Source: Flavisolibacter longurius
GTDB lineage: Bacteria > Bacteroidota > Bacteroidia > Chitinophagales > Chitinophagaceae
Reading direction: 5' to 3'
DNA length: 64,000 bases
Assembly (NCBI GenBank): GCA_013327885.1
Contig: JABUMY010000008.1
Coordinates: forward strand, 1 to 64,000
The translations under genes were made by a program, and so were the position numbers. The notes under the pieces were generated by a model, which saw nothing but the letters and a program-made list of their open reading frames with translations, ran no database searches and was not told where the DNA came from. Below are positions 1-64,000 of the stretch, piece by piece. How positions within the stretch are numbered: position 1 is the first letter of the stretch; every line of letters begins with the position of its first letter.

Positions 1-2
1 GT

Positions 3-140
3 GTAGTAAGAAACATTCAGCCTGCAAGTGGTTCTATCCAAACCACCGTGGACATGAGCAGCCTGGGTAAAGGCATGTATTTTATCCGCGTTAGCCAGGA
101 AAACGGAACGACCGAAACCCTGAAAGTTGTCAAGCAGTAA
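3..140 (+). CDS. C-terminal end of a T9SS-secreted protein (type A sorting domain), 5' truncated
   Basis: An open frame enters from the window edge and stops with TAA at 138-140, leaving about 45 residues. The piece contains the pattern of a Por_Secre_tail (type A) C-terminal domain: a beta strand with a GMYFIRV core, then an ETLKVVKQ end. In Bacteroidota this tail directs proteins through the type IX secretion system and is cleaved at the cell surface. The catalytic or binding part of the protein lies outside the window, so its function cannot be given. A strong hairpin terminator follows 20 bases downstream. Confidence 0.8.
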   Translation, partial: VVRNIQPASGSIQTTVDMSSLGKGMYFIRVSQENGTTETLKVVKQ

Positions 141-160
141 TTTTTTAAAATAAAAAGAGG

Positions 161-195
161 GCCGTTCTTTCCAAAAGAAAGGACGGCTTTCTTTT
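161..195 (+). terminator. Rho-independent terminator after the T9SS-protein gene
   Basis: An 11-bp stem (GCCGTTCTTTC with GAAAGGACGGC, one G-T pair) has a five-base CAAAA loop and is followed by TTTCTTTT. It lies directly downstream of the stop at 140. Confidence 0.8.
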
Positions 196-326
196 GGTGA
201 AACGGATTTAAAAGTTTTATATTCGTTATGTATTCTGTGCCTTTTCAGTTTTTCAGGCCCATCGAACACCGTTCATGTCCCTCGTCAGCTGGATGCACTT
301 TTTTGGTTTTTTAAATTTTATCACGA

Positions 327-734
327 ATGAACATTTATGTTGGAAACTTAAGTTGGGGCCTGAAAGAGCAGGACTTGGCCGACTTATTCGCACCTTACGG
401 TGAAGTAGCGTCAGCGAAAATCGTCATGGACAAATTCACTAACCGCAGCAAAGGATTTGGCTTTGTTGACATGCCAAACGACGAACAGGCACAAGCCGCC
501 ATTGCACAATTGAATGGCAGCGAAGTGGATGGTCGTAACCTGGTTGTGAATGAATCCCGCCCGAAAGAAGGCGGCAGCGATGGCGGTTTCAAAAAGCGCA
601 GCTTCGGCGGCGGTGGCGGCGGCGGCTTTAAAAAAGGCGGCGGCGGTTACGGCGGTGGTGGCAACCGCGGTGGCGGCGGCTATGGCGGCGGTGGCAACCG
701 TGGCGGTGGCGGCGGTTTCAGAGACAACTACTAG
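327..734 (+). CDS. RNA-binding protein, RRM domain with glycine-rich tail
   Basis: This 135-residue protein carries one RNA recognition motif at about residues 1-80. RNP2 is IYVGNL (3-8) and RNP1 is KGFGFVDM (42-49). Residues from about 83 to the end are a Gly-rich tail with RGGGGYGG-type repeats and interspersed Arg, Lys and Phe, resembling cyanobacterial Rbp proteins and eukaryotic hnRNP-like proteins. It should bind single-stranded RNA in the cytoplasm; in related bacteria such genes are linked to cold or stress responses, but nothing here shows the target. It has its own terminator and a 5' region of about 130 bases after the previous terminator, so it is probably monocistronic. The start ATG is followed at once by the first RRM strand, so no shorter start is plausible. 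Confidence 0.93.
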   Translation: MNIYVGNLSWGLKEQDLADLFAPYGEVASAKIVMDKFTNRSKGFGFVDMPNDEQAQAAIAQLNGSEVDGRNLVVNESRPKEGGSDGGFKKRSFGGGGGGGFKKGGGGYGGGGNRGGGGYGGGGNRGGGGGFRDNY

Positions 735-793
735 TTTCTGTAGCTACCAACCCAAGGATTAACAATAAAACCAAGCTTTTTTATAAATCCCGG

Positions 794-825
794 AAGTCGT
801 TCGAAATCGAACGACTTTTTCTTTT
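794..825 (+). terminator. Rho-independent terminator of the RRM gene
   Basis: Perfect complementary arms 794-804 and 807-817 (AAGTCGTTCGA / TCGAACGACTT) are followed by a T-rich tract to 825. It lies 60 bases after the RRM stop codon. Confidence 0.88.
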
Positions 826-895
826 GCGATAAGGTCATTTTCGAACTGTAGAAACAAGCCTCCACAACCGGGAAATCTGTTTACATCATCCTATA

Positions 896-930
896 AAAAG
901 AGCCGCTCTTATTTCAGGAGCGGCTCTTTT
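896..930. terminator. Bidirectional terminator between the RRM gene and tig
   Basis: A 13-bp stem (AAAAGAGCCGCTC / GAGCGGCTCTTTT) has A and T tracts on the two sides, so it can act on both strands. It sits between convergent genes and probably ends the tig transcript from the minus strand. Confidence 0.85.
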
Positions 931-969
931 ATTTTATCGAATGATCTTGTTTACAAAATCAATTACCTA

Positions 970-2352
970 CTAATGATGGTGGTGCTGGTGCTCTTCGTTC
1001 AAGCGGATAAATTCTTCTTTTGAAATCGGCGTATCGATGGCATTCACCTGCGTTTCCGCCCAATCAAAGATCTTCTGTGTTTGAATACGGTTATACGCAT
1101 CGTCCACATACTTGCGGTCCTTCATCATACGGTCGATGTAGTCACGCACCCAATCCGCTTCTTCATCCATAGCCGCCATACCCATGTAGCCCAGCAATTG
1201 CTGCTTGGCAAACTGCCGCACGTCTTCCTGCTGTACCTGCACGTCGCCTTTTTTCTGCAGCTCGTCCATGATAAGCGTCCACTTCAATTGGTTGATAAAG
1301 GTTGGAAACTCTGCTTCCACTTGCTCGTCTGACTTAGGCTGCTGCAGTTGTTGTCCTTCGGCGCTTTGTGTTTTCAGCCAGCGTTTCAGGAAACCTTCGG
1401 GGAAATCAATCGTAGTATTATCAAGCAACACATGGTAAAGCGTGTGCTGCAGCTGGTTGCGGCTTTCAGCATCCCACTGCTTTTCCAGCTCTTCGCGAAT
1501 CTTAGCCTTGAACTCCTCTTCTGTTTTTACTTCCTGGTTCGGGAAAAGCTGCGTAAAGAACTCTTCGTTCAGTTCGCGGGGCTCAACCAGTCCCAGTTTT
1601 GTAATGTGCAGCTTAAAATGCTTATTGGTGGCACTGTCGATACCAAGGTCCTGCAACACCCACTCTTTTTCTTTTCCTTCAAACGCTTCGTCAAGCGAAA
1701 GCTGGATGGTATCGTCTTTTTTCTTTCCGATCAGGGAAGGACGGTAAGCTTCGGAAAAATATTTTACCAGCAGCGAATTGTCTTTGCGGATACCACCGGC
1801 AATTTCGTTCCCGGCTTCATCTGTTTCTACAAACGTTACGTTCAGCACAGTTTCGTCGCCTTCCGCAGTTTCGGGTTCGCTCATGTTGCCATAACGGCTG
1901 CGCAGGCGCTCCACTTCTTCTGCCAGCATTTCGTCGGTGATCTCCACCTTGTAACGCTTCATGGCCTGCTGGCCAAGGTCCGGCAGTTGAACGGCAGGCT
2001 TCATGCCCACTTCAAACGTAAATGTGTAGTCGGCCGGGCTGTTCACATCCAGTTGCTGCAGGTCCATGTCAACCGGCAGGGGCTGCGCAAAAATGTCCAG
2101 CTTCTCCTGCTCCAGGTAGCGAAATACCTCTTTGTCCACGGTGCGCAGCACTTCATCTGTAAACAGCGAAGAGCCATACATTTTTTTGATCAGGCCGGCC
2201 GGTACCATGCCTTTGCGAAAGCCGGGAATATTTGCTTTTTTGCTGTGTTCTTTCAGTGATTTTTCAAACTGGGGAAGGTAATCTTCCTTTTGAAGGGTGA
2301 TGCTGAGTTGCTTATGCAAAGGAGCGACGTCCTGTTGTGTAACTGTTGCCAT
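970..2352 (-). CDS. tig: Trigger factor, ribosome-associated chaperone
   Basis: This 460-residue protein has the trigger factor layout: an N-terminal ribosome-binding domain with the signature GFRKG at 44-48, a central FKBP-like prolyl isomerase region, and a long alpha-helical C-terminal substrate-binding domain. It binds the ribosome near the peptide exit and shields nascent chains in the cytosol. The central domain has diverged from the enterobacterial form, as is usual in Bacteroidota, so isomerase activity is uncertain. The last residues are histidine-rich (HQHHHH). The gene lies 103 bases downstream of tRNA-Leu on the same strand, across an inverted repeat. In many bacteria tig precedes clpP/clpX, but here it is followed by a terminator. 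Confidence 0.93.
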   Translation of the reverse strand: MATVTQQDVAPLHKQLSITLQKEDYLPQFEKSLKEHSKKANIPGFRKGMVPAGLIKKMYGSSLFTDEVLRTVDKEVFRYLEQEKLDIFAQPLPVDMDLQQLDVNSPADYTFTFEVGMKPAVQLPDLGQQAMKRYKVEITDEMLAEEVERLRSRYGNMSEPETAEGDETVLNVTFVETDEAGNEIAGGIRKDNSLLVKYFSEAYRPSLIGKKKDDTIQLSLDEAFEGKEKEWVLQDLGIDSATNKHFKLHITKLGLVEPRELNEEFFTQLFPNQEVKTEEEFKAKIREELEKQWDAESRNQLQHTLYHVLLDNTTIDFPEGFLKRWLKTQSAEGQQLQQPKSDEQVEAEFPTFINQLKWTLIMDELQKKGDVQVQQEDVRQFAKQQLLGYMGMAAMDEEADWVRDYIDRMMKDRKYVDDAYNRIQTQKIFDWAETQVNAIDTPISKEEFIRLNEEHQHHHH

Positions 2353-2357
2353 GTATA

Positions 2358-2453
2358 AAGTTGATTAGTTGAGCCGTTGATAAGTTAAGTAGGAGAGAAA
2401 TGCAATCGGAAACAACCAGTCAACAACCCAACTAGTCAACTTATCAACTTACC
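2358..2453. repeat. Imperfect inverted repeat made of CAACTT-like words, between tRNA-Leu and tig
   Basis: The left arm near 2358 (AAGTTGATTAGTTGAG...) matches the reverse complement of the right arm ending near 2450 at 18 of 22 positions over the best stretch. Both arms are built from short variants of TCAACTTA / TCAACTAG. The right arm directly follows the 3' end of tRNA-Leu, and the left arm directly precedes the tig start codon. Confidence 0.65.
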
Positions 2454-2455
2454 TG

Positions 2456-2537
2456 TGCGGGTGGAGGGACTCGAACCCCCATGCCGTGAAGCACCAGATC
2501 CTAAGTCTGGCGTGTCTACCAATTTCACCACACCCGC
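2456..2537 (-). tRNA. tRNA-Leu, anticodon UAG
   Basis: The minus strand folds as a class II tRNA of 82 bases without an encoded CCA. The acceptor stem GCGGGTG pairs with CACCCGC. The anticodon arm is CCAGA-CTTAGGA-TCTGG, giving anticodon TAG (reads CUA). A variable arm follows, then the T-loop GTTCGAGTC, with A as discriminator base. The UAG anticodon and long variable arm assign it to leucine. Confidence 0.95.
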
Positions 2538-2569
2538 GGGCTTCGCTATGCGAACCGGAAAATGGGTGG

Positions 2570-2596
2570 CAAAAGTACAGGTAATTGGTGTACAAA
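2570..2596 (-). promoter_or_regulatory. Candidate Bacteroidota-type promoter for tRNA-Leu
   Basis: On the minus strand TACTTTTG (2570-2577) fits the TAnnTTTG -7 consensus exactly, and TTTG (2593-2596) lies 15 bases upstream as a possible -33 box, slightly closer than usual. Transcription would start about 25 bases before the tRNA. Confidence 0.45.
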
Positions 2597-2733
2597 CACC
2601 TAGTCGGCCAAAAAAAATAGGTTTTGCCTTCAATTTTAGAGAATAATTTGTTTTATTTGGGCTCGCAAATAAACCCAAACAACTGGCTGATGTTTCCCTG
2701 TATCTACCTGTTGTTTGTTTAATCCAAATCCCT

Positions 2734-4731
2734 ATGTGTCGTAGCATTTTCCTGGTGCTGTTATCCGTTTGGATAATTGCTGCCAATGCACAAAACCCTG
2801 CTTCCGTTTTTACACTACCATCCAAGACTGTTGTTCTCTCCTGCGGAGCTACCTGCACCGACGTCACCGCTGTTGTGCCCGATATAAGGCAAAGCGATGC
2901 GTACCAGGTCCAGGCCATTCCCTTTCAACCCTTTTTATACGAAGGCGGCACCGAACTGACAGCCCTATACGCCGATGATATTTACAGCAGCGCTATACCG
3001 CTCCCTTTCCCCGTTTGCTTTTATGGCACCACCTACAACAGCATAACGGTTGGATCCAATGGGATCGTGACGTTTGACGTGACAAACGCCGGCAAGCGCA
3101 ACAATTTCCGCCTGACAACCAGCTTTTTTAACCTGGCGCCGGTACAAATTCCTTTTGCCGGTGGCACACAGAACTCGCTTGCCTCCACCTATTTCCCCCG
3201 GGCTTCCATTATGGGAGTTTACCACGATATTTTCCCTTTTGACAACGGTAGCCGCCGGATCGAGTGGCGGATGGAAGGCACAGCGCCAAAGCGGCGGTTT
3301 GTTGCCAGTTTTAAGGATGTGCCCATGTATGGTTGCACAACGCAATCGGCCACGCACCAGATTGTTGTGTATGAAAGCACGGGCATTGTGGAGGTATACG
3401 TGAAGGACAAGCCTGTTTGCACGAGCTGGAACGAAGGACTTGCCGTTTTGGGCATGCAGAACTATAACCGCGACAAAGCCACCTTCCCTCAAGGGAAAAA
3501 TACCGGCCGCTGGGGTGCCACAGACATGCGGGAGGCCTACCGGTTTACACCATCTGCGGGAAGTTCAAAATTCAAAAAAGCAGAATTATTGCTGGAAGGA
3601 ACTGTTGTTGCACTGGCAGATACGGCTTCTGATGGTGCTGGCAATCTTCAACTAAGTTTTCCAAATATTTGCCCGGCAACCGACAGTGCCGCGTATGTGT
3701 TACGGGTCAGCTATTTTGATTGCCTGACGCAGGCCACTGAAGTAAGCTTTACAGATACCGTTGTTATTAAAAAGGAAGACATAGAGGTAAGACTGCAAAC
3801 GCAGGACCCAACCTGCTCAGCAGGTGGAAGCATCCAGGTGGAAACCAAAGGAACGATAGCTTCGCTTAGCTACAAGCTAAACGGCGGAACGCCGCAAGTT
3901 TCTCCCCTGTTTACAAACCTGGCCGCCGGTCAGTACACAATTACCGTTAGCAGCGCCACCTGTGAAAAAACAGTTACCGCAAACCTTGTGCTGCAGGACG
4001 ACCTGTTGCTGGTTGCCCAACCCCTGGTTTCGGTTTGCGAAGGCGAAGTTTTTACACCGCAGGTTTTGTCCAACGGAACAACTTTCCAGTGGAGCCCTGC
4101 AACAGGCGTCAGCAACGGAAACGAAGCACACCCGGAGATAAGGGCGCAAAGCAATATCACGTATACCCTCACTGCCACAAAAGGCGCCTGCCAGCAATTG
4201 GCCAGCCTTGCCGTCCAGGTAAAGCCGCTACCGGTGGTAAATGCCGGCCCCGATCAAACCATTCTCCAGGGAGATGAGGCTGTACTTTCTGGCTCGGCTT
4301 CCCAGGGTTCGCTAACATGGGTACCGGCAGCAGGGCTTAGCGACGCCACGGCTGCAAAACCAACAGTAAAACCAGCAGCCACTACAACCTACCGGCTAAC
4401 GGCTGTTCACAATGGCTGTATGGCCAGCGATGAGGTTACCATTACCGTTTTACCCTACTGCATAAAACCAATGGCCGCTTTTTCGCCCAATAGCGATGGC
4501 ATAAACGATCGCTGGCTGGTCACCGATGGCTCCTGCCTGCAAAGCGCAAAGGTTGAAGTGTTTAACCGGTATGGCTCACCTGTTTACCGCAACAACCAAT
4601 ACAACAACGACTGGAACGGAACCTATAACGGTAAGCCCTTGCCTGACGGCACTTACTATTACGTCATCACGTACCAGTTGATCAATGGAAAAACCGTCAG
4701 CACAAAAGGCAATGTCACCATCCTGCGCTAA
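2734..4731 (+). CDS. Secreted gliding-motility-associated C-terminal domain (T9SS type B) protein
   Basis: This 665-residue protein starts with a signal peptide ending near ANAQ. A large beta-rich N-terminal region follows, then Ig/PKD-like repeats; the last is about residues 485-570 and contains NAGPDQTIL and TTTYRLTA. It ends in a type-B sorting domain of about 85 residues with the hallmarks FSPNSDGINDRW, VEVFNRYG, DWNGTYNG, LPDGTYYYVI and KGNVTILR. Such domains (CHU_C family) send proteins across the outer membrane by T9SS without the type-A cleavage pattern. The protein is probably a surface adhesin or structural protein, with no enzymatic motif seen. Its stop codon overlaps the start of the next gene (TAATG), so translation is likely coupled to the PorP/SprF-like partner. 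Confidence 0.88.
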   Translation: MCRSIFLVLLSVWIIAANAQNPASVFTLPSKTVVLSCGATCTDVTAVVPDIRQSDAYQVQAIPFQPFLYEGGTELTALYADDIYSSAIPLPFPVCFYGTTYNSITVGSNGIVTFDVTNAGKRNNFRLTTSFFNLAPVQIPFAGGTQNSLASTYFPRASIMGVYHDIFPFDNGSRRIEWRMEGTAPKRRFVASFKDVPMYGCTTQSATHQIVVYESTGIVEVYVKDKPVCTSWNEGLAVLGMQNYNRDKATFPQGKNTGRWGATDMREAYRFTPSAGSSKFKKAELLLEGTVVALADTASDGAGNLQLSFPNICPATDSAAYVLRVSYFDCLTQATEVSFTDTVVIKKEDIEVRLQTQDPTCSAGGSIQVETKGTIASLSYKLNGGTPQVSPLFTNLAAGQYTITVSSATCEKTVTANLVLQDDLLLVAQPLVSVCEGEVFTPQVLSNGTTFQWSPATGVSNGNEAHPEIRAQSNITYTLTATKGACQQLASLAVQVKPLPVVNAGPDQTILQGDEAVLSGSASQGSLTWVPAAGLSDATAAKPTVKPAATTTYRLTAVHNGCMASDEVTITVLPYCIKPMAAFSPNSDGINDRWLVTDGSCLQSAKVEVFNRYGSPVYRNNQYNNDWNGTYNGKPLPDGTYYYVITYQLINGKTVSTKGNVTILR

Positions 4732-5660
4732 TGAAAACGATCATCACCAAATCCAAACGGATGCAACGCACAACATACATTTTGATCTTTTTGCTTCTCA
4801 CTTCAAATGCTGTTTATTCCCAGCAATTGAACACATCCAGCTTTTACGAGCTTTTGCCTGTATTACACAATCCAGCCACTGCCGGAAGCCAACAACAGGC
4901 TTTTATCGGCAGCAGCTTTAAAACGCAATGGGGTAGTATGCCGGGCAGCCCGAAAACGGGATTATTGTATGGCCAGACGTTTTTGCCCAAAGCCCGGCTG
5001 GGGCTAGGTGGTTACATTTATCATGATGTAACCGGGCCAACAGCCCGAACCGGCCTGCAAATGGCTTATGCTTACCACATTCCGGTGAAGGAAAACAGCT
5101 CTGTCTCATTTGGATTGGAAGCCCGCCTGCAACAATTGTCATTTGACAGAGAAAAGCTGCAGCAGGAGTTGGGCGGAATTGATCCTGTAGTGGCCGGGAG
5201 CCATTCACGCATCAAAGCAGATGCTGGCGCTGGCATTGCGTATTCGTCGCCACGCTTCCAGGCGGGCATTGCCATTAGCCAGCTTGTGCAATCGAAATAC
5301 AATCTTTATGAATTGGTGGGAACAGAGGCTGCGCAAAGCAAGCTTTACCGCCATTATTACCTGCACGGTAATTATACCTTCATCGCAGACGAGTTCACCA
5401 AGATCACCCCGAACCTGCTTTTAATTTACCTGCCCAATGCACCTGTTGAGGTACAGGGTGGCACCCGCATTATGCACAACGACCTGTTGTGGTATGGGCT
5501 GAGCTGGCGTGCACGGCAAGGATGGATGATTTCGGCCGGGGTAAAGCTGAAAGAAAAATTTACGGCGGGTTATTCATTTGACATTTACAACGCCCCGCTT
5601 ACAGTTTACCAGAAAGGCTCATCCGGACACGAACTGCTGCTGCAGTACAACTTTCGTTAG
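4731..5660 (+). CDS. PorP/SprF family outer-membrane protein (type IX secretion accessory)
   Basis: The protein has 309 residues with an N-terminal signal peptide (cleavage near VYSQ). The PorP/SprF pattern follows: LLPVLHNPATAGS, then repeated amphipathic beta strands such as RLGLGGYIYHDVTGP and KFTAGYSFDIYNAPL, ending in an aromatic C-terminus (LLLQYNFR) typical of an outer-membrane barrel. Family members serve secretion or surface anchoring of a dedicated type-B CTD protein, as SprF does for SprB. The one-base overlap with the preceding type-B gene supports such a pair here. The stop overlaps by four bases the stop of the convergent response-regulator gene. Confidence 0.88.
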   Translation: MKTIITKSKRMQRTTYILIFLLLTSNAVYSQQLNTSSFYELLPVLHNPATAGSQQQAFIGSSFKTQWGSMPGSPKTGLLYGQTFLPKARLGLGGYIYHDVTGPTARTGLQMAYAYHIPVKENSSVSFGLEARLQQLSFDREKLQQELGGIDPVVAGSHSRIKADAGAGIAYSSPRFQAGIAISQLVQSKYNLYELVGTEAAQSKLYRHYYLHGNYTFIADEFTKITPNLLLIYLPNAPVEVQGGTRIMHNDLLWYGLSWRARQGWMISAGVKLKEKFTAGYSFDIYNAPLTVYQKGSSGHELLLQYNFR

Positions 5661-6088
5661 GAATTGTTACAGGCAACTTTATTGATCTCAAAATTGCAGT
5701 GATCCAAAAAGTCCATAACAATCGTTTCCAGGTTCAGGTAGTCGGAAGGCTTGGTAATAAGAAAAGCATCGTGTGCTTCTGCAAAAAGCCGGTCACTGGC
5801 ACTGCTGGAAGTACTGAAAAGAACCACCGGCAGCTTGTTCAGGTTGTTGTGCGACCGGATAGCCTGTAACGCTTCCCTGCCATTCATCACCGGCATGTTG
5901 ATATCAAGGATCACCAGGCAGGGAAGGGAATTTTCACCGGCCATGGTTTCCAGCAACAGCATTGCCTTTTTGCCGTCGGGGGCATGCAGCACCTCTATAT
6001 GATCGTGTTTTTGAAAAGCTTGTGTCAAAATAAACAGATCATCCAGATCGTCCTCGGCGTAAACAATGGTGTGCTTGTGCATTGACAT
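5657..6088 (-). CDS. Stand-alone response regulator receiver protein
   Basis: This 143-residue protein consists of a single REC domain. The acidic pocket is EDD at 12-14, the phosphoacceptor is D62 in VILDINMPVMNG, the conserved Ser/Thr is in VVLFSTSS, and the lysine is in LITKPSDY. There is no output domain, so it probably signals by protein-protein contact, as many single-REC proteins in Bacteroidota do. No histidine kinase lies nearby, so the partner is unknown. M1 and M3 are equally possible starts. Confidence 0.9.
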   Translation of the reverse strand: MSMHKHTIVYAEDDLDDLFILTQAFQKHDHIEVLHAPDGKKAMLLLETMAGENSLPCLVILDINMPVMNGREALQAIRSHNNLNKLPVVLFSTSSSASDRLFAEAHDAFLITKPSDYLNLETIVMDFLDHCNFEINKVACNNS

Positions 6089-6251
6089 AGAATAGGTTTG
6101 ACAAAGTAAAAATAAGGAAAATGGGGTGGCAGTTTATTACTGCCTAAAATAATCTATCCCTAAAATTTGCCTTGCCAGAAAGAAGAAACAATTTGTCAAA
6201 TAGATTTGTTGATCGTTTAGACCTGCTCCGTTTACATCCAAAAAAACATTA

Positions 6252-7409
6252 TTACTGCACTGCCCGATCCGATCGTTTCCAGACAGACGATTGCCGGCCG
6301 GTAAGAAAACGGGCAAAACCGATATAAAGCGAAAGATTCATAAAAACAAAATAGTAAGGAATAAGAAAGGTTTTGGGAAACCCCCTTTTGTCCGCAAACA
6401 GCCAACCCAGCAAGGCAACGGCATAAAAGCAGCATTGCAAGGCAAACAAAGTAATGTAAACCAACCCCTCTCCTTTGGCAGCCAACACTGCATTGGCTAC
6501 AAAAAGTACTGGCACCAGCAAGGGACAAAGGGTCCAGCGAAGCACTTTGTGCGAAATATATTGAAACATGAGCCGCCCGTTATGGAAGGGGTTGAGAAAG
6601 TTCTTAAGTAGTACCAGCGCCTGAAAGCAACCGGCACTAATACGGATCTTTCGTTCCCTTTCGGCAGCGATGGTTTCCGAAGGGCCCTCGGTTGCATAGG
6701 CATCGCTGTCGTAGGCAAACCGGTAACCTTTTTGGCAAATGCGGGCCGATAGGACAAAATCGTCAAGAATGATGTTTTCTTCCAATGGCGCAAACAAGTG
6801 GCTGCGGATAGAGAAAAGCTCACCTGCCGCACCAATCACCGTATAAAAAGAGGCATCGGCCTTTTTCAGCATCGATTCATATTGCCAGTAGAGCCTTTCG
6901 CCTGTACCCACGGCAGAATGACCGGGTGCCGCAATGCGTTTTTCCCCGGAGACACCACCCACTTTTGGATCGCTGTAATGCCGAAGCAGGTTTTGAATGC
7001 TGTCGGGATGCAAAAGCGCATTGGCATCACTGAACACAACAAACGGCGTGGAAACGACCTGCATGGCTCTGTTCAGCGCCGCTGTTTTGCCCTTTCTTTC
7101 GGGCTGATGCAAATGCGTAACCGCAGGGTTCGCGGCAAGCAAACGGGCCGTGTTATCGGTGGAGCCGTCCGAAATAAAAAGAAGGGTAAGGGCTTGCCTG
7201 GGATACGAGAGCGAAAGGCAGTTTTGTATCTTTTTTTCGATAAAAGCTTCCTCGTTAAATGCAGGCACTACCAAGGTAACGGGTAGTGTAAGATCAGGCG
7301 GGGACAATGGCGCTCCTTTTGAAAACCGGCTAAGCAAAGACAGAAGCAGTCCATAACCCAGGTAAACATAAAAAAGCAGAAGGACCGATATCCAGAAAAC
7401 AACTTCCAT
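6252..7409 (-). CDS. Membrane-anchored family 2 glycosyltransferase
   Basis: From the ATG at 7409 the protein has 385 residues; an upstream in-frame ATG at 7472 adds a polar stretch that would spoil the N-terminal membrane segment, so I prefer the shorter form. It has an N-terminal transmembrane helix, then a GT-A domain: VTLVVPAFNEE, SDGSTDNTA, FSDANALL as the DxD-like site, GAAGELFSIR, and LDDFVLSARI with downstream arginines. Two to three C-terminal membrane helices follow. This resembles cellulose-synthase-like, possibly processive, transferases that extrude polysaccharide. Donor and product cannot be predicted. No polysaccharide genes lie next to it. Confidence 0.88.
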   Translation of the reverse strand: MEVVFWISVLLLFYVYLGYGLLLSLLSRFSKGAPLSPPDLTLPVTLVVPAFNEEAFIEKKIQNCLSLSYPRQALTLLFISDGSTDNTARLLAANPAVTHLHQPERKGKTAALNRAMQVVSTPFVVFSDANALLHPDSIQNLLRHYSDPKVGGVSGEKRIAAPGHSAVGTGERLYWQYESMLKKADASFYTVIGAAGELFSIRSHLFAPLEENIILDDFVLSARICQKGYRFAYDSDAYATEGPSETIAAERERKIRISAGCFQALVLLKNFLNPFHNGRLMFQYISHKVLRWTLCPLLVPVLFVANAVLAAKGEGLVYITLFALQCCFYAVALLGWLFADKRGFPKTFLIPYYFVFMNLSLYIGFARFLTGRQSSVWKRSDRAVQ

Positions 7410-7552
7410 GTGGCAATGGGACGAAGATACCCGGAATGGGCCAGAAAGGCGTGCAGATGAAGAAGTATACATTGCATCAGAACAGGTTTGATTCCTTTTG
7501 CCTTGCCGTATGCAATCCTTTTCCTTTAGGCCTCGTTTAACAAGTCGATGCC

Positions 7553-7560
7553 TATATTTG
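7553..7560 (+). promoter_or_regulatory. Candidate -7 box upstream of lspA
   Basis: TATATTTG is an exact match to the Bacteroidota TAnnTTTG -7 element, 19 bases before the lspA start. No convincing -33 TTG is seen at the usual distance, so support is partial. Confidence 0.4.
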
Positions 7561-7579
7561 CCCTTCTTAAATAATTACT

Positions 7580-8251
7580 TTGAAGCTTCGTTCTGCGTTT
7601 TCGCTGGTTGCGCTGATCATCATTGTAGATCAGGTATTAAAGATCTGGATCAAAACCTCCTTTCCTTTCGGGCCGGTTACCAAACTGGCAGGCCAGGACT
7701 GGGCGCAACTCTATTTTATCGAAAACCCTGGCATGGCCTGGGGTATGGAAATCGGCGGCGACTGGGGCAAGATGGCGCTTACGCTGTTTCGGCTGGTGGC
7801 GGTAACTTTTGGTAGCTGGTACCTGGTAAAGATCATCAAAGAAAAACACACCAAGGGCTTTATTGTATGTGCCTGTCTTATTTATGCCGGCGCACTGGGC
7901 AACCTTATCGACAGCATGTTCTATGGGTTGATCTTTGACGAAACCACTTATACACATGTGGCCAGCTTTGTTTCCCCCGGAAATGGCTATGGTAGCTTTC
8001 TTCATGGAAAAGTGGTGGATATGCTTTATTTCCCCATGGTAGAAGGAAAGTTCCCAGGCTTTCTTCCCTTCCTGGGCGGTAAGGATTTTCTTTTCTTCTC
8101 TCCTATTTTCAATATTGCCGATGCGTCTATTTCGGTTGGTGTATTAACGCTGCTGGCGTTTCAAAAACGTTTCCTGCACCATCACGAAGAAGAAAAAAGC
8201 CACCACGAAGAGAGCAAGGTGCAGCCCGAAGAAGCCAAGCCAATGGCCTGA
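7580..8251 (+). CDS. lspA: Lipoprotein signal peptidase (signal peptidase II)
   Basis: This 223-residue inner-membrane aspartyl protease removes the signal peptide of diacylated prolipoproteins. Seen motifs are IIIVDQVLKIWIK in the first helix, ENPGMAWG, GALGNLIDS, GKVVDMLYF and SPIFNIADASISVG; these hold the conserved aspartates. The protein is longer than the enterobacterial enzyme because of an insertion between the GNLID and VVD motifs and a His/Glu-rich cytoplasmic tail. The start is a TTG: an in-frame TAA lies four codons upstream and no ATG fits. The several lipoproteins in this window are its likely substrates. Confidence 0.93.
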   Translation: MKLRSAFSLVALIIIVDQVLKIWIKTSFPFGPVTKLAGQDWAQLYFIENPGMAWGMEIGGDWGKMALTLFRLVAVTFGSWYLVKIIKEKHTKGFIVCACLIYAGALGNLIDSMFYGLIFDETTYTHVASFVSPGNGYGSFLHGKVVDMLYFPMVEGKFPGFLPFLGGKDFLFFSPIFNIADASISVGVLTLLAFQKRFLHHHEEEKSHHEESKVQPEEAKPMA

Positions 8252-8446
8252 TCACTCGTAATTGGCAAACCACGATTCATCCCAGTTTTCCGGAACATCC
8301 AGCTTTGCGCCAACAACAGGCGCTACAGCTAAACCATTTATATCGCTGTCAGGAACGGACAATGCCGCATCGTTTTTATTTTCGGCGAAGGTCAATGGTA
8401 CTGGATAACCACTGAAATGCAGGAAAGGTGCAGGAGCTGTTTTCAT
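8252..8446 (-). CDS. Small hypothetical protein (64 aa)
   Basis: A short frame abuts the lspA stop on the opposite strand. The 64 residues show no membrane segment or known motif, and the acidic aromatic C-terminus reads VPENWDESWFANYE. Composition looks like a soluble protein rather than a random frame, but I recognise no family. Coding status is uncertain. Confidence 0.4.
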   Translation of the reverse strand: MKTAPAPFLHFSGYPVPLTFAENKNDAALSVPDSDINGLAVAPVVGAKLDVPENWDESWFANYE

Positions 8447-8640
8447 GCCATTTTGAAGGGAAAAGATTACATGGGTTTTACGAATTGTTGTTAAAGTAAA
8501 ATTTTGCTGCCAGCATTCAAAGCTTCTCGGGAAAGATTTGTTCCAACGCTGTTTTTTCCCTTCTTTGTTCCCCGCAAAAAACCGTTATAAAGCAGTAACG
8601 CCTTAGCACAAAGGTTGTTTATTCCGTATTTTCGTAACCT

Positions 8641-10875
8641 ATGGAAACCGTAGCGCAGTTGCCGAAATACAGTTTAAACGACGAGCAGGAAAAAAAGCTG
8701 ATCTTACGGGAGTACCGTGCCCTTTTGCGGGCCCTGAAAGTACGCATCAAACCAGGGGACCGACGCCAGATACGGCAGGCCTTTGAGATGGCGGCTGAAG
8801 CCCACAAAACCATGCGTCGCAAAAGCGGCGAGCCTTATATTTTACACCCCCTTGCCGTAGCCCGCATTTGTGTGGAGGAGATCGGCCTTGGTGTTCGCTC
8901 CACCATTTGCTCTTTGCTGCACGATACGGTAGAAGACACCGACATTACGCTGGATGATGTGCAGCGTGAATTTGGCAGCGAGATCGCCAAAATCGTCGAT
9001 GGTCTTACCAAAATCTCCAACATTGTTGACGTTAATGCGTCGCAGCAGGCAGAAAATTTCCGTAAGATATTACTGACGCTGACCGATGACCCGCGGGTTA
9101 TTTTGATCAAGTTAGCCGACCGCCTGCACAACATGCGGACGATGGACAGCATGAAAATGGAAAAGCAGCTGAAGATCGCTTCGGAAACCATTTACGTGTA
9201 TTCGCCACTGGCACACCGGATGGGTCTGTACAACATCAAAACAGAGTTGGAAGACCTGGCCATGAAATACCTGGAGCCGCAGACCTACAAGGAGATCGCC
9301 AAAAAGCTGGCTGAGACAAAGCGGGAGCGGACAAAATTCATCAACGAATTCATCAAGCCGCTAAAAGATAAGCTGGAAAAATCAGGCTTTGATTTTGAGA
9401 TTCACGGCCGTCCGAAAAGCATTCATTCCATCTGGAACAAGATGAAGAAAAAAGGCGTCAGCTTCGAAGAAGTGTACGATCTTTTTGCCATTCGCATCAT
9501 TGTCAATTCGCCTCCCGATAAAGAAAAAGAAGACTGCTGGAAAGTGTATTCCATGATCACGGATGAATACTCGCCTTCACCCGAACGCCTCCGCGACTGG
9601 CTAAGCAACCCGAAAAGCAACGGTTACGAAGCCCTGCACACAACCGTTATGGGCCCGCAGGGAAAATGGGTGGAAGTACAGATCCGCACCAAGCGCATGA
9701 ACGAAATTGCGGAGAAAGGACTGGCGGCGCATTACAAGTACAAGGAAGGGGCGCAGGATGAAAGCCGCTTTGACAAATGGTTCGGACAGATCCGTGAAGT
9801 CATGACTTCGCAGGATGTGGATTCGGTGGATTTCCTCCAAGATTTCAAACGCAGTTTTTTAGCCGAAGAAATTTATATCTATACGCCCAAGGGCGATGTA
9901 AAAATGCTACCCATTGGCGCAACAGCGCTGGACTTTGCCTTTGCTGTTCACTCCGAAGTGGGTGTAAAATGTATTGGCGCCAAAGTAAACCACAAGCTGG
10001 TGCCCATTTCGCACAAGCTGCGCAGCGGCGACCAGGTGGAGATCATTACGTCCAACAAGCAGAAGCCTTCGGAAGACTGGCTGAATTTTGTGGTAACAGC
10101 CAAAGCCCGTACCCGCATCAAGGATGCGCTGAAGGAAGAAAAACGAGCCGTTGCAGAAGAAGGAAAATACACCCTGCAACGCAAGCTCGAAGGCATGGGC
10201 GCCTCTATGAGCCAGCACAATGTTGACGAGCTGGTCAACTATTTTAAGCTCAGTGCACCGCTGGATCTTTATTATGCACTAGCAGTAAAGTCAATGGACC
10301 TGAAAGAGCTGAAAGAGTTCAAGGTGATTGGCGACCGGCTGGAAGCACCAAAGCCGGTACGGGTGATGGAGCCCAAACCCGAGTACAATCCTGCGCTACC
10401 CAAAAAAGATACGGAACTGATCATCTTTGGCGAGAGCAGCGACCGCATTGTTTACAACCTGGCCAATTGTTGCAAACCCATTCCGGGTGATGATGTTTTT
10501 GGCTTTGTCACAACCGGCAAAGGCCTCACCATTCACCGCACCAATTGTCCCAATGCGGCTAAGCTGATGGCCAACTACGGCCACCGCATTGTAAAAACGA
10601 AATGGGCCAAGAACAAGGAGATTTCTTTCCTTACTGGCTTGCGCATCATTGGTATGGATGATGTAGGCATTGTGAACAAGATCACCAGCATTATCAGTGG
10701 TGAGTTGCGTATCAATATTTCGGCCATCACCATCGAGTCAAAAGAAGGTGTGTTTGAGGGAACCATAAAGTTGTTTGTGCACGACAAAGAGGAATTGGAA
10801 GAACTGGTAAAGCGGCTGAAATCACTCAACGGCATTCATTCGGTTGAACGGTTTGAAACAGATATTCCCGCCTGA
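8641..10875 (+). CDS. rel: Bifunctional (p)ppGpp synthetase/hydrolase, RelA/SpoT family
   Basis: This 744-residue protein controls the stringent response alarmone (p)ppGpp. The N-terminal HD hydrolase domain is intact (YILHPLAVA near 67-75 and HDTVEDT at 94-100). The synthetase domain has RPKSIHSIWNK and the ExQIRT motif as EVQIRT (345-350), which indicates synthetic activity. A TGS domain follows at about 415-475 and a C-terminal ACT domain at about 665-740. With both catalytic domains intact it fits a Rel-type enzyme. The gene stands alone; no strong promoter box is obvious, though TATTTTCG just before the start resembles one. Confidence 0.95.
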   Translation: METVAQLPKYSLNDEQEKKLILREYRALLRALKVRIKPGDRRQIRQAFEMAAEAHKTMRRKSGEPYILHPLAVARICVEEIGLGVRSTICSLLHDTVEDTDITLDDVQREFGSEIAKIVDGLTKISNIVDVNASQQAENFRKILLTLTDDPRVILIKLADRLHNMRTMDSMKMEKQLKIASETIYVYSPLAHRMGLYNIKTELEDLAMKYLEPQTYKEIAKKLAETKRERTKFINEFIKPLKDKLEKSGFDFEIHGRPKSIHSIWNKMKKKGVSFEEVYDLFAIRIIVNSPPDKEKEDCWKVYSMITDEYSPSPERLRDWLSNPKSNGYEALHTTVMGPQGKWVEVQIRTKRMNEIAEKGLAAHYKYKEGAQDESRFDKWFGQIREVMTSQDVDSVDFLQDFKRSFLAEEIYIYTPKGDVKMLPIGATALDFAFAVHSEVGVKCIGAKVNHKLVPISHKLRSGDQVEIITSNKQKPSEDWLNFVVTAKARTRIKDALKEEKRAVAEEGKYTLQRKLEGMGASMSQHNVDELVNYFKLSAPLDLYYALAVKSMDLKELKEFKVIGDRLEAPKPVRVMEPKPEYNPALPKKDTELIIFGESSDRIVYNLANCCKPIPGDDVFGFVTTGKGLTIHRTNCPNAAKLMANYGHRIVKTKWAKNKEISFLTGLRIIGMDDVGIVNKITSIISGELRINISAITIESKEGVFEGTIKLFVHDKEELEELVKRLKSLNGIHSVERFETDIPA

Positions 10876-11135
10876 TGTATTCACGAAAAATTCATTTCCC
10901 AATACAACGATTCTATCGGCAGCGCCACTACATTGTCTGCAGATAAGAAAAATCGTTTACCAAAAACAACGGCTATCTTTTTTTCTTCTGCAAAAATTAT
11001 TGCTTGGAAAACCAAGGCAGAATTGGCATCTTTCGGTACGAAAAAGCGTGTTGGCTCTTGTGTATCTGTAGAAAATATAACTGTGTAACTACACGATAGC
11101 CCTTCACCTTTTTGCAACACCCTGAACCAACACCA

Positions 11136-11912
11136 ATGCCACAAACGTTTACGCTTCATGCGGAGAAAACCACGTTTCTCTTTCTCAAAATTGTTGCTAC
11201 CCTGCTTACGGCCGGCCTGCTCAGCAATTATCTAAAATATGAACTCGGTTACAGCAGTGTGATGGGGCTCGTGCCCTTGTTCAGCCTTAATGGAGAATAC
11301 ACGGTTCCTGCCCTGTTTTCAGTAGGCTTGCTGTGGGCCAGCGCCGCTTTACTTTGGTTTATCGCTTCCCGTAAAAAACAAAGCCATGGCAAGGAAGCGT
11401 TTTACTGGAAAGCGTTAAGTTTTGTGTTTATTTTTTTAGGGCTGGATGAACTGTTCACCATCCATGAAAACTTTGCCCGGCTGGAGCCTATTCTTTCCAG
11501 ATACATTCATGTGTTTAGTAAGTTTATGTATTGGACGGTAGCCTACGGTTTTCTTGTAGTGGGCTTCTCCTTTTTCTTCTTCCGGTTTTTTCTACGGCTT
11601 CCATCCCATACGCGGAAGCGTTTTTCACTCGCGGCGATTCTTTATGTAGGTGGCGCCATCGGCATGGAAATAGCCGGCGCCTGGTTCACAAAAAAATACG
11701 CCATGCCGGATGTCAGTCGTGGCTTTTTTTCAGCCGTTGAAGAAGGCATGGAAATGACAGGCATTGTATTGTTCATCAGGGCCCTCGTACTTTACATCCA
11801 CCAATACCTCCACCAACCTTTTGCAGATGTGCGGATTCAGTTCACATCGAAAACAAAACCAGTAACGCCTTTGCAGGATACAGAAAAAGACAGGCTAAAA
11901 ATCAGGCAGTAA
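11136..11912 (+). CDS. Polytopic membrane protein of unknown function
   Basis: The protein has 258 residues from the ATG at 11136; a TTG at 11112 would add eight residues. Six or seven hydrophobic segments are visible. Acidic and histidine residues cluster at predicted membrane boundaries: LDELFTIHENF after the third segment and AVEEGMEMTG before the last, with an MEIAG in between. Similar DE...HE and EE...E patterns occur in uncharacterised bacterial membrane proteins, and a metal site at the membrane interface is possible but unproven. The C-terminal 35 residues are charged and probably cytoplasmic. A perfect bidirectional terminator follows. Confidence 0.75.
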   Translation: MPQTFTLHAEKTTFLFLKIVATLLTAGLLSNYLKYELGYSSVMGLVPLFSLNGEYTVPALFSVGLLWASAALLWFIASRKKQSHGKEAFYWKALSFVFIFLGLDELFTIHENFARLEPILSRYIHVFSKFMYWTVAYGFLVVGFSFFFFRFFLRLPSHTRKRFSLAAILYVGGAIGMEIAGAWFTKKYAMPDVSRGFFSAVEEGMEMTGIVLFIRALVLYIHQYLHQPFADVRIQFTSKTKPVTPLQDTEKDRLKIRQ

Positions 11913-11925
11913 ATATGTTCTATCA

Positions 11926-11966
11926 GCATAAAAAAACACCCGTAGACGCCGGGTGTTTTTTTATGC
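11926..11966. terminator. Bidirectional terminator, 17-bp perfect stem
   Basis: Arms 11926-11942 and 11950-11966 are exact reverse complements with CACCCG/CGGGTG at the tip and a seven-base loop, flanked by A7 and T7. It separates the convergent membrane-protein and peptidase genes. Confidence 0.9.
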
Positions 11967-12001
11967 ATTTGCAGATAACTGTTTCTAAACAGTGCTAACA
12001 A

Positions 12002-13375
12002 TTACAAGCCATGTTTGTCAACAAGGTAGATCAGTGCGGCCATGTTCACCGCACCCAGGAGCAATTCCCGTTTGTTTACCGCTTCAAACACATCGTTGCG
12101 GGCATGGTGAATATCAAAATAACGTTGCGAATCGGGCACCAGCCCGGCTACCGGTGTGCCCTGCGTACGGGCCAGCGGGCCAATGTCGGCACCGCCACCA
12201 CCACGGTTAATCTCGCAGGCACCATACGGAGCTAACAACGATTTCCACGAAGATGCTTTGGCAAACTGTTGCTCACTGGCCGTTATGCCAAACGCCCTTG
12301 GTGTAAAACCTCCGGCGTCGCTTTCCAGGGCAAAAATGTGTTTTTCTCCTTTTGCCTTTGCTTCCTCTGCGTATTTGGTACCACCACGAAGCCCGTTCTC
12401 TTCATTGGCAAAAAGCACAAAACGAATGGTGCGCTTGGGCTTGTAACCAAGCGCTTTAAACGTTCGCAAAATTTCTATTGTTTGCACACAGCCGGCACCG
12501 TCATCATGGGCACCTTCGGCGGCGTCCCAGCTATCGAGGTGACCACCAACCGTGATGTATTCTTCAGGAAATTCAGTGCCTTTGATCTCACCAATCACAT
12601 TATGCCCTTTGGCATCCGGCAAGAATTTGCCATGGGTGTGCAGCGTAACAGCAACAGGTTGCTCTTTTACCGCTGCACTCAGCCAGTCGGCATCCCGCAG
12701 GCCAACAGCTACCGCAGGAATCTTCGGGAACGAATCGTTGTACGATGTACCGCCTGTATGCGGATGATTGTCGGTACTGTTGCTCATGCTGCGTACGATA
12801 GCACCAACTGCCCCGTACCGTGCGGCCCGGCTTGGGCCCTGGCTGCGGTAACCACCAGCATCACGGTAAGCAGTAAACGTATTTACATAGGCATCGTTAA
12901 AGGGATAGTTGTAAAAAACAATTTTACCTTTTAGCTGCTCTTTTTTTGCTTCCAGCTCAGCAAAGCTTGTGATCTCAATGACGTCCGCTTTCAAAGGCTT
13001 CATGCTGCCGGCCGAATTGCCCAGTGCCAGCACATCCAGCTTCTTGGTTGTTGCCTTGCCTTTTGCTTTGAACGAAGCGGTGGCTTCGTCTTTTCCGCCA
13101 CGTACCCAATGCGGCACCATGCACTCCTGCAGCCAGGCTTTTTCCGCACCGGCATCCTGCATGGTCTTTAATCCCCAGGCTTCCGATTTGTACATACCCG
13201 GTGAGCCGGCCAGCCGGGGCCCAACTGATTTTGTTAAAACACGAAGGTCATCATACGCTTTACCGTGGCGCAGAATCTGATCGGCCATGCGACGGATGAA
13301 AACTGAATCATCGTTTTGGGCCAGCCCGGTGAAGGCAGTTAGAGCGGCAGCGAAGCAAAAGAAGAACTGTTTCAT
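12002..13375 (-). CDS. Secreted M28 family metallopeptidase (aminopeptidase-like)
   Basis: From the ATG at 13375 the protein has 457 residues and a signal peptide ending near GLAQ; an ATG at 13384 gives three more residues. A PA-like insert lies at about 100-250. The M28 zinc-binding set follows: HLDSWD near 279, AHDDGAG near 290, ANEENG near 324 (catalytic Glu and metal Glu), ESDAGGF near 350, and a late IHHARND histidine. It is expected to trim peptides in the periplasm or outside the cell. It is convergent to the membrane-protein gene and divergent from bshA. Confidence 0.9.
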   Translation of the reverse strand: MKQFFFCFAAALTAFTGLAQNDDSVFIRRMADQILRHGKAYDDLRVLTKSVGPRLAGSPGMYKSEAWGLKTMQDAGAEKAWLQECMVPHWVRGGKDEATASFKAKGKATTKKLDVLALGNSAGSMKPLKADVIEITSFAELEAKKEQLKGKIVFYNYPFNDAYVNTFTAYRDAGGYRSQGPSRAARYGAVGAIVRSMSNSTDNHPHTGGTSYNDSFPKIPAVAVGLRDADWLSAAVKEQPVAVTLHTHGKFLPDAKGHNVIGEIKGTEFPEEYITVGGHLDSWDAAEGAHDDGAGCVQTIEILRTFKALGYKPKRTIRFVLFANEENGLRGGTKYAEEAKAKGEKHIFALESDAGGFTPRAFGITASEQQFAKASSWKSLLAPYGACEINRGGGGADIGPLARTQGTPVAGLVPDSQRYFDIHHARNDVFEAVNKRELLLGAVNMAALIYLVDKHGL

Positions 13376-13523
13376 AGCCTGCAATGTTAGGGAAACTTTA
13401 AAAGCTGCTCAGCAGAATTGTTGCGCAGCATCAAAACCTTTGGTGCCGTTTTGTTTTCCATTCCTACAATGCAGAAAAGGCGTATCAACCAAATCCCTAC
13501 CTTAGTTGTTTGAAATTACTTGT

Positions 13524-14660
13524 ATGAGGATAGGCATTGTTTGTTACCCCACCTTTGGCGGTAGCGGTGTATTGGCAACTGAGTTAGGAAAAGCGCTGGC
13601 ACAAAAGGGACACCAGGTTCATTTCATCACGTACCAGCAACCGGTACGACTCAATCATTTTATTCCCAATTTATATTACCACGAAGTGCAGGTACCTACC
13701 TACCCGCTCTTTGATTACCCGCCGTACGAAACGGCTCTTTCCAGCACGCTGGTAGATGTGATAAGGAACAACAAGCTGCAATTGCTGCACGTTCACTATG
13801 CTATTCCGCATGCTTCGGCGGCTTACATGGCAAAAAAAATCCTGGAGGCCGAAGGCATCCACATACCAGTGATCACCACCTTGCACGGAACCGACATCAC
13901 ACTGGTGGGCAGGGACAAAACCTATGCCCCGGTGGTGGCGTTCTCCATCAACCAAAGTGATGCCATCACGGCGGTTTCCAACAACCTGCGGGATGAAACG
14001 TTTAAATTCTTCAAGATCGAAAAGCCGATTGAAGTAATCCACAATTTTGTGGATGTTGAACGCTTCAACCGCAAGCCCATCGATGCGTTTCGAAAGGTGA
14101 TCGCACCGGAAGGTGAACGCATTTTACTCCATGCTTCCAACTTCCGGAAAGTAAAGCGGGTGCAAGACGTGGTAAAGATCTTTCACAACATTCACAAGGA
14201 AGTGCCGTCGAAATTGCTTTTTGTAGGCGATGGCCCTGAACGCGGCACAGCGGAACAGCTTTGCCGTGAATTAAAGGTTTGCGACGATGTCCGCTTTGTC
14301 GGCAAGCAGGAGCAAATGGAAGACATTTTGGCTATTGCCGATCTTTTCCTGTTGACCTCCGATTACGAAAGCTTTGGCCTGGCTGCACTGGAAGCAATGG
14401 CAGCCGGCGTACCGGTGATCTCCACCAATGCCGGCGGTCTGCCCGAGATTATGGTGCACGGGAAAGTGGGCTTTATGGGCGATGTGGGTGATGTAGAAAC
14501 CCTGAGTCGTTATTCCATCGAGATCTTACAGGATGAGGAAAGATTAAAAGAATTTAAAGCCGCTGCGGCTGCGCATGCACATTCTTTCGACATAAAAAAC
14601 ATCGTTCCGCTTTACGAAAAATTATACGAAGATGTGCTGCGCGGAGAATTAGTTAATTGA
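13524..14660 (+). CDS. bshA: N-acetyl-alpha-D-glucosaminyl L-malate synthase BshA
   Basis: From the ATG at 13524 (MRIGIVCYPTFGGSG) the protein has 378 residues; the upstream TTG at 13506 adds an unlikely extension. It is a GT4-type glycosyltransferase with the BshA signature: the N-terminal glycine loop, FDYPPYE, HVHYAIPHA, TTLHGTDIT, HNFVDVERF, and the C-terminal UDP-sugar site ESFGLAALEAMAAGVPVI. It joins UDP-GlcNAc and L-malate in the first step of bacillithiol synthesis, the low-molecular-weight thiol used in many Bacteroidota. bshB and bshC are not in this window. Confidence 0.93.
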   Translation: MRIGIVCYPTFGGSGVLATELGKALAQKGHQVHFITYQQPVRLNHFIPNLYYHEVQVPTYPLFDYPPYETALSSTLVDVIRNNKLQLLHVHYAIPHASAAYMAKKILEAEGIHIPVITTLHGTDITLVGRDKTYAPVVAFSINQSDAITAVSNNLRDETFKFFKIEKPIEVIHNFVDVERFNRKPIDAFRKVIAPEGERILLHASNFRKVKRVQDVVKIFHNIHKEVPSKLLFVGDGPERGTAEQLCRELKVCDDVRFVGKQEQMEDILAIADLFLLTSDYESFGLAALEAMAAGVPVISTNAGGLPEIMVHGKVGFMGDVGDVETLSRYSIEILQDEERLKEFKAAAAAHAHSFDIKNIVPLYEKLYEDVLRGELVN

Positions 14661-14665
14661 GAACT

Positions 14666-14695
14666 AGTAGTGAGCAGCAAGTAGCGAGTAGCCAT
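14666..14695 (+). repeat. Post-stop repeat word after bshA
   Basis: Thirty bases starting AGTAGTGAGCAGCAAGT lie six bases after the bshA stop. They match the reverse complement of 14941-14970 at 27 of 30 positions. Confidence 0.75.
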
Positions 14696-14712
14696 TTATT
14701 CAATCCCTTCGA

Positions 14713-14756
14713 ATAAAACAATAACCTCCTGCATGTTCAGGAGGTTATTGTTTTAT
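14713..14756. terminator. Bidirectional terminator, 19-bp perfect stem
   Basis: Arms 14713-14731 and 14738-14756 are exact reverse complements around a CATGTT loop (core ACCTCCTG / CAGGAGGT), with AAAA and TTTT flanks. It follows bshA. Confidence 0.9.
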
Positions 14757-14884
14757 AGGATGTTTTCTCCTTGACTACACGTTGCGAACTACTGTTTTCA
14801 ATTTACAATTTTTCGTAGCAATGAAAGATGGAGCAGTGCGGAATAAAATGTGAGTTTCCAGTTATGTAAACTCTTCCCGATAAC

Positions 14885-14918
14885 AAAAAAACCTCTTGAA
14901 CAATCAAGAGGTTTTTTT
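14885..14918. terminator. Bidirectional terminator, 15-bp perfect stem
   Basis: Arms 14885-14899 and 14904-14918 (A7 CCTCTTGA / TCAAGAGG T7) pair exactly over an ACAA loop. It probably serves the minus-strand EnvC operon. With the previous hairpin it fills most of the 316-base gap between bshA and the EnvC-like gene. Confidence 0.9.
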
Positions 14919-14940
14919 ATGAAAAGTCTTTTAAATTATA

Positions 14941-14970
14941 ATGGCGACTTGCCACTTGCTGCTCACTACT
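14941..14970 (-). repeat. Post-stop repeat word after the EnvC-like gene
   Basis: Read on the minus strand this is AGTAGTGAGCAGCAAGT plus 13 more bases, six bases after the stop of the EnvC-like gene. It mirrors 14666-14695 at 27 of 30 positions. Confidence 0.75.
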
Positions 14971-14976
14971 CGCTCC

Positions 14977-16284
14977 TCATCGCAGCCACGGCCGTGGGTT
15001 TACGTTGCTTTGGCCTACCATCAGCATAAAGTCAACCTGTCCGCCGGTGCCGTCGTCGGCAGTGGCGGCGCGGCCAATGGCCTGGCCGGTCTTTACCACA
15101 TCGCCCCTGCTGACAGAAGCCGATGAAAGGTTACTGTATACTGTAAAATAACGTCCGTGACGGATCATCACCATCATGCCTTCGCCGGTGTTGGAAACCG
15201 CACTCACTTCGCCATCGTAAACCGCTTTCACGGTAACACCTGATGCCTGTGTTGAGATGGTCAGGCCCGGGTTATCCATCATCAGGTTATCTACTTTGCT
15301 TACGCCAAACGGGATACTGACAAAACCATTGTCAACCGGCCAGGGCAAGCCGCCTTTGCTGCGTTCAAAGGAGTTGGCCAGACGCAGTTCGCCTTCGTTC
15401 AGCGGAATGGCTTCCTTGCGGGCCGGTGCGGCTTTTGGTGCTGCGGTGGTGGTGGTTGATGCTGTATTGTTTGATGCGGTGGACGTATTGGTGGAAGCTT
15501 TTGGCTTTGCCGCTTCCGCTGCCTTTGCCGCCGCAATGCGTTTTCTCTCTTCTTCTTTTGCTTTTTCAATTTCGCGACGGATCACAGCTGCAATCTGGTT
15601 GCGAAGCTGGTTGTCACGCTTTTTCTTGGTGGCAATTTGCCTGGAAAGATCACTCGCTTGCGACTTCAGTTTGGCAACCACCTGGTCTTTTTCCTTTTTC
15701 TGCCCTTCGAGTTCGTTGAGCTGTACTTTTTGGTTTTGCAAAGCCGATTGTTTTTGATTGGTCTTGGCAAGCAACTGTTGCTTGCGCTGCTCCATCATGG
15801 CCTGCGTTTCTTTAATGGTTTTTACCTTGGATTCGTTGTAAGCCCGGTAGGATTTCAGGTAAGCCACGCGGCGAAGAGCATCGTTGAAGTTGTTGGCAGA
15901 AAAGATAAAGTTGAGGTAATCGTAGGTGCTGTTGTTTTTGTAAGAATAAACCACGCTGCGGGCATATTCGGATTTCAAGGTGTCGACCTGCCGCTGCAGG
16001 CGGGTCAGCTCTACATTGCTCAGGTAAATATCGTCGTTGAGAAGCTTGATCTCGTTGTTGATGTTGCCGATGTAGCGATTCTGCAACTGCATTTTATTTT
16101 GCAGCATGTTCAACTGACCAAGCGTGGCCTTTTGCTGGCCCTTTACTTTGTTGTAGTTGTCCTGTATCTCTTTCAGCTCCTGCTGCAGCCGCTGCCGTTC
16201 CCGCTGCAGCGTTTCTTTGTCGTTTTGGGCAAAGGCTGTCTGCAGGCTCAGAAATACGGTTAGTAGAAGCAAAAGTTTTTTCAT
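14977..16284 (-). CDS. EnvC-like murein hydrolase activator, coiled coil plus degenerate LytM domain
   Basis: From the ATG at 16284 the protein has 435 residues with a signal peptide (ends TAFAQ); the frame upstream offers only TTG. Residues about 25-250 are a long coiled coil rich in Gln, Lys and Glu, followed by an Ala/Thr/Ser-rich linker. The LytM/M23 domain (about 310-435) keeps the fold motifs (FGVSK, GMMVMIRHGRYFTVYSNL, VNPRPWL) but lacks the zinc ligands: the usual HxxxD is replaced by DNPGL, and the HxH by DFM. This is the pattern of EnvC, which activates amidases at the division septum instead of cutting peptidoglycan. It is the last gene of ispF-dut-DUF4292-envC. Confidence 0.88.
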   Translation of the reverse strand: MKKLLLLLTVFLSLQTAFAQNDKETLQRERQRLQQELKEIQDNYNKVKGQQKATLGQLNMLQNKMQLQNRYIGNINNEIKLLNDDIYLSNVELTRLQRQVDTLKSEYARSVVYSYKNNSTYDYLNFIFSANNFNDALRRVAYLKSYRAYNESKVKTIKETQAMMEQRKQQLLAKTNQKQSALQNQKVQLNELEGQKKEKDQVVAKLKSQASDLSRQIATKKKRDNQLRNQIAAVIRREIEKAKEEERKRIAAAKAAEAAKPKASTNTSTASNNTASTTTTAAPKAAPARKEAIPLNEGELRLANSFERSKGGLPWPVDNGFVSIPFGVSKVDNLMMDNPGLTISTQASGVTVKAVYDGEVSAVSNTGEGMMVMIRHGRYFTVYSNLSSASVSRGDVVKTGQAIGRAATADDGTGGQVDFMLMVGQSNVNPRPWLR

Positions 16285-16396
16285 GTCACACAACTTTGGT
16301 TTTTACGTTTTGGTTTTCCCTCTCACAAAAAGCAGGTTTTTGATGCTGCTTTTATCCTTAGCCGGAAAGGAGAAACGCAAAAAACAGAAATAAATT

Positions 16397-17203
16397 TTAA
16401 TTGCGCTGGTAATTTTTGGGGACCGAAAACGGGAACTCCACCGGTTCGTCGAACGAATAGTTCTTAAAATCCAGCTTTATTTCAAGGCGTCCTTTTTCCG
16501 AAACAGCAATTTCACGCCTGGTGGCAAACAGCTCACCTTTTTTTGTTTCGTAGTTGCTGTACAACAGGTCAGCCGTGCGGTTGTGCATGGGGTTGGCATC
16601 ATCCAGCTTGCTTTGCAGGATGCGCTTGTCCGTCTCGTTCAGCATCAGTAGATTCTTGAAATAAACACCGAGGCTCATCAGGCCAATCACACCATTACCA
16701 TTAGTATACCGCACAATATTGGAGTCGAGGTAGACCGGGTTACCGATGATCATTTCCTGCAAGGTCGCCAGGTTTAGCGGCAGCGATGTTACCTCCTGTA
16801 GAAAGCTAATGCTCCGGGCCGTGTATACTTTTTCCAGCTTGTTGAGCAGTTTTACCGAATCTTTGGTCACCAAAACCCTCATGGCTTCAATGCCCAAAAT
16901 GGCGTTGGCCGAGATCCAGATGGCGCTGTCGCGGATCATTTTTATATTGGCATTTACGCCGTATTCCTTGCCTTCGGTTCCTTTGTAGTCAATAGCCACC
17001 TTGGCGCTAAACGTCGTATAGTCGATTCGGTTGGCGTCCACCTGCCGCAAGGCCTGCCGGATTAGTTGCTGCGTATCGACCAGAGCTACGGCAGGTACTT
17101 TCGTGGTCGTATCTTTTTTCGTCACAGCATTGCTGATGGTGCGGGTAGACCGGCAGGAAGCCAACACGGCTATCAAGCCTATGAGTAAGAAAAGTTTTTT
17201 CAT
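16397..17203 (-). CDS. DUF4292 family lipoprotein
   Basis: The protein has 268 residues from the ATG at 17203. A lipobox LASC at 14-17 makes it a lipoprotein. The body has the DUF4292 pattern, with beta strands resembling the LolA/LolB type fold (YTTFSAKVAIDY, IKMIRDSAIWISANAILGIEAMR). Function is unknown; the fold suggests lipid or lipoprotein handling at the outer membrane, which is inference. Only two bases separate it from the dut stop codon. It precedes the EnvC-like gene. Confidence 0.85.
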   Translation of the reverse strand: MKKLFLLIGLIAVLASCRSTRTISNAVTKKDTTTKVPAVALVDTQQLIRQALRQVDANRIDYTTFSAKVAIDYKGTEGKEYGVNANIKMIRDSAIWISANAILGIEAMRVLVTKDSVKLLNKLEKVYTARSISFLQEVTSLPLNLATLQEMIIGNPVYLDSNIVRYTNGNGVIGLMSLGVYFKNLLMLNETDKRILQSKLDDANPMHNRTADLLYSNYETKKGELFATRREIAVSEKGRLEIKLDFKNYSFDEPVEFPFSVPKNYQRN

Positions 17204-17205
17204 GT

Positions 17206-17649
17206 TTACAGTTTTCCGGTAGAACCAAATCCGCCGGCATTTCGTGATGTCTCGTCCAGTTCGGTCACCGGCTCCCAAACCGCTGTTTCCACTTTTTGAA
17301 TCACCAGTTGCGCAATCCGTTCGCCCGGTTGTAAGAGTTGGGTTTCACCGGAAAGGTTTACTAAAATGACCTTAATTTCCCCGCGGTAATCGCTGTCCAC
17401 AGTGCCGGGAGAATTGAGGCAGGTAATGCCCTGGCGGATAGCAAGTCCGCTGCGGGGACGTACCTGCGCTTCGTAGCCATGTGGCAGGGCAATAAAAAGC
17501 CCGGTTGGTACCAAATAGCGGCCCAGCGACGGCAGTTCCACTGCTTCAGGAAGATGGGCCCGCAGGTCCATTCCCGACGATCCTTCGGTACTGTAAGTGG
17601 GTAACGGGTAAGGTGACTGGTTAATGATCTTGATCGGAAGGGGCATCAT
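17206..17649 (-). CDS. dut: Deoxyuridine 5'-triphosphate nucleotidohydrolase (dUTPase)
   Basis: This 147-residue enzyme is of the usual trimeric dUTPase length with all five motifs: [35 protein letters not shown], and the C-terminal [10 protein letters not shown] that closes over the substrate. It hydrolyses dUTP to dUMP and pyrophosphate, which keeps uracil out of DNA and feeds thymidylate synthesis. Starts at 17649 and 17646 are equivalent. It lies in the ispF-dut-DUF4292-envC operon, 31 bases after ispF. Confidence 0.95.
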
Positions 17650-17680
17650 TCAAAGATAAAAGTTGGGTATAGGAAAGATG

Positions 17681-18160
17681 TTAAATCCTTTGCAATAAAA
17701 CCGTGGCATAGGCCATCAGGCCTTCTTCGCGGCCGATAAAGCCCATTTGCTCGGCGGTAGTTGCTTTGATGGAAACATCGGCGGCGGAAAGCCCGCAGAT
17801 ACCGGCGATGGTTTGCTGCATATGTGGCACGTGGGGCTTGATCTTGGGCTTTTCCAAAACCAGCGTGCTGTCGATGTTCACCACCAGGTAACCTTCTTTT
17901 TTAATGAGCTCTATGGTGCGCTGCAGCAGGATCTTGCTGTCGATGTTTTTGTAGGCCTGGTCCGTATCGGGAAAATGCGTGCCGATATCACCCAGCGCAG
18001 CGGCGCCCAGAATACCATCACAGATGGCATGGAGCAGCACATCTGCATCGCTGTGGCCAACGGCGCCTTTGCTGTGTTCTATTTTGATACCTCCCAACCA
18101 TAACTCCCTTCCTTCTGCCAATTGGTGAAAATCCACGCCTTGTCCAATGCGGTAGCTCAT
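17681..18160 (-). CDS. ispF: 2-C-methyl-D-erythritol 2,4-cyclodiphosphate synthase
   Basis: The protein has 159 residues from the ATG at 18160; the frame extends upstream to 18220, but that extension is unlike the family. Motifs: GQGVDFHQL (zinc ligands D and H), HSDADVLLHAICDGILGAAALGDIG, HFPDTDQAYKNIDS and IKATTAEQMGFIGREEG. It makes the cyclic diphosphate in the MEP route to isoprenoids, which also supplies carotenoid precursors for the lycopene cyclase in this window. It is the first gene of a four-gene minus-strand operon. Confidence 0.95.
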   Translation of the reverse strand: MSYRIGQGVDFHQLAEGRELWLGGIKIEHSKGAVGHSDADVLLHAICDGILGAAALGDIGTHFPDTDQAYKNIDSKILLQRTIELIKKEGYLVVNIDSTLVLEKPKIKPHVPHMQQTIAGICGLSAADVSIKATTAEQMGFIGREEGLMAYATVLLQRI

Positions 18161-18265
18161 AAAAAAAATTTGCGCAAAGATACCTCCTGTCCTCTTAAAG
18201 GGGAGGCGTAGAATAGGCAAGCTTTCTATATCGCTGCTTTTTTATTGGCAGCCTGTTGCCCTGCT

Positions 18266-18308
18266 AAACATTCCATATCTGGGAGATATGGAATGTTTGT
18301 TTTTTTTT
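18266..18308 (+). terminator. Plus-strand terminator-like hairpin upstream of ispF
   Basis: A 15-bp perfect stem (18266-18280 / 18284-18298) with a GGG loop is followed by a run of T to 18308. It points in the + direction where no gene is seen, so it may end antisense transcription or be a structured 5' element. Confidence 0.6.
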
Positions 18309-18336
18309 GCTGAATAGAATTACAGAACGCAAAAGA

Positions 18337-18350
18337 GTGCGACGCAACAG
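18337..18350. repeat. Copy 1 of the GTGCGACGCAACAG intergenic motif
   Basis: GTGCGACGCAACAG occurs identically at 34329-34342. In both places an attac.gaacg motif lies just upstream and an A7 run lies about 30-45 bases downstream. Both copies are in gaps between minus-strand genes. Confidence 0.55.
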
Positions 18351-18380
18351 AAGCCCAATAGTAGTACTTCTGCTAAGTAC

Positions 18381-18420
18381 AAAAAAAGGAAAATGCCCGT
18401 TTCAACGACAGGCATTTTCC
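18381..18420 (-). terminator. Terminator of murF-alr
   Basis: A 10-bp stem GGAAAATGCC / GGCATTTTCC (18388-18397, 18411-18420) is followed on the minus strand by seven T (18381-18387). It lies 92 bases after the murF-alr stop. The 351-base gap 18161-18511 holds this, the plus-strand hairpin, the 14-base motif and a small GC-rich palindrome (CTCCGCC/GGCGGAG, 18482-18498). Confidence 0.8.
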
Positions 18421-18511
18421 ATTGAAAGAAAGACATTGCTAAAGGAAAATTGCAGGCAGAAGAGATGTACTGATCTAAGTTCTCCGCCTCAGGCGGAGGA
18501 CAGGGGGCCGC

Positions 18512-20947
18512 CTACTCGTAATAATACACCCGTTTCACCCGTTGCGAAACCGATGTCATGATCTCGTAAGGGATGGTGGCTGCCAAGGCCGCCACTTCCT
18601 GCACAGGAAGCGCTTTGCCAAACACAATTACGTCATCGCCTTCTTCCACACCCGGGATATCGGTCACATCGATCATGGTCATATCCATGCAAACCGTGCC
18701 AATCACCGGTGCCAGCTTACCCCGCACCAACATCTTGCCCACACCATGCCCAAAGCGACGGGAATAACCATCGGCATAGCCAATACGCACTGTGGCAATA
18801 CAGGAATCGCGGTGTACTATCCCGCGCCGGTTGTAGCTGACCGATTCGCCCTGCCTTACCCCTTTTACCAGCGCAATGGTGGAGCGCAGCGTGGCCACGG
18901 GTTCAAGCTGCAAGCGATTATCATCTCCGCTTTCGATACCATAAAGACCAATGCCCAGCCGCACCATGTCCATTTGTAGCTGCGGGTGCCGGAGAATGGC
19001 CGCTGAATTGGCAATGTGTTTTAAAAATGGGTAAGGGAGCTTGTTGCCGAGAATCGTAGCAGCGGCCGTAAACCGCTCCGCCTGCTGCCGGGTAAATGCA
19101 TCCTGGGAGGCTTCTTCGCTGGCCGCGAGATGACTAAACAGCGATTGCACCCGGAGTGTAGACGATCCCGCCAAATGTCCGGCCACCGCTTCCACATCGT
19201 CCGGTAAAAAACCCAGCCGGTTCATGCCCGTCTCCACCTCCAGGTGCACCGGGTATTGTTGCAGGCCTTCGCTTCGGACAAAATCTTCAAATTGGCGAAG
19301 CAGCGGAAACGAGTACAGAACGGGCTGCAGGCCATTGTCAACAAGGGCAGCAAACGACGAAGCTTCGGGGTTCATGACCATGATGGGCAGGGTAATACCA
19401 GCTTTCACCAGGTCGATGCCTTCATCGGTATAGGCCACGCCCAGGTAAGCGGTGTTGTGAAACTGCAGTACCGACGCAATTTCGGCGCTGCCGCTGCCGT
19501 AAGAAAACGCTTTTACCATAGCCATGATGCGGGTACCCGGTTGCAGCACCTGTTGGTACTGCCGCAGGTTATGAGCCAGCGCAGAAAGGTTGATCTGCAA
19601 AACAGTTCCATGGAGCTTTTTTTCAAAAAGCGCAGCAATCCGTTCGAAACCGGCCTTGCGGGCACCTTTCAACAGGATGATCTCCCCCGCAAACTGGGAG
19701 CTTCGGAACTGCTCCATAAATTGCTCGGTGGTGGAAAAGGTTTCCAGCGCTATCGAGGGAGGCAGCTTACTGCCAAGATGTTCACCGGCGGCGCCACCAA
19801 TGGCCACCACTTTTTGAATACCATTTGCCTGCAGCAGGTGCGCAATCGTACCATACAAGTCTTCTTCGTTCTTGCCTGTTTCCTGGAAATCGGAAAGAAT
19901 AGCGGTTCGCTTACGACCGGAGCTTTGCTCCGTGAGAAAGTGCAGGGCAATGGTCAGCGAGGTAATATCGGCGCTGTAACTGTCATTTACCAAGAGGCAA
20001 TTGTTGATGGCATGCCGGAGTTGCAGGCGCATATCCACCGGGTGAAGCTGCAAAAACCGATGGCGGCAGGCCGCAATATCTTTTTCCAGGTAAAGCAAAA
20101 AACAAAGACAGGTAATGGCATTTTGAACAGAGGCTTCATCAATAAACGGTATTTCTATGTCCTGCGCATTCCCTTCAACGCTTACCACGATCCTTGTTCG
20201 ACCGGCAGTTGCTTTTACCACTTGCACCCACACGTCGGCGCCGGCTTCATAACTCCAGGTAAATGTTGGTTGCGCTAAGGCTTGCAGCCATTTTTTTTCA
20301 CCAATAACAACTTCGGCATCGCGGAAAAGAAGCAGCTTTTCCTGCAACTTTTCTTCCCTCGAGGCAAATCCTTCGTTATGCGCATCGCCAATGTTGGTAA
20401 GAATGCCAATGGTTGGCTGAATGATTTTTTCCAAACGCTCCATTTCACCCCGGGTGGAAATGCCGGCTTCAAAAATGCCCATAGTATGCTGCGGCCCCAT
20501 CTCCCAAACACTCAGGGGCACGCCAATCTGCGAATTAAAGCTTTTAGGACTGCGCACAAGGGAGTAATCCTCTTCGAGCAATTGCGCCAGCCATTCTTTT
20601 ACAACGGTTTTGCCGTTGCTGCCGGTAATGCCAACAACGGGAAAGGCAAACTGCGAACGATGAAAGGCTGCCAGTTGCTGCAGTGCGGCCAGGGTATCTT
20701 CCACTTGTATGACGGTGGCCCCTTCGAGCACAACCTCTTCACTGACTACAAATGCCCGTACGCCTTTTTTGTAAGTTTCGGCCAGGTAGCGGTGCCCGTT
20801 GCTATGGGCGGTTTTCAGGGCAAAAAAAAGGGAAGACGCCGGGTGCTGCACACGGCGACTGTCAAAAAGCAAGTGCCGGATCTCCCGTTCGTCACCCTGC
20901 GTTTGTTGGGCGCCGATGATCGCAGAAATGGTAGTGGTGTTGTACAC
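18512..20947 (-). CDS. murF-alr: Bifunctional MurF-like ligase / alanine racemase fusion
   Basis: This 811-residue protein has an N-terminal Mur ligase unit (about 1-445) with the P-loop GSNGKT at 109-114 and TNIGDAHNEGF. The C-terminal unit (about 450-811) is alanine racemase: PLP lysine near 478 in MAMVKAFSYGSG, YDEG-like TDEGIDL, GMNRLGF, and a SVSYNRRG region holding the catalytic tyrosine. The fusion would supply D-Ala (racemase) beside the D-Ala-D-Ala-adding ligase. However, the Mur ligase part differs at the substrate motif (DSYSADITS where MurF has DAYNANPSS), and a complete separate MurF is encoded at 30155-31435. The fused ligase half may therefore be regulatory, redundant or altered in specificity. 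Confidence 0.92.
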   Translation of the reverse strand: MYNTTTISAIIGAQQTQGDEREIRHLLFDSRRVQHPASSLFFALKTAHSNGHRYLAETYKKGVRAFVVSEEVVLEGATVIQVEDTLAALQQLAAFHRSQFAFPVVGITGSNGKTVVKEWLAQLLEEDYSLVRSPKSFNSQIGVPLSVWEMGPQHTMGIFEAGISTRGEMERLEKIIQPTIGILTNIGDAHNEGFASREEKLQEKLLLFRDAEVVIGEKKWLQALAQPTFTWSYEAGADVWVQVVKATAGRTRIVVSVEGNAQDIEIPFIDEASVQNAITCLCFLLYLEKDIAACRHRFLQLHPVDMRLQLRHAINNCLLVNDSYSADITSLTIALHFLTEQSSGRKRTAILSDFQETGKNEEDLYGTIAHLLQANGIQKVVAIGGAAGEHLGSKLPPSIALETFSTTEQFMEQFRSSQFAGEIILLKGARKAGFERIAALFEKKLHGTVLQINLSALAHNLRQYQQVLQPGTRIMAMVKAFSYGSGSAEIASVLQFHNTAYLGVAYTDEGIDLVKAGITLPIMVMNPEASSFAALVDNGLQPVLYSFPLLRQFEDFVRSEGLQQYPVHLEVETGMNRLGFLPDDVEAVAGHLAGSSTLRVQSLFSHLAASEEASQDAFTRQQAERFTAAATILGNKLPYPFLKHIANSAAILRHPQLQMDMVRLGIGLYGIESGDDNRLQLEPVATLRSTIALVKGVRQGESVSYNRRGIVHRDSCIATVRIGYADGYSRRFGHGVGKMLVRGKLAPVIGTVCMDMTMIDVTDIPGVEEGDDVIVFGKALPVQEVAALAATIPYEIMTSVSQRVKRVYYYE

Positions 20948-20956
20948 AGTCCGAAG

Positions 20957-21913
20957 TTAAACAGAGTCGATCTCCTTTTGGCGGCGCTTGGTAACCTGCA
21001 GCGAGTAGACCATGGAACCTACGATACAGACCACGATCACCAGCAGGGAAATAACCACCAATTGGTTCTTGCTCAGGATCTGGTGAAGCCAGTGTTCGGC
21101 CAGCATTTTGGCACCGATAAATACCAGCACAATAGCAATACCCTGTTGCAGGTATTCGAACTTGGCCACGGCGCCGCGCAGCAAAAAGAAAAGGGCACGC
21201 AAACCCAGCACGGCAAAAATATTACTGGTGTAAATGATCATAGGGTCCTGCGAAATGGCAAATACTGCCGGGATGCTGTCCAGCGCAAACACGATATCGG
21301 TGGTGGCCAGCAGCACTGTCACCACGAACATGTTGGTATAAAAACGCTTGCCTTCGATCTTCACCACAAACTTGCCGCTGATGTCTTTATGTACAATAGG
21401 GAAAAAGCGGTTGAGCATTTTGTACACGGGGCTTTTGGCCGGGTCGTAGTCTTCTTCCTGTTTGGAGGTAAAAATCTTGATACCGGTATACACCAGGAAT
21501 GCACCAAAGATGTAAAGGATCCAGGCAAACTTTTGTACCAGCACCACGCCCAGAGTAATAAAGATCACCCGGAAAACAATGGCCAGCAGGATCCCGATCA
21601 TCAGGGCCCGTGGCACATGGTCTTTTTGAATGCGGTAATAGGAAAAGATCAGGATAAACACAAAGATGTTATCGATGCTGAGGCTTTTTTCCATCAGGTA
21701 GGCGCTGAGGTATTCCAGCGCCGGCTTTTGCCCGTCAACAAACCACACAAAAACAAAAAAGGCCAGGCCAAGACCGATCCAGAAAAGGCTTTGGTAAAGC
21801 GCTTTTTTGATGGTAACCTCCTCGTCTTTTTTGCTAAAGACGCCCATGTCGATAACAATCGAGATAAGGAGGACAATGCCAAAAACCAGGTAGGTAAGTT
21901 GATGATCAGTCAT
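20957..21913 (-). CDS. TerC family integral membrane protein
   Basis: This 318-residue protein has about eight transmembrane helices. The TerC signature appears as MEKSLSIDNIFVF in the first half and ATTDIVFALDSIPAVFAI in the second, with acidic residues in membrane segments suited to metal transport. Family members protect against tellurite or export manganese at sites of protein secretion; the substrate here is not known. The gene is nine bases upstream of murF-alr on the same strand and 41 bases after gldFG, so the three are probably co-transcribed. Confidence 0.9.
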   Translation of the reverse strand: MTDHQLTYLVFGIVLLISIVIDMGVFSKKDEEVTIKKALYQSLFWIGLGLAFFVFVWFVDGQKPALEYLSAYLMEKSLSIDNIFVFILIFSYYRIQKDHVPRALMIGILLAIVFRVIFITLGVVLVQKFAWILYIFGAFLVYTGIKIFTSKQEEDYDPAKSPVYKMLNRFFPIVHKDISGKFVVKIEGKRFYTNMFVVTVLLATTDIVFALDSIPAVFAISQDPMIIYTSNIFAVLGLRALFFLLRGAVAKFEYLQQGIAIVLVFIGAKMLAEHWLHQILSKNQLVVISLLVIVVCIVGSMVYSLQVTKRRQKEIDSV

Positions 21914-21954
21914 GAAAAAGCCTTTTCAAAAAAATTATGCTAATGGCAGCGAAA

Positions 21955-24378
21955 TTACAGGGAAGCCGCCCGATAGCGGCGAATTCTTTGGTAAATAAAG
22001 CCAAAACCAATCACCAGCAAAACGGGCAGCACGATGGTGATCAGGCTCCATTTGGTTTTTTCAGCCTCTACTTTTTTGGTATCCAGCAGTCGAAGCACAA
22101 TTTCCTTGTTGCGGGTGCTGATGATGGAGGTGTTACTTGTCAGGTATTCGAGGCAATTGAGCAGGAAATCGCGGTTGGCAAACTGGTACTCGTACTGCGA
22201 GCCGGCCGTGAACAGGTTCATGCCCATGGGCAGGGGTCCCTGCTGGGTCGACACATCGTTCAGCACCATGTCGCCATCGGCCACTACGATCATCCGATTG
22301 GGTGCTGTGTTCTCCTGTTTGAACCCGCCAAACGGCTGCAGGCTATCCCGCTGAGCGGCGCCAACACGGTTCCGGTAAAGCGATGAAAACTTACCTTCCA
22401 GCAATACCGCTACCGGGATGCCGCTTTTGCGGAAAAGATCGTCCTGCGGTGTGTTCCGGTTTTCGTTAGGACTGATCAGCGCCGGTGTGCTGATGCTGCG
22501 GGAGTTGGCGGAGCTTTGCAGCAAGACTGTTTTGGTAATTCCTTCGGATGTTACCGTATCAATGGAATTGACAAAGCGGCCGGCCACCAGGCCAAGGTTT
22601 TTATTGATGATATGATTACCCCTCGATTCAAACAGGGGGTAATAATTCCAGTGCAGGAACTCGTACTGCGGGTTGGACGGTGTGCCGCCAACGGCAAAAG
22701 GCAGAAAATCGCACTGCAGGTCCATCACCAGGTCGGGGTTGATGCGGATGCCGTAATTGAACAACAGGTCGGCGATGTTCAGGTTGCGGTCGTAAGCGAT
22801 CAGCTCCGATGTATAGCTCAGGCTATCCTGCTCGGCATGCAGGTTGTCAACAAACAGGAGCAGTTTGCCGCCGTTCATAACGTATTGGTCGATCTTGAGC
22901 TTTTGCGCTTCGCTGAAACCGGTTTGCGGCTTTACCAGCAGCAGCACATCGGCTTCTTTTGGAATGATGGGAAGTGCATTCAGGTTCAGCAGCTTGAGGT
23001 CATAATTGCTGCCCACTACCTGTTGCAGATCGTAGGTTTCGGCGGTGGTAGGCTGCCCGTTGCCGGTAGCATAAGCCACGGAAGCCCGCTGCGGGTTGAT
23101 GACCCGGTCCAGGCTTTTGGCAAACTGGTATTCCATCATGGCCTCGGCATTGTTCAGTTCACCCACCGAAATATTGCGCTTGCTGCTTTGAAACAGGTTC
23201 ACCAACTCGGTTCGTCCGCTGGCGTGCAGCAAGGCATACGGAAAAATGTTGCGGTTCTCCTCACCTGCTTTTACCTGTACCGTCAGGTTGATGGGTTCCA
23301 CTCCCATTGCCCGCAACGAATCGCCCCAGGATTTGCCGTTGCCGGCATCTTCTTCAGGAGAAATAAACCGGTAGGTGATGCGCTCTGGCGCCGTTTCTTT
23401 TAATACCGATAAAAACTCCTGCGTGGCGCTGCTCAATTTCCGAAAGCCGGAGGGAAATTCACCCTTCAGAAACACATCGATCACCACATTGTTCTGCAGG
23501 CTGCCGGTAAGATCTCTGGTGGTTTGCGTTAGTGAATACCGTTTTTCTTCGGTTAGGTCGGCCCGACTATGAAAGCTTGCGGCCACAAAATTTACCACGA
23601 ACAGTACCGCCAGCGCAGCGATCCATTTTACCGAAACGGCTTTGGCTTTTCCTGCCCTTGCTTCCCTAGACAATCGGATGCGGGTAAGAAAAAGAAAGAA
23701 GAGAATAACGCTGATAAAATAGATCACGTCACGGGAATCGATCACGCCTTTGCTGATGCTCTGGTAGTGAAAATTGATGCCCAGCATTTCAATGTAATAA
23801 TCGGCCCCGTTTTGAAAAATGGCCAGTTCGCTGATGGCATCAAAACCATAATAAAAAAGAAGGGAGGCCACCAGGGTGATGATAAACGACACTACCGAGT
23901 TGGTGGTAAAGCTGCTGACGCAAATACCAATGGCCGTGAATACACCGGTTAGCAGGGCTAGCCCCAGGTAGGAGCCAATGGCCGCACCGGCATCGATGCC
24001 GGTAGTGGCTGCCAGGTGGTTGATGGTAAAATAATAAACCAGGGTTGGCAAAAGCGCCACCAGGGCAACAAGGAAGGCTCCCAGGAATTTGCCGCCCACG
24101 ATCTGCCCGTTGCTCACTGGCCGCGTTTGCAGGATCTCAAACGTGCCGCTGCGAAACTCATCGGAAAAGCTGCGCATGGTAATGGCTGCCACCAAAAAAA
24201 GCAGCACCCAGGGGGCAAAGGCAAAAAACTGGTCCAGCGTAGCATAGCCGGATTCAAGGATATTGTCGCGAAGCACAAACAGCACCAGCCCGTTGACCAC
24301 CAGGAATACGATAATAGCAATATAGCCGGTGAGGGAACTGAAGAACTGCCGCAGCTCTTTTTTACAAATTGGCCACAT
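21955..24378 (-). CDS. GldF-GldG fusion, gliding-associated ABC transporter permease plus auxiliary subunit
   Basis: From the ATG at 24378 (MWPICKKELRQFF) the protein has 807 residues; the frame continues upstream to 24558 without family similarity. Residues 1-240 form a six-helix ABC-2 permease like GldF (FRSGTFEILQTRPVS, NSVVSFIITLVASLLFYYGFD). From about 270 there is another membrane helix followed by a large extracytoplasmic GldG/ABC_transp_aux region (EKRYSLT, DVLLLVKPQTGFSEAQK, GGKLLLFVDN), closed by a C-terminal helix near 780. In Flavobacterium gldF and gldG are separate genes needed for gliding with the ATPase GldA, which is not in this window. Gliding itself cannot be inferred from this gene alone. 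Confidence 0.88.
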   Translation of the reverse strand: MWPICKKELRQFFSSLTGYIAIIVFLVVNGLVLFVLRDNILESGYATLDQFFAFAPWVLLFLVAAITMRSFSDEFRSGTFEILQTRPVSNGQIVGGKFLGAFLVALVALLPTLVYYFTINHLAATTGIDAGAAIGSYLGLALLTGVFTAIGICVSSFTTNSVVSFIITLVASLLFYYGFDAISELAIFQNGADYYIEMLGINFHYQSISKGVIDSRDVIYFISVILFFLFLTRIRLSREARAGKAKAVSVKWIAALAVLFVVNFVAASFHSRADLTEEKRYSLTQTTRDLTGSLQNNVVIDVFLKGEFPSGFRKLSSATQEFLSVLKETAPERITYRFISPEEDAGNGKSWGDSLRAMGVEPINLTVQVKAGEENRNIFPYALLHASGRTELVNLFQSSKRNISVGELNNAEAMMEYQFAKSLDRVINPQRASVAYATGNGQPTTAETYDLQQVVGSNYDLKLLNLNALPIIPKEADVLLLVKPQTGFSEAQKLKIDQYVMNGGKLLLFVDNLHAEQDSLSYTSELIAYDRNLNIADLLFNYGIRINPDLVMDLQCDFLPFAVGGTPSNPQYEFLHWNYYPLFESRGNHIINKNLGLVAGRFVNSIDTVTSEGITKTVLLQSSANSRSISTPALISPNENRNTPQDDLFRKSGIPVAVLLEGKFSSLYRNRVGAAQRDSLQPFGGFKQENTAPNRMIVVADGDMVLNDVSTQQGPLPMGMNLFTAGSQYEYQFANRDFLLNCLEYLTSNTSIISTRNKEIVLRLLDTKKVEAEKTKWSLITIVLPVLLVIGFGFIYQRIRRYRAASL

Positions 24379-24535
24379 GAAAACGTGTCGATTAAAATCT
24401 GATAAGGCTGCAAAATAGGCAATGCTGCCTTTAAAACGGTCATAAAATCCCGCCGAAAGGAGCGGCGTAACCGCTTGTGCCGGGCTCTTTCTTTTGCACA
24501 CGCCCCTTCCCGTTATGCCTCCTGCTGGAAGAAAC

Positions 24536-24568
24536 AAAAAAAACCGTTCAGCAATCAACTGAACGGTT
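24536..24568 (-). terminator. Terminator of the Fe-S carrier gene
   Basis: A 10-bp stem AACCGTTCAG / CTGAACGGTT (24542-24551, 24559-24568) is followed on the minus strand by eight T. It separates the iscS/A-type carrier pair from gldFG. Confidence 0.85.
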
Positions 24569-24592
24569 CCGCTTATTGACAGTTATGAATCA

Positions 24593-24931
24593 CTACACAG
24601 CGAAGCTTTCACCGCAAGCACAGGTACGGCTGGCGTTGGGGTTGTTAAAGTGAAACCCTTTCCCGTTCAACCCGTCCGAAAAATCAAGCTCCGTATTCAC
24701 GAGGTAAAGAAAGCTTTTCAGATCAGTAACGATCTTCAGGCCCCGGTCTTCAAACACCTGGTCGGCCGGCTTGCTTTCGTTGTCAAAATCCATTTTATAG
24801 CTTAATCCCGAGCAGCCGCCACCAACAACGCTTACCCGCAAAAAGTAAGACGGATCGGACTTACCGGCTTCCGCCATCAACTGCCCTATTTTTTCTCTTG
24901 CCTTATCCGTTACATGGATGGCATTTTCCAT
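24593..24931 (-). CDS. A-type iron-sulfur cluster carrier (IscA/SufA/ErpA family)
   Basis: This 112-residue protein (start MENAIHV at 24931; an ATG three codons earlier is possible) has the HesB fold with the three invariant cysteines: C40 in GGGCSG, and C104 and C106 in TCACGESF. These hold iron or an Fe-S cluster for delivery to apoproteins. It lies 119 bases downstream of iscS on the same strand. Which subtype (IscA, SufA or ErpA) cannot be told from sequence alone. Confidence 0.92.
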   Translation of the reverse strand: MENAIHVTDKAREKIGQLMAEAGKSDPSYFLRVSVVGGGCSGLSYKMDFDNESKPADQVFEDRGLKIVTDLKSFLYLVNTELDFSDGLNGKGFHFNNPNASRTCACGESFAV

Positions 24932-24960
24932 TGCTACCATACTTCTTAAAACTATAGGTG

Positions 24961-24968
24961 CAAATTTA
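24961..24968 (-). promoter_or_regulatory. Candidate -7 box upstream of the A-type carrier
   Basis: On the minus strand TAAATTTG fits TAnnTTTG exactly, 29 bases before the start codon. No clear -33 TTG is seen at the expected distance. Confidence 0.35.
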
Positions 24969-25050
24969 ACGGAAGAAGACGGCTTTTCTTTTTTGGCAAG
25001 CTCTTTTGACGGTTTGCTGACAAAGCTTTAACGTAACGTACAACAGCGTT

Positions 25051-26214
25051 TCAGGAAAAAGACAGCTCCCGCAGGGCTTTTACCGTGTTGCTGACTTTAC
25101 CGATGGTATAGGTTATTTCTTCTTCGGTGGTGAACCGACCCAGGCTAAAGCGCAACGAACTCCGGGCCACTTCGTCGCCCAAGCCAAGAGCTTTTAATAC
25201 ATAAGATGGTTCCAGCGAAGCCGATGTGCAGGCCGAGCCGGAGGAAACAGCAATCTCTTTGTTGATGCCCATTAGCAGGCCTTCGTTGTCGACGCCTTTA
25301 AAACCAATGTTGGCAACATGGGGCAGGCGGTGCACCGGGTTGCCGTTGACAAAGCTCCCATCGAGCTGTAGCAGCGCCGCTTCCAGGGTATCCCGCAACC
25401 GGCGCAAACGATCGGCTTCTTTTTCCATTTCTGTAGCAGCGATCTCGCAAGCTTTTCCCAAGCCAACTATTCCCGGTACGTTCAGCGTACCACTGCGAAT
25501 GTCCCTTTCATGACCGCCGCCGTGGAGTTGGGCCGAAAGCTTCACCCTTGGGTTGCGCCGCCGCACATAAAGAGCTCCCACGCCTTTGGGACCATACATT
25601 TTATGCGCTGTCAGCGCCAGCAGGTCAATATTGTCACGGGCCACATCCACGCTGATTTTTCCGACCGCCTGCGTGGCATCGGTAAAAAATAACACGCCGT
25701 GTTTGCGGGCAATGGCGCCAATCTCTTTTACCGGCATGATGGTCCCCAACTCGTTGTTGGCATACATCACAGCTATCAGCACCGTATCGGGCCGGATGGC
25801 CGCTTCCACCTGTCCGGGAGTGATCAACCCCTCGGAATTTACCGGCAGGTAGGTAACATCAGCGCCCCTTTTTTCCAGGTGCTTGCACACATCCAGCACT
25901 GCCTTGTGCTCGATGTTGCAGGTAATGATGTGCGAACCTTTGGACGCATAGGTTTCAACAACGCCTTTGATGGCCAGGTTATCGCCTTCCGTAGCACCGG
26001 AGGTAAAAATAATTTCGTTGGGCTCTGCGCCGATCAGCGAAGCCACTTGTTCCCTCGCCCTGTCCACTGCTTCCTCGGCCTGCCAGCCAAAGGGATGATG
26101 ACGGCTGGCGGCATTGCCAAATTGCTGGGTAAAAAAAGGCAGCATGGCTTCCACTACCCTTGAGTCGCAGGGTGTGGTGGCGTTGTGATCGAGGTAAATA
26201 GGAAACCGGGGCAT
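25051..26214 (-). CDS. iscS: Cysteine desulfurase IscS/NifS family
   Basis: The protein has 387 residues from the ATG at 26214 (MPRFPIYLDHNATTP); the long open frame upstream overlaps the divergent epimerase gene and is not part of the family. It is a PLP enzyme that takes sulfur from cysteine. The PLP lysine is in LTAHKMYGPKG, other motifs are FTSGATEGDNLAIKG and HGGGHERDIRSGTLN, and the catalytic cysteine is in SSGSACTSAS. It should feed Fe-S assembly through the A-type carrier downstream and also tRNA thiolation. Confidence 0.94.
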   Translation of the reverse strand: MPRFPIYLDHNATTPCDSRVVEAMLPFFTQQFGNAASRHHPFGWQAEEAVDRAREQVASLIGAEPNEIIFTSGATEGDNLAIKGVVETYASKGSHIITCNIEHKAVLDVCKHLEKRGADVTYLPVNSEGLITPGQVEAAIRPDTVLIAVMYANNELGTIMPVKEIGAIARKHGVLFFTDATQAVGKISVDVARDNIDLLALTAHKMYGPKGVGALYVRRRNPRVKLSAQLHGGGHERDIRSGTLNVPGIVGLGKACEIAATEMEKEADRLRRLRDTLEAALLQLDGSFVNGNPVHRLPHVANIGFKGVDNEGLLMGINKEIAVSSGSACTSASLEPSYVLKALGLGDEVARSSLRFSLGRFTTEEEITYTIGKVSNTVKALRELSFS

Positions 26215-26241
26215 GGGTTGTTGTTTCTTTCCAGTAAAATA

Positions 26242-26249
26242 CAAAGGTA
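26242..26249 (-). promoter_or_regulatory. Candidate -7 box for iscS
   Basis: On the minus strand TACCTTTG fits TAnnTTTG exactly, 28 bases before the iscS ATG, in the 98-base divergent gap with the epimerase gene. No -33 match is evident. Confidence 0.4.
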
Positions 26250-26312
26250 CCGGTTGCGCCTCTTTTACCCGACGGATTCGGTGCAGCCCTAATTTTACCC
26301 AAATTCTTTTGC

Positions 26313-26720
26313 ATGCTGAACGTAGAACACATTGGGATTGCCGTGAAGTCGCTCTCAAAATCGGTACCCTTGTTTGAAAAATTACTGAACACAGAATGCT
26401 ACAAAACCGAGACGGTTGAAAGCGAAGCGGTGAACACAGCATTTTTCCAAAAAGGCGAAACAAAAATTGAGCTGTTAGAATCCACAACGGCCGAAGGCGT
26501 CATCAACAAATTCATCGACAGAAAAGGTGAAGGCATTCACCATATCGCCTTTGCGGTGACTGATATTTACGCAGAAATGCAACGATTAAAAGCAGAAGGA
26601 TTTATCCTGTTGAATGAGCAACCCAAAAAAGGCGCCGACAACAAACTGGTTTGCTTTCTTCATCCCAAAAGCACCAACAGCGTTTTGGTTGAACTTTGCC
26701 AGGAAGACAGGGGGGAGTGA
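26313..26720 (+). CDS. mce: Methylmalonyl-CoA epimerase
   Basis: This 135-residue protein of the vicinal-oxygen-chelate fold interconverts (2S)- and (2R)-methylmalonyl-CoA. Motifs: VEHIGIAV with metal ligand H6, KIELLES, GIHHIAFAV with H76/H77, and LVELCQ with E127. Length and layout match the family. In Bacteroidota it works with methylmalonyl-CoA mutase in propionate formation or odd-chain degradation; the mutase is not in the window. The sequence TTCTTTTG just before the ATG is one base off the -7 consensus. Confidence 0.93.
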   Translation: MLNVEHIGIAVKSLSKSVPLFEKLLNTECYKTETVESEAVNTAFFQKGETKIELLESTTAEGVINKFIDRKGEGIHHIAFAVTDIYAEMQRLKAEGFILLNEQPKKGADNKLVCFLHPKSTNSVLVELCQEDRGE

Positions 26721-26741
26721 TATTGGGATATTGGGATATTG
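26719..26741 (+). repeat. Post-stop TATTGGGA tandem word after mce
   Basis: The 8-base unit TATTGGGA is repeated about 2.6 times directly after the mce stop. The 14-mer GATATTGGGATATT is also found at 31904-31917 after the DUF983 gene. Confidence 0.7.
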
Positions 26742-27371
26742 TTTGAACGCTTTTTTCCATTGGCATTATTGACATTGACGTGGCAACTTTTCTTACGAGG
26801 CCATATTTTGCTTTAATTTGAATGGCCTTGGAGATTATTCTACTTCGCAGCAAAACGGTTCATCAAAAAGCAAAGGACTGTTCAGGAATAAATCCTGCCA
26901 ATCCATCTAAAATCCAATAAGTCACGGTCAAAAAGTAACCCCCGGTAGAAACCAGGGGTCCATCCTCAACGCCTAAAAAATGCGGTGCTTGTTCTGCAAG
27001 GCAGAACAAAAAGAATTTATCAATAAATGAGTTGGGAAAAATAGTTGGGTAAATAGCAAGCAATCGGCAGCGAAACAAAAGGATTGTTTTTCATGTTTGG
27101 ATATGGATTTGGTTAGCTGTCCTGCAAGGCTTTGGTGTGCCTGCGAACGGGGACAAACATAGCTTCCGAATTTTTTCTTTGCAAGTGTTTGCTTTTCTTT
27201 TTTTTAAAAAATTTTCAGAAGAGATTCTACATGGACTGCCGCATTCGAAAGCATCCAGCCCAACAAAGCGAAGACATTAACACAATGGCATCTTAGCCAA
27301 TTGCCGGGACAGCAAAAGGTTTCATCTTATCTTCCGGCAACTTTACAGGCACAGGGTTGTTTGGTATCAAC
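26742..27371. other. Long intergenic region without a supported gene
   Basis: About 630 bases lie between mce and crtY. I see a short hairpin GTTCTGC-AAG-GCAGAAC near 26993-27009 without a T tract, a CCCC...GGGG pairing near 26940-26960, and an A/T-rich stretch near 27175-27215. Frames of 71 and 83 codons on the minus strand have no recognisable family. It may hold a decayed gene, an RNA or regulatory sequence for crtY; nothing more can be supported. Confidence 0.4.
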
Positions 27372-28511
27372 ATGCAGCAAACGCACTACGATTATATTAT
27401 TGCCGGAACGGGTCTTGCAGGGCTGAGCCTTGCCATGCACATGGTGCAGCAAAAAGCTTTGCAGGACAAACGTATCCTGCTGGTGGATGAAGTACGCAAA
27501 CAGGCCAACGACCGCACCTGGTGCTTTTGGGAAAAAGAGAATGGCTTTTTTGAGCCCGTTGTTTGCAAGCGTTGGGAAAAGCTTTGGTTTCACAGTGCAA
27601 GCTTTTCAAAAAAACTTTCCATTGCGCCTTACCGTTATAAAATGATCCGCGGGATCGACTTCTACAGGCATTGCCTGGAAACGCTGGAAAAAAGCGCCAA
27701 TGTTACCTTTCTGCAGGCAAAAGTGGAGAACGTTTTTTCCGGTGATACAACCGGCATTGTTGCCGGTGGAAAAGAATACAAGGCGCACTTTGTTTTCAAC
27801 AGCATTCCGCCACAAAAGCCTGTGCTGGAGAAAAAACATGTCTGGCTGCTGCAGCATTTCAAGGGCTGGACGATTGAAACTCCCGAACCGGTTTTCAAAC
27901 CGGAAGAAGCAACGCTGATGGACTTCCGGGTTTCGCAAAAACGAGGCACTACGTTTTGTTATGTGCTGCCGGTTTCGCCAACAAAAGCACTGGTGGAATA
28001 CACCCTGTTTACACCAACGCTGTTGCAACCCGAAGAATACGACGAAGAATTAAAGAACTATATCAGCAATTACCTGGCGCTGGAAAACTACACGGTGACC
28101 GAATCGGAATTTGGCATTATCCCCATGACCAATTACCGCTTTTCAAAAGGCGAGAAGAACATCATCAATATTGGCACTGCCGGCGGGCAAACAAAAGGCT
28201 CCAGCGGTTACACATTTTATTTTATCCAGCAACACAGCCGGAATATTGTTGCGCAACTGCTAAGCGGCAAACATCCAAGGGTTGCTTCATCGCCCATGCG
28301 TTTTCATTTTTACGACAGCGTGCTGCTGGAAGTGCTACGCGAAAACCGCCTGGAAGGCGCTACCATTTTTACACAGTTGTTTAAAAAGAACAAGCCACAG
28401 CCGGTGCTTTCTTTTTTGAACAATGCCTCGTCGCTGCCTGCAGAACTGGGCATTATTTCTTCCTTGCCGACACTACCGTTTTTAAGGGCGGCCATCCGGC
28501 AGGTATTTTAA
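27372..28511 (+). CDS. crtY: Lycopene beta-cyclase (CrtY family)
   Basis: The protein has 379 residues from the ATG at 27372; a TTG at 27357 would add five. It has an N-terminal dinucleotide fold (DYIIAGTGLAGLS), the conserved NDRTWCFWE, a YKMIRGIDFY segment, FNSIPP, and the cyclase motif GTAGGQTKGSSGYTF near 275. It converts lycopene to beta-carotene using reduced flavin, at the membrane. Other carotenoid genes (crtB, crtI, crtZ) are absent here, so it is separate from the rest of the pathway. A yellow-orange pigment is likely in the organism. Confidence 0.9.
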   Translation: MQQTHYDYIIAGTGLAGLSLAMHMVQQKALQDKRILLVDEVRKQANDRTWCFWEKENGFFEPVVCKRWEKLWFHSASFSKKLSIAPYRYKMIRGIDFYRHCLETLEKSANVTFLQAKVENVFSGDTTGIVAGGKEYKAHFVFNSIPPQKPVLEKKHVWLLQHFKGWTIETPEPVFKPEEATLMDFRVSQKRGTTFCYVLPVSPTKALVEYTLFTPTLLQPEEYDEELKNYISNYLALENYTVTESEFGIIPMTNYRFSKGEKNIINIGTAGGQTKGSSGYTFYFIQQHSRNIVAQLLSGKHPRVASSPMRFHFYDSVLLEVLRENRLEGATIFTQLFKKNKPQPVLSFLNNASSLPAELGIISSLPTLPFLRAAIRQVF

Positions 28512-28547
28512 CCAGAAAACGACATTTTTCTGCAACAGTACACACGC

Positions 28548-28844
28548 TTAAGCAAACTGGTTGACCACCTGTACCAGTTGTTGTGCCGGCACTACACCGG
28601 ATTGCCGCCATTTTACCTGCCCGTTTTTAAATAAGATCAGCGTGGGCACTCCCTGGATGCTGAACTGCTGGGCAACAGCAGGGTTTTTATCGACGTCAAT
28701 TTTCAGCACTGTTACGGATTCTCCCAGCGCATCCTTTGCCTGTTTCAGAATGGGCGCCATTGTTTTGCATGGACCGCACCATTCCGCAAAAAAATCAACC
28801 AGCACCGGCTTACCGGAATTAATGATTTCACCAAAATTTGCCAT
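28548..28844 (-). CDS. trxA: Thioredoxin
   Basis: This 98-residue cytosolic thioredoxin (start MANFGEII at 28844; the frame runs on upstream without homology) has the active site WCGPC at 22-26, the buried aspartate in LVDFFAEW, and the cis-proline loop GVPTLILF. It is slightly short at the N-terminus compared with E. coli TrxA. It reduces protein disulfides. It is divergent from the AI-2E-type permease gene, with 73 bases between. Confidence 0.93.
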
Positions 28845-28917
28845 TGCTTTTTCCTTTTTTCTCAACACACAATATACCAAATAGAGCCGGTGGTACGGAA
28901 ATTTAAGAATTGGTTGC

Positions 28918-30006
28918 ATGAACACGCCCCTGCTGGACAAATCCATTAAAGTTCTCCTGCTCGTTTTACTGGTGTTTGTGTTGCTTTTTTACGGAAAGCC
29001 TTTTTTGGTGCCCATTCTAATTGCAGCGTTGCTGGCCATGCTGGTATTGCCGCTTTGTGCCCGGCTCGAAAAAAAGATGAACAAAGGGCTGGCCACTTTG
29101 TTGTCGGTGCTGCTGTTACTGGTAGCTGTTTCCATCATTGTGGCCGTGTTCTACTGGCAGGTTTCCGACCTTTCGGACAAGGTGCCGCAGATCAAGCAAA
29201 ACATCACCGAAAAAATTGACCAGCTAAAAAAATTCATTACCAACACACTGGGTATACCCGAGCAGCAGCAACAGCAAATGATCAAGGAGCAGCAGTCCTC
29301 CACCGGTGGTGCCTCTTCCCTGCTATCAGGAGCCTTTTCATCGTTTGGCAGCTTTCTTACCAATTTTATCGTGGTGATGGTGTATATCTTTCTCTTTCTG
29401 CTTTTCCGTGCACAGTTTCAAAAATTCATTCTCCAGCTTTCGCCAAAAAATGAGCAGCAAAACGCAAAAGAGATCATGCACGATGTGCGGATGGTGGCAC
29501 AAAAATACCTGACAGGTCTTGCCATCATGATCGGATGTCTCTGGGTCATGTACAGCATTGGATTTTCCATTGCCGGCGTGGACAATGCTATCTTTTTTGC
29601 CATTCTTTGCGGGTTGCTTGAAATTGTTCCCTTTATCGGCAACCTGATGGGTGTGTCGTTTACTCTTTTGATGTCGCTGGCGCAAGGTGCCGACTCGTCG
29701 CTGCTGATTGGCATTCTGGTGACCTATGGCATTGTACAATTTTTGCAAACTTATTTACTGGAACCCCTGGTGGTAGGCCGGGAGATCAGCATCAACCCGG
29801 TGTTTACCATTGTTGGTCTTGTTGGCGGGGAATTGCTTTGGGGCATTCCGGGAATGATACTGGCCCTGCCACTCCTGGGCATGATAAAAATCGTATGCGA
29901 TCATATTGAACCGCTAAAACCTTTTGGCCAGCTTATTGGCGACAACAAAAAAGGCAAGTCCAACCTTATTGAAAAGATCGGCAAGCTGGTGAAGAAGAAA
30001 AACTGA
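28918..30006 (+). CDS. AI-2E family transporter (PerM/UPF0118)
   Basis: This 362-residue protein has about eight transmembrane helices and the family pattern: two N-terminal helices, a hydrophilic region at about 80-140 containing a QQQQQ stretch, then the conserved helices with [13 protein letters not shown] and [16 protein letters not shown], ending in a Lys-rich tail. Members export autoinducer-2 (TqsA) or act as ion antiporters; the substrate here is unknown. Repeat words follow the stop codon directly. Confidence 0.9.
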
Positions 30007-30014
30007 TGGTGGGC

Positions 30015-30048
30015 GGTGAATGGTGAATGGTCAGTGGTGAGTGGTGAG
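30015..30048 (+). repeat. Post-stop GGTGAAT/GGTGAGT word array
   Basis: Starting nine bases after the permease stop is a run of heptamer variants GGTGAAT, GGTCAGT and GGTGAGT. The same word type (TGGTGAATGGTGA) occurs at 38065-38077 directly after another stop codon. Confidence 0.7.
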
Positions 30049-30142
30049 TTTTGAAGCAACTATTTTTTCTTTGAGACGACTTATTTATACGTGTGTATGG
30101 CGTAACCAAATTGTAGTTTACCATAATACCTTCCTCCCTTCC

Positions 30143-30150
30143 TACTTTTG
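30143..30150 (+). promoter_or_regulatory. Candidate -7 box at the murF start
   Basis: TACTTTTG fits TAnnTTTG exactly and ends four bases before the murF ATG (30155). If it is used, the transcript would have almost no leader. No -33 match is seen. Confidence 0.4.
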
Positions 30151-30154
30151 CGCC

Positions 30155-31435
30155 ATGAAAATGGAAGAACTGTATGCTATTTACCAACAGCATCCGTCGG
30201 TGCAGACCGATACCCGCAAGCTGCAAAAAGGCGACCTTTATTTTGCGCTGAAAGGACCCAACTTCAACGGCAATGCGTTTGCCGAACAGGCGCTGCAAAA
30301 AGGGGCTGCCTATGCCATTGTTGATGAAGAAGCGTTCAACACTTCGGACCGTACCATACTGGTGGCAGATGTGCTGGAAACTTTACAGGGTCTTGCTCTC
30401 CATCACCGCCGGCAATTCAACATCCCTTTTCTTGCCATCACCGGCAGCAACGGTAAAACCACTACCAAGGAATTGATCCATGCGGTTCTTTCTACCACCT
30501 TTAAAACCTACACAACCGAAGGCAACCTGAATAACCACATTGGCGTTCCGCTGACGCTCTTAAAGATCAAAAACGATGCGCAGATGGCGGTGATCGAGAT
30601 GGGTGCCAACCACCAGAAAGAAATACAGTCGTATTGCGAAATTGCTTTGCCGACGCATGGCCTTATCACCAACTGCGGCAAAGCTCACCTGGAAGGATTT
30701 GGCGGCGAAGAAGGCGTACGCAAAGGCAAAGGCGAATTGTTTGATTATTTGCGTAGTCACAACGGAACGGCTTTTATTATGGCAGATTATGATTACCTGC
30801 ACGAAATGAGCACCGGCATAAATGAGGTGGTACGTTACGGAACAACAGCAGGCGACACCGTGGGAACAACAACGCAAAGCGACCCATTTCTGGAAGTTCA
30901 TTTTACAAAAGGACTCAACGATACCATTGCAACACAGTTGGTGGGAAGCTACAACCTGCCCAATGTACTGGCTGCCGTTGCCGTGGGTAAATTCTTTGGT
31001 GTGGAAGAGGAAAAGATCAAAGCTGCCATTGAGCAGTACACGCCATCTAACAGCCGGTCGCAGTTGCTACAAAAAGGGAAGAACAAGATTATCCTGGATG
31101 CCTATAATGCAAATCCCAGCAGCATGAAAGCAGCCATAGAAAACTTTGCCAAAACAGAAGGCGAAAACAAACTGCTGGTGCTTGGCGCCATGGCCGAACT
31201 GGGAGAAGGCAGCGTACAGGAGCACCAGGCCATTATTGAAGAAATTGCCCGTCACAACTGGCAGCATGTATTGCTGGTAGGCGGCGATTTTTTGAAAACG
31301 GCCCACTCCTACCATTCATTCGCTACGCCGGAACGTGCCGGTGAATGGCTGCAGGCGGCGGGCATAAGCGATGCTTACCTCCTGGTAAAAGGATCGCGAA
31401 GCATGCAAATGGAAAAAGTGCTGAACTACATCTGA
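30155..31435 (+). CDS. murF: UDP-N-acetylmuramoyl-tripeptide--D-alanyl-D-alanine ligase
   Basis: The protein has 426 residues from the ATG at 30155; 38 codons upstream are open but pass through repeat words and lack homology. Motifs of a canonical MurF: SVQTDTRKLQKGDLYFALKG, P-loop GSNGKTTTK at 97-105, EMGANHQKEI, TNCGKAHLEGF, and DAYNANPSSM, with the C-terminal domain NKLLVLGAMAELG. It adds D-Ala-D-Ala to the peptidoglycan precursor in the cytosol. A second Mur ligase unit is fused to alanine racemase at 18512-20947. The stop overlaps the next start by one base (TGATG). Confidence 0.93.
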   Translation: MKMEELYAIYQQHPSVQTDTRKLQKGDLYFALKGPNFNGNAFAEQALQKGAAYAIVDEEAFNTSDRTILVADVLETLQGLALHHRRQFNIPFLAITGSNGKTTTKELIHAVLSTTFKTYTTEGNLNNHIGVPLTLLKIKNDAQMAVIEMGANHQKEIQSYCEIALPTHGLITNCGKAHLEGFGGEEGVRKGKGELFDYLRSHNGTAFIMADYDYLHEMSTGINEVVRYGTTAGDTVGTTTQSDPFLEVHFTKGLNDTIATQLVGSYNLPNVLAAVAVGKFFGVEEEKIKAAIEQYTPSNSRSQLLQKGKNKIILDAYNANPSSMKAAIENFAKTEGENKLLVLGAMAELGEGSVQEHQAIIEEIARHNWQHVLLVGGDFLKTAHSYHSFATPERAGEWLQAAGISDAYLLVKGSRSMQMEKVLNYI

Positions 31436-31893
31436 TGCCGGACACGGTAAAACCTCATAGAACCTACCTGGCCGCCACCCTTGGCTGCTGGTGCCCGCGG
31501 TGCCGCGAAGGAAAACTTTTCCGGTACGGCATGAGCCTGCGCCTGAAAAAGAACATGGAAATGTACGACCGCTGCCCTGTGTGCGGACAGCCAACAGACA
31601 TTGAGGTGGGCTTTTATTACGGCACGGGCTATGTGAGCTACCTGCTGGGAATTTTTTTCACGCTTGCCAGCTTGTTGCTTTGGTTTTTGACCATTGGATT
31701 TTCGTTTAAGGATAACCGTTTCCTTACCTGGATCATAGTCAACTCCGTTGCGCTTTTCCTCATCCAGCCCTGGCTGATGCGGTTTTCCCGCAGCCTCTGG
31801 CTTTCTTTTTTTGTGTCTTATGAACCCGAATGGGAAAACCTTCCGCCACCCGAACCGGAACGGACCAACGAGGATCAGAAGAATAATTGGTGA
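31435..31893 (+). CDS. DUF983 family membrane protein with zinc-ribbon cysteines
   Basis: The protein has 152 residues from the ATG at 31435, which overlaps the murF stop by one base. Two CxxC pairs near the N-terminus (CWCPRC and CPVC) could bind zinc. Two hydrophobic helices follow (LLGIFFTLASLLLWFL and LTWIIVNSVALFLIQPW), then an acidic Pro-rich tail. DUF983 members are often found with respiratory genes, but the function is unknown. Coupling to murF suggests co-expression only. Confidence 0.85.
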   Translation: MPDTVKPHRTYLAATLGCWCPRCREGKLFRYGMSLRLKKNMEMYDRCPVCGQPTDIEVGFYYGTGYVSYLLGIFFTLASLLLWFLTIGFSFKDNRFLTWIIVNSVALFLIQPWLMRFSRSLWLSFFVSYEPEWENLPPPEPERTNEDQKNNW

Positions 31894-31903
31894 GCGGGAG
31901 TTG

Positions 31904-31917
31904 GATATTGGGATATT
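31904..31917 (+). repeat. GATATTGGGATATT word after the DUF983 gene
   Basis: This 14-mer lies ten bases after the DUF983 stop and is identical to 26719-26732 at the mce stop. Confidence 0.65.
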
Positions 31918-31920
31918 TTT

Positions 31921-31957
31921 CAAGACCTCACTGGTTTTAAAAACCTGTGAGGTCTTG
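31921..31957. repeat. Near-perfect palindrome with CAAGACCTCAC / GTGAGGTCTTG arms
   Basis: Arms 31921-31931 and 31947-31957 pair exactly, and an inner GGTTTT / AAAACC pair (31933-31938, 31940-31945) extends the hairpin. No T tract follows, so it is not a standard terminator. I recall palindromes of this sequence type in intergenic regions of other Bacteroidota, which would make it a REP-like repeat. Confidence 0.65.
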
Positions 31958-31976
31958 AAGAGAGGAAAACTCAAAT

Positions 31977-32007
31977 AAAAAAAGCAGCACGGTGTGCTGC
32001 TTTTTTT
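31977..32007. terminator. Bidirectional terminator between DUF983 and DUF1080 genes
   Basis: The stem A7-GCAGCAC / GTGCTGC-T7 has a GGT loop and is symmetrical, so it can work for the plus-strand murF operon and the minus-strand DUF1080 gene. Confidence 0.88.
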
Positions 32008-32029
32008 ATTTTTCGATTGTTGCTTCGAT

Positions 32030-32755
32030 CTACAACTTTTTGATCATGATATTGCGGAACCAAACATCATCGCCGTGGTCCTGCAGGCCGATCCTTCCTT
32101 TTTTCAACGTGCCAAATGCAGCCATGTTCTTGAACTTACTGCCGGCGATCATTGCCCGCCAGTTGTCATCCCACATGGTGGTTTCTAACGTTTTTTGGCC
32201 ATTAAGATAAAACTCCAGCTTGCCGCCTTTTGACACGATCTCCGCCAGGTTCCATTCGCCTACCGGCTTTGTATTCTGCTTCGATTCAATAAGATCATAC
32301 AGGTCGCCGGAGCGGTGCTTGTGTATTTTTGCATCGGCGTGGCCGTCATTGTCAAGAATCTGCATTTCAGGGCCTGTGTGCCACATGGCTCCGTACTGCG
32401 GATCTTCTTTGGAGTAAAAGATCACACCGCTATTGCCTTTCGGTGAAAGCTTCCATTCCAGCTTCAAATGAAAATCTTCAAACTCCTGGTCGGTAACTAT
32501 ATCGCCACCGGTTGCCGATTGCGGTGCTTTTTTAGCGGCAGCATCTAAGTGAAGAGTACCATCTACTACTTTCCAGGCACTGCCAATTCCGGTTTTGTTA
32601 TAGGTATGCCAGCCATTGGTGGTTTTGCCATCAAAAAGGGATATCCAGCCATCAGCGGCGGCGTTGTTGTTTTCGCTTGATTGCATGGTTGATCTATTTT
32701 GCGTTGAGCAGGACAGCAAAAAAGCTGCTGCCAAGTATACAGGAAGTTTCCGCAT
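32030..32755 (-). CDS. DUF1080 (3-keto-disaccharide hydrolase family) lipoprotein
   Basis: This 241-residue protein has lipobox LLSC (C16). The body is one DUF1080 concanavalin-like domain: WISLFDGKTTNGWHTY, DQEFEDFHLKLEWKL, GNSGVIFYSKE, GPEMQILDNDGH, SGDLYDLI, GEWNLAEIV. The family includes enzymes that cleave 3-keto-glycosides after C3 oxidation, acting in the periplasm or at the surface. Its start overlaps the cytochrome c stop (TAATG), tying it to the electron carrier expected for a C3-oxidising dehydrogenase. Confidence 0.9.
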   Translation of the reverse strand: MRKLPVYLAAAFLLSCSTQNRSTMQSSENNNAAADGWISLFDGKTTNGWHTYNKTGIGSAWKVVDGTLHLDAAAKKAPQSATGGDIVTDQEFEDFHLKLEWKLSPKGNSGVIFYSKEDPQYGAMWHTGPEMQILDNDGHADAKIHKHRSGDLYDLIESKQNTKPVGEWNLAEIVSKGGKLEFYLNGQKTLETTMWDDNWRAMIAGSKFKNMAAFGTLKKGRIGLQDHGDDVWFRNIMIKKL

Positions 32756-33153
32756 TATTGTTGTTTTAAGAGTAGAATGTATTTTACCATCGCCACAGCA
32801 TCGTCATGCGAAAGGTTGGGGTGCGGCGTCATCGGAACCTGTCCCCAAACACCAGCGCCGCCATTGATAATTTTGCCGGCAAGCGAATCTTCTATCCCAG
32901 CCTGGCCCGCATAACGGTCGGCTACTTCCTGGTAAGAAGGTCCGATTACTTTTTCCGATACTTTATGACAGGTAAGGCAATCGCTCTGTCCAATCAGGGC
33001 AAGGCCTTTTTTGTAATCGGGATGCTGGGATACATCTGCTGTTGCTTCTTTTGTAGCGGTTCCGCTGTCGGTAGTGGTGGCGGCCTTGTCGTCATTACTG
33101 CCACAGCCAATTACAAAGGCTGCAAAACCCAGGGCAAGAATTGTCTTTTTCAT
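32755..33153 (-). CDS. Class I-type cytochrome c lipoprotein
   Basis: This 132-residue protein has lipobox VIGC (C17), a low-complexity Thr/Ala/Asp linker, and a single heme site CLTCH (59-63). A later methionine in VPMTPHPNLS is the probable sixth heme ligand. It should be a periplasmic, membrane-anchored electron carrier. Its place between the DUF1080 hydrolase and a TIM-barrel isomerase suggests it takes electrons from the GMC/subunit-3 dehydrogenase encoded at 38-42 kb on the other strand; that pairing is inferred. Confidence 0.9.
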   Translation of the reverse strand: MKKTILALGFAAFVIGCGSNDDKAATTTDSGTATKEATADVSQHPDYKKGLALIGQSDCLTCHKVSEKVIGPSYQEVADRYAGQAGIEDSLAGKIINGGAGVWGQVPMTPHPNLSHDDAVAMVKYILLLKQQ

Positions 33154-33172
33154 ATGCTTACTGCTTTAGTGT

Positions 33173-34228
33173 TTACGAAATTCCTAAGATTTTTTTATTA
33201 AATGCTTCATCGGCGGCAACACTGGCAAAATCATCAAATGTTTTTTCAGTTGCCTGGATGATGTGACGCTGAATAAACGGTGCGCCTTCTTTTGCGCCTT
33301 GCTCCGGCGACTTGATGGCACATTCCCATTCCATCACTGCCCAGCTATCGTAGCCGTATTGCGTTAGCTTGCTGAAGATACCTTTAAAATCAACTTGTCC
33401 GTCACCGGGAGAACGAAAACGTCCGGCACGGTCAACCCATCCCTGGTAACCACCGTAAACACCTTGTTTGCCGGTAGGATTGAATTCGGCATCCTTTACA
33501 TGAAATGCTTTGATGCGTTCGTGGTAAAAATCAATGTAGGCCAGGTAATCAAGCCCCTGCAGCACAAAATGCGAAGGATCGTACAGGAGACAGGCACGGG
33601 GATGATTGTTGGCGGCTTTTAAAAACATTTCGTAGCTGACGCCATCGTGCAGGTCTTCGCCGGGATGCACTTCATAACATACATCCACACCGCATTCGTC
33701 AAACACATTCAGGATGGGCGTCCAGCGACGGGCCAGTTCCTGAAAACCGGTTTCCACCAACCCGGCCGGCCGTTGCGGCCAGGGATAAACAGTTGGCCAT
33801 AACAGCGCCCCGCTGAAGGTAGCATGCGCCGACAGCCCCAGGTTTTGCGACGCTTTGGCCGCCCACTTTAGTTGCTGTATCGCCCATTCGGTTCGTGCAG
33901 CCGCATTGCCATGTACTTCTTTCGGTGCAAAGGAATCAAACAACTCGTTGTAAGCCGGGTGCACGGCCACCAGTTGTCCCTGCAGGTGTGTAGAGAGTTC
34001 TGTTATTTCCAACCCAATCTCTGCCAGCATTCCTTTCAGTTCGTCTGCATAGGTTTTGCTTTCGGCCGCTTTTTGCAGGTCAATGGTGCGACTGTCCCAG
34101 GTGGGTATCTGCACGCCTTTATAACCCAGGTCTTTTGCCCACTGGCAAATGGCCCGCATGTCGTTGAACGGTGCCTGGTCACCCAGGAATTGCGCTAAAA
34201 AAATGCCAGGTCCTTTTATTGTTTTCAT
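33173..34228 (-). CDS. Sugar phosphate isomerase/epimerase family TIM-barrel protein
   Basis: This 351-residue protein of the AP-endonuclease-2-like TIM barrel family has no signal peptide. Metal-ligand-type residues are seen in CYEVHPGEDLHDG, LYDPSHFVLQGLDY, AFHVKDAEF and AVMEWECA. The family includes xylose isomerase-like epimerases and keto-sugar enzymes. It is 19 bases upstream of the cytochrome c gene in an operon with DUF1080, so a role in processing 3-keto sugars in the cytosol is likely but not proven. Confidence 0.88.
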   Translation of the reverse strand: MKTIKGPGIFLAQFLGDQAPFNDMRAICQWAKDLGYKGVQIPTWDSRTIDLQKAAESKTYADELKGMLAEIGLEITELSTHLQGQLVAVHPAYNELFDSFAPKEVHGNAAARTEWAIQQLKWAAKASQNLGLSAHATFSGALLWPTVYPWPQRPAGLVETGFQELARRWTPILNVFDECGVDVCYEVHPGEDLHDGVSYEMFLKAANNHPRACLLYDPSHFVLQGLDYLAYIDFYHERIKAFHVKDAEFNPTGKQGVYGGYQGWVDRAGRFRSPGDGQVDFKGIFSKLTQYGYDSWAVMEWECAIKSPEQGAKEGAPFIQRHIIQATEKTFDDFASVAADEAFNKKILGIS

Positions 34229-34256
34229 GCTAAGTCAATATACAGGTTAAGTGAAA

Positions 34257-34289
34257 TGCGAATAGGCCTATATGCAAATATGCGGATAA
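34257..34289 (+). repeat. Left arm of 33-base inverted repeat flanking the Gfo-isomerase gap
   Basis: TGCGAATAGGC...TGCGGATAA matches the reverse complement of 34428-34460 at 27 of 33 positions. Confidence 0.75.
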
Positions 34290-34328
34290 AGTTTTTGTTT
34301 GCCCAGCAGGATTACCGAACGATGCAGT

Positions 34329-34342
34329 GTGCGACGCAACAG
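34329..34342. repeat. Copy 2 of the GTGCGACGCAACAG intergenic motif
   Basis: Identical to 18337-18350. It lies between the arms of the 33-base inverted repeat, with an A7 run about 30 bases downstream. Confidence 0.55.
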
Positions 34343-34427
34343 GTGCCTACTTCTTATTCTATTGCTGGTAACAAAAAAATGCAGCCATGAAAGAACCGTC
34401 ACGTATCACTATTACCGGCTGAAGCAA

Positions 34428-34460
34428 TTATCCGCACATCGGCATATTCGCTTATTCGCA
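34428..34460 (-). repeat. Right arm of 33-base inverted repeat, directly after the Gfo/Idh/MocA stop
   Basis: Read on the minus strand, TGCGAATAAGC...TGCGGATAA begins two bases after the stop codon of the 34463-35617 gene. It pairs with 34257-34289 across 138 bases. Confidence 0.75.
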
Positions 34461-34462
34461 CA

Positions 34463-35617
34463 TTAAATTGTGAACGGCGTCCATTTTACATCCGAAGCAC
34501 CTGAACGCAACACGTTTTCAATAAAGGCCATGCCGCGTACACCATCATCTATGCCGGGAAAATCGGTCCATTCCGGCGCCGATTCTTTGCCTTCGTTGCG
34601 GGCCGTTACGCACAGCGCAAAATTTCGATAGTGGTTGGCAAAGGCTTCAAAAAATCCTTCGGGGTGTCCCCAGGGCGTACGGGTGTTGTGGCGTGCAATC
34701 GCACTTAAATAATCATTGCCGGCACGAAGCGTTTGGTAAGGTTGGTCCAGCAATCGCAGGTCAAGACTGTTTGGATCGGCATGGCGCCACATCAACCCGC
34801 CTTTTTCACCATATACTTTTATGGTCAGGTTGTTTTCTTCGCCGGCCATGATCTGCGATGCCATCAGCACTCCCGTTGCACCATTATTATATTGTAATAA
34901 CACGGCACCGTCATCATCCAGTTTGCGGCCTTCTACCACAATGTTTAATTGTGCACAAAGCGCCGTTACCTGTAAGCCGGTAACATATTCGGTCAAATTA
35001 AAGGCATGCGTGCCGATATCGCCCATGGCACCGGCCGCACCACTTTGTGCCGGGTCAGTGCGCCAGGCTGCCTGCTTGTCGCCGGTACTTTCTTTAAACT
35101 GCGAGAGCCACCCTTGCGGATAGGTTACAAAGATCTTCCGCACTTTGCCGATGGTACCCTGCCGTACTTGCTCCCTTGCTTCTTTTATCATGGGGTAACC
35201 TGTGTAGGTATGCGTGAGGCAAAACAGGCGGCCGGTGGCTTCTGCTACTTTCTGCAGCTCTTTTGCTTCGGCAAGATCAAAGGTCATGGGCTTGTCCATC
35301 ACTACGTCAAAACCGGCTTCCATGGCTGCTTTGGCTGGAGCAAAATGTACATGGTTGGGTGTAACAATACTTACGATCTCCATGCGCTGGTCCGCAGGCA
35401 GGCTTTTTTCTTTTTCGATCATTTCTTCCCAGTTGCCGTACACCCTTTCATTGGGTAAGGCCAGTTCGGTAGCCATACTTTTCGACCGTTCGGCGTTCGA
35501 GCTAAAAGCGCCGCATACCAGTTCTATCAAGCCGTCCATTGTAGCGGCGGTTCGGTGCACGGCGCCAATAAAGGCACCCGGTCCGCCGCCAATCATTCCC
35601 ATTCTGAGTTTTCGCAT
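34463..35617 (-). CDS. Gfo/Idh/MocA family oxidoreductase (cytosolic)
   Basis: This 384-residue protein has a Rossmann start (LRMGMIGGGPGAFIGAVHR), a GAFSSNAERSK motif, the family catalytic segment VMDKPMTFDLAEAKEL (EKP-like, here DKP), and the C-terminal sheet domain with GAMGDIGTHAFNL. It uses NAD(P) to oxidise or reduce a sugar or inositol. No export signal is seen, in contrast to the paralogue at 39937. Context with DUF1080 and sugar isomerases suggests action on a keto-sugar. It is divergent from the MFS permease gene. Confidence 0.9.
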   Translation of the reverse strand: MRKLRMGMIGGGPGAFIGAVHRTAATMDGLIELVCGAFSSNAERSKSMATELALPNERVYGNWEEMIEKEKSLPADQRMEIVSIVTPNHVHFAPAKAAMEAGFDVVMDKPMTFDLAEAKELQKVAEATGRLFCLTHTYTGYPMIKEAREQVRQGTIGKVRKIFVTYPQGWLSQFKESTGDKQAAWRTDPAQSGAAGAMGDIGTHAFNLTEYVTGLQVTALCAQLNIVVEGRKLDDDGAVLLQYNNGATGVLMASQIMAGEENNLTIKVYGEKGGLMWRHADPNSLDLRLLDQPYQTLRAGNDYLSAIARHNTRTPWGHPEGFFEAFANHYRNFALCVTARNEGKESAPEWTDFPGIDDGVRGMAFIENVLRSGASDVKWTPFTI

Positions 35618-35916
35618 AATTGTATGATTGGTAAAGAGGGTTTGTTATAGCAAACCCGTTCAATTTGCAATCGTATTTGCTGCACTTAATTCAAGGCGTC
35701 TAAATTTAAGACCAGATTTTATTTCGGTGGTGAAATTCTTGGAGCAGGAAAAAATTCCATGTGTATTTTTTGTCCGAAAAAAAAAATTTCGCCTTTTCAA
35801 AAAGCTGTACATTTAAAACCACTTGACAAGCCTTTGAAGTAAACTTTTTTCATGTTTAGAAGCCACTTGCTATATCGCTTGCCGCTGTCCTTTTTCACCC
35901 GTAAACCCCTTCGTAA
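35618..35916. other. Divergent control region of the keto-sugar locus
   Basis: These 299 bases lie between the minus-strand Gfo/Idh/MocA operon and the plus-strand permease operon. They contain a GGGTTTG / CAAACCC hairpin (35638-35644, 35651-35657) just upstream of the Gfo gene and A/T-rich stretches, but no full promoter match. It should hold promoters for both halves of the locus. Confidence 0.4.
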
Positions 35917-37164
35917 ATGAAAGCCACTACCCGTGTGCAGTTGTCCCTGATGATGTTCTTGAACTTTTTTATCTGGGGGGCCTGGTATGTGACCATGGGC
36001 ACCTACCTGGATAAAGTTTTGGGTGCAAGTGGTGTGCAGATCGGTGCTGCGTATAGTGCCATGGCCATTGCCACCATTATTTCGCCGTTTTTTGTGGGCA
36101 TGATCGCCGACCGTTTTTTTGCAGCGCAAAAAGTATTGGGTGTGCTGCACCTGTTTGGCGCTCTTCTTCTTTATTATATTACCACGGTAGATAATCCCTC
36201 TTCGTTTTACTGGGTGCTGCTGTTGTATTCATTGGCGTACGCACCAACACTGGCACTTGCCAATTCCGTTGCGTTTCGCCAAATGAAAGATACCAGCAAA
36301 GAGTTTGCAGGCATCCGGGTATTTGGCACCATCGGCTGGATCGCTACCGGCTGGATGATCGACAAAGTGTTCAACATCGGTACGGAGGAATTGGCTTTTA
36401 CGTTTAAAATGGCGGCCGTTGCATCCATTGTTTTGGGCCTGCTCAGCTTTTTCTTACCCGATACACCACCAAAGGCCAAAGGCACCAAAGCCACGTTCAA
36501 GCAGATACTGGGTGCTGATGCCTTTGTACTTTTTAAAGACCGTTCCTTCGTGGTCTTTTTCATTGCGTCTGTATTGATCTGTATTCCGCTTTCTTTTTAT
36601 TACAGCTTTACCAACCTTTTTCTTACCGAAGCCGGTATGGAAAATGCCACCAGCAACATGACGTTTGGCCAGTTTTCGGAAGCGTTTTTTATCCTGCTGA
36701 TCCCTTTCTTTTTCCGCCGCCTGGGTGTCAAGTGGATGATCGCCATTGGCATGCTGGCCTGGGTGCTGCGTTTTCTTTTCTTTGGCTATGGCGATGCCGA
36801 CGCGGGCCTTTGGATGTTGTTTGCGGGGATCATCCTGCACGGCGTATGCTTTGATTTCTTTTTTGTAACCGGACAAATTTATACCGATAACAAAGCTGGT
36901 CTTTCCATTCAAAGCCAGGCACAGGGCATGATCACCATGGCCACGTACGGCATCGGCATGTGGATCGGCACCCTGCTTTCGGGTTATGTAAAAGAAATGT
37001 ATACGGTCAATAACCTTGTCGATTGGAAAGCTGTTTGGATGGTGCCTGCTGCAATTGCAGTGGTGGTGCTGTTCTTGTTTGTGCTCTTTTTTAAAGACAA
37101 CAGAAAACCTGCCATTACGGAACCCGAAGCAGAGAAAGGCCTGGCCCAAACCCGCTTAACATAG
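35917..37164 (+). CDS. MFS permease of the nucleoside:H+ symporter (NupG/NHS) type
   Basis: This 415-residue protein has 12 predicted transmembrane helices. Characteristic segments are FLNFFIWGAWYVTMGTYL, FVGMIADRFFAAQKVLG, FAGIRVFGTIGWI and LHGVCFDFFFVTGQIY, as in the NHS family. Although E. coli NupG carries nucleosides, Bacteroidota homologues commonly sit beside sugar oxidoreductases, and here the neighbours suggest uptake of a sugar or keto-sugar. It begins the plus-strand half of the locus; the next gene starts eight bases after its stop. Confidence 0.88.
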   Translation: MKATTRVQLSLMMFLNFFIWGAWYVTMGTYLDKVLGASGVQIGAAYSAMAIATIISPFFVGMIADRFFAAQKVLGVLHLFGALLLYYITTVDNPSSFYWVLLLYSLAYAPTLALANSVAFRQMKDTSKEFAGIRVFGTIGWIATGWMIDKVFNIGTEELAFTFKMAAVASIVLGLLSFFLPDTPPKAKGTKATFKQILGADAFVLFKDRSFVVFFIASVLICIPLSFYYSFTNLFLTEAGMENATSNMTFGQFSEAFFILLIPFFFRRLGVKWMIAIGMLAWVLRFLFFGYGDADAGLWMLFAGIILHGVCFDFFFVTGQIYTDNKAGLSIQSQAQGMITMATYGIGMWIGTLLSGYVKEMYTVNNLVDWKAVWMVPAAIAVVVLFLFVLFFKDNRKPAITEPEAEKGLAQTRLT

Positions 37165-37172
37165 AATATCTC

Positions 37173-38057
37173 ATGGAAAGAAGAAAAATGCTAAAAGGCA
37201 TGTTGCTTTCAGGTACCGCTGTTATGGCTTCACCGGCCATGGCGCTGAAAAGCTGTGCAACCAACCCTGTAAATTCCGAAGCGTTGAAAGGAACCATCAA
37301 TCATTCTGTTTGCTACTGGACCTATAACTTCATGCCGCTGGAAGAGCTTTGTCAAACCGTGAAAAGCATTGGCTTTTCGGCCATCGATCTTGTTGGTCCC
37401 AAAGACTGGCCCACGCTGAAAAAATACGGCATTGATTCCTCTATGTGCAATGGTGCCGAGATAAGCCTTACCGAAGGCTGGAACAACAAGCAATACCACG
37501 CACAGTTAATAAAAAATTACACAACACATATCGACCTTGTGGCCGATGCGGGTTATAAAAACCTCATCTGCTTTAGCGGCAACCGCAGGGGAATGGATGA
37601 CGAAACCGGCTTGAAGAACTGCGTCGACGGCCTGAAGCAAATTTTGGCGCAGGCGGAAAAGCGCGGCGTAACCATCATTATGGAACTGCTCAACAGCAAG
37701 ATCGATCACAAAGACTATATGTGCGACCTTAGTTCCTGGGGTGTGGAATTGTGCAAGCGCCTGGGTTCGGCTAACTTCAAGCTTCTGTACGATATTTACC
37801 ACATGCAGATCGATGAAGGTGATGTGATTCGGACCATCAAAAACAATCACCAGTATTTTGGTCACTACCACACGGCAGGTGTGCCCGGCCGAAACGAGAT
37901 CAACGAATCGCAGGAACTGTTTTACCCGGCCATTATGCGGGCCATTGCCGCCACGGGATTCAAAGGATATGTAGCGCAGGAATTTATCCCAACGGGTAAA
38001 GACAAGGAAAGCAAAGTTGCCGCACTGAAAGATGCCGTGCAGCGTTGCGACGTATGA
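37173..38057 (+). CDS. Exported hydroxypyruvate isomerase-like TIM-barrel protein
   Basis: This 294-residue protein has a twin-arginine-like start (ERRKMLKGMLLSG) and a cysteine at LKSC near residue 28 that could be lipidated. The barrel resembles hydroxypyruvate isomerase and other sugar isomerases: VKSIGFSAIDLVGP, IMELLNSKIDH, LLYDIYHMQIDEGDV, GHYHTAGVPGRNE, and EFIPTG. The Glu, Asp, His and Glu residues in these motifs probably bind a divalent metal. It follows the permease by eight bases and precedes the GMC dehydrogenase. Confidence 0.87.
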   Translation: MERRKMLKGMLLSGTAVMASPAMALKSCATNPVNSEALKGTINHSVCYWTYNFMPLEELCQTVKSIGFSAIDLVGPKDWPTLKKYGIDSSMCNGAEISLTEGWNNKQYHAQLIKNYTTHIDLVADAGYKNLICFSGNRRGMDDETGLKNCVDGLKQILAQAEKRGVTIIMELLNSKIDHKDYMCDLSSWGVELCKRLGSANFKLLYDIYHMQIDEGDVIRTIKNNHQYFGHYHTAGVPGRNEINESQELFYPAIMRAIAATGFKGYVAQEFIPTGKDKESKVAALKDAVQRCDV

Positions 38058-38064
38058 CCGTAAA

Positions 38065-38077
38065 TGGTGAATGGTGA
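38065..38077 (+). repeat. TGGTGAATGGTGA word after the isomerase gene
   Basis: This lies seven bases after the stop codon and has the same word family as 30015-30048. Confidence 0.6.
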
Positions 38078-38156
38078 GTAAACATTTGCTTCACGATTCA
38101 TAACCGACCACCTTTCAATCATAATAAAAAACAACAAACACACAAATAAGCAAGAG

Positions 38157-39839
38157 ATGGCAGATAACACGTATGATGCAATCGTTGTTGGCTCCGGTAT
38201 CAGCGGTGGCTGGGCAGCCAAAGAACTAACGGAAAAAGGATTGAAAGTCCTGATGCTCGAACGGGGTGAAGACATCCCCCACGGTCCTGGCTACGTAAAA
38301 GCCAACCGCGAATTGTGGGAAATGCCCCACCGTGGCGGCCGAACGCAGGAAATGATCAACGACTATCCTGTGCTGAAGCGGGACTACCCGCTGAACGAAC
38401 GGAACCTCCACTACTGGGCCAGCGACAAAGACAATCCGTACACTGAAGTCAAGCGCTTCGACTGGTACCGCGGCTACCATGTGGGCGGCCGTTCCCTCAT
38501 GTGGGGACGCCAGAGCTACCGCCTCAGCCCCATTGATTTTGAGGCGAACGCCAAAGAAGGCATTGCCATCGACTGGCCGATCCGTTACAATGACATTGCT
38601 CCCTGGTACAATTACGTAGAAGGTTTTGCCGGTATCAGCGGCAACAAAGACGGTCTGCCGCAACTGCCGGATGGCAACTTTCTCCCGCCGATGGAAATGA
38701 ACTGCGTGGAAAAAGACGTGGCAGCCCGCATCAAGCAAAACTTTGGCGGCAAGCGGGTAATGACCATTGGCCGTGTGGCCAACCTTACCGAGGCTCGTCC
38801 GGAGCAAAACCGCAGCTGCCAGTACCGCGACAAATGCTGGCTGGGTTGTACGTTCGGTGGTTATTTCAGCACACAGTCGGCTACGCTGCCGGCGGCCATG
38901 AAAACCGGCAACCTCACGGTGCGCCCCTTCTCGATTGTAAAAGAGATTATCTACGATAAAAACACAAAAAAGGCAACCGGTGTTCGCATACTTGATGCGC
39001 AAAACAACCAGACCTACGATTATTTCTCCAAGATCGTTTTCCTCAACGCTTCAGCGCTGAACTCGGCCTGGGTACTCATGAATTCGGCAACAGATGTATG
39101 GCCTGATGGCCTGGGCAGCAGCAGCGGCGAGCTGGGTCACAACGTCATGGACCACCACTTCCGCGTAGGCGCCAACGGCCGCGTTGAAGGATTCGATGAC
39201 AAATATGTATACGGCAAACGGCCAAACGGTATTTACGTGATTCGCTACCGCAACATCGGCGACGACAAACGTGATTATGTACGTGGCTTTGGTTACCAGG
39301 GCAGTGCCAGCCGCCAGGGCTGGGGTCGCGATGTGGCTGAAATGTCCATTGGTGGCGACTACAAAGATGCGCTTTGCGAACCCGGCGAATGGAGAATGGG
39401 CATGACCGCCTTTGGCGAAATGCTCCCCTACCATGAGAACCGCATCTACCTGGACAAAACCAAAAAAGACAAGTGGGGTCTTCCGGTGCTTGCGTTTGAC
39501 GTGGAGATCAAAGACAACGAACGCAAAATGCGTGTGGACATGGCCAACGATGCCGTAGAAATGCTCACCGCTGCCGGCCTGAAGGATGTTAGCTCTTATG
39601 ATTCGGATTATGCACCGGGCATGGGTATCCATGAAATGGGAACAGCCCGCATGGGCCGCGATCCCAAGACCTCTGTGCTCAACGGCAATAACCAGGTATG
39701 GGATGCCCCGAACGTATTTGTTACAGACGGCGCTTGCATGACCTCTGCGTCTTGCGTGAACCCTTCCCTTACCTATATGGCCTTAACAGCAAGAGCCGCT
39801 GATTTTGCGGTGAAGGAATTAAAAAAAGGAAACCTTTAA
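38157..39839 (+). CDS. GMC family oxidoreductase, glucoside 3-dehydrogenase large subunit-like
   Basis: This 560-residue flavoprotein has the FAD-binding fingerprint at 11-24 (VGSGISGGWAAKE), VLMLERGEDI, GGRSLMWGRQSYRL, a Cys-rich RSCQYRDKCWLGC segment near 225 that may bind a metal or cluster, and the C-terminal HEMGTARMG and NPSLTYMAL typical of membrane-type GMC dehydrogenases. It has no signal peptide. In fructose, gluconate and glucoside dehydrogenases the large subunit is exported together with a Tat-signal small subunit; such a subunit is encoded at 41548-42177. It probably oxidises a sugar hydroxyl (C3 is the best guess) and passes electrons to cytochrome c. Confidence 0.9.
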   Translation: MADNTYDAIVVGSGISGGWAAKELTEKGLKVLMLERGEDIPHGPGYVKANRELWEMPHRGGRTQEMINDYPVLKRDYPLNERNLHYWASDKDNPYTEVKRFDWYRGYHVGGRSLMWGRQSYRLSPIDFEANAKEGIAIDWPIRYNDIAPWYNYVEGFAGISGNKDGLPQLPDGNFLPPMEMNCVEKDVAARIKQNFGGKRVMTIGRVANLTEARPEQNRSCQYRDKCWLGCTFGGYFSTQSATLPAAMKTGNLTVRPFSIVKEIIYDKNTKKATGVRILDAQNNQTYDYFSKIVFLNASALNSAWVLMNSATDVWPDGLGSSSGELGHNVMDHHFRVGANGRVEGFDDKYVYGKRPNGIYVIRYRNIGDDKRDYVRGFGYQGSASRQGWGRDVAEMSIGGDYKDALCEPGEWRMGMTAFGEMLPYHENRIYLDKTKKDKWGLPVLAFDVEIKDNERKMRVDMANDAVEMLTAAGLKDVSSYDSDYAPGMGIHEMGTARMGRDPKTSVLNGNNQVWDAPNVFVTDGACMTSASCVNPSLTYMALTARAADFAVKELKKGNL

Positions 39840-39936
39840 TAACAATCGTGAAACGAAAAATGGCAAACACAAAACGGAAATAGCACAACGCTCTGTTTTC
39901 AAATTTGACAACTGACGTTTCACCAAAACCTATATC

Positions 39937-41475
39937 ATGTCAGAAAACAAGAACACAACTCCATCCAACTCCAGGAGAGATTTCATCCGGAACACGGCCG
40001 TAACAGCTGCCGGCTTTTTTATTGTACCGCGATTTGTATTGGGCGGTAAAGGTTATGTAGCACCCAGCGATCGGCTGCAGGTAGCCGGGATCGGCGTTGG
40101 TGGAAAAGGCGAAAGCGACATCATGAGCTTTTTCCGGAGTGGCAAAGCCGATATTGCTTTTCTCTGCGATGTGGATGACAGGCGAGCCGCAAAATCCATC
40201 AAGGCATTTCCCAAAGCCAAGTATTACAAGGACTACCGCGAAATGCTCGACAAGGAAGCCAAGAATATCGATGCCGTTTCTGTGTCGACTCCCGACCACA
40301 TGCACGGTGTGCAGGCGCTTGCCGCCATGCAACTGGGCAAGCACGTTTATGTACAAAAGCCATTGACACACGATATTTACGAAGCCCGGGTGCTGACCGA
40401 AGCCGCCAAGCGCTACAAGGTAGTAACCCAAATGGGAAACCAGGGCGCCTCCAGCGATGGCACCCGTGCGATGAAAGAATGGTTTGACGCCGGCATGATC
40501 GGCGATGTGCATACCATCTACGCCTGGACCGACCGCCCGGTATGGCCACAAGGCATCCAGTGGCCGGCACAAAAAGCCGATGTTCCCAAAGAGCTTGACT
40601 GGAACCTTTGGCTGGGCACAGCACCGTATAAAGAGTATGTCGACAAGATCGTTCCGTTTAACTGGCGTGGCTGGTGGGATTATGGCACAGGCGCCCTTGG
40701 CGATATGGGTGCACATATGTTGGAAGTTGCTTTCCGTGTGCTGGACCTGCGCTATGCCAGCGACGTTCAGGCTAGCGTTGGATCGGTTTATGTGGATGAG
40801 TTCAAGCGCGGCTATTTTCCTGAAAGCTGCCCGCCTTCAAGCCATGTAACCCTGACATTCCCCAAAACGGCAAAAACAAAAGGACCTGTAAAAGTTCATT
40901 GGATGGATGGCGGTATTCAGCCCGTACGCCCCGAAGAGCTGGAGCCTAACGAAGTGTTTGGCGATGGTGGCAACGGAACCCTGTTCATCGGCACCAAAGG
41001 CAAAATGATGTGCGGCACGTATGGCACCAATCCAAGGCTGCTGCCCACAAAGCTTACCAAAATGCAAAAGGTAAAGGTTCCTTCCAACAACCCCAATCAA
41101 CCGGCTGTGGAAAGAGAAGAAGTGGCCTATCCTTACCCTGGCGTAAAAACCTCGCTCCCACGGGTACCCGGTGGCGCCGAAGGCCATTATGCCCAGTGGG
41201 TGGAAGCCTGCCAGGCCGGCTATGGCAAAATGGAAGTGAGCTCGCCGTTTGAAGTGGCCGGTCCGCTGACCGAACTGCTGCTGATGGCCAATCTTGCCAT
41301 TCGTGCACACGACGTCCGCGTTCCCCGCACCGATGGCCGCCAGGGCTTCAACTTCCCCGGTCGCAACATCAAGCTGATCTGGGACAACAAAAACATGAAG
41401 GTGACCAATTTTGACGAGGTGAACCAGTTTGTCAAGCGCAAATACAGGGACGGTTTCGAAATGAAATGGTCGTAA
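39937..41475 (+). CDS. Tat-exported Gfo/Idh/MocA family oxidoreductase
   Basis: This 512-residue protein begins with a twin-arginine signal (SRRDFIRNTAVTAAGFF). A Rossmann domain follows (LQVAGIGVGGKGESDI), then VSVSTPDHMHGVQAL, the EKP-like VQKPLTHDIYEARVL, and the C-terminal domain with WWDYGTGALGDMGAHMLEV. Export of an NAD-dependent fold implies tightly bound cofactor, as known for periplasmic glucose-fructose oxidoreductase. It lies between the GMC and subunit-3 genes, so it probably works on the same sugar in the periplasm. Confidence 0.9.
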   Translation: MSENKNTTPSNSRRDFIRNTAVTAAGFFIVPRFVLGGKGYVAPSDRLQVAGIGVGGKGESDIMSFFRSGKADIAFLCDVDDRRAAKSIKAFPKAKYYKDYREMLDKEAKNIDAVSVSTPDHMHGVQALAAMQLGKHVYVQKPLTHDIYEARVLTEAAKRYKVVTQMGNQGASSDGTRAMKEWFDAGMIGDVHTIYAWTDRPVWPQGIQWPAQKADVPKELDWNLWLGTAPYKEYVDKIVPFNWRGWWDYGTGALGDMGAHMLEVAFRVLDLRYASDVQASVGSVYVDEFKRGYFPESCPPSSHVTLTFPKTAKTKGPVKVHWMDGGIQPVRPEELEPNEVFGDGGNGTLFIGTKGKMMCGTYGTNPRLLPTKLTKMQKVKVPSNNPNQPAVEREEVAYPYPGVKTSLPRVPGGAEGHYAQWVEACQAGYGKMEVSSPFEVAGPLTELLLMANLAIRAHDVRVPRTDGRQGFNFPGRNIKLIWDNKNMKVTNFDEVNQFVKRKYRDGFEMKWS

Positions 41476-41482
41476 ACAAATT

Positions 41483-41512
41483 GCAGGGGCACACCGTGGT
41501 GTGTCCCTGCTT
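41483..41512 (+). terminator. Weak terminator or attenuator hairpin
   Basis: A 13-base arm GCAGGGGCACACC (41483-41495) pairs with 41498-41510 with one G-T pair, followed only by TTATT. It lies inside the operon and may attenuate rather than end transcription. CAAACT-like words follow up to the next start codon. Confidence 0.5.
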
Positions 41513-41547
41513 ATTCAAACATCAAACTACAAACTTCAAACTTTACT

Positions 41548-42177
41548 ATGGAACGCAGAGAAGCCGTTAAATACATCAGCATTCTCCTGGGAGGTGCTGT
41601 CATTGGCGCCGATGCTTTTTTGAGTGGTTGTAAAACAAAAACAGGCAGCACCACCGACTGGACAACCGAAGACGTGGCCTTCCTGAACGAGATTGGCGAA
41701 ACCATTCTCCCCCGTACCAGCACACCGGGTGCAAAAGACGCCAACGTGGGCCAGTTTATGACCGTAATGGTCAACGACTGTTACGTAGAGGCTGACCAAA
41801 AAGCTTTCCGCGAAGGTCTTGGCAAACTGAATGACGCCAGCGAGAAAAAGTTCAGCAAAAACTTTATGGGCATCACACCGCAGCAGCGCACCGAGTTGCT
41901 GACAGAACTGGACAAGGAAGCAAAAGACTACCAGAAAAAAGTGGGTGAGTTCAACAGCGCTGAAAATAAAAAAGAAAAAGACGAAATCGCCAAAGGCAAC
42001 AAAGGCTATGTTAAGCAGCACATGGCACCGCACTATTTTACCATGATGAAGCAACTGACCTTGCTAGGCTTCTTTACTTCCCAGGAAGGCATGACAAAAG
42101 CGGTTCGCTATTTGCCGGCGCCAGGCCGCTATGAAGGTTGCGTGCCTTACAAAAAAGGCGACAAAGTGATCGTTTAA
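41548..42177 (+). CDS. Gluconate 2-dehydrogenase subunit 3-like lipoprotein
   Basis: This 209-residue protein has a Tat-like start (ERREAVKYISILLGG) running into a lipobox LSGC (C28). The body matches gluconate_2-dh subunit 3: DVAFLNEIGETILPRTSTPGAKDANVG and the late HYFTMMKQLTLLGFFTSQEG and LPAPGRYEGC. In known complexes this small subunit escorts the GMC flavoprotein through the Tat pathway and stabilises it. It therefore probably anchors the 38157-39839 enzyme to a membrane facing the periplasm. Confidence 0.9.
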   Translation: MERREAVKYISILLGGAVIGADAFLSGCKTKTGSTTDWTTEDVAFLNEIGETILPRTSTPGAKDANVGQFMTVMVNDCYVEADQKAFREGLGKLNDASEKKFSKNFMGITPQQRTELLTELDKEAKDYQKKVGEFNSAENKKEKDEIAKGNKGYVKQHMAPHYFTMMKQLTLLGFFTSQEGMTKAVRYLPAPGRYEGCVPYKKGDKVIV

Positions 42178-42193
42178 CCACTCAAACCCTATC

Positions 42194-43072
42194 ATGAATT
42201 ATCAACGCAGGGATTTTTTAAAGCTTACGGCCGCTTTGGGCGCCGGTCTTGCCTTTGGGCCGCTTACCGGTTGCAGCGCAACGGGAAAAGCACAGTCCAC
42301 CATCAACAACAATTTTGGCCTGCAACTGTATACGCTTCGCGATGACCTGCCCAAAGACCCGAAAGGTGTGCTGACGCAGATCGCATCGTTTGGCTATAAA
42401 GAGTTGGAGGGTTATGAAGGACCGCAGGGACTTTTCTGGGGCATGAGCAACACGGAGTTCAAGTCTTTCCTGGATGGCCTGGGCATGAAGCTCGTCGCCA
42501 GTCATTGCAATGCCCGGCAGGACCTGGAACGCAAGGCTGCCGAAGCCGGTGCCATTGGTGTAAAATACCTGATTGAACCTTTCCTGGGTGCACAAAAATC
42601 CCTGGACGATTACAAGCGGGCGGCAGAACGCTTTAACAAGGCAGGCGAGATCTGCAAGCGCAACGGTTTGCGGTTTGCCTATCACAACCACGACTACAGC
42701 TTTAAGCCGGTAAACGGACAACTGCCGCAGGACGTGATGATGGAGAACACCGACAAAGACCTGGTGGATTTTGAAATGGATATTTATTGGGTGGTAAATG
42801 CCGGCCAGGACCCCGAAGCCTGGTTCCGTAAATACCAGGACCGCTTCCGCCTGGTGCATGTAAAAGACCGCCAGCGGGGTGTTGGCGATACCAGTGAAAA
42901 TGTGTCCGTGGTATTGGGCACAGGCTCCATCAATTTTCCGCAAATCCTGAAAACAGGTGCGGAAAACGGTGTGCAGCATTTTATGGTGGAGCAGGAAGCT
43001 TACGCAGGCACTACGCCACTGGCCGCCGTGAAGGCCAATGCCGAATACATGAAGGCCTTCCGCTTTGCTTAA
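42194..43072 (+). CDS. Exported sugar phosphate isomerase/epimerase family lipoprotein
   Basis: This 292-residue protein has a clear Tat motif (QRRDFLKLTAALGAG) followed by a lipobox LTGC (C27). The TIM barrel shows FGLQLYTLRDDL, GYKELEGYEG, FAYHNHDYSF, DFEMDIYWVVNAGQDP, LVHVKDRQ and MVEQEAY, with His, Glu and Asp residues suited to a metal site. It closes the plus-strand half of the keto-sugar locus, 16 bases after the subunit-3 gene. It overlaps the convergent small lipoprotein gene by four bases. Confidence 0.9.
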   Translation: MNYQRRDFLKLTAALGAGLAFGPLTGCSATGKAQSTINNNFGLQLYTLRDDLPKDPKGVLTQIASFGYKELEGYEGPQGLFWGMSNTEFKSFLDGLGMKLVASHCNARQDLERKAAEAGAIGVKYLIEPFLGAQKSLDDYKRAAERFNKAGEICKRNGLRFAYHNHDYSFKPVNGQLPQDVMMENTDKDLVDFEMDIYWVVNAGQDPEAWFRKYQDRFRLVHVKDRQRGVGDTSENVSVVLGTGSINFPQILKTGAENGVQHFMVEQEAYAGTTPLAAVKANAEYMKAFRFA

Positions 43073-43290
43073 CGCTGGCCGGAGGTATCCGTGCTATCCA
43101 TTGTACCGGTTACCGAATCTGTTGGCAGCGGGTTGTTCAGGCGAATGGTTTCGCTGGTATCTGGAACATTGCCATTCACATTGTCGATACCGGGAGTTAC
43201 CGGGGCCGCACCGTTACCTTCTGTTGTGCTATCGCTGTTGCAGGCTGTAAAAATGCCAGCCAGCAGTAAGATCGAAAATAGTTTTTTCAT
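43069..43290 (-). CDS. Small lipoprotein (73 aa)
   Basis: A Lys-Lys start and hydrophobic stretch lead to lipobox FTAC (C17). The remaining 56 residues are Thr/Ser/Asp/Pro-rich and probably disordered. No family is recognised. The lipoprotein signal makes the frame credible despite its size and its four-base overlap with the isomerase gene on the other strand. Confidence 0.65.
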   Translation of the reverse strand: MKKLFSILLLAGIFTACNSDSTTEGNGAAPVTPGIDNVNGNVPDTSETIRLNNPLPTDSVTGTMDSTDTSGQR

Positions 43291-43355
43291 CTGTCGTTAT
43301 TTTGCCGTTCAAGGCTAGGTTATACAATTATCCTACCAAGGAAAGCAACGATACA

Positions 43356-43384
43356 AAATGCTCCGGAATCATCCCGGGGCATTT
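43356..43384 (-). terminator. Terminator after the DUF72 gene
   Basis: The hairpin AAATGCTCCGG / CCGGGGCATTT (43356-43366, 43374-43384) has one wobble pair and lies about 45 bases downstream of the DUF72 stop on the minus strand. The T tract is short. Confidence 0.6.
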
Positions 43385-43429
43385 TACATTATGATTGTTA
43401 CCTGAGGGCATTCCTGCTTTTTTCTAAAC

Positions 43430-44329
43430 TTAAAATAGCTCCTGCTGCAACAGAACGGGCTTTTTTAGCTGAAGGCCACATGCAGCATTCAGTTTGTCCA
43501 CCAGGTAGCCGGCCAGTTCGGGTGAATGCTTTTCCTGGTCCATGTGAATGATGAAATAAAGTTCCTGCAGGCCGGCCTCTATCCAGGAAGTAATGCGGTT
43601 CACCCAATCATCAATGCGGGTATAATCGGTTGGATGCAGGTTATTGGCCACAAAACGCACCATCACGTTTGGTTGGGCAAGATGCATGTGGCAGCAGTCG
43701 CGCCGGCCGGCCGTATCGGTAATGATCAGTCCTTTTCCGGTTGACCGTAACAGTTGTACCAAGCTTTCCAGTTCTTCCTTTACAAACCAGTCGGGATGAC
43801 GTACTTCTACAAACAGGCGCATACTTTCGGGAAAGGCCTGTAAATAGGTTGCCAGTTCTTTTTTGCGCTGCGGCGCAAAGCGATCGCTCAGTTGCAAAAA
43901 AGCCGGTCCCTGGTGTTTGCCAAATGCCATCGCCGCTTTTGCAAACGCCAGTGTCATGGCGTTTTTATCCACCAGCGTTCCTTCGTGGCTGATGCCCTGG
44001 AAGATCTTGGGCAGGAAAAGGAAATCGCGGTCGCCGATCCTGTCCGCCCACTTTTGAATGACCGCTTCGTTGTAAAGATTGTAAAAGGTTGCATTCAGCT
44101 CTATGCAGGCAAAATGCTTTGCATATTCTTCGAGGAAGTGGGCATCTTTTGTTCCTTTTGGAAATAGCTTCCCCACCCATTCCTTTACCCCCCAGCGTGG
44201 ACAGCCAATATAAATTTTTGGTGCCTCGTCCCTCCTGCCGGGAAACACGCCGCGGTTAAGTGGCGGATCGGGCGGCAACACAAAATTCACCCTATCCAGG
44301 TCTTGTAATGGCAAATGCCCAAAATCCAT
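43430..44329 (-). CDS. DUF72 (YecE-like) TIM-barrel protein
   Basis: This 299-residue protein's conserved part starts near residue 36 with KIYIGCPRWGVKEWVG. Later motifs are CIELNATFYN, FLPKIFQGISH, GPAFLQLSDRFAP, VEVRHPDWF and VMVRFVANNLH. The DUF72 family has a xylose-isomerase-like barrel and no assigned reaction. The first 35 residues are unusual and Pro-rich (VLPPDPPLNRG), and could be an extension or a wrong start. No functional link to the keto-sugar locus is shown, though the fold is related. Confidence 0.87.
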   Translation of the reverse strand: MDFGHLPLQDLDRVNFVLPPDPPLNRGVFPGRRDEAPKIYIGCPRWGVKEWVGKLFPKGTKDAHFLEEYAKHFACIELNATFYNLYNEAVIQKWADRIGDRDFLFLPKIFQGISHEGTLVDKNAMTLAFAKAAMAFGKHQGPAFLQLSDRFAPQRKKELATYLQAFPESMRLFVEVRHPDWFVKEELESLVQLLRSTGKGLIITDTAGRRDCCHMHLAQPNVMVRFVANNLHPTDYTRIDDWVNRITSWIEAGLQELYFIIHMDQEKHSPELAGYLVDKLNAACGLQLKKPVLLQQELF

Positions 44330-44432
44330 TTTTTCCTAATTAAATCTTCTTGCAAGCTAACCAAAATTTCATGCCGGCAAGCCCCGCTTGGGCAATCGCC
44401 AAAACTCATCTTTCATGTGGTTAAGCAAAAGG

Positions 44433-44459
44433 AAAGCCCCGGGACGAAACCGGGGCTTT
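44433..44459 (-). terminator. Terminator of the haloperoxidase/barrel cluster
   Basis: The 10-bp stem AAAGCCCCGG / CCGGGGCTTT (44433-44442, 44450-44459) is followed on the minus strand by TTTCCTTTT. It lies about 45 bases after the stop at 44505. Confidence 0.78.
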
Positions 44460-44504
44460 GTGGTTTATGCTACTTGAAAATCGTCCTAAAATTGAGACGG
44501 CTCC

Positions 44505-46052
44505 TTACTCAGCGCCGTCGGTACGGGCACGTGCCACGGCATGGTTCCCGATGTTCTTACCCACAGTCAATCCCACTTCGCAATCGCTGCGGTAATGAAT
44601 ACCGCCGTACATGCGTGAGATAGAAGCTTCCTGCGCCATGGCTTCGTATTGTTTTGCGTTTTCCGGAAGCAGGTGCCCCAGCACGGTGGCAGCCGCGCCG
44701 CTAAAGGTGGAGTGCCCCGATATATAAGAGGGAAAATTGGGCAAGCCGGTGGTTGTTTTGATAGAAGGGTCCAATTGCGAAGGCCGCGGGTTGAAATAAT
44801 GGAACTTGGTATCCCAGCAAACAATGGCGGCATCCATCATCGAAATATTCAGCAGGGCAAAATTCCTGGCCCACCGCACTTCGCTCCAGTTTTTGGTCAC
44901 AAAATCTTCGGCGGCAATGGCATCCCAATGCCCGGGCGGCGTGTAGGTGCTGATACCATCGGCCCAGTAGTGCACGATACGGATCTGTTCCCGCGTCGGA
45001 TTTTTTGCCATCTCCCCTATCTCTGCCAGCTCTTTTTTCATTTGCGCACTGCCCGTTGACGGTGGTGGCGGCGGACGCAGGGAAACACAAGTAAGCGAAT
45101 CGAGCAAAAGGGATTTTACTTTCCCAAAAACGGGCAACATCGGCGGCCGCTTTGGCGCATCCAGGCTAAGCCAGGGTGTTTCGCCTTTGGCAATGCAGTC
45201 TGTTTCCATTTGTGCCCACAACGCCAGGTTGCCGCCGGCCGTTCCGGCCCTGTCGGTCCGGGCCCTGGCTACAAACTTTTGTGCAACCGCTCTTCCCAAT
45301 GCTTCGCCGGCTTCAAGGTCGCTGCGCACATTGGCACCGGCAATCAGCCTGGCACGGCGGTGTTCTTCGGCTTTTTGCTGGATGAATTCCTGGTCGCCGG
45401 GGAACAGCAGTTTCATTACTTCCACCGCGGCGCCCATCACCACCGCATCTTCCGAAGGATAAGACGGCAGGTCCGATTTGGGTACCAGCACATTTAGGCC
45501 CGCATCCACATGATACGGCGCCGGCCGGTTGTACAATTTTTTATAATGCCAGGCAGCCACCAGTGCGTCATATTGCGCTGTGGCCACATACGCATAAGCC
45601 CTTGCCGCGTAAGGCGGGTTGGCAAAGGGAAATGTAGGGTAAGCAAGCGGGTTGGCCGCATTGGGAACCGGGTAGGTGCCGTCGGCATTCTGGTAAGGCG
45701 GGCGGTTGTGTTTGGCAACCAGGTCACGGAGAATTTCGTTCCAGCGCAACACGGCACCGGCACTCCAATAGGCTACTATTGCTTTTTCATCCGCACTGAC
45801 ATTGGCCTGCCAGCTTCTTAATTCGGCCAGTTGCGCCACGTATTCGGGTGTGTTGGTGGCAATGGGTGCCGGCACGGCAATTTCGTTGGCAGCCGAAAGC
45901 AGAAAGGGCTTCCAGGTACCGGCATTGATATCGTTGTTGACCGGTGCCAGGGCAGGGAAATCCAGCGACCGGTCGCTTTCTGTTTTTGAGCAGGAAAGCG
46001 AAAACAGGATGGTGAAAAAAAGTATCTGTAGGGGAAGAAGTTTCCGTTTCAT
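44505..46052 (-). CDS. Vanadium-dependent haloperoxidase / PAP2-like lipoprotein (B)
   Basis: This 515-residue lipoprotein (lipobox SLSC, C21) has an alpha-helical body and a C-terminal third with the complete vanadate-binding set: KFHYFNPRP (Kx6RP), PSYISGHS, and SRMYGGIHYRSD (SRx5Hx3D). The same pocket occurs in vanadium haloperoxidases and in class A acid/PAP2 phosphatases, so either peroxidase or phosphatase chemistry is possible. The length and the SRMYGGIH form favour the haloperoxidase branch. It is the last gene of the cluster, nine bases after the 46061-46984 barrel gene. Confidence 0.87.
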   Translation of the reverse strand: MKRKLLPLQILFFTILFSLSCSKTESDRSLDFPALAPVNNDINAGTWKPFLLSAANEIAVPAPIATNTPEYVAQLAELRSWQANVSADEKAIVAYWSAGAVLRWNEILRDLVAKHNRPPYQNADGTYPVPNAANPLAYPTFPFANPPYAARAYAYVATAQYDALVAAWHYKKLYNRPAPYHVDAGLNVLVPKSDLPSYPSEDAVVMGAAVEVMKLLFPGDQEFIQQKAEEHRRARLIAGANVRSDLEAGEALGRAVAQKFVARARTDRAGTAGGNLALWAQMETDCIAKGETPWLSLDAPKRPPMLPVFGKVKSLLLDSLTCVSLRPPPPPSTGSAQMKKELAEIGEMAKNPTREQIRIVHYWADGISTYTPPGHWDAIAAEDFVTKNWSEVRWARNFALLNISMMDAAIVCWDTKFHYFNPRPSQLDPSIKTTTGLPNFPSYISGHSTFSGAAATVLGHLLPENAKQYEAMAQEASISRMYGGIHYRSDCEVGLTVGKNIGNHAVARARTDGAE

Positions 46053-46060
46053 ATAAACCG

Positions 46061-46984
46061 TTATTTTTTAAAGTAAAAGGCATAGAAGGCACCCAGGTTG
46101 AAACTGTTTGCCTGTCCCATGTTACGACCGGCAACGGTGGTAGTGGCACCGGCAAGCAGGGAAAGATTGGTCATGCTTTTCAGCGTGTATTTCAGTTGCA
46201 GGCCAAGGCTGGTAGCGTTCATACGGTTGCTGGGGAAAGGCATGTTGTTGCGGGTCATGTCGAAGCCGCCAAGGGTTGTAAAATTGTTTAGCAACGCCTC
46301 CGCCAGCAGGTATTTACCGCGGTAGCCGGCCCGCAACTGGTACTGCGCCGCATCGGGCATTTCGATCTTGTTGGTGTAATGCATTTCAGTATCGTAATAC
46401 GCGGTTCTGTCGATCTCGACATTGTTCCGGCGTATATAAGCGGCGGAAGCCGTTACATTCAATCGCTTGTGCTGAAAGTCAACCATTCCCCGCCCGAGAA
46501 AGCTTGTTGAACCCATGCCAATGGACAGCGGCAGGTGGTCAACCACATAATTGGAAAGCGGTGCCGAAATCCCACCGATCAAAAACAGGGAAAGCTTGTT
46601 GCTGCCAAAATTTTTGTTGAGAGCCCGCCATTTTATAAAGGCGGAAATGTCCTGCACACCGCTCATGCCCTTTAAGGTTCCGGCAGAAGCTTTGCTCCAG
46701 ACATAGGGTGCGCCTGCAATCACATTGAGGTCATTGGTGATGCCATACGTGGCCATGTACATGACCGATTGGGTGGTAATGGTGCCGATGTTCTCGTTGG
46801 TGCGTTTCAGCTTTCCTTCCCAATAATTATCCCAGGAAGAATGGTTGTAAAGAAAGCCGCTGCAGAACTGCGATTTGTTCATGAGGATGGCATCAAGGTC
46901 GGTCTGCGCCATACCGGTGGTGGAAAAGAACAGTGCTAACGCCAGGAGCAGCCGGTAGCATCTGCCAGGTAATCTTGCTTGCAT
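46061..46984 (-). CDS. Outer-membrane beta-barrel protein of unknown function
   Basis: This 307-residue protein has a signal peptide (ends GMAQ). The rest is amphipathic beta strands with alternating aromatic residues, and it ends in a strand with the terminal aromatic pattern NLGAFYAFYFKK. Segments such as GITNDLNVIAGAPYVWSK and ISAFIKWRALNKNF resemble FadL-like or phenol-degradation-type barrels. It lies between the second barrel gene and haloperoxidase-like gene B on the same strand, so it may carry substrate or product of these enzymes across the outer membrane. Confidence 0.8.
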   Translation of the reverse strand: MQARLPGRCYRLLLALALFFSTTGMAQTDLDAILMNKSQFCSGFLYNHSSWDNYWEGKLKRTNENIGTITTQSVMYMATYGITNDLNVIAGAPYVWSKASAGTLKGMSGVQDISAFIKWRALNKNFGSNKLSLFLIGGISAPLSNYVVDHLPLSIGMGSTSFLGRGMVDFQHKRLNVTASAAYIRRNNVEIDRTAYYDTEMHYTNKIEMPDAAQYQLRAGYRGKYLLAEALLNNFTTLGGFDMTRNNMPFPSNRMNATSLGLQLKYTLKSMTNLSLLAGATTTVAGRNMGQANSFNLGAFYAFYFKK

Positions 46985-47133
46985 AACTTTGTTTTTACGT
47001 GTAAGCCCAGTTGTTAGTTGGTTTGAAAAGCGAGTAGTTTACAAAGAAGGGAACGGGAAACCCGGAACGGTTTCCTCCCGCAGTGATCGTCTGCAAAAGG
47101 AAACCTTGTTCACATAAACTTTCGGATAATGGT

Positions 47134-48249
47134 TTACCGCAAGGCGAACACCATCCCGAAATTGATGCTGTAATCCGCAAAAGCCGCGTCGCCCTGCGCA
47201 TACACACCGGTGAGTTTTGTCCGCAGCTTGTCGGAAGCACTTTGAATGCGGTTACGCTCAATGGCTACCGGCACCGACAGGTAAAACTGCGTTGTTTTTA
47301 CCCGGTAAGAAACAACCGGCTCGGCCGAGATCACGTAGCCAGGTCGCCGAAAGCCATAGCTGCCGCCAAAAACATCTTCTGCCGGAAGGCCTTCAATACG
47401 CAAACCACCCGAAAGGCTCAGTGGTCCTTTCATGTACGAAGCGCCAATGCGGGCCATGAACTGGTCGGGCACACTCATCACATCGGTACCATATGCAATG
47501 GCGGTTGCCGAAGGCGTGCCGCCCCTGCCGGTGTTGATGCCGTTGTGCTCGCGGGGATTGAACAGGTAAAAGCCATTGGCATAAATGCTGGTATGGCGGG
47601 AAAGATTGTAATAGGTATTGGCTTCCAGCGTAAGGCCGGTACCGCCATCACCCAATTGGATGGACTGGTCGACATAACCAATCAACTTGGTGCTGTCGTT
47701 GCGGTAGAAATAATCCTGCACCCGGTAATCACCGGTGGGCAGCTTGATGCCGGCGCCAAGCTGCAGGTTGAACTTGCTGGCCTTCACGGGATCGGCTACC
47801 CAGTAATAAGCGGCAAGGCGCACATCGCCCAGGCCAAACGATCGTGTTTCGCGGCGGGCCATTGGGTTCTTGCTGGTGTTGCCATAATGCTCGTACATCG
47901 ACGAGCGAATATTGTTAATGATGGGTGCATAGAAAGCAACTTGCCAGCGGTTGTTTAACTGGCGGGTCAGGCCAAATTCCGTAGACGTAAAATGGTTGAT
48001 CACTTCGGTACCATTTTCTACCCTTTCGTGCTGCTCTTTGGTACCTACAAAATGTTTGTACGACCGGAAATAACGGCTATTGATGCTTAATGTCCAGCCG
48101 TTGCTTTGCATGGCACTGTGATCGCCATCGGGATGGTAACCCATTAACGTGCTGGTGGCGCCGTTGCTGCGGATGGCCACACAACCTTGTGCGGATGCTG
48201 TTTGCTGCAGGCAAACAACAAGCGCCAGTAAAAAAAGCAGTGGTTTCAT
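47134..48249 (-). CDS. Outer-membrane beta-barrel protein with conserved N-terminal cysteine
   Basis: This 371-residue protein has a signal peptide ending near ASAQ, directly followed by GCVAIRS. A barrel-type repeat of amphipathic strands follows, for example WTLSINSRYFRSYKHFVG, WQVAFYAPIINN, FNLQLGAGIKLPTGDYR and QFYLSVPVAIERNR, ending in SINFGMVFALR. No known transporter signature is seen. It sits 10 bases after haloperoxidase-like gene A. A 149-base gap, without a visible hairpin, separates it from the second barrel gene. Confidence 0.8.
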   Translation of the reverse strand: MKPLLFLLALVVCLQQTASAQGCVAIRSNGATSTLMGYHPDGDHSAMQSNGWTLSINSRYFRSYKHFVGTKEQHERVENGTEVINHFTSTEFGLTRQLNNRWQVAFYAPIINNIRSSMYEHYGNTSKNPMARRETRSFGLGDVRLAAYYWVADPVKASKFNLQLGAGIKLPTGDYRVQDYFYRNDSTKLIGYVDQSIQLGDGGTGLTLEANTYYNLSRHTSIYANGFYLFNPREHNGINTGRGGTPSATAIAYGTDVMSVPDQFMARIGASYMKGPLSLSGGLRIEGLPAEDVFGGSYGFRRPGYVISAEPVVSYRVKTTQFYLSVPVAIERNRIQSASDKLRTKLTGVYAQGDAAFADYSINFGMVFALR

Positions 48250-48259
48250 GTAAATATGT

Positions 48260-49606
48260 TTAACGGTGTGTTGTTACTAATGATTGATTGTTGCGAATAC
48301 GGAGCTTTTGTACAATGTGCTGGCCGATGCGCTGGCCGACCTCGTTGCCCAACTCCAGGTCACTGCGGAAATGAATACCGCCATACAGACGCGACATGGA
48401 AGCTTCCAGCGCCGCTTCGCGGAAGGATTTGAAGGAGCGGTCGGCAATGCCAAACTCTCTTTCCGAACTATCGGTAAAGGCAAAGTTGTCGCCAAAATGA
48501 CGGCTCATCACTTCGGCCGCCGCATTGGAAATAACCGAGTGCCCGCTGACAAAAGAAGGGAAAGGCGGTGTTTGCAGGTAAGGCTGCCAGGCCGGGTCAA
48601 GCACCTTGTTGATGACGGTTTCGGGCCGTACGGTGTTGTACTGGTATTTGGCCTTCCAGCAGGCGATAAACCCATCGAAAAGCGCAATGGCTGTTTCGGT
48701 GTAAGCGGCAACGGTTTTGTTGAAATCGGCTCCTGATTTTTGTGCGGCTATTCCCACGATGTTCATCCAATGGCCCGGCGGCGAGAACTTTTTGGTGGCA
48801 TACATCACGTGACCGGTAACATGAAGCCGGAAGGGATTGTCGTCAAAGAAATCGGCAATGTGCTTTTGCTCATCGGTAAGATTATCGATGGTTCTTTTGA
48901 CTTCCATCACTTCGCGACAATAGGCCGATGTACTGTCCTTCATGTCGTAAGACGGCGGTGCGGCCGGCAGGAACTGTGCAGCCGAATCCAGCGTCAACGT
49001 TCGGATGTTGCACCAATGGGGTTCAAGCGCTTGCGAATACATGGGAGGTGTTGGAATCCACCGGCCATCTTCCTGGCGTACGGTGAATTTCTCGGAGCTG
49101 CGGGTTTGGGCATAATTGTCACCCTTGCTCCACTTCAAAATGGTTGCAACGACCGTATCGCTGAACGCTACCGTGGCTTTCAACATATCGCTTGACATGC
49201 CGGCGCTGTCGGCGCCATTTTTCAAGGCGTCGTAATAATCCATCAGCACACCTTCGGGAAACGTAACGGCATTGCCCACTTTTACAAAAGATAAGAGCGC
49301 TGCCAGTTTAAAATCAACAGGCTTGCCGGCTGCTGGCCGTGGCATGGCAGGAAGGTGAGGAATCTGGCCGCTGAGCGACTGGTAAGAACTGTCGCCGGCC
49401 ACGATGCACTCGTACGCGGCTATGTTGGCGTAGGCATAGTTGCGGGAGGCCACCACGGGAGAAAAATTGTTGTAGAGAACAACGTCGTTTAGCTTTTTTA
49501 CCGTTTTACAGAAAAGCAACGGGTCATTGGTGTATTGGGTATAATCCTTTTCCTTACAGGAAAAGAAGCATGCTGCAACAGCCAGCATGAAAATTATTTT
49601 TTTCAT
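48260..49606 (-). CDS. Vanadium-dependent haloperoxidase / PAP2-like lipoprotein (A)
   Basis: From the ATG at 49606 the protein has 448 residues with lipobox FFSC (C17); the frame extends upstream to 49648 without a lipoprotein signal. The full vanadate pocket is present: KYQYNTVRP (Kx6RP), FPSFVSGHS, and SRLYGGIHFRSD. Sequence similarity with protein B is limited to this C-terminal core and the overall layout, so the two are old duplicates rather than a recent tandem. It lies 46 bases after the 185-residue protein gene. Confidence 0.87.
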   Translation of the reverse strand: MKKIIFMLAVAACFFSCKEKDYTQYTNDPLLFCKTVKKLNDVVLYNNFSPVVASRNYAYANIAAYECIVAGDSSYQSLSGQIPHLPAMPRPAAGKPVDFKLAALLSFVKVGNAVTFPEGVLMDYYDALKNGADSAGMSSDMLKATVAFSDTVVATILKWSKGDNYAQTRSSEKFTVRQEDGRWIPTPPMYSQALEPHWCNIRTLTLDSAAQFLPAAPPSYDMKDSTSAYCREVMEVKRTIDNLTDEQKHIADFFDDNPFRLHVTGHVMYATKKFSPPGHWMNIVGIAAQKSGADFNKTVAAYTETAIALFDGFIACWKAKYQYNTVRPETVINKVLDPAWQPYLQTPPFPSFVSGHSVISNAAAEVMSRHFGDNFAFTDSSEREFGIADRSFKSFREAALEASMSRLYGGIHFRSDLELGNEVGQRIGQHIVQKLRIRNNQSLVTTHR

Positions 49607-49652
49607 ACAGAAAATCTCTGGTTCGGATAAGCAAAATGGGAATAACAAAAAA

Positions 49653-50210
49653 TCAGGAGGCGAATGCCATAGCTTGTGGAGGACGTTCCTGTTGCGATGT
49701 AAAACCAGAGAAAAACCGGGTTTCGTTTAGCAGGTGATGCTGTATATAGGGACTGGTTGCAAATGTGGGGAGGGCTTCTGTTTGCTGGCAATAATCCGGC
49801 AAGGATATCTTAAGCGTAGTAACGCCTTTTTTCAGGGGAAGAGAAGCCTGTCCGTCTGCTGCGGATTGGGTTATGGTATTCTTAATGTCGTGAAGCTTTG
49901 TTTTGGCGCTGTTGGGCAGGCAAAGCAGTTCCAGCGTATCGTTGTACACCCGCTTTTTTACGTAGTCGTACACAACACCTTCAATGTTTACCGAGCCATA
50001 GGCCCGCTCGTACTCGGGAGAACTGGTATAATAAGGAAGGTTAAGCGGTGTTTTGATGGAAATGAGCTCGTCGTTGCTGTAATTGTCTTCATCCAGTTGT
50101 TGCTCCATGGCCCTATCGTTGCTCTTTTCCATATAGGCAAGCACCACCCGGTATCCGTAGAAGTTGAATACAAGGATCAAAAGGAATAATATGGCGGGCA
50201 ATCGTCTCAA
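49653..50210 (-). CDS. Conserved-looking protein of unknown function with N-terminal membrane anchor
   Basis: This 185-residue protein has one hydrophobic segment at 3-25 (LPAILFLLILVFNFYGYRVV) that may be a signal peptide or anchor. The middle contains IKTPLNLPYYTSSPEYERAY and VYDYVKKRVYNDTLELLCLPN, which read like a conserved soluble domain. The last 35 residues are less structured. I do not recognise a named family. As the first gene of the haloperoxidase/barrel cluster it is probably part of the same exported system. Confidence 0.75.
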   Translation of the reverse strand: MRRLPAILFLLILVFNFYGYRVVLAYMEKSNDRAMEQQLDEDNYSNDELISIKTPLNLPYYTSSPEYERAYGSVNIEGVVYDYVKKRVYNDTLELLCLPNSAKTKLHDIKNTITQSAADGQASLPLKKGVTTLKISLPDYCQQTEALPTFATSPYIQHHLLNETRFFSGFTSQQERPPQAMAFAS

Positions 50211-50373
50211 GCAGGTCTCAAAAGCTGGTTCAAGATAGGAAAATTATTTATTTGAAGAAGTTTTCTTTTGAGTGGTGGAATAGGGCTGAGTATCTAATTT
50301 CCGTTTTACAGCAAAACGATAAAGTTTTCGTTACCGTCAAGGGATTGCTTATTTTGCAAGCATTCGACTGCCA

Positions 50374-51294
50374 ATGAAAAAACTAACCTGGATAGTACCT
50401 GTAGCACTTGTTCTGGCATTGCTTATTTCAATTTTTCTCCTCCCGTCCCAACCTATTGTTTACCGTAAGATCACATTGCACGCAGCGCAGGATGGGGTAG
50501 CAAAATTGCTGACTCAAAAAGCCAAGTGGCAGCAATGGTGGCCTGCATTAAACTTGGATATCCATTACGACAGTGGCAATTTCTCTTACCAGCAGCAACT
50601 GTTAAAAGCTGCGGTTTTACAGGTACCCGTTGGCAGGACCTTTGTAAACGCACAATTGCAAACGATCCTTTATGGCTCAGACTCCTGCGGCGTTATTTTC
50701 CAAACCGTTTTCCCGGCCACATCCAACCCCCTGAAAAAGATCAGCCACTATCTTGAAAGCAAGCAACTGGACGGTAAGGCTGAAACTATTCTCAATCATC
50801 TGAAAACGTTTGCAGAAAAAGAAGAGAACATATACGGTTTTACTGTCCGACAGGAAAAAGTAAAAGATTCTTCTTTTGTAGCCACCCGGTTTGAATCATT
50901 CGGTTATCCTCAGCCGGAGCAACTTTACCGTGCCATCGATGACCTGCGTCGTTACATCACTTCTCAGAATGCAAAGGAAATAGGATTGCCGATACTGAAT
51001 GCACAGCCTGCGGGCAAAGGGCAATACCAAGTGATGGTGGCCCTGCCTGTTAACAGTGCCCTAAAAGGTGCGGGTAAAATTCAGCCCAAACGAATGATAC
51101 TTGGGAGAATACTGGTAACCGAAATAAAGGGCGGTCCGCATACCTTGCAAAAAGCCATGCAGGATTTCGAACAATACCTTATCGATCACAGGCGCACCTC
51201 GCCGGCCATTCCTTTTGAAAGTCTTATCACCAATCGCCTGCAGGAACAGGATACAAGTAAATGGATCACTCGCCTGTACTTCCCGGTGATGTAA
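50374..51294 (+). CDS. Membrane-anchored SRPBCC/GyrI-like domain protein
   Basis: This 306-residue protein has a single N-terminal transmembrane helix (about 4-23). The first domain (about 30-140) has the helix-grip beginning of polyketide-cyclase/START-like proteins (WQQWWPAL). The second (about 150-300) looks like a GyrI/AraC effector-binding domain (EESFGYPQPEQLYRAIDDL-like region, KRMILGRILVTEIKGG). The same two-domain design with a helix is common in Bacteroidota and binds unknown small ligands. It has no DNA-binding domain, so it is not a regulator in the usual sense. The domain calls rest on pattern only. Confidence 0.65.
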   Translation: MKKLTWIVPVALVLALLISIFLLPSQPIVYRKITLHAAQDGVAKLLTQKAKWQQWWPALNLDIHYDSGNFSYQQQLLKAAVLQVPVGRTFVNAQLQTILYGSDSCGVIFQTVFPATSNPLKKISHYLESKQLDGKAETILNHLKTFAEKEENIYGFTVRQEKVKDSSFVATRFESFGYPQPEQLYRAIDDLRRYITSQNAKEIGLPILNAQPAGKGQYQVMVALPVNSALKGAGKIQPKRMILGRILVTEIKGGPHTLQKAMQDFEQYLIDHRRTSPAIPFESLITNRLQEQDTSKWITRLYFPVM

Positions 51295-51364
51295 AAAAGA
51301 CGATACTTAAATGCCGGGATAAGGTGCAGTTACTCATGCCAGTGATTTAACTTAACTTCAGTCT

Positions 51365-53458
51365 ATGCCTGCTGCATGGAAGAACATTTGCTCATTTGTT
51401 CTGCTCCTTAGCCTTACCGGAAATGGATTTACCGTCAACGCACAATCGTGTAAACCGGATGTTTTTTCAATTTTATATGAAGGCAATGCCGCTTACAATA
51501 ATTTTCAAACCATCGAAACCGCACAGGGCGAACTTGTATCCGTTGGCAGTGTTTTACAGGTTGACGGCGGCTTTGCGCATGATGCCTGGGCCTACAAGCT
51601 TTCTTCGCGTGGCAAGGTGCTGTGGGCACGGCGCTACATGCCTTCCGGGTACAATGCTGGTTATTTCAATTCTATCGTTACCCTCCCGGATGGAAACCAC
51701 CTTGTGTCAGGCCGTTTTTCTTATTTAAAACGAAGATTTCCTGACAACCAACTAGAAACCATTTACAGTATAACAATGATCGGCAAGTTTGACAAGTATG
51801 GTAATCTATTGTGGATGAAGATGCTGCTCCCCTACCGCACATATGAAACCTCTGTAAACGCTTTAACCCTGACACGTAACGGCGACGTCATTGGCACAAT
51901 GGATGTACATGGCCCCAATTTCAACGGGCGGTTTTTTCTTCGCATGGACCAGGAAGCCAATATAAAATGGTGCACTCTCCTAACTAACCAGGATGTAAAA
52001 GCAGGGTCGGTCACCTTGAAAGAGCGCCGCAACGGACAGATTATGGTTGCAGGCTGGGCTTATCGATCCGAGGATGGAAGTTCGCTGATTGCCGGGCAAG
52101 GCTTTTACCTGATGGCCCTGAATGGTGACAATGGCCGTACCGCATGGAGTTCGGCTTTTTACTTTACCACAGCGCCGCAAACGTCATTTCTCTCTACCGC
52201 AACGGTGCAACAAATTTCCGAAACAAGCAACGGGGATATTGCACTTTTCACGTCCTTCTCCGACTCAACAAATTATATTCTTCCGCCCTACACCCGGAAA
52301 GGTCTGCTGCTAATTACATCAGCAGGTGGCAGTTTCCGCAGCGCTGTTGGCTTTGAAAACGGAAAGCCAGGTTGCGCCATGGCAGATGCCAAACCGCTGA
52401 CAGGTGACAATCATTTGCTGCTCCTTAATGCTACCGATATGCCAGTTCTGGCAGCGGTCAACCAAGAGGGGCAGATTCTCTGGCAAAGAGGCTATGGAAA
52501 GCTCAATGGAAACCTGCGAGCTGCTTTTGTTTCTGTTCGTCCAGATCAATTGCTGCTTTATTCCTCCGGCAAAGGAGAGGTTGCCATGTCAGGTCTTATG
52601 CAATTGGAGAGTAAAGGAGAATTGCCCTGCATGGAAACAACTTCAGCGTTGACCAGCAAAGATGTCAGCTCTCTTTTTACAGAGAACACAGCAGCAGGGC
52701 TGAAGACAGAGCCGCAAACACTGGAACTATTTGAATCAACTTTGCTTGGACTAAACAGGAAAGCCTATTCGCACAAAATAGAAACTTCCTGCGTGACTTC
52801 GTGCTGTAATAACATTGGCTCCGATACAACAGAAATTGCTTTGTGCAACCAGCCATTCTACCAACTTGCAGACGGAACACGGGTTGCTGAATCAGGCCTC
52901 TATTATCAACGCTTTAAAACCGGAAGCGGCTGCGACAGCGTGGCTTTCTACAACGTCCGTCTAAACAATATTCCTACCGTAAGCCTGGGTGATGCTATGT
53001 GTATGGATGGAAAAGATTCTGTTGTGCTGACAGCTACCCCTGGCTTTGAACGATATAACTGGATGGGGATCGATGGCACTGACTCTACTTATACTGTGCG
53101 AATGCCGGGAATTTATGCGGTTGCTGTTACCAACCATTGCGGCAGTGCAAAGGCCACGATCCAGGTATTTGCCGATTGCAACTTCCCGGTTTATATGCCC
53201 AATGCCTTTACGCCAAATGCTGATGGGAAAAACGATAGTTTCAGGTACCCACCACTTTCCAGGAACAAGTTTCGCCGGCTTGTTGTTTACAACCGCTGGG
53301 GAGAAAAACTTTTTGAAACAAGGGACGCAACAAAAGGCTGGAACGGAAAGAAAAAAGGCATTTTACAACCCGTTGACAGCTATGTCTACCTCTTAGAAAC
53401 TGAAACGTTGAATGGAAAAAATCTCCAGCAAAAAGGAACTGTTTCCCTACTCTATTAA
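51365..53458 (+). CDS. Secreted protein with beta-propeller-like body and T9SS type B sorting domain
   Basis: This 697-residue protein has a signal peptide ending near VNAQ. Residues about 30-440 consist of repeated strands of the type GELVSVGSVLQVDGG...DAWAYKLSSRGKVLW and NGQIMVAGWAYR, resembling a propeller that monitors repeated blades. A spacer with CCNN and CNQPFYQLADGTRV follows, then the type-B domain from about 612 (FTPNADGKNDSF, VVYNRWGEKLFE, GWNGKKKG, DSYVYLLETE, KGTVSLLY). It is exported by T9SS and probably acts at the surface. Unlike the protein at 2734, no PorP/SprF gene is next to it. Confidence 0.87.
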   Translation: MPAAWKNICSFVLLLSLTGNGFTVNAQSCKPDVFSILYEGNAAYNNFQTIETAQGELVSVGSVLQVDGGFAHDAWAYKLSSRGKVLWARRYMPSGYNAGYFNSIVTLPDGNHLVSGRFSYLKRRFPDNQLETIYSITMIGKFDKYGNLLWMKMLLPYRTYETSVNALTLTRNGDVIGTMDVHGPNFNGRFFLRMDQEANIKWCTLLTNQDVKAGSVTLKERRNGQIMVAGWAYRSEDGSSLIAGQGFYLMALNGDNGRTAWSSAFYFTTAPQTSFLSTATVQQISETSNGDIALFTSFSDSTNYILPPYTRKGLLLITSAGGSFRSAVGFENGKPGCAMADAKPLTGDNHLLLLNATDMPVLAAVNQEGQILWQRGYGKLNGNLRAAFVSVRPDQLLLYSSGKGEVAMSGLMQLESKGELPCMETTSALTSKDVSSLFTENTAAGLKTEPQTLELFESTLLGLNRKAYSHKIETSCVTSCCNNIGSDTTEIALCNQPFYQLADGTRVAESGLYYQRFKTGSGCDSVAFYNVRLNNIPTVSLGDAMCMDGKDSVVLTATPGFERYNWMGIDGTDSTYTVRMPGIYAVAVTNHCGSAKATIQVFADCNFPVYMPNAFTPNADGKNDSFRYPPLSRNKFRRLVVYNRWGEKLFETRDATKGWNGKKKGILQPVDSYVYLLETETLNGKNLQQKGTVSLLY

Positions 53459-53468
53459 AGTCAAAATT

Positions 53469-56400
53469 TCATCGTTTTGGAATGCCGGCTATTGCTGACG
53501 AACCATGCTTTTTCGCGTTTGACGGTTGAAACTGAATAAGCTGAACACTGTCATTGTTCTTTGCCAGCACAAAAGCATCTGCAGTTCCCAGCGTAAGCTT
53601 CTTCAACTTGCGCACCTGCCCTTTCACTTCCAGTCCGTTTAAAAGACTGCACGTAAATTTGCCCCCCCCAACATTGAGCATCAACATGCCGTAATCTGCG
53701 TCGTATCGTCCCATCTGTATGTTATTTTCATAAAAATTACCCATAAGCAGAATATCAGGCAACTGATCGCCATTTGCATCTACGACCGCACCATCCCGGT
53801 AAGTAGACAGTTGCGCTCGCCAGGGCAATGCCTGCATGCTAAAGTTTCCTTTTCCATCATTGATAAAAACAGCGTTTGCAAAATTTGTTGCTGTCAGCTT
53901 GTCTGCGCCTGAAAGGGCCGCTGATGAAAATATACCCGACAAGGGTGCTTTGGCAAAATCCTCCGCATACAAAAACTTCTTTTTCAGCACCGGCATTTGT
54001 TTTTGCAATTCATCCTTATTGGCAAACGGCAGCTCTTTGCCATTTACATAATAAGTCATTAACTGCTCTTTTTTGCCATTGCCGTCAAAGTCGTTATAAT
54101 AAAGTCGTACCGGCTCCTTGTCGTTTCCATTCAGCCTGCTGTTCAATCCAAGATTTCCAGCTACAAAATCTATCCAGCCATCACCGTTTATATCAGAGGG
54201 CAAAGCAAAATTCCACAAGCCTTTTTCATCGGTGATGCTTTTGCGTACAAGGCGGCTGCCGTTGTTTAGAAAACTATAAATGCCACCCCATTCGGTAGTG
54301 ACAACAAGATCTGGTTTCCCGTTCTTATCAAGGTCCAGCCATTGGGCTCCTTTCACCAGGCCAACAAAACCGAGTTCCTGGTTATAACGTTCCGTGGCAT
54401 CGGCAAATTTTCCCTTGCCGTCATTGAGCAAAAGATAGGAACGTGGGACTTGCCCATATTCCCAGGGTACTGCCCTTCCACCAATAAAAAGGTCCTGGTG
54501 GCCGTCGCCGTTCACATCGGCTGGCACTACACAGGAAGCTGTTATAAATATGTCGCCAAACGCGTCTGCCATTTTCTGAAAACCGGCTGCACCCCTATTG
54601 AGGTAAACCCGGGGCAGAAGGTGTTCATCCTTCTCGTAGTATTCATTGCCGCCACTTGCCACCACCAAATCAAGAAGCTTATCGCCGTTCACATCAACCC
54701 AGCAGGCATCTACGTCTTCATAGGTGCTGTCGGCATCAAGGGCAGCAACGCTAATGCGCCTGAAATTCCCTGCTGCTTCCTGGAAAAAAACCCCACTCTT
54801 TTCGCGTTTGGCCGAGCCAACAAATACATCATCCAGTCCATCACCATTGGCATCGCCTATTGCCAGTGCCGGACCCTCACGGGATACCATAAACGGAATC
54901 AGCGGTTCGCGGTCAAACTCATTGAAAGGATTTTCAACATGCCTGAATTGCAGCCCGGCTTGCACCGTAATATCACGTACAGGTGCGGTGGTATTGTGAT
55001 AGCGTGAGGTTAGTTTGCTGTAGTCAAAAACGGGCAGGCCGGGCCGGTAAACAATAGACAGGTTTTTTTGCGTGCTGTCTAACTTTAAAGGTTGATATGT
55101 ATTGTCGGGCCAGATGAGGAAACAGGAATCCACAACGGTCTTATCCAGCCCAACATGCAGCGGCACTTCCATGCTTGACAAAAAGCCGTGCACCGGTGTT
55201 TTTTCGTAGGTACGCACTGCATCTTTAGTAAAGAGTACCAGTTTCGCCCCAATAGCATCCCGGTTTTTACCCGGCCCCTGCAAATGAATGCTTACAGCCG
55301 GTTTTGAACCAGCAGCATTTGCATTGTTTTCATACACCAGTACAGCATCGTCAATGTTATTCACAACAACATCAAGATCACCGTCCCTGTCAAGATCGGC
55401 ATATATCGCACCGTTTGAAAACGTTGGCACCAACTTGTCAACCTCTGCCGACAAGTCTTCAAATGTGGCGTTGCCTTTGTTGCGGAAAAAATAATTGGGC
55501 AATTTGATCTGCGGAAATTTTTCAATCATGCGCAGTTCTTTCGCATCTACGTTTGGCTGGTTGATCCGCCGCTGCACTTCTTCGTTGGAAACATGGTTAA
55601 CATAATCGATATCGTTTAACCGTTTGGGAATACCGTTCGAAATAAAAAGATCCTTGGCGCCATCATTATCAAAATCCATCCATAGCGGCGCCCAACTCCA
55701 GTCGGTAGCCGCTACGCCGGCATAAAGCCCACCTTCGCTAAAGACACCGTTACGGCAATTCAACTGCAAGTTGTTACGGGTGTATTGGTACTGGTAGCCA
55801 TACCGGACCTTCATGTAAAAGGTAGTGTAATCATCTTCTCCCAATGATCGTTTGAGGATATAAGGATCGGCCGGCAGCATGTCCATCGAAATGATCTCCG
55901 GAAAGCCATCGTTGGTTATATCGGCCACATCTACGCCCATTGAAAACTGGCTGGTATGCATCAGCCGCTCGGACGCCTCTTCCCGAAACGTACCGTTGCG
56001 CTGGTTGATGTAGAGATAATCGTTTTCATGAAAATCGTTGCCGATATAAAGGTCGGGATATCCATCCAGGTCAATATCGGATACGGCAATGCCCAAACCA
56101 TAACCAATGGCCGAACTGTGTATGGCGGATTGTTTGGTGACATCGGTAAAACGATCGCCTTCGTTGCGGTACAACCTGTCGCCGGAGAGCGGATGATAAG
56201 TTCCTAAAAAGCGGCTTCGTTCCGCAAAAGTTCCGTTTTGGTGGATGGAATGATTTAGCAGGAAAAGATCCAGGTCGCCATCTCCGTCATAATCAAAAAA
56301 AGCAGCCTGGGTACTAAAGCCGGAAAAATCCACGCCCCATTTCTCGGCCTCGTCTTCAAACACCGGAACCCCATCTTTAGTTACGCCTTTGCCAATCAGG

Positions 56401-56837
56401 AACTGGTTTTTACTTTTCAGGCCTTCATAGTTGCCTACACGGCTAATGTAAATATCCAGCAGGCCATCGCCATTAATATCCACCACCGAAACACCCGTAG
56501 ACCAGCCGCCGTCCTGTGGCACCATTGCTTCTTTGGTCACATCCCGAAAGGTTAGATTACCCTTGTTCAGGTACAACCTGTTCTCTTGCTGGTTAGCTGC
56601 AAAAAATAGATCCGGCAAGCTGTCGCCGTTAAAATCGCCACACCCAATGCCGGCACCGTTATAGAAATACATGTACTTGAAAACATTGAATGTATCAGAA
56701 GGGGTCAACCTGTTGACAAAATGCAAACCGGTACGTTCATGATCCAGTACATAAAAAATTGAATCGGCTCGCTTCTCTTCTTTACAGCCAACCAAAAACA
56801 AAGCGGTCATCAGGAGAAGAAAGGGAAACCGGCACAT
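53469..56837 (-). CDS. FG-GAP/VCBS repeat and ASPIC/UnbV domain lipoprotein (1)
   Basis: From the ATG at 56837 the protein has 1122 residues with lipobox LVGC (C18). It carries two blocks of FG-GAP/VCBS calcium-binding repeats with DxDxDG-type loops (for example DYDGDGDLDLFLL, DLDRDGDLDVVVNN, DINGDGWIDFVAG). An ASPIC/UnbV domain lies between them near 540-610 (GPGKNRDAIGAKLVLF, TPVHGFLSSMEVPLHVGL). The layout matches CRTAC1-like proteins that follow SusCD pairs in Bacteroidota. It is surface-exposed and probably binds glycan or other ligands; no enzymatic site is seen. It is paralogous to the next gene and 21 bases from it. Confidence 0.9.
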   Translation of the reverse strand: MCRFPFLLLMTALFLVGCKEEKRADSIFYVLDHERTGLHFVNRLTPSDTFNVFKYMYFYNGAGIGCGDFNGDSLPDLFFAANQQENRLYLNKGNLTFRDVTKEAMVPQDGGWSTGVSVVDINGDGLLDIYISRVGNYEGLKSKNQFLIGKGVTKDGVPVFEDEAEKWGVDFSGFSTQAAFFDYDGDGDLDLFLLNHSIHQNGTFAERSRFLGTYHPLSGDRLYRNEGDRFTDVTKQSAIHSSAIGYGLGIAVSDIDLDGYPDLYIGNDFHENDYLYINQRNGTFREEASERLMHTSQFSMGVDVADITNDGFPEIISMDMLPADPYILKRSLGEDDYTTFYMKVRYGYQYQYTRNNLQLNCRNGVFSEGGLYAGVAATDWSWAPLWMDFDNDGAKDLFISNGIPKRLNDIDYVNHVSNEEVQRRINQPNVDAKELRMIEKFPQIKLPNYFFRNKGNATFEDLSAEVDKLVPTFSNGAIYADLDRDGDLDVVVNNIDDAVLVYENNANAAGSKPAVSIHLQGPGKNRDAIGAKLVLFTKDAVRTYEKTPVHGFLSSMEVPLHVGLDKTVVDSCFLIWPDNTYQPLKLDSTQKNLSIVYRPGLPVFDYSKLTSRYHNTTAPVRDITVQAGLQFRHVENPFNEFDREPLIPFMVSREGPALAIGDANGDGLDDVFVGSAKREKSGVFFQEAAGNFRRISVAALDADSTYEDVDACWVDVNGDKLLDLVVASGGNEYYEKDEHLLPRVYLNRGAAGFQKMADAFGDIFITASCVVPADVNGDGHQDLFIGGRAVPWEYGQVPRSYLLLNDGKGKFADATERYNQELGFVGLVKGAQWLDLDKNGKPDLVVTTEWGGIYSFLNNGSRLVRKSITDEKGLWNFALPSDINGDGWIDFVAGNLGLNSRLNGNDKEPVRLYYNDFDGNGKKEQLMTYYVNGKELPFANKDELQKQMPVLKKKFLYAEDFAKAPLSGIFSSAALSGADKLTATNFANAVFINDGKGNFSMQALPWRAQLSTYRDGAVVDANGDQLPDILLMGNFYENNIQMGRYDADYGMLMLNVGGGKFTCSLLNGLEVKGQVRKLKKLTLGTADAFVLAKNNDSVQLIQFQPSNAKKHGSSAIAGIPKR

Positions 56838-56858
56838 AAAATTTATACTAAACACGCT

Positions 56859-59800
56859 TTATTTTTTTTTGACAACAAGCCCAGTTTTTTTTTCATTTAC
56901 AGCATAGAGCAATGGTGCCTGGTTATTTTGTAAAAACAAAAGACAGGACTTCGCCTGAAAACGCAGGGGAACAATATCCCTAATTTCACCTTGCAGGTTA
57001 ACACCAGATTCTTTGGAGGAAAGATACGAGAAGGTTCGGGCACCACCGTTGAGCAAAACATGGCCAAAGCTGGCATCAAGCCGGCCGAACTGCGGCAGTA
57101 GAGCAAAGCGATTGCCACCCATCACCAGGTCCGGTTTCCCATCTCCGTTTATATCCGTTGGAAGAATGGCATTGACAGACGATAATTGAACAGGGACCGG
57201 CAGCTTCTGCACATCAAATTTTCCTTCTCCCCTGTTATACGCAATGCAGGAACTGCCATAGGTAAACGACAGAACCGAAGCCTTGCTCAGCGCCTCTTTT
57301 GAAAACAGGTCCTGGACCGTTTTACGGGCATAATCAACATTCTTGAGATTTTGTTTCCGAATTGCAGCCACCTGCTCAATGACATCACGCTTCATAAAAA
57401 CCGGCATGTCTTTTCCCTCAACAGTTTGCGTGAGGACCTTTTCTATTGTTCCATTGCTATCAAAATCAGCAACCCATAATTTAACCGGCTTTTCTCTATC
57501 GGGACGCAGGTAAAAATTCTCACCAATGTTGCCCAATACCAGGTCTTCTCTTCCGTCGCCATCCATATCGGCTATGGCAAGACTTTGCCACCAGCCAAGC
57601 AGGTCGTCCAAGTTTGTTTTTATTTCTGAAAAACGATTGCCGGTATAACTAAAAACCCTGGGTGCCATCCACTCACCGGCAATCACCAATTCTTTTTTCC
57701 CCCCTCCGGTCATATCAGCCCATGCAGCACTCGTTACCATGCCAGCCTGTGCCAGTTGCGGAAATAAGGCGGAGGCATCGGAAAAGGCGCCCTGTCCATT
57801 ATTCACCAGCAGGAAACTTTGCGGCATTACACCATAATTCTGCGGCATGCTACGGCCGCCAACAAATAGGTCCTTGTCGCCATCTTCATCAAAATCATGC
57901 GAGGTTACCACGGCAACATTAAAGCCGCTGGCTGGCAATGGATGCGGTGAAAGGGAAAACCCTCCTTTTCCATCACTTATATACAAACGATTTTGCAATT
58001 CATATTGAAGCGAGGTATTGTTGCCTCCCGTGCCGACAAATAAATCCAGGTCGCCATCGCCATCCGCGTCAAAAAAATGTGCAGCCACATCTTCCAGCGG
58101 GGCAAAGCGTTTAAGAACATCGTTTTCCTTTTTTACAAATCCACCCGCTTGTTGCAGGTAAAGCTGCCCCGGTTGTCCCGCCGCACCACAGATATACAGG
58201 TCGGTTAGGCCATTGCCATCCACATCGCCGAAAGCTGCTTTTGGACCTTCGCGGCTAAGCATCACCGGTATATTTCTTTCGTAATAAAAATCTACATGAT
58301 CATCTTCCTGGTGTTTGTCAAAGTTTTGCTTTAGGGCAGACAGAACCGGGTCAACTGGCGGCTTAATATCTACAGGCAATTTTTGCGCAGCCGATTGCAT
58401 GAGCTCCAACGTTGTATCCATAGCCGGCGCAATGATCCTGGTAAATGTTCTGTCGGGCCAAATGACAAAAAGAGAATCTATACGCTTTTCTCCCAGGCCA
58501 ATCAATTGCCGGTATTCCACTGACGACTGAAAGCCCCTGCCTGGGAAAACCTCCCGTGTGAGAATTTCATTGCCGGCATACAGTTTTATCAGGCTACCGA
58601 TTGCCATCGAGTTGGCTCCTTTCCCCTGCAGGCGAATAGCGATGTAGTGATTTTTGGGGTTTTCCCTTGCTGTGTTTTTGTAAACAAAAGCTTTTTGGTT
58701 CACGTTATTGATCACCAGGTCAAGATCGCCATCGGCATCAAGGTCAGCATAAGCTGCGCCATTAGAAAACGATGTATGGGTAAAACCCCAGTTTGCCCCT
58801 TCATCACTAAACTTCAGGCTGCCCCGGTTTCTGAAAGCCTTGTTCCGGATGGGATTGGATGGCATTTTATTGATCACCTGGTCCACTTCTTCTTTCTTGC
58901 CCGACATCACCATTTTTTGAATCATATCGTTGGCAAAAAAGTCTATGAAGTCCTGGTCTGTTATATCATGGTAGATACCGTTACTGACATAAATATCATT
59001 CAGCCCGTCGTTGTCGGCATCAAACAACAAAGCCCCCCAGCTCCAGTCGGAAGAGGACACACCGCTGTAGAAAGCGGTTTCCGCAAACTTGCCGTTGCCG
59101 TTGTTTACTTGCAGACAGTTTTGCATAAACTGGTTGTAAAAGCCAGATGACACTTTCAGCCGGTTTACATCAATATTTTCAAAAGATGTGGTGGTCTTAA
59201 GGCGGTAATCATCACCCGGAAGCATATCCGTCGTAAAGATGTCCGGGAAACCGTCGTTATTGATATCTGCAATATCAGCACCCATGGAATAATGGCTTAC
59301 ATGCTGCATCCAGTTTTCCAGGTCTTCTTTAAAGGTGCCATTCTGCTGGTTCAGGTACAGGTAATCCTTTTCAAAAAAATCGTTGCTGATGTATATATCG
59401 GGCCAATGATCGCCATTGACATCGCTGATGGTGACGCCCAGGCCAAAGCCAATGAGGCTGCCATAAATGCCAGCTTCCTCACTCACATCTGTATATTTTC
59501 CGTTGTCGTTTCGAAATAGCTTATCGCCGCCGCCCTTTAAAAATTCAGCTACCGGCCAGTCCTTGGCGCGGAGTTCACGTTTGCTGGCGTAATCGATGGT
59601 ATTCACCGGCATAAAGCTGTTCTTCAGGATATAAAAGTCAAGATCGCCATCCCCGTCGTAGTCGAAAAAGGCGGCATGTGTAGAATAGCCGCTTTCGTTC
59701 AATCCATAATCTTTTGCCGCTTCCCGAAAAGAAACAGCGCCGCCTACCGGTAAAACAGGATTGCCTTTTGCCTCTTTCGTGAGCTGGCCTTTTTGCGGAA

Positions 59801-60305
59801 ACTTATCACCCACCAAGGTGGGGGTTTGAGAGCCTTCCGGACCGTTGTTGATGTACAATTCATTTTCGTTGCTGATACCCGGCTGAAAGCCTGCATTGCA
59901 GACGTAAATATCCAGCCAGCCATCACCATTGATATCTACAAACACAACACCTGTACCCCATTTCCCACTGTTCTTAATGCCCGCCTTTTCCGAAATATCC
60001 TCAAACTGAAAATTTCCTTTGTTCAGGTAAAGTTTATTTGGCCCCATGTTGGAAGTAAAAAACACATCGGGCAGACCGTCGTTGTTAATATCGCCAGTGG
60101 CCACACCGCCGCCGTTGTAAAAATTGCGATAGGTTAAAATGTTAAAGTCTTTTGTGTTCTGAACAGTGTTACGAAAATCAATCCCGGTTTCTTCCTGTAG
60201 CTGAAAAAGTGATGCCGGGCCGGTTTCAGTTTCCACGGCAGATTGCTTACACGATAGCAGGAGAAGGCAGCCTAAAAAAAGCAGGACAACAATGGTGACT
60301 CTCAT
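56859..60305 (-). CDS. FG-GAP/VCBS repeat and ASPIC/UnbV domain lipoprotein (2)
   Basis: From the ATG at 60305 the protein has 1148 residues with lipobox LLSC (C19); earlier ATGs at 60326 and 60344 give weaker signal peptides. It shares the architecture of its neighbour: repeats such as DINNDGLPDVFFTSN, DYDGDGDLDFYIL, DLDADGDLDLVINN and DMDGDGREDLVLGN around a central ASPIC/UnbV domain (GKGANSMAIGSLIKLY, GRGFQSSVEYRQLIGLG). It lies 60 bases after SusD, so the SusC-SusD-UnbV-UnbV set is probably one transcript. Ligand unknown. Confidence 0.9.
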   Translation of the reverse strand: MRVTIVVLLFLGCLLLLSCKQSAVETETGPASLFQLQEETGIDFRNTVQNTKDFNILTYRNFYNGGGVATGDINNDGLPDVFFTSNMGPNKLYLNKGNFQFEDISEKAGIKNSGKWGTGVVFVDINGDGWLDIYVCNAGFQPGISNENELYINNGPEGSQTPTLVGDKFPQKGQLTKEAKGNPVLPVGGAVSFREAAKDYGLNESGYSTHAAFFDYDGDGDLDFYILKNSFMPVNTIDYASKRELRAKDWPVAEFLKGGGDKLFRNDNGKYTDVSEEAGIYGSLIGFGLGVTISDVNGDHWPDIYISNDFFEKDYLYLNQQNGTFKEDLENWMQHVSHYSMGADIADINNDGFPDIFTTDMLPGDDYRLKTTTSFENIDVNRLKVSSGFYNQFMQNCLQVNNGNGKFAETAFYSGVSSSDWSWGALLFDADNDGLNDIYVSNGIYHDITDQDFIDFFANDMIQKMVMSGKKEEVDQVINKMPSNPIRNKAFRNRGSLKFSDEGANWGFTHTSFSNGAAYADLDADGDLDLVINNVNQKAFVYKNTARENPKNHYIAIRLQGKGANSMAIGSLIKLYAGNEILTREVFPGRGFQSSVEYRQLIGLGEKRIDSLFVIWPDRTFTRIIAPAMDTTLELMQSAAQKLPVDIKPPVDPVLSALKQNFDKHQEDDHVDFYYERNIPVMLSREGPKAAFGDVDGNGLTDLYICGAAGQPGQLYLQQAGGFVKKENDVLKRFAPLEDVAAHFFDADGDGDLDLFVGTGGNNTSLQYELQNRLYISDGKGGFSLSPHPLPASGFNVAVVTSHDFDEDGDKDLFVGGRSMPQNYGVMPQSFLLVNNGQGAFSDASALFPQLAQAGMVTSAAWADMTGGGKKELVIAGEWMAPRVFSYTGNRFSEIKTNLDDLLGWWQSLAIADMDGDGREDLVLGNIGENFYLRPDREKPVKLWVADFDSNGTIEKVLTQTVEGKDMPVFMKRDVIEQVAAIRKQNLKNVDYARKTVQDLFSKEALSKASVLSFTYGSSCIAYNRGEGKFDVQKLPVPVQLSSVNAILPTDINGDGKPDLVMGGNRFALLPQFGRLDASFGHVLLNGGARTFSYLSSKESGVNLQGEIRDIVPLRFQAKSCLLFLQNNQAPLLYAVNEKKTGLVVKKK

Positions 60306-60365
60306 GGTAAAAAAAAGAAAGGTCATTTCACAATGACCTTTCACTAAGATAGGTATTTGCCAAAC

Positions 60366-61898
60366 TTAATAGCCCGGGTTCTGCGTCAAATTCGGGTTAA
60401 CCGCCAGCTGCTGGCTCGGAATCGGGAACAACAGCCGGGTAGCGTCTGACTGCCCACGTAATTGTGTGGGGTTCAGGAACTTTCCAAAGCGCACCAGGTC
60501 CTGTCTTCTCCATCCTTCCCAGTATAATTCACGGCCTCTTTCATCAATCAAAGCATCCAGCGAAAGCGGAGCCAACGGACCCAGCCCACGAGCAGCACGA
60601 ACGGCTGTCACCAGCGGTGTGGCCAATGCTGCTTGGTTTGTACGCATATAGGCTTCTGCCACCATCAGCATAACGTCGGCATAGCGAAAGATCACGTAGT
60701 CGTTGTCTGAAGGATCTTCGCCATCCAGGTCCGGCGGATATTTATATACGCGGATACCGGTGATCTCCAGGTCGTTTCCATCTTCTTTTAATTTTACTTC
60801 GCGGGTAAAAGCCAGGTTATTTCCTTTCCTGTCTTTCAGCACTGCATTGTTGGGTCCAAATTGCTGTCCTAATGCAAAACCAACACGAAGTCCGGTGCGG
60901 TCGGTTACACCAGGATAAGCACCACCACGGCGAATGTCATTTGCCGAAAACTTATCGTAGAAATCGGACAAAGTAGCAAAGCCATTCCAGCCACTTGGCG
61001 TTTGGTTATAGTGCAAGCCTAAAAACCACCGTCCACGAACATTACCACCCCTTCGCTCCGCATTGCTTGAATACAACGTATAAATATTTTCGGTGGAAAT
61101 TGCATCATTGTTGGGAGCGAAATTTCCAAAATAGCCTGTTATCGTAGGCGCACTGAGCGAATACTTTGTGCTGGCAATGATCTCATTTCCCAAACGGATC
61201 ACCTCCTGCATATCAGCCGCTTCAAATGTTGGCGCTGCGCGGTTGGCAAACACCCCTTTGTTGAGGTGCAGCTTCATCAGCAATGTCTTGGCTGCATTGC
61301 GATTTGCCGTGAATGCAGCCGTAGGACCATTATCGGGAAGGGCATTAATGGCTGCTTTCAGGTCATTGATAATGAAATCGGCAGCTTCTGTTCCTTTCAG
61401 CGTTTTTGGAAGAGCTTTAAAGTCGTTCAGATCTTCCCGGTAAGGAACCTGGTCCCAACCATCCAGCACAGAAAACATGGAGAGAGCTCTGATGAATCGT
61501 GCTTCTGCCGCTTGTTGGGGCGAAGGATTTGCAGTCAACACCTGGGAGGCGGCAAACTGAATACCCAGCAACTCGTTGTAAGTATCTCTTAAAAAGCCAT
61601 GATCCGCATTCCACGTATGGGCATGCAGCACCCGCCAAACACCATTATCATCCCAGTCGGGTCCTCTTGTTGGCCCTACCGTTTCATCAGATGTATGCTG
61701 TTGTGCAGCCCAGAAACGTGATTGATCCACATAAGGGCTATACATGGTGTTATAAGCATTAAGGAGCAAATCAGCCGGGTTAAGGGCAGTTCCTCCGGGT
61801 ATGCTTTCCAGTTCGCTCCTGAATCTTTCATCCAGCTTGGTGCAGGAGAAAAGAAAGAGAGCAGTGGAAATAAAAAATATTCGGTTTAAATGTTTCAT
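60366..61898 (-). CDS. SusD/RagB family nutrient-binding outer-membrane lipoprotein
   Basis: This 510-residue lipoprotein (lipobox LFSC, C19) has the SusD layout: an N-terminal TPR-like helical scaffold (ARFIRALSMFSVLDGWDQVPY, AAKTLLMKLHLNKGVFAN), a variable binding region, and the C-terminal RYADVMLMVAEAYM and ERGRELYWEGWRRQDLVRFG segments. It forms the lid over the SusC channel and captures the ligand at the surface. No glycoside hydrolase, sulfatase or peptidase lies near, so the ligand cannot be assigned. Confidence 0.94.
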   Translation of the reverse strand: MKHLNRIFFISTALFLFSCTKLDERFRSELESIPGGTALNPADLLLNAYNTMYSPYVDQSRFWAAQQHTSDETVGPTRGPDWDDNGVWRVLHAHTWNADHGFLRDTYNELLGIQFAASQVLTANPSPQQAAEARFIRALSMFSVLDGWDQVPYREDLNDFKALPKTLKGTEAADFIINDLKAAINALPDNGPTAAFTANRNAAKTLLMKLHLNKGVFANRAAPTFEAADMQEVIRLGNEIIASTKYSLSAPTITGYFGNFAPNNDAISTENIYTLYSSNAERRGGNVRGRWFLGLHYNQTPSGWNGFATLSDFYDKFSANDIRRGGAYPGVTDRTGLRVGFALGQQFGPNNAVLKDRKGNNLAFTREVKLKEDGNDLEITGIRVYKYPPDLDGEDPSDNDYVIFRYADVMLMVAEAYMRTNQAALATPLVTAVRAARGLGPLAPLSLDALIDERGRELYWEGWRRQDLVRFGKFLNPTQLRGQSDATRLLFPIPSQQLAVNPNLTQNPGY

Positions 61899-61931
61899 AC
61901 AAGTAGCTTTTTCCTTAGTTAAGACAATTCG

Positions 61932-64000
61932 TTACAGTGAAAAATTAAGTCCAAGCAGGATGGTTCTTGCACTTGGGAAAGGTGTGTATTCTAACCCAAA
62001 CGACGTTATACCGCCCACTGCTGCGTTGGTATTCACTTCAGGGTCGAAACCGCTAAAGCCTGTAATCACAAACAGGTTTTGGCCAGTCACAGACACCAAC
62101 ACATTGCGGAAGACCCCTACATTACCTACACGATAGGAAAGTGTAGCATTCGCCAGCTTCATGTAATCGCCTTTCTCAAGGTAGCGTGTAGAAGGCGCAA
62201 CCGGGTTAGCTGTGTTTTCCAATACACCGGTGCCAATCAGGCTTTTCGCAATGTTGCGGGTTCCTATGTTACCTATCGGCAATACGGTATTGGCGGTGTT
62301 GTTGTAGAGATAGTGTCCGAAAGCACCGTTCATATTTACCGTAAGGCTTACTCTTTTGTACGAAGCATCTGTAGAGAAACCAACAACAGCTTTCGGATTC
62401 GGGCTGCCTACATAAAACTTGTTGATCGAAGGATCACCACCCTCATAATCACTTTGTCCTGTTGTTTTGTTGATACCGGTGTAGCGAGCCAGGTAAAAGA
62501 CGTTCAGTGGCTGGTTATTTACGATCCGCTGCGAAGTGGCGCCAGAGATGCCCTGGCCTCTTAAGGCACCGGTTTCAAAGAATTGCTGGCCAAGCCCGGT
62601 AATCTTGTTTGTGATAAAGGCACCATTTACACCCACGTTCCAGTTGAAATTCGTTCCTCTTGCCAAGGCACCATTGAGGGTAACTTCCAATCCTTTGTTC
62701 TCAATGCTACCCGGCAGGTTGATCCAGGTACGTCCGGGAGGACCGGGACGGGCAACTTCCCTGTCATACAAGGCATCTTCGGTTTTGCGGATAAAATATT
62801 CTACCGTACCGGTGATGCGATCGCGGAACAGGCCGAAATCCAAGCCGACGTTGGTTGTAATGGAGGTTTCCCATTTCAGGTCGGGGTTACCAAATTGCGG
62901 TTGCGACCTTGATTGCTGGCCAAAGACAATCCGGTTAAGAGAAGCACCGGAAGTGAAATCCTGGTTACCTACAGCACCGTAGCCCAAGCGCAGTTTCAGG
63001 TTGCTGAAGGTGGCATTTCCCTGCAGGAAGTCTTCGTTGGAAAGCGTCCAGGCAAAACCAACGGATGGGAAGTAGCCATACTTGTTGTTTTCGCCAAAAC
63101 GGGTCGAGCCATCTGCCCGGAAGGTTGCTGTAATAGCATACCTGTCTTTAAAATTGGCATTGGCCCGGATAAAATATGATTGTAATTCGGTTACCGGAGA
63201 CTCATAAGAGCCAATGTTTCTTGAACTCTGTTCAGTATACTGCATCAGGTTCGTATAATTCAGGTTGATATCAGCAGGAAATCTCCGTCCGAATGCACCG
63301 AAATTGCGGGCATTGGTGCTATAATATTCATACCCCGCAACAGCATTCAAATAAATTGCCGACGTTACCTGGCGGTTAAAATTCAGCGTATTGGTAAACT
63401 GTACAGTTGTCAGTTCATTATTAGAAATGCCGGCAGCTCCAATTCCTTCAATTCCCTGGATATTGGTTTTTGCACTCAGCATGGTTCTGCGGTTACCAAA
63501 CCCCTTGTTCAAGCTGATGAGAGAACGAAACTGCAGGCCATTGGTGATGGTAAAATAAGGAGACACACTTCCAATCAACGTGCTGGTAATAGCACGGTCA
63601 TTCCAATCCTCTAACAAAGCCAGGGGATTGACGGTTGTGGCACCCAAACCATGGTTGCGCCAAATGCTGTCGTTTGGCCGGCGTAAGGGGTGCGTTGGGT
63701 TCCATTGCAGGGCCTGTCCTATTACACTGCCCTGAAAACCGGCATCCTCTGAAATAGGGGCAATATTTTCCTGGATACCTGTACCAAGAAGGTTGATGTC
63801 AAGTCCCAGTCGCTTGCTTTCCAGGAACGTAAACGAACCGCTGAAATTTCCAGTAAACTTGCGCATTTGAGAGCTACGTACAATTCCTTCAATGTCTTGG
63901 TAACCACCGGAAAAACGGTACCGTGCACCATCCGAACCGCCACTGATACCAAAATTGTGATTTTGAGTGTACGCTGTACGGGTAATGGCATCGAACGCAT
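61932..64000 (-). CDS. SusC/RagA family TonB-linked outer-membrane transporter, 5' truncated
   Basis: The frame is open from the window edge to the stop at 61932 (about 688 residues). The upstream part reads QNHNFGISGGSDGARYRFSG, so the internal Met at 63866 is not the start. Visible are many SusC barrel motifs (GNFSGSFTFLESKRLG, AWTLSNEDFLQGN, GYGAVGNQDF, ENKGLEVTLNGAL) and the C-terminal FGLEYTPFPSARTILLGLNFSL-type end. The signal peptide, carboxypeptidase-like domain, TonB box and plug lie outside the window. It pairs with SusD 33 bases downstream to import a ligand with TonB energy. Confidence 0.94.
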   Translation of the reverse strand, partial: AFDAITRTAYTQNHNFGISGGSDGARYRFSGGYQDIEGIVRSSQMRKFTGNFSGSFTFLESKRLGLDINLLGTGIQENIAPISEDAGFQGSVIGQALQWNPTHPLRRPNDSIWRNHGLGATTVNPLALLEDWNDRAITSTLIGSVSPYFTITNGLQFRSLISLNKGFGNRRTMLSAKTNIQGIEGIGAAGISNNELTTVQFTNTLNFNRQVTSAIYLNAVAGYEYYSTNARNFGAFGRRFPADINLNYTNLMQYTEQSSRNIGSYESPVTELQSYFIRANANFKDRYAITATFRADGSTRFGENNKYGYFPSVGFAWTLSNEDFLQGNATFSNLKLRLGYGAVGNQDFTSGASLNRIVFGQQSRSQPQFGNPDLKWETSITTNVGLDFGLFRDRITGTVEYFIRKTEDALYDREVARPGPPGRTWINLPGSIENKGLEVTLNGALARGTNFNWNVGVNGAFITNKITGLGQQFFETGALRGQGISGATSQRIVNNQPLNVFYLARYTGINKTTGQSDYEGGDPSINKFYVGSPNPKAVVGFSTDASYKRVSLTVNMNGAFGHYLYNNTANTVLPIGNIGTRNIAKSLIGTGVLENTANPVAPSTRYLEKGDYMKLANATLSYRVGNVGVFRNVLVSVTGQNLFVITGFSGFDPEVNTNAAVGGITSFGLEYTPFPSARTILLGLNFSL

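Follow-up and report, generated by a model that had tools for sequence, protein, structure and literature searches.

A gene cluster in Flavisolibacter longurius predicted to use glycosides by oxidation and elimination in two compartments

A 2022 publication describes loci that combine a LacABC dehydrogenase and DUF1080 proteins with two epimerases, a reductase and a transporter; according to the portions of that account available to us, the Caulobacter lacABC genes and their cluster, like a Pedobacter dehydrogenase of such type, are important for growth on glycosides that include lactose and salicin, with effects also on raffinose for the Caulobacter crescentus, Pedobacter and Indibacter loci (PMC9007349). 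The same portions count DUF1080 proteins as 3-keto-glycoside hydrolases, cite one of them as an endo-xanthanase/lichenase and report that none of the Pedobacter DUF1080 mutants showed a lactose phenotype, for which redundancy is suspected (PMC9007349). In Bacteroides thetaiotaomicron, deletions of BT2157 and BT2158 left growth on raffinose-family sugars normal, as far as the accessible part of the report goes (PMC11501099), and excerpts of a further study describe a DUF1080 relative as an eliminating lyase whose wild-type form seems to hydrate too (PMC13273386). A mono-haem cytochrome c accepting electrons from a glucoside 3-dehydrogenase, described in the available part of another source (PMC9915066), is the basis for the cytochrome role proposed below. 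The E. coli 3-keto-D-glucoside 4-epimerase YcjR (PDB 6wn6) is also among the closest known systems. Given the earlier LacABC and DUF1080 loci, as partially consulted, the locus studied here would be a further example of a known pathway type.

The window is a stretch of 64,000 nucleotides from Flavisolibacter longurius (contig JABUMY010000008.1). Ten open reading frames in it were verified at the coordinates and on the strands given in the original prediction, and all matched the Pfam families named there above the cut-offs, including the PF06439, PF13618 and GMC profiles by which that prediction was to be checked:

32030..32755, minus strand: DUF1080/PF06439 lipoprotein, predicted 3-keto-glycoside lyase (PF06439, 186.8 bits)
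32755..33153, minus strand: mono-haem cytochrome c lipoprotein, LacC-like, inferred electron acceptor of the dehydrogenase (PF00034, 34.7 bits)
33173..34228, minus strand: cytoplasmic TIM barrel, 2-hydroxy-3-keto-glucal hydratase by sequence match (PDB 8ro4, 582.8 bits)
34463..35617, minus strand: cytoplasmic Gfo/Idh/MocA protein, probable NAD(P)H-dependent 3-ketoglucose reductase (PF01408/PF22725/PF02894)
35618..35916, no strand: divergent intergenic region, presumably with both promoters (sequence read)
35917..37164, plus strand: NHS-type MFS permease, probable importer (PF03825, 409 bits)
37173..38057, plus strand: exported TIM barrel (TIM2), putative, probable 3-keto-sugar epimerase/isomerase
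38157..39839, plus strand: GMC flavoprotein with a predicted [3Fe-4S] site, LacB-like catalytic subunit (GMC N and C domains)
39937..41475, plus strand: exported BT2158-related Gfo/Idh/MocA protein, probable second, optional glycoside 3-dehydrogenase (NF058561, 484 bits)
41548..42177, plus strand: PF13618 small subunit with a twin-arginine lipoprotein signal, LacA-like (PF13618, 129.9 bits)
42194..43072, plus strand: exported TIM barrel (TIM3), probable 3-keto-beta-glycoside eliminase (PDB 8tcd, 119 bits)

Both strands show operon-like packing: the cytochrome gene overlaps that of DUF1080 by 1 base, 8 bp separate the permease from TIM2 and 16 bp subunit 3 from TIM3, and 299 bp lie between the divergent halves. 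The flanking genes on either side (Mur ligase, DUF72, PAP2) seem unrelated. The N-termini were inspected by eye for export signals, either a twin arginine or a lipobox, and none was seen in those of the hydratase-like TIM barrel or the minus-strand Gfo protein. Pfam finds three PF01261 TIM barrels (136, 83 and 60 bits) and two Gfo/Idh/MocA proteins. The former had been read as three isomerases, which does not hold: one is a hydratase by its match to 8ro4, another has the site of a beta-eliminase, and this leaves a single epimerase- or isomerase-like protein. The latter had been read as two oxidoreductases; the exported BT2158-like protein may be kept as a dehydrogenase, whereas the cytoplasmic one is most simply a reductase and not a second oxidase.

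From the families, sites, gene order and co-occurrence observed, we propose, with a probability of about 0.78, that the locus is a split-compartment oxidation/elimination cluster for glycoside utilisation, with activities, substrates and transport predicted. The most likely substrates are plant glycosides or disaccharides, oxidised at carbon 3. In the periplasm, a LacABC-type dehydrogenase (FAD, predicted [3Fe-4S]) would oxidise the 3-OH of the glycosyl unit; its GMC subunit would be exported together with the Tat-signalled PF13618 subunit and pass electrons to the mono-haem cytochrome c, and the exported BT2158-like protein would provide a second, optional oxidation route. The activated C-O bond would then be broken by beta-elimination, DUF1080 presumably acting on alpha-type and TIM3 on beta-type linkages, to free the aglycone or other sugar. 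The oxidised unit would leave as 2-hydroxy-3-keto-glucal or, where DUF1080 hydrates as well, as 3-ketoglucose. Once imported by the NHS-type permease, 2-hydroxy-3-keto-glucal would be converted with water to 3-ketoglucose by the cytoplasmic hydratase, and the cytoplasmic Gfo protein would reduce 3-ketoglucose to glucose. Exported TIM2 would most likely epimerise or isomerise 3-keto sugars so that non-gluco units join the route.

The C3 oxidation by GMC, subunit 3 and cytochrome c put forward in the original prediction finds support in the gene content: the three are encoded together, and the two strands co-occur. These are the kinds of protein (GMC subunit, PF13618 subunit and c-type cytochrome) that we take Lac A/B/C to be. 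In PDB, large subunits of fructose and glucose dehydrogenases match the GMC protein best, and in a tree-free comparison of scores from different programs it reaches 117 bits with phmmer against fructose dehydrogenase and 46.6 bits with blastp against BetA, the choline dehydrogenase of E. coli; by scores alone, this runs contrary to a grouping with alcohol or choline oxidases, the outcome named beforehand as telling against the proposal. The NCBIfam ranking (pyranose oxidase 72.5, choline dehydrogenase 58.8, cholesterol oxidase 57.2 bits) lies far below cut-off throughout. We rejected choline dehydrogenase as an identity, since BetA scores far below the GMC proteins of sugar loci (Rhizobium 268, Pantoea 292, Xanthomonas and Hymenobacter 830-859 bits).

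Residues C221, C227, C231, H492 and N535 of the GMC protein are kept in 110/110 distinct sequences (these counts leave out 4-13 rows per gene for an internal stop, odd length, identity or one duplicate genome). The three cysteines line up with the Cys stretch of FDH and have the form of a three-Cys cluster site; at the aligned positions the FDH/GDH cysteines presumably bind a [3Fe-4S] cluster. The GMC proteins of Pantoea and Rhizobium, and BetA, lack the triple, and no subunit 3 is annotated next to their genes in the stretch viewed. However, a GMC paralogue of the same genome (C33) has the triple with no subunit 3 match near its gene, so the motif does not strictly track subunit 3. The PF13618 subunit has R3R4 in all 106 distinct sequences and is likely the partner with which the GMC subunit, itself without a signal, crosses the membrane; it matched no solved structure by sequence or by fold, and may nonetheless be related to the FDH/GDH small subunit. 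CxxCH is present in 78/78 distinct cytochrome sequences. The PF13618 and PF06439 profiles also match in the Caulobacter control genome.

That no classical glycoside hydrolase is needed for cleavage, as originally proposed, is likewise supported. The DUF1080 protein exceeds the PF06439 gathering cut-off of 26.8 bits by far (query without Met1) and scores 157.5 bits against PDB 8rr2, a "3-keto-disaccharide hydrolase domain-containing protein". In TIM3, the site H164-x-H166, D196, H222, E266 is kept in 56/56 distinct sequences and repeats the pattern of AtOGE (H132-x-H134/D163/H189/E233) with nearly the same spacing, as in Mn-dependent TIM-barrel eliminases, metal use being predicted. Besides 8tcd, which we take to be the B. 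thetaiotaomicron TIM-barrel protein, TIM3 matches 8bvk, an entry that we equate with AtOGE on the basis of length, at 57 bits; a 3-keto-beta-glycoside eliminase is thus its probable identity. Since the B. thetaiotaomicron DUF1080 relative is described, in the portion of the source available, as an eliminating lyase (PMC13273386), that DUF1080 members cleave 3-keto-glycosides can be retained from the original prediction, but that they hydrolyse them is doubtful. By analogy, the window's protein would be a 3-keto-glycoside lyase, probably with hydration activity and likely with a preference for alpha-linked substrates. The eliminase site of TIM3 and the identity of the hydratase together suggest that cleavage is probably an elimination, followed by cytoplasmic hydration and reduction.

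The hydratase assignment comes from a full-length match (E 2.5e-174, residues 1-350 of 351) to the solved enzyme named 2-hydroxy-3-keto-glucal hydratase, and E186-x-H188, D217 and H243 are kept in 91/91 distinct sequences. The minus-strand Gfo protein matches PDB 3v5n ("Oxidoreductase") at 368 bits, and its relatives lie beside or near a hydratase gene in Xanthomonas (30% identity), Sphingomonas (49%), Hymenobacter (63%), Pantoea (27%), Agrobacterium (46%) and Azospirillum (48%); a glucose-restoring reductase would be the simplest reading. On a Pantoea plasmid, a glucokinase gene adjoins that of a hydratase relative (62%), which makes glucose a likely product. The proposed import of products is likewise supported by the NHS-type permease (TIGR00889 401 bits, below the cut-off of 446), which would probably take up the 3-keto sugar or 2-hydroxy-3-keto-glucal, the substrate being read from the gene context. 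The hydratase would be partly redundant if the DUF1080 lyase also hydrates, as the wild-type B. thetaiotaomicron lyase seems to in the excerpts of its study.

The co-occurrence of the two strands in relatives, on which the original prediction had staked itself, was found. Among 56 loci, one per genome and hand-picked from the higher-ranking GMC matches (106 other genomes matched; several matches near contig ends were skipped, and four own-genome regions among the 60 taken were excluded), 42 have the full minus-strand set of four genes close to the GMC gene, a gene counting as present at a self-set identity cut-off of 38-70%, depending on the gene, and 30% coverage. By this measure subunit 3 is found in 55/56, TIM2 in 54, the cytochrome in 44, TIM3 in 35 and the permease in 22, so that neither of the last two is obligatory. 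The recurrence of the arrangement indicates that the locus is not due to chance. In 147 genomes of the family, hydratase and GMC occur together in 102, hydratase only in 0, GMC only in 5 and neither in 40 (raw counts, kinship ignored). Flavisolibacter longurius itself has one hydratase, five GMC proteins at at least 35% identity (the window's included) and nine DUF1080 domains above cut-off, copy numbers that fit a single hydratase serving as one funnel for many entry enzymes. Comparable gene sets with partly diverged members occur in Xanthomonas, Sphingomonas and Hymenobacter records, where public records viewed annotate these TIM barrels just "TIM barrel protein" or "sugar phosphate isomerase/epimerase". 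Similarity beyond Bacteroidota is looser than annotation suggests: DUF1080 identity is 23% in Xanthomonas and 27% in Sphingomonas, that of TIM3 relatives 28% and 30%, the cytochromes of these two loci do not match the window's, the Sphingomonas TIM barrel closest to TIM2 has 24% identity, and its MFS transporter does not match the window's permease. The pathway would be widespread, in 102/147 sampled family genomes and, as similar sets, in Gamma- and Alphaproteobacteria.

Three other explanations deserve consideration. Oxidation could be followed by true periplasmic hydrolysis by DUF1080, giving glucose or aglycone directly and leaving hydratase and reductase to a side product or another substrate. 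The PF06439 family name says as much, and so, in its available portions, does PMC9007349, with its Caulobacter mutant phenotypes on lactose. We nonetheless hold this unlikely: strong DUF1080 matches (E<1e-40; 104 genomes) occur in 102/102 genomes with the hydratase and in 2/45 without it (raw counts, kinship ignored, and lower bounds for a few genomes, as at most 20 candidates were scored in each). Such tracking fits a DUF1080 product that needs the hydratase and is hard to explain if the hydratase is unneeded; the eliminase site of TIM3 and the eliminating lyase described in the accessible part of PMC13273386 point the same way.

That the GMC complex is instead an aldose or alcohol dehydrogenase (C1/C2, sugar acids), located by chance next to a 3-keto pathway that the BT2158-like protein drives, seems to us highly improbable. 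Its nearest solved relatives do act on fructose and glucose, the BT2158-like protein could by itself supply the first step of the pathway, and four MAG loci lacking GMC between TIM2 and subunit 3 retain the BT2158-like gene and the visible rest of the locus. The BT2158-like gene, however, lies within the examined stretch in 16/56 relatives and is missing in 40, where the rest is mostly kept (GMC by selection), and the Caulobacter LacABC-type enzyme oxidises at C3 according to the portions available of PMC9007349. More improbable still is an inositol or cyclitol cluster, in which IolE-like, IolG-like and NHS-type proteins would serve inosose oxidation, dehydration and import: against the myo-inosose-2 dehydratase model TIGR04379 the hydratase scores 68 bits and TIM3 54, and IolG models match the two Gfo proteins weakly, but all of these scores fall far short of the cut-offs set by the curators (290 and 355 bits), against 583 bits for the hydratase with 2-hydroxy-3-keto-glucal hydratase, and the inositol pathway was dropped. 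We know of no role for DUF1080 in inositol breakdown. The oxidation/elimination cluster thus remains our preferred reading, and naming a hydratase, a probable eliminase and a compartment for each step opens concrete, cheap tests and narrows the remaining question to TIM2 and the PF13618 small subunit.

The original prediction also allowed for steps not yet described; most are in fact described (PMC7676230, PMC10628242 and, in the portions available, PMC9007349), but the point stands for TIM2, whose step we found nowhere in the literature searched. TIM2 carries the E, D, H, E metal site of 3-keto-sugar and ketose epimerases in a TIM barrel of such fold, and matches hydroxypyruvate isomerase TIGR03234 at 92.4 bits (cut-off 353.45). 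Position 173 is Leu in 99/131 and Phe in 32/131 sequences, and a catalytic His two residues past the strand-5 metal ligand occurs in 0/131; a third lyase was rejected on this ground. The C-glycoside lyase entry DgpB-C appears at Foldseek rank 29, so that fold alone is not decisive. TIM2 is also a stand-alone gene in some marine Flavobacteriia, and GMC was not seen within the examined stretch in 22/80 TIM2 loci, some being short contigs. Tentatively, and with the odds rather against so specific a role, TIM2 may be a periplasmic 3-keto-sugar epimerase inverting C4 or C2, which would bring 3-keto-galactosides, 3-keto-mannosides or 3-ketogalactose into the gluco form for the lyases, hydratase and reductase. 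If so, a single hydratase would be enough for one locus of the LacABC type to handle lactose along with many further glycosides, and a step would be supplied for 3-ketogalactose, whose fate the portions available of PMC9007349 leave open. The exported Gfo protein (334 bits to PDB 8tdf) is, by its score of 484.2 bits against NF058561 (BT_2158_fam; curated cut-off 750), a relative of the BT_2158 glycoside 3-dehydrogenase outside the equivalog.

Compared with the Caulobacter cluster as known from the available portions of its account, which leave open what becomes of 3-ketogalactose and what the two epimerases and the reductase do, the window has one TIM barrel identified by match as the hydratase, and may add TIM3 and the BT2158-like protein (PMC9007349). 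The Bacillus smithii lgdA-lgdB1-lgdB2-lgdC levoglucosan pathway, like the one proposed here, runs through oxidation, elimination, hydration and reduction to glucose with two TIM-barrel-type proteins and a Gfo protein, but it is NAD-dependent and acts on an anhydrosugar, and its four genes include no GMC, cytochrome or DUF1080 (PMC7676230). The Agrobacterium tumefaciens GlycDH/AtOGE/AtHYD/Gfo operon comprises the same four chemical steps as predicted for the window, whose hydratase is a full-length relative of the 8ro4 entry and whose TIM3 shares the AtOGE eliminase site (PMC10628242). In the window, by contrast, the oxidation and cleavage enzymes carry export signals, electrons are expected to pass to cytochrome c, and only hydratase and reductase remain cytoplasmic; a related Agrobacterium plasmid locus has ABC transporters in place of the permease. 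To our knowledge, the Bacteroides thetaiotaomicron BT2156-BT2160 operon has no GMC/subunit 3/cytochrome c dehydrogenase, and the BT2158 relative is an optional extra in the window, unlike in that operon. What the two have in common, as far as the available parts of the reports go, is a DUF1080 enzyme (BT2157), a BT2158-type periplasmic dehydrogenase and a TIM barrel related to TIM3 (PMC11300592, PMC11501099).

The locus at 32030-43072 is real, complete and conserved. It comprises ten genes, four on the minus strand and six on the plus strand, and in profile searches all ten matched the Pfam families named in the original prediction, whose gene set was thus recovered in full:

32030-32755, minus, DUF1080 protein
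32755-33153, minus, cytochrome c
33173-34228, minus, hydratase
34463-35617, minus, cytoplasmic Gfo/Idh/MocA protein
35917-37164, plus, permease
37173-38057, plus, exported TIM barrel (TIM2)
38157-39839, plus, GMC dehydrogenase
39937-41475, plus, BT2158-like Gfo protein
41548-42177, plus, subunit 3
42194-43072, plus, exported TIM barrel (TIM3)

The flanking genes, a Mur ligase upstream and DUF72 and PAP2-type proteins downstream, do not look related to the locus. Two PAP2-superfamily proteins (44505-46052 and 48260-49648) are possibly vanadium haloperoxidase-type enzymes, the first showing a weak, sub-cut-off likeness to the helical domain of vanadium chloroperoxidase.

The two strands travel together. 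We selected 56 related loci via the GMC gene, one per genome, covering 56 of the 106 other GMC-positive genomes. On the GMC side, these loci contain subunit 3 (55/56), TIM2 (54/56), TIM3 (35/56), the permease (22/56) and the BT2158-like gene (16/56); from the minus strand, the cytoplasmic Gfo is found in 52, the hydratase in 47, DUF1080 in 45 and the cytochrome in 44, all four occurring together in 42 and being oriented against GMC in 185 of 188 gene matches. The family-wide comparison (147 genomes) shows hydratase together with GMC in 102, GMC alone in 5, hydratase alone in none and neither in 40 (Fisher 7e-31, kinship ignored); the corresponding counts for TIM2 and GMC are 100, 7, 0 and 40. 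Strong DUF1080 matches (E<1e-40) occur in 104 genomes, namely all 102 with a hydratase versus 2 of the 45 without, and of the genomic evidence this count speaks most strongly for a DUF1080 cleavage product that is a glycal and has to be hydrated. Four loci from metagenome-assembled genomes (L144, L154, L157, L171) retain TIM2, subunit 3, TIM3 and a BT2158-like gene, L154 and L171 also carrying the hydratase and cytoplasmic Gfo; all four lack GMC in the interval from TIM2 to subunit 3, leaving the latter without its usual partner.

The hydratase has the clearest identity of the locus parts, judging from its whole-length match to the 2-hydroxy-3-keto-glucal hydratase PDB 8ro4 (582.8 bits). The DUF1080 protein groups with 3-keto-disaccharide hydrolase-type PDB entries and has a B. 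theta relative that we take to be BT2157. This relative is described as an eliminating lyase in passages of PMC13273386. TIM3 matches PDB 8tcd (119 bits) and 8bvk (57 bits), and its site comprises H164-x-H166, E194-x-D196, H222 and E266; H164, H166, D196, H222 and E266 are kept in 56/56 distinct sequences. This pattern equals, at nearly equal spacing, the metal and catalytic residues His132, His134, Asp163, His189 and Glu233 of the Agrobacterium O-glycoside beta-eliminase AtOGE (PMC10628242). Since passages of the same paper give AtOGE a preference for beta-linked substrates, DUF1080 and TIM3 may, by analogy, jointly cover both anomers. The originally predicted chemistry, oxidation at C3 followed by cleavage, import and isomerisation, holds in outline; its naming of the barrels as isomerases does not.

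The nearest solved structures to the GMC protein are the large subunits of fructose and glucose dehydrogenases (117 bits). Its Cys 221, 227 and 231, kept in 110/110 distinct relatives, line up with a run of Cys in fructose dehydrogenase that serve there as ligands of a [3Fe-4S] cluster. The triple is absent from GMC proteins of Rhizobium and Pantoea and from E. coli BetA, with no adjoining subunit 3 annotated in the stretch examined; a paralogue on contig C33 of the window's own genome retains it, also with no subunit 3 match nearby. N-termini read by eye revealed no export signal in GMC and a lipoprotein signal of the twin-arginine type at the start of subunit 3 (R3R4 in 106/106), so subunit 3 probably carries its GMC partner out of the cytoplasm. 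The mono-haem cytochrome c lipoprotein is a plausible electron acceptor, a role that a mono-haem c plays for glucoside 3-dehydrogenase (PMC9915066). By eye, lipoprotein or twin-arginine signals were assigned to DUF1080, cytochrome c, TIM2, TIM3, subunit 3 and the BT2158-like Gfo, and none was seen in the hydratase or the cytoplasmic Gfo. From this distribution, oxidation and cleavage should be periplasmic and hydration and reduction cytoplasmic, with import of the cleavage product; the permease would carry 2-hydroxy-3-keto-glucal or 3-ketoglucose instead of an uncleaved glycoside.

The hydratase would be a single funnel for many dehydrogenase and DUF1080 mouths: one hydratase gene in the window's genome stands against five GMC proteins (identity 35% or higher) and nine DUF1080 domains that pass the cut-off, two of which share one frame. 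The largest DUF1080 count in any family genome is at least 21, whereas two full-length hydratases occur in a single genome (G077). Two further units lie in the window's own genome:

L090, 6691-11473, contig C33, second GMC gene, 71% identical
L091, 8154-10397, 4 kb past the window end, second subunit 3 and GMC pair, GMC 48% identical

The L090 gene, which lies between a DUF1080 gene and a quinoprotein-type dehydrogenase that includes a cytochrome c domain, perhaps belongs to a separate sugar oxidation unit supplying the one hydratase. The neighbourhood of the L091 pair, with a GH20 hexosaminidase and a sugar kinase of the FGGY type, hints at amino-sugar glycosides as substrates. Seven loci (L054, L061, L066, L080, L103, L107, L108) contain 2-6 tandem diverged GMC genes, 47-76% identical to the window's, likely reflecting substrate diversification of the dehydrogenase.

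The named Pedobacter and Mucilaginibacter loci retain the set in a different order and on a single strand throughout. Annotated sets of the same kinds occur in records of Xanthomonas sacchari, Sphingomonas parapaucimobilis and Hymenobacter volaticus, with respective tblastn identities of 63%, 66% and 76% for the hydratase, 70%, 50% and 73% for GMC, and 57%, only 24% and 65% for TIM2; their DUF1080 proteins share only 23-27% with the window's. Lone exported TIM2 genes in Arenibacter and Flagellimonas (L159 9001-9867, L189 8881-9780) have neighbours resembling, by eye, pyrG and yidC, so TIM2 must have some role without neighbouring partners. Agrobacterium and Azospirillum carry hydratase and Gfo relatives alongside ABC transporters, and a Pantoea piersonii plasmid typed as mobilizable groups GMC, hydratase, Gfo, glucokinase, DUF6379 and xylose isomerase-like genes in what looks like a C-glycoside breakdown locus (L225). 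What is new lies in TIM2 and in the small subunit (PF13618), for which sequence and fold searches found no solved relative; the pathway itself is of a kind already known, of which the window's locus is a further example.
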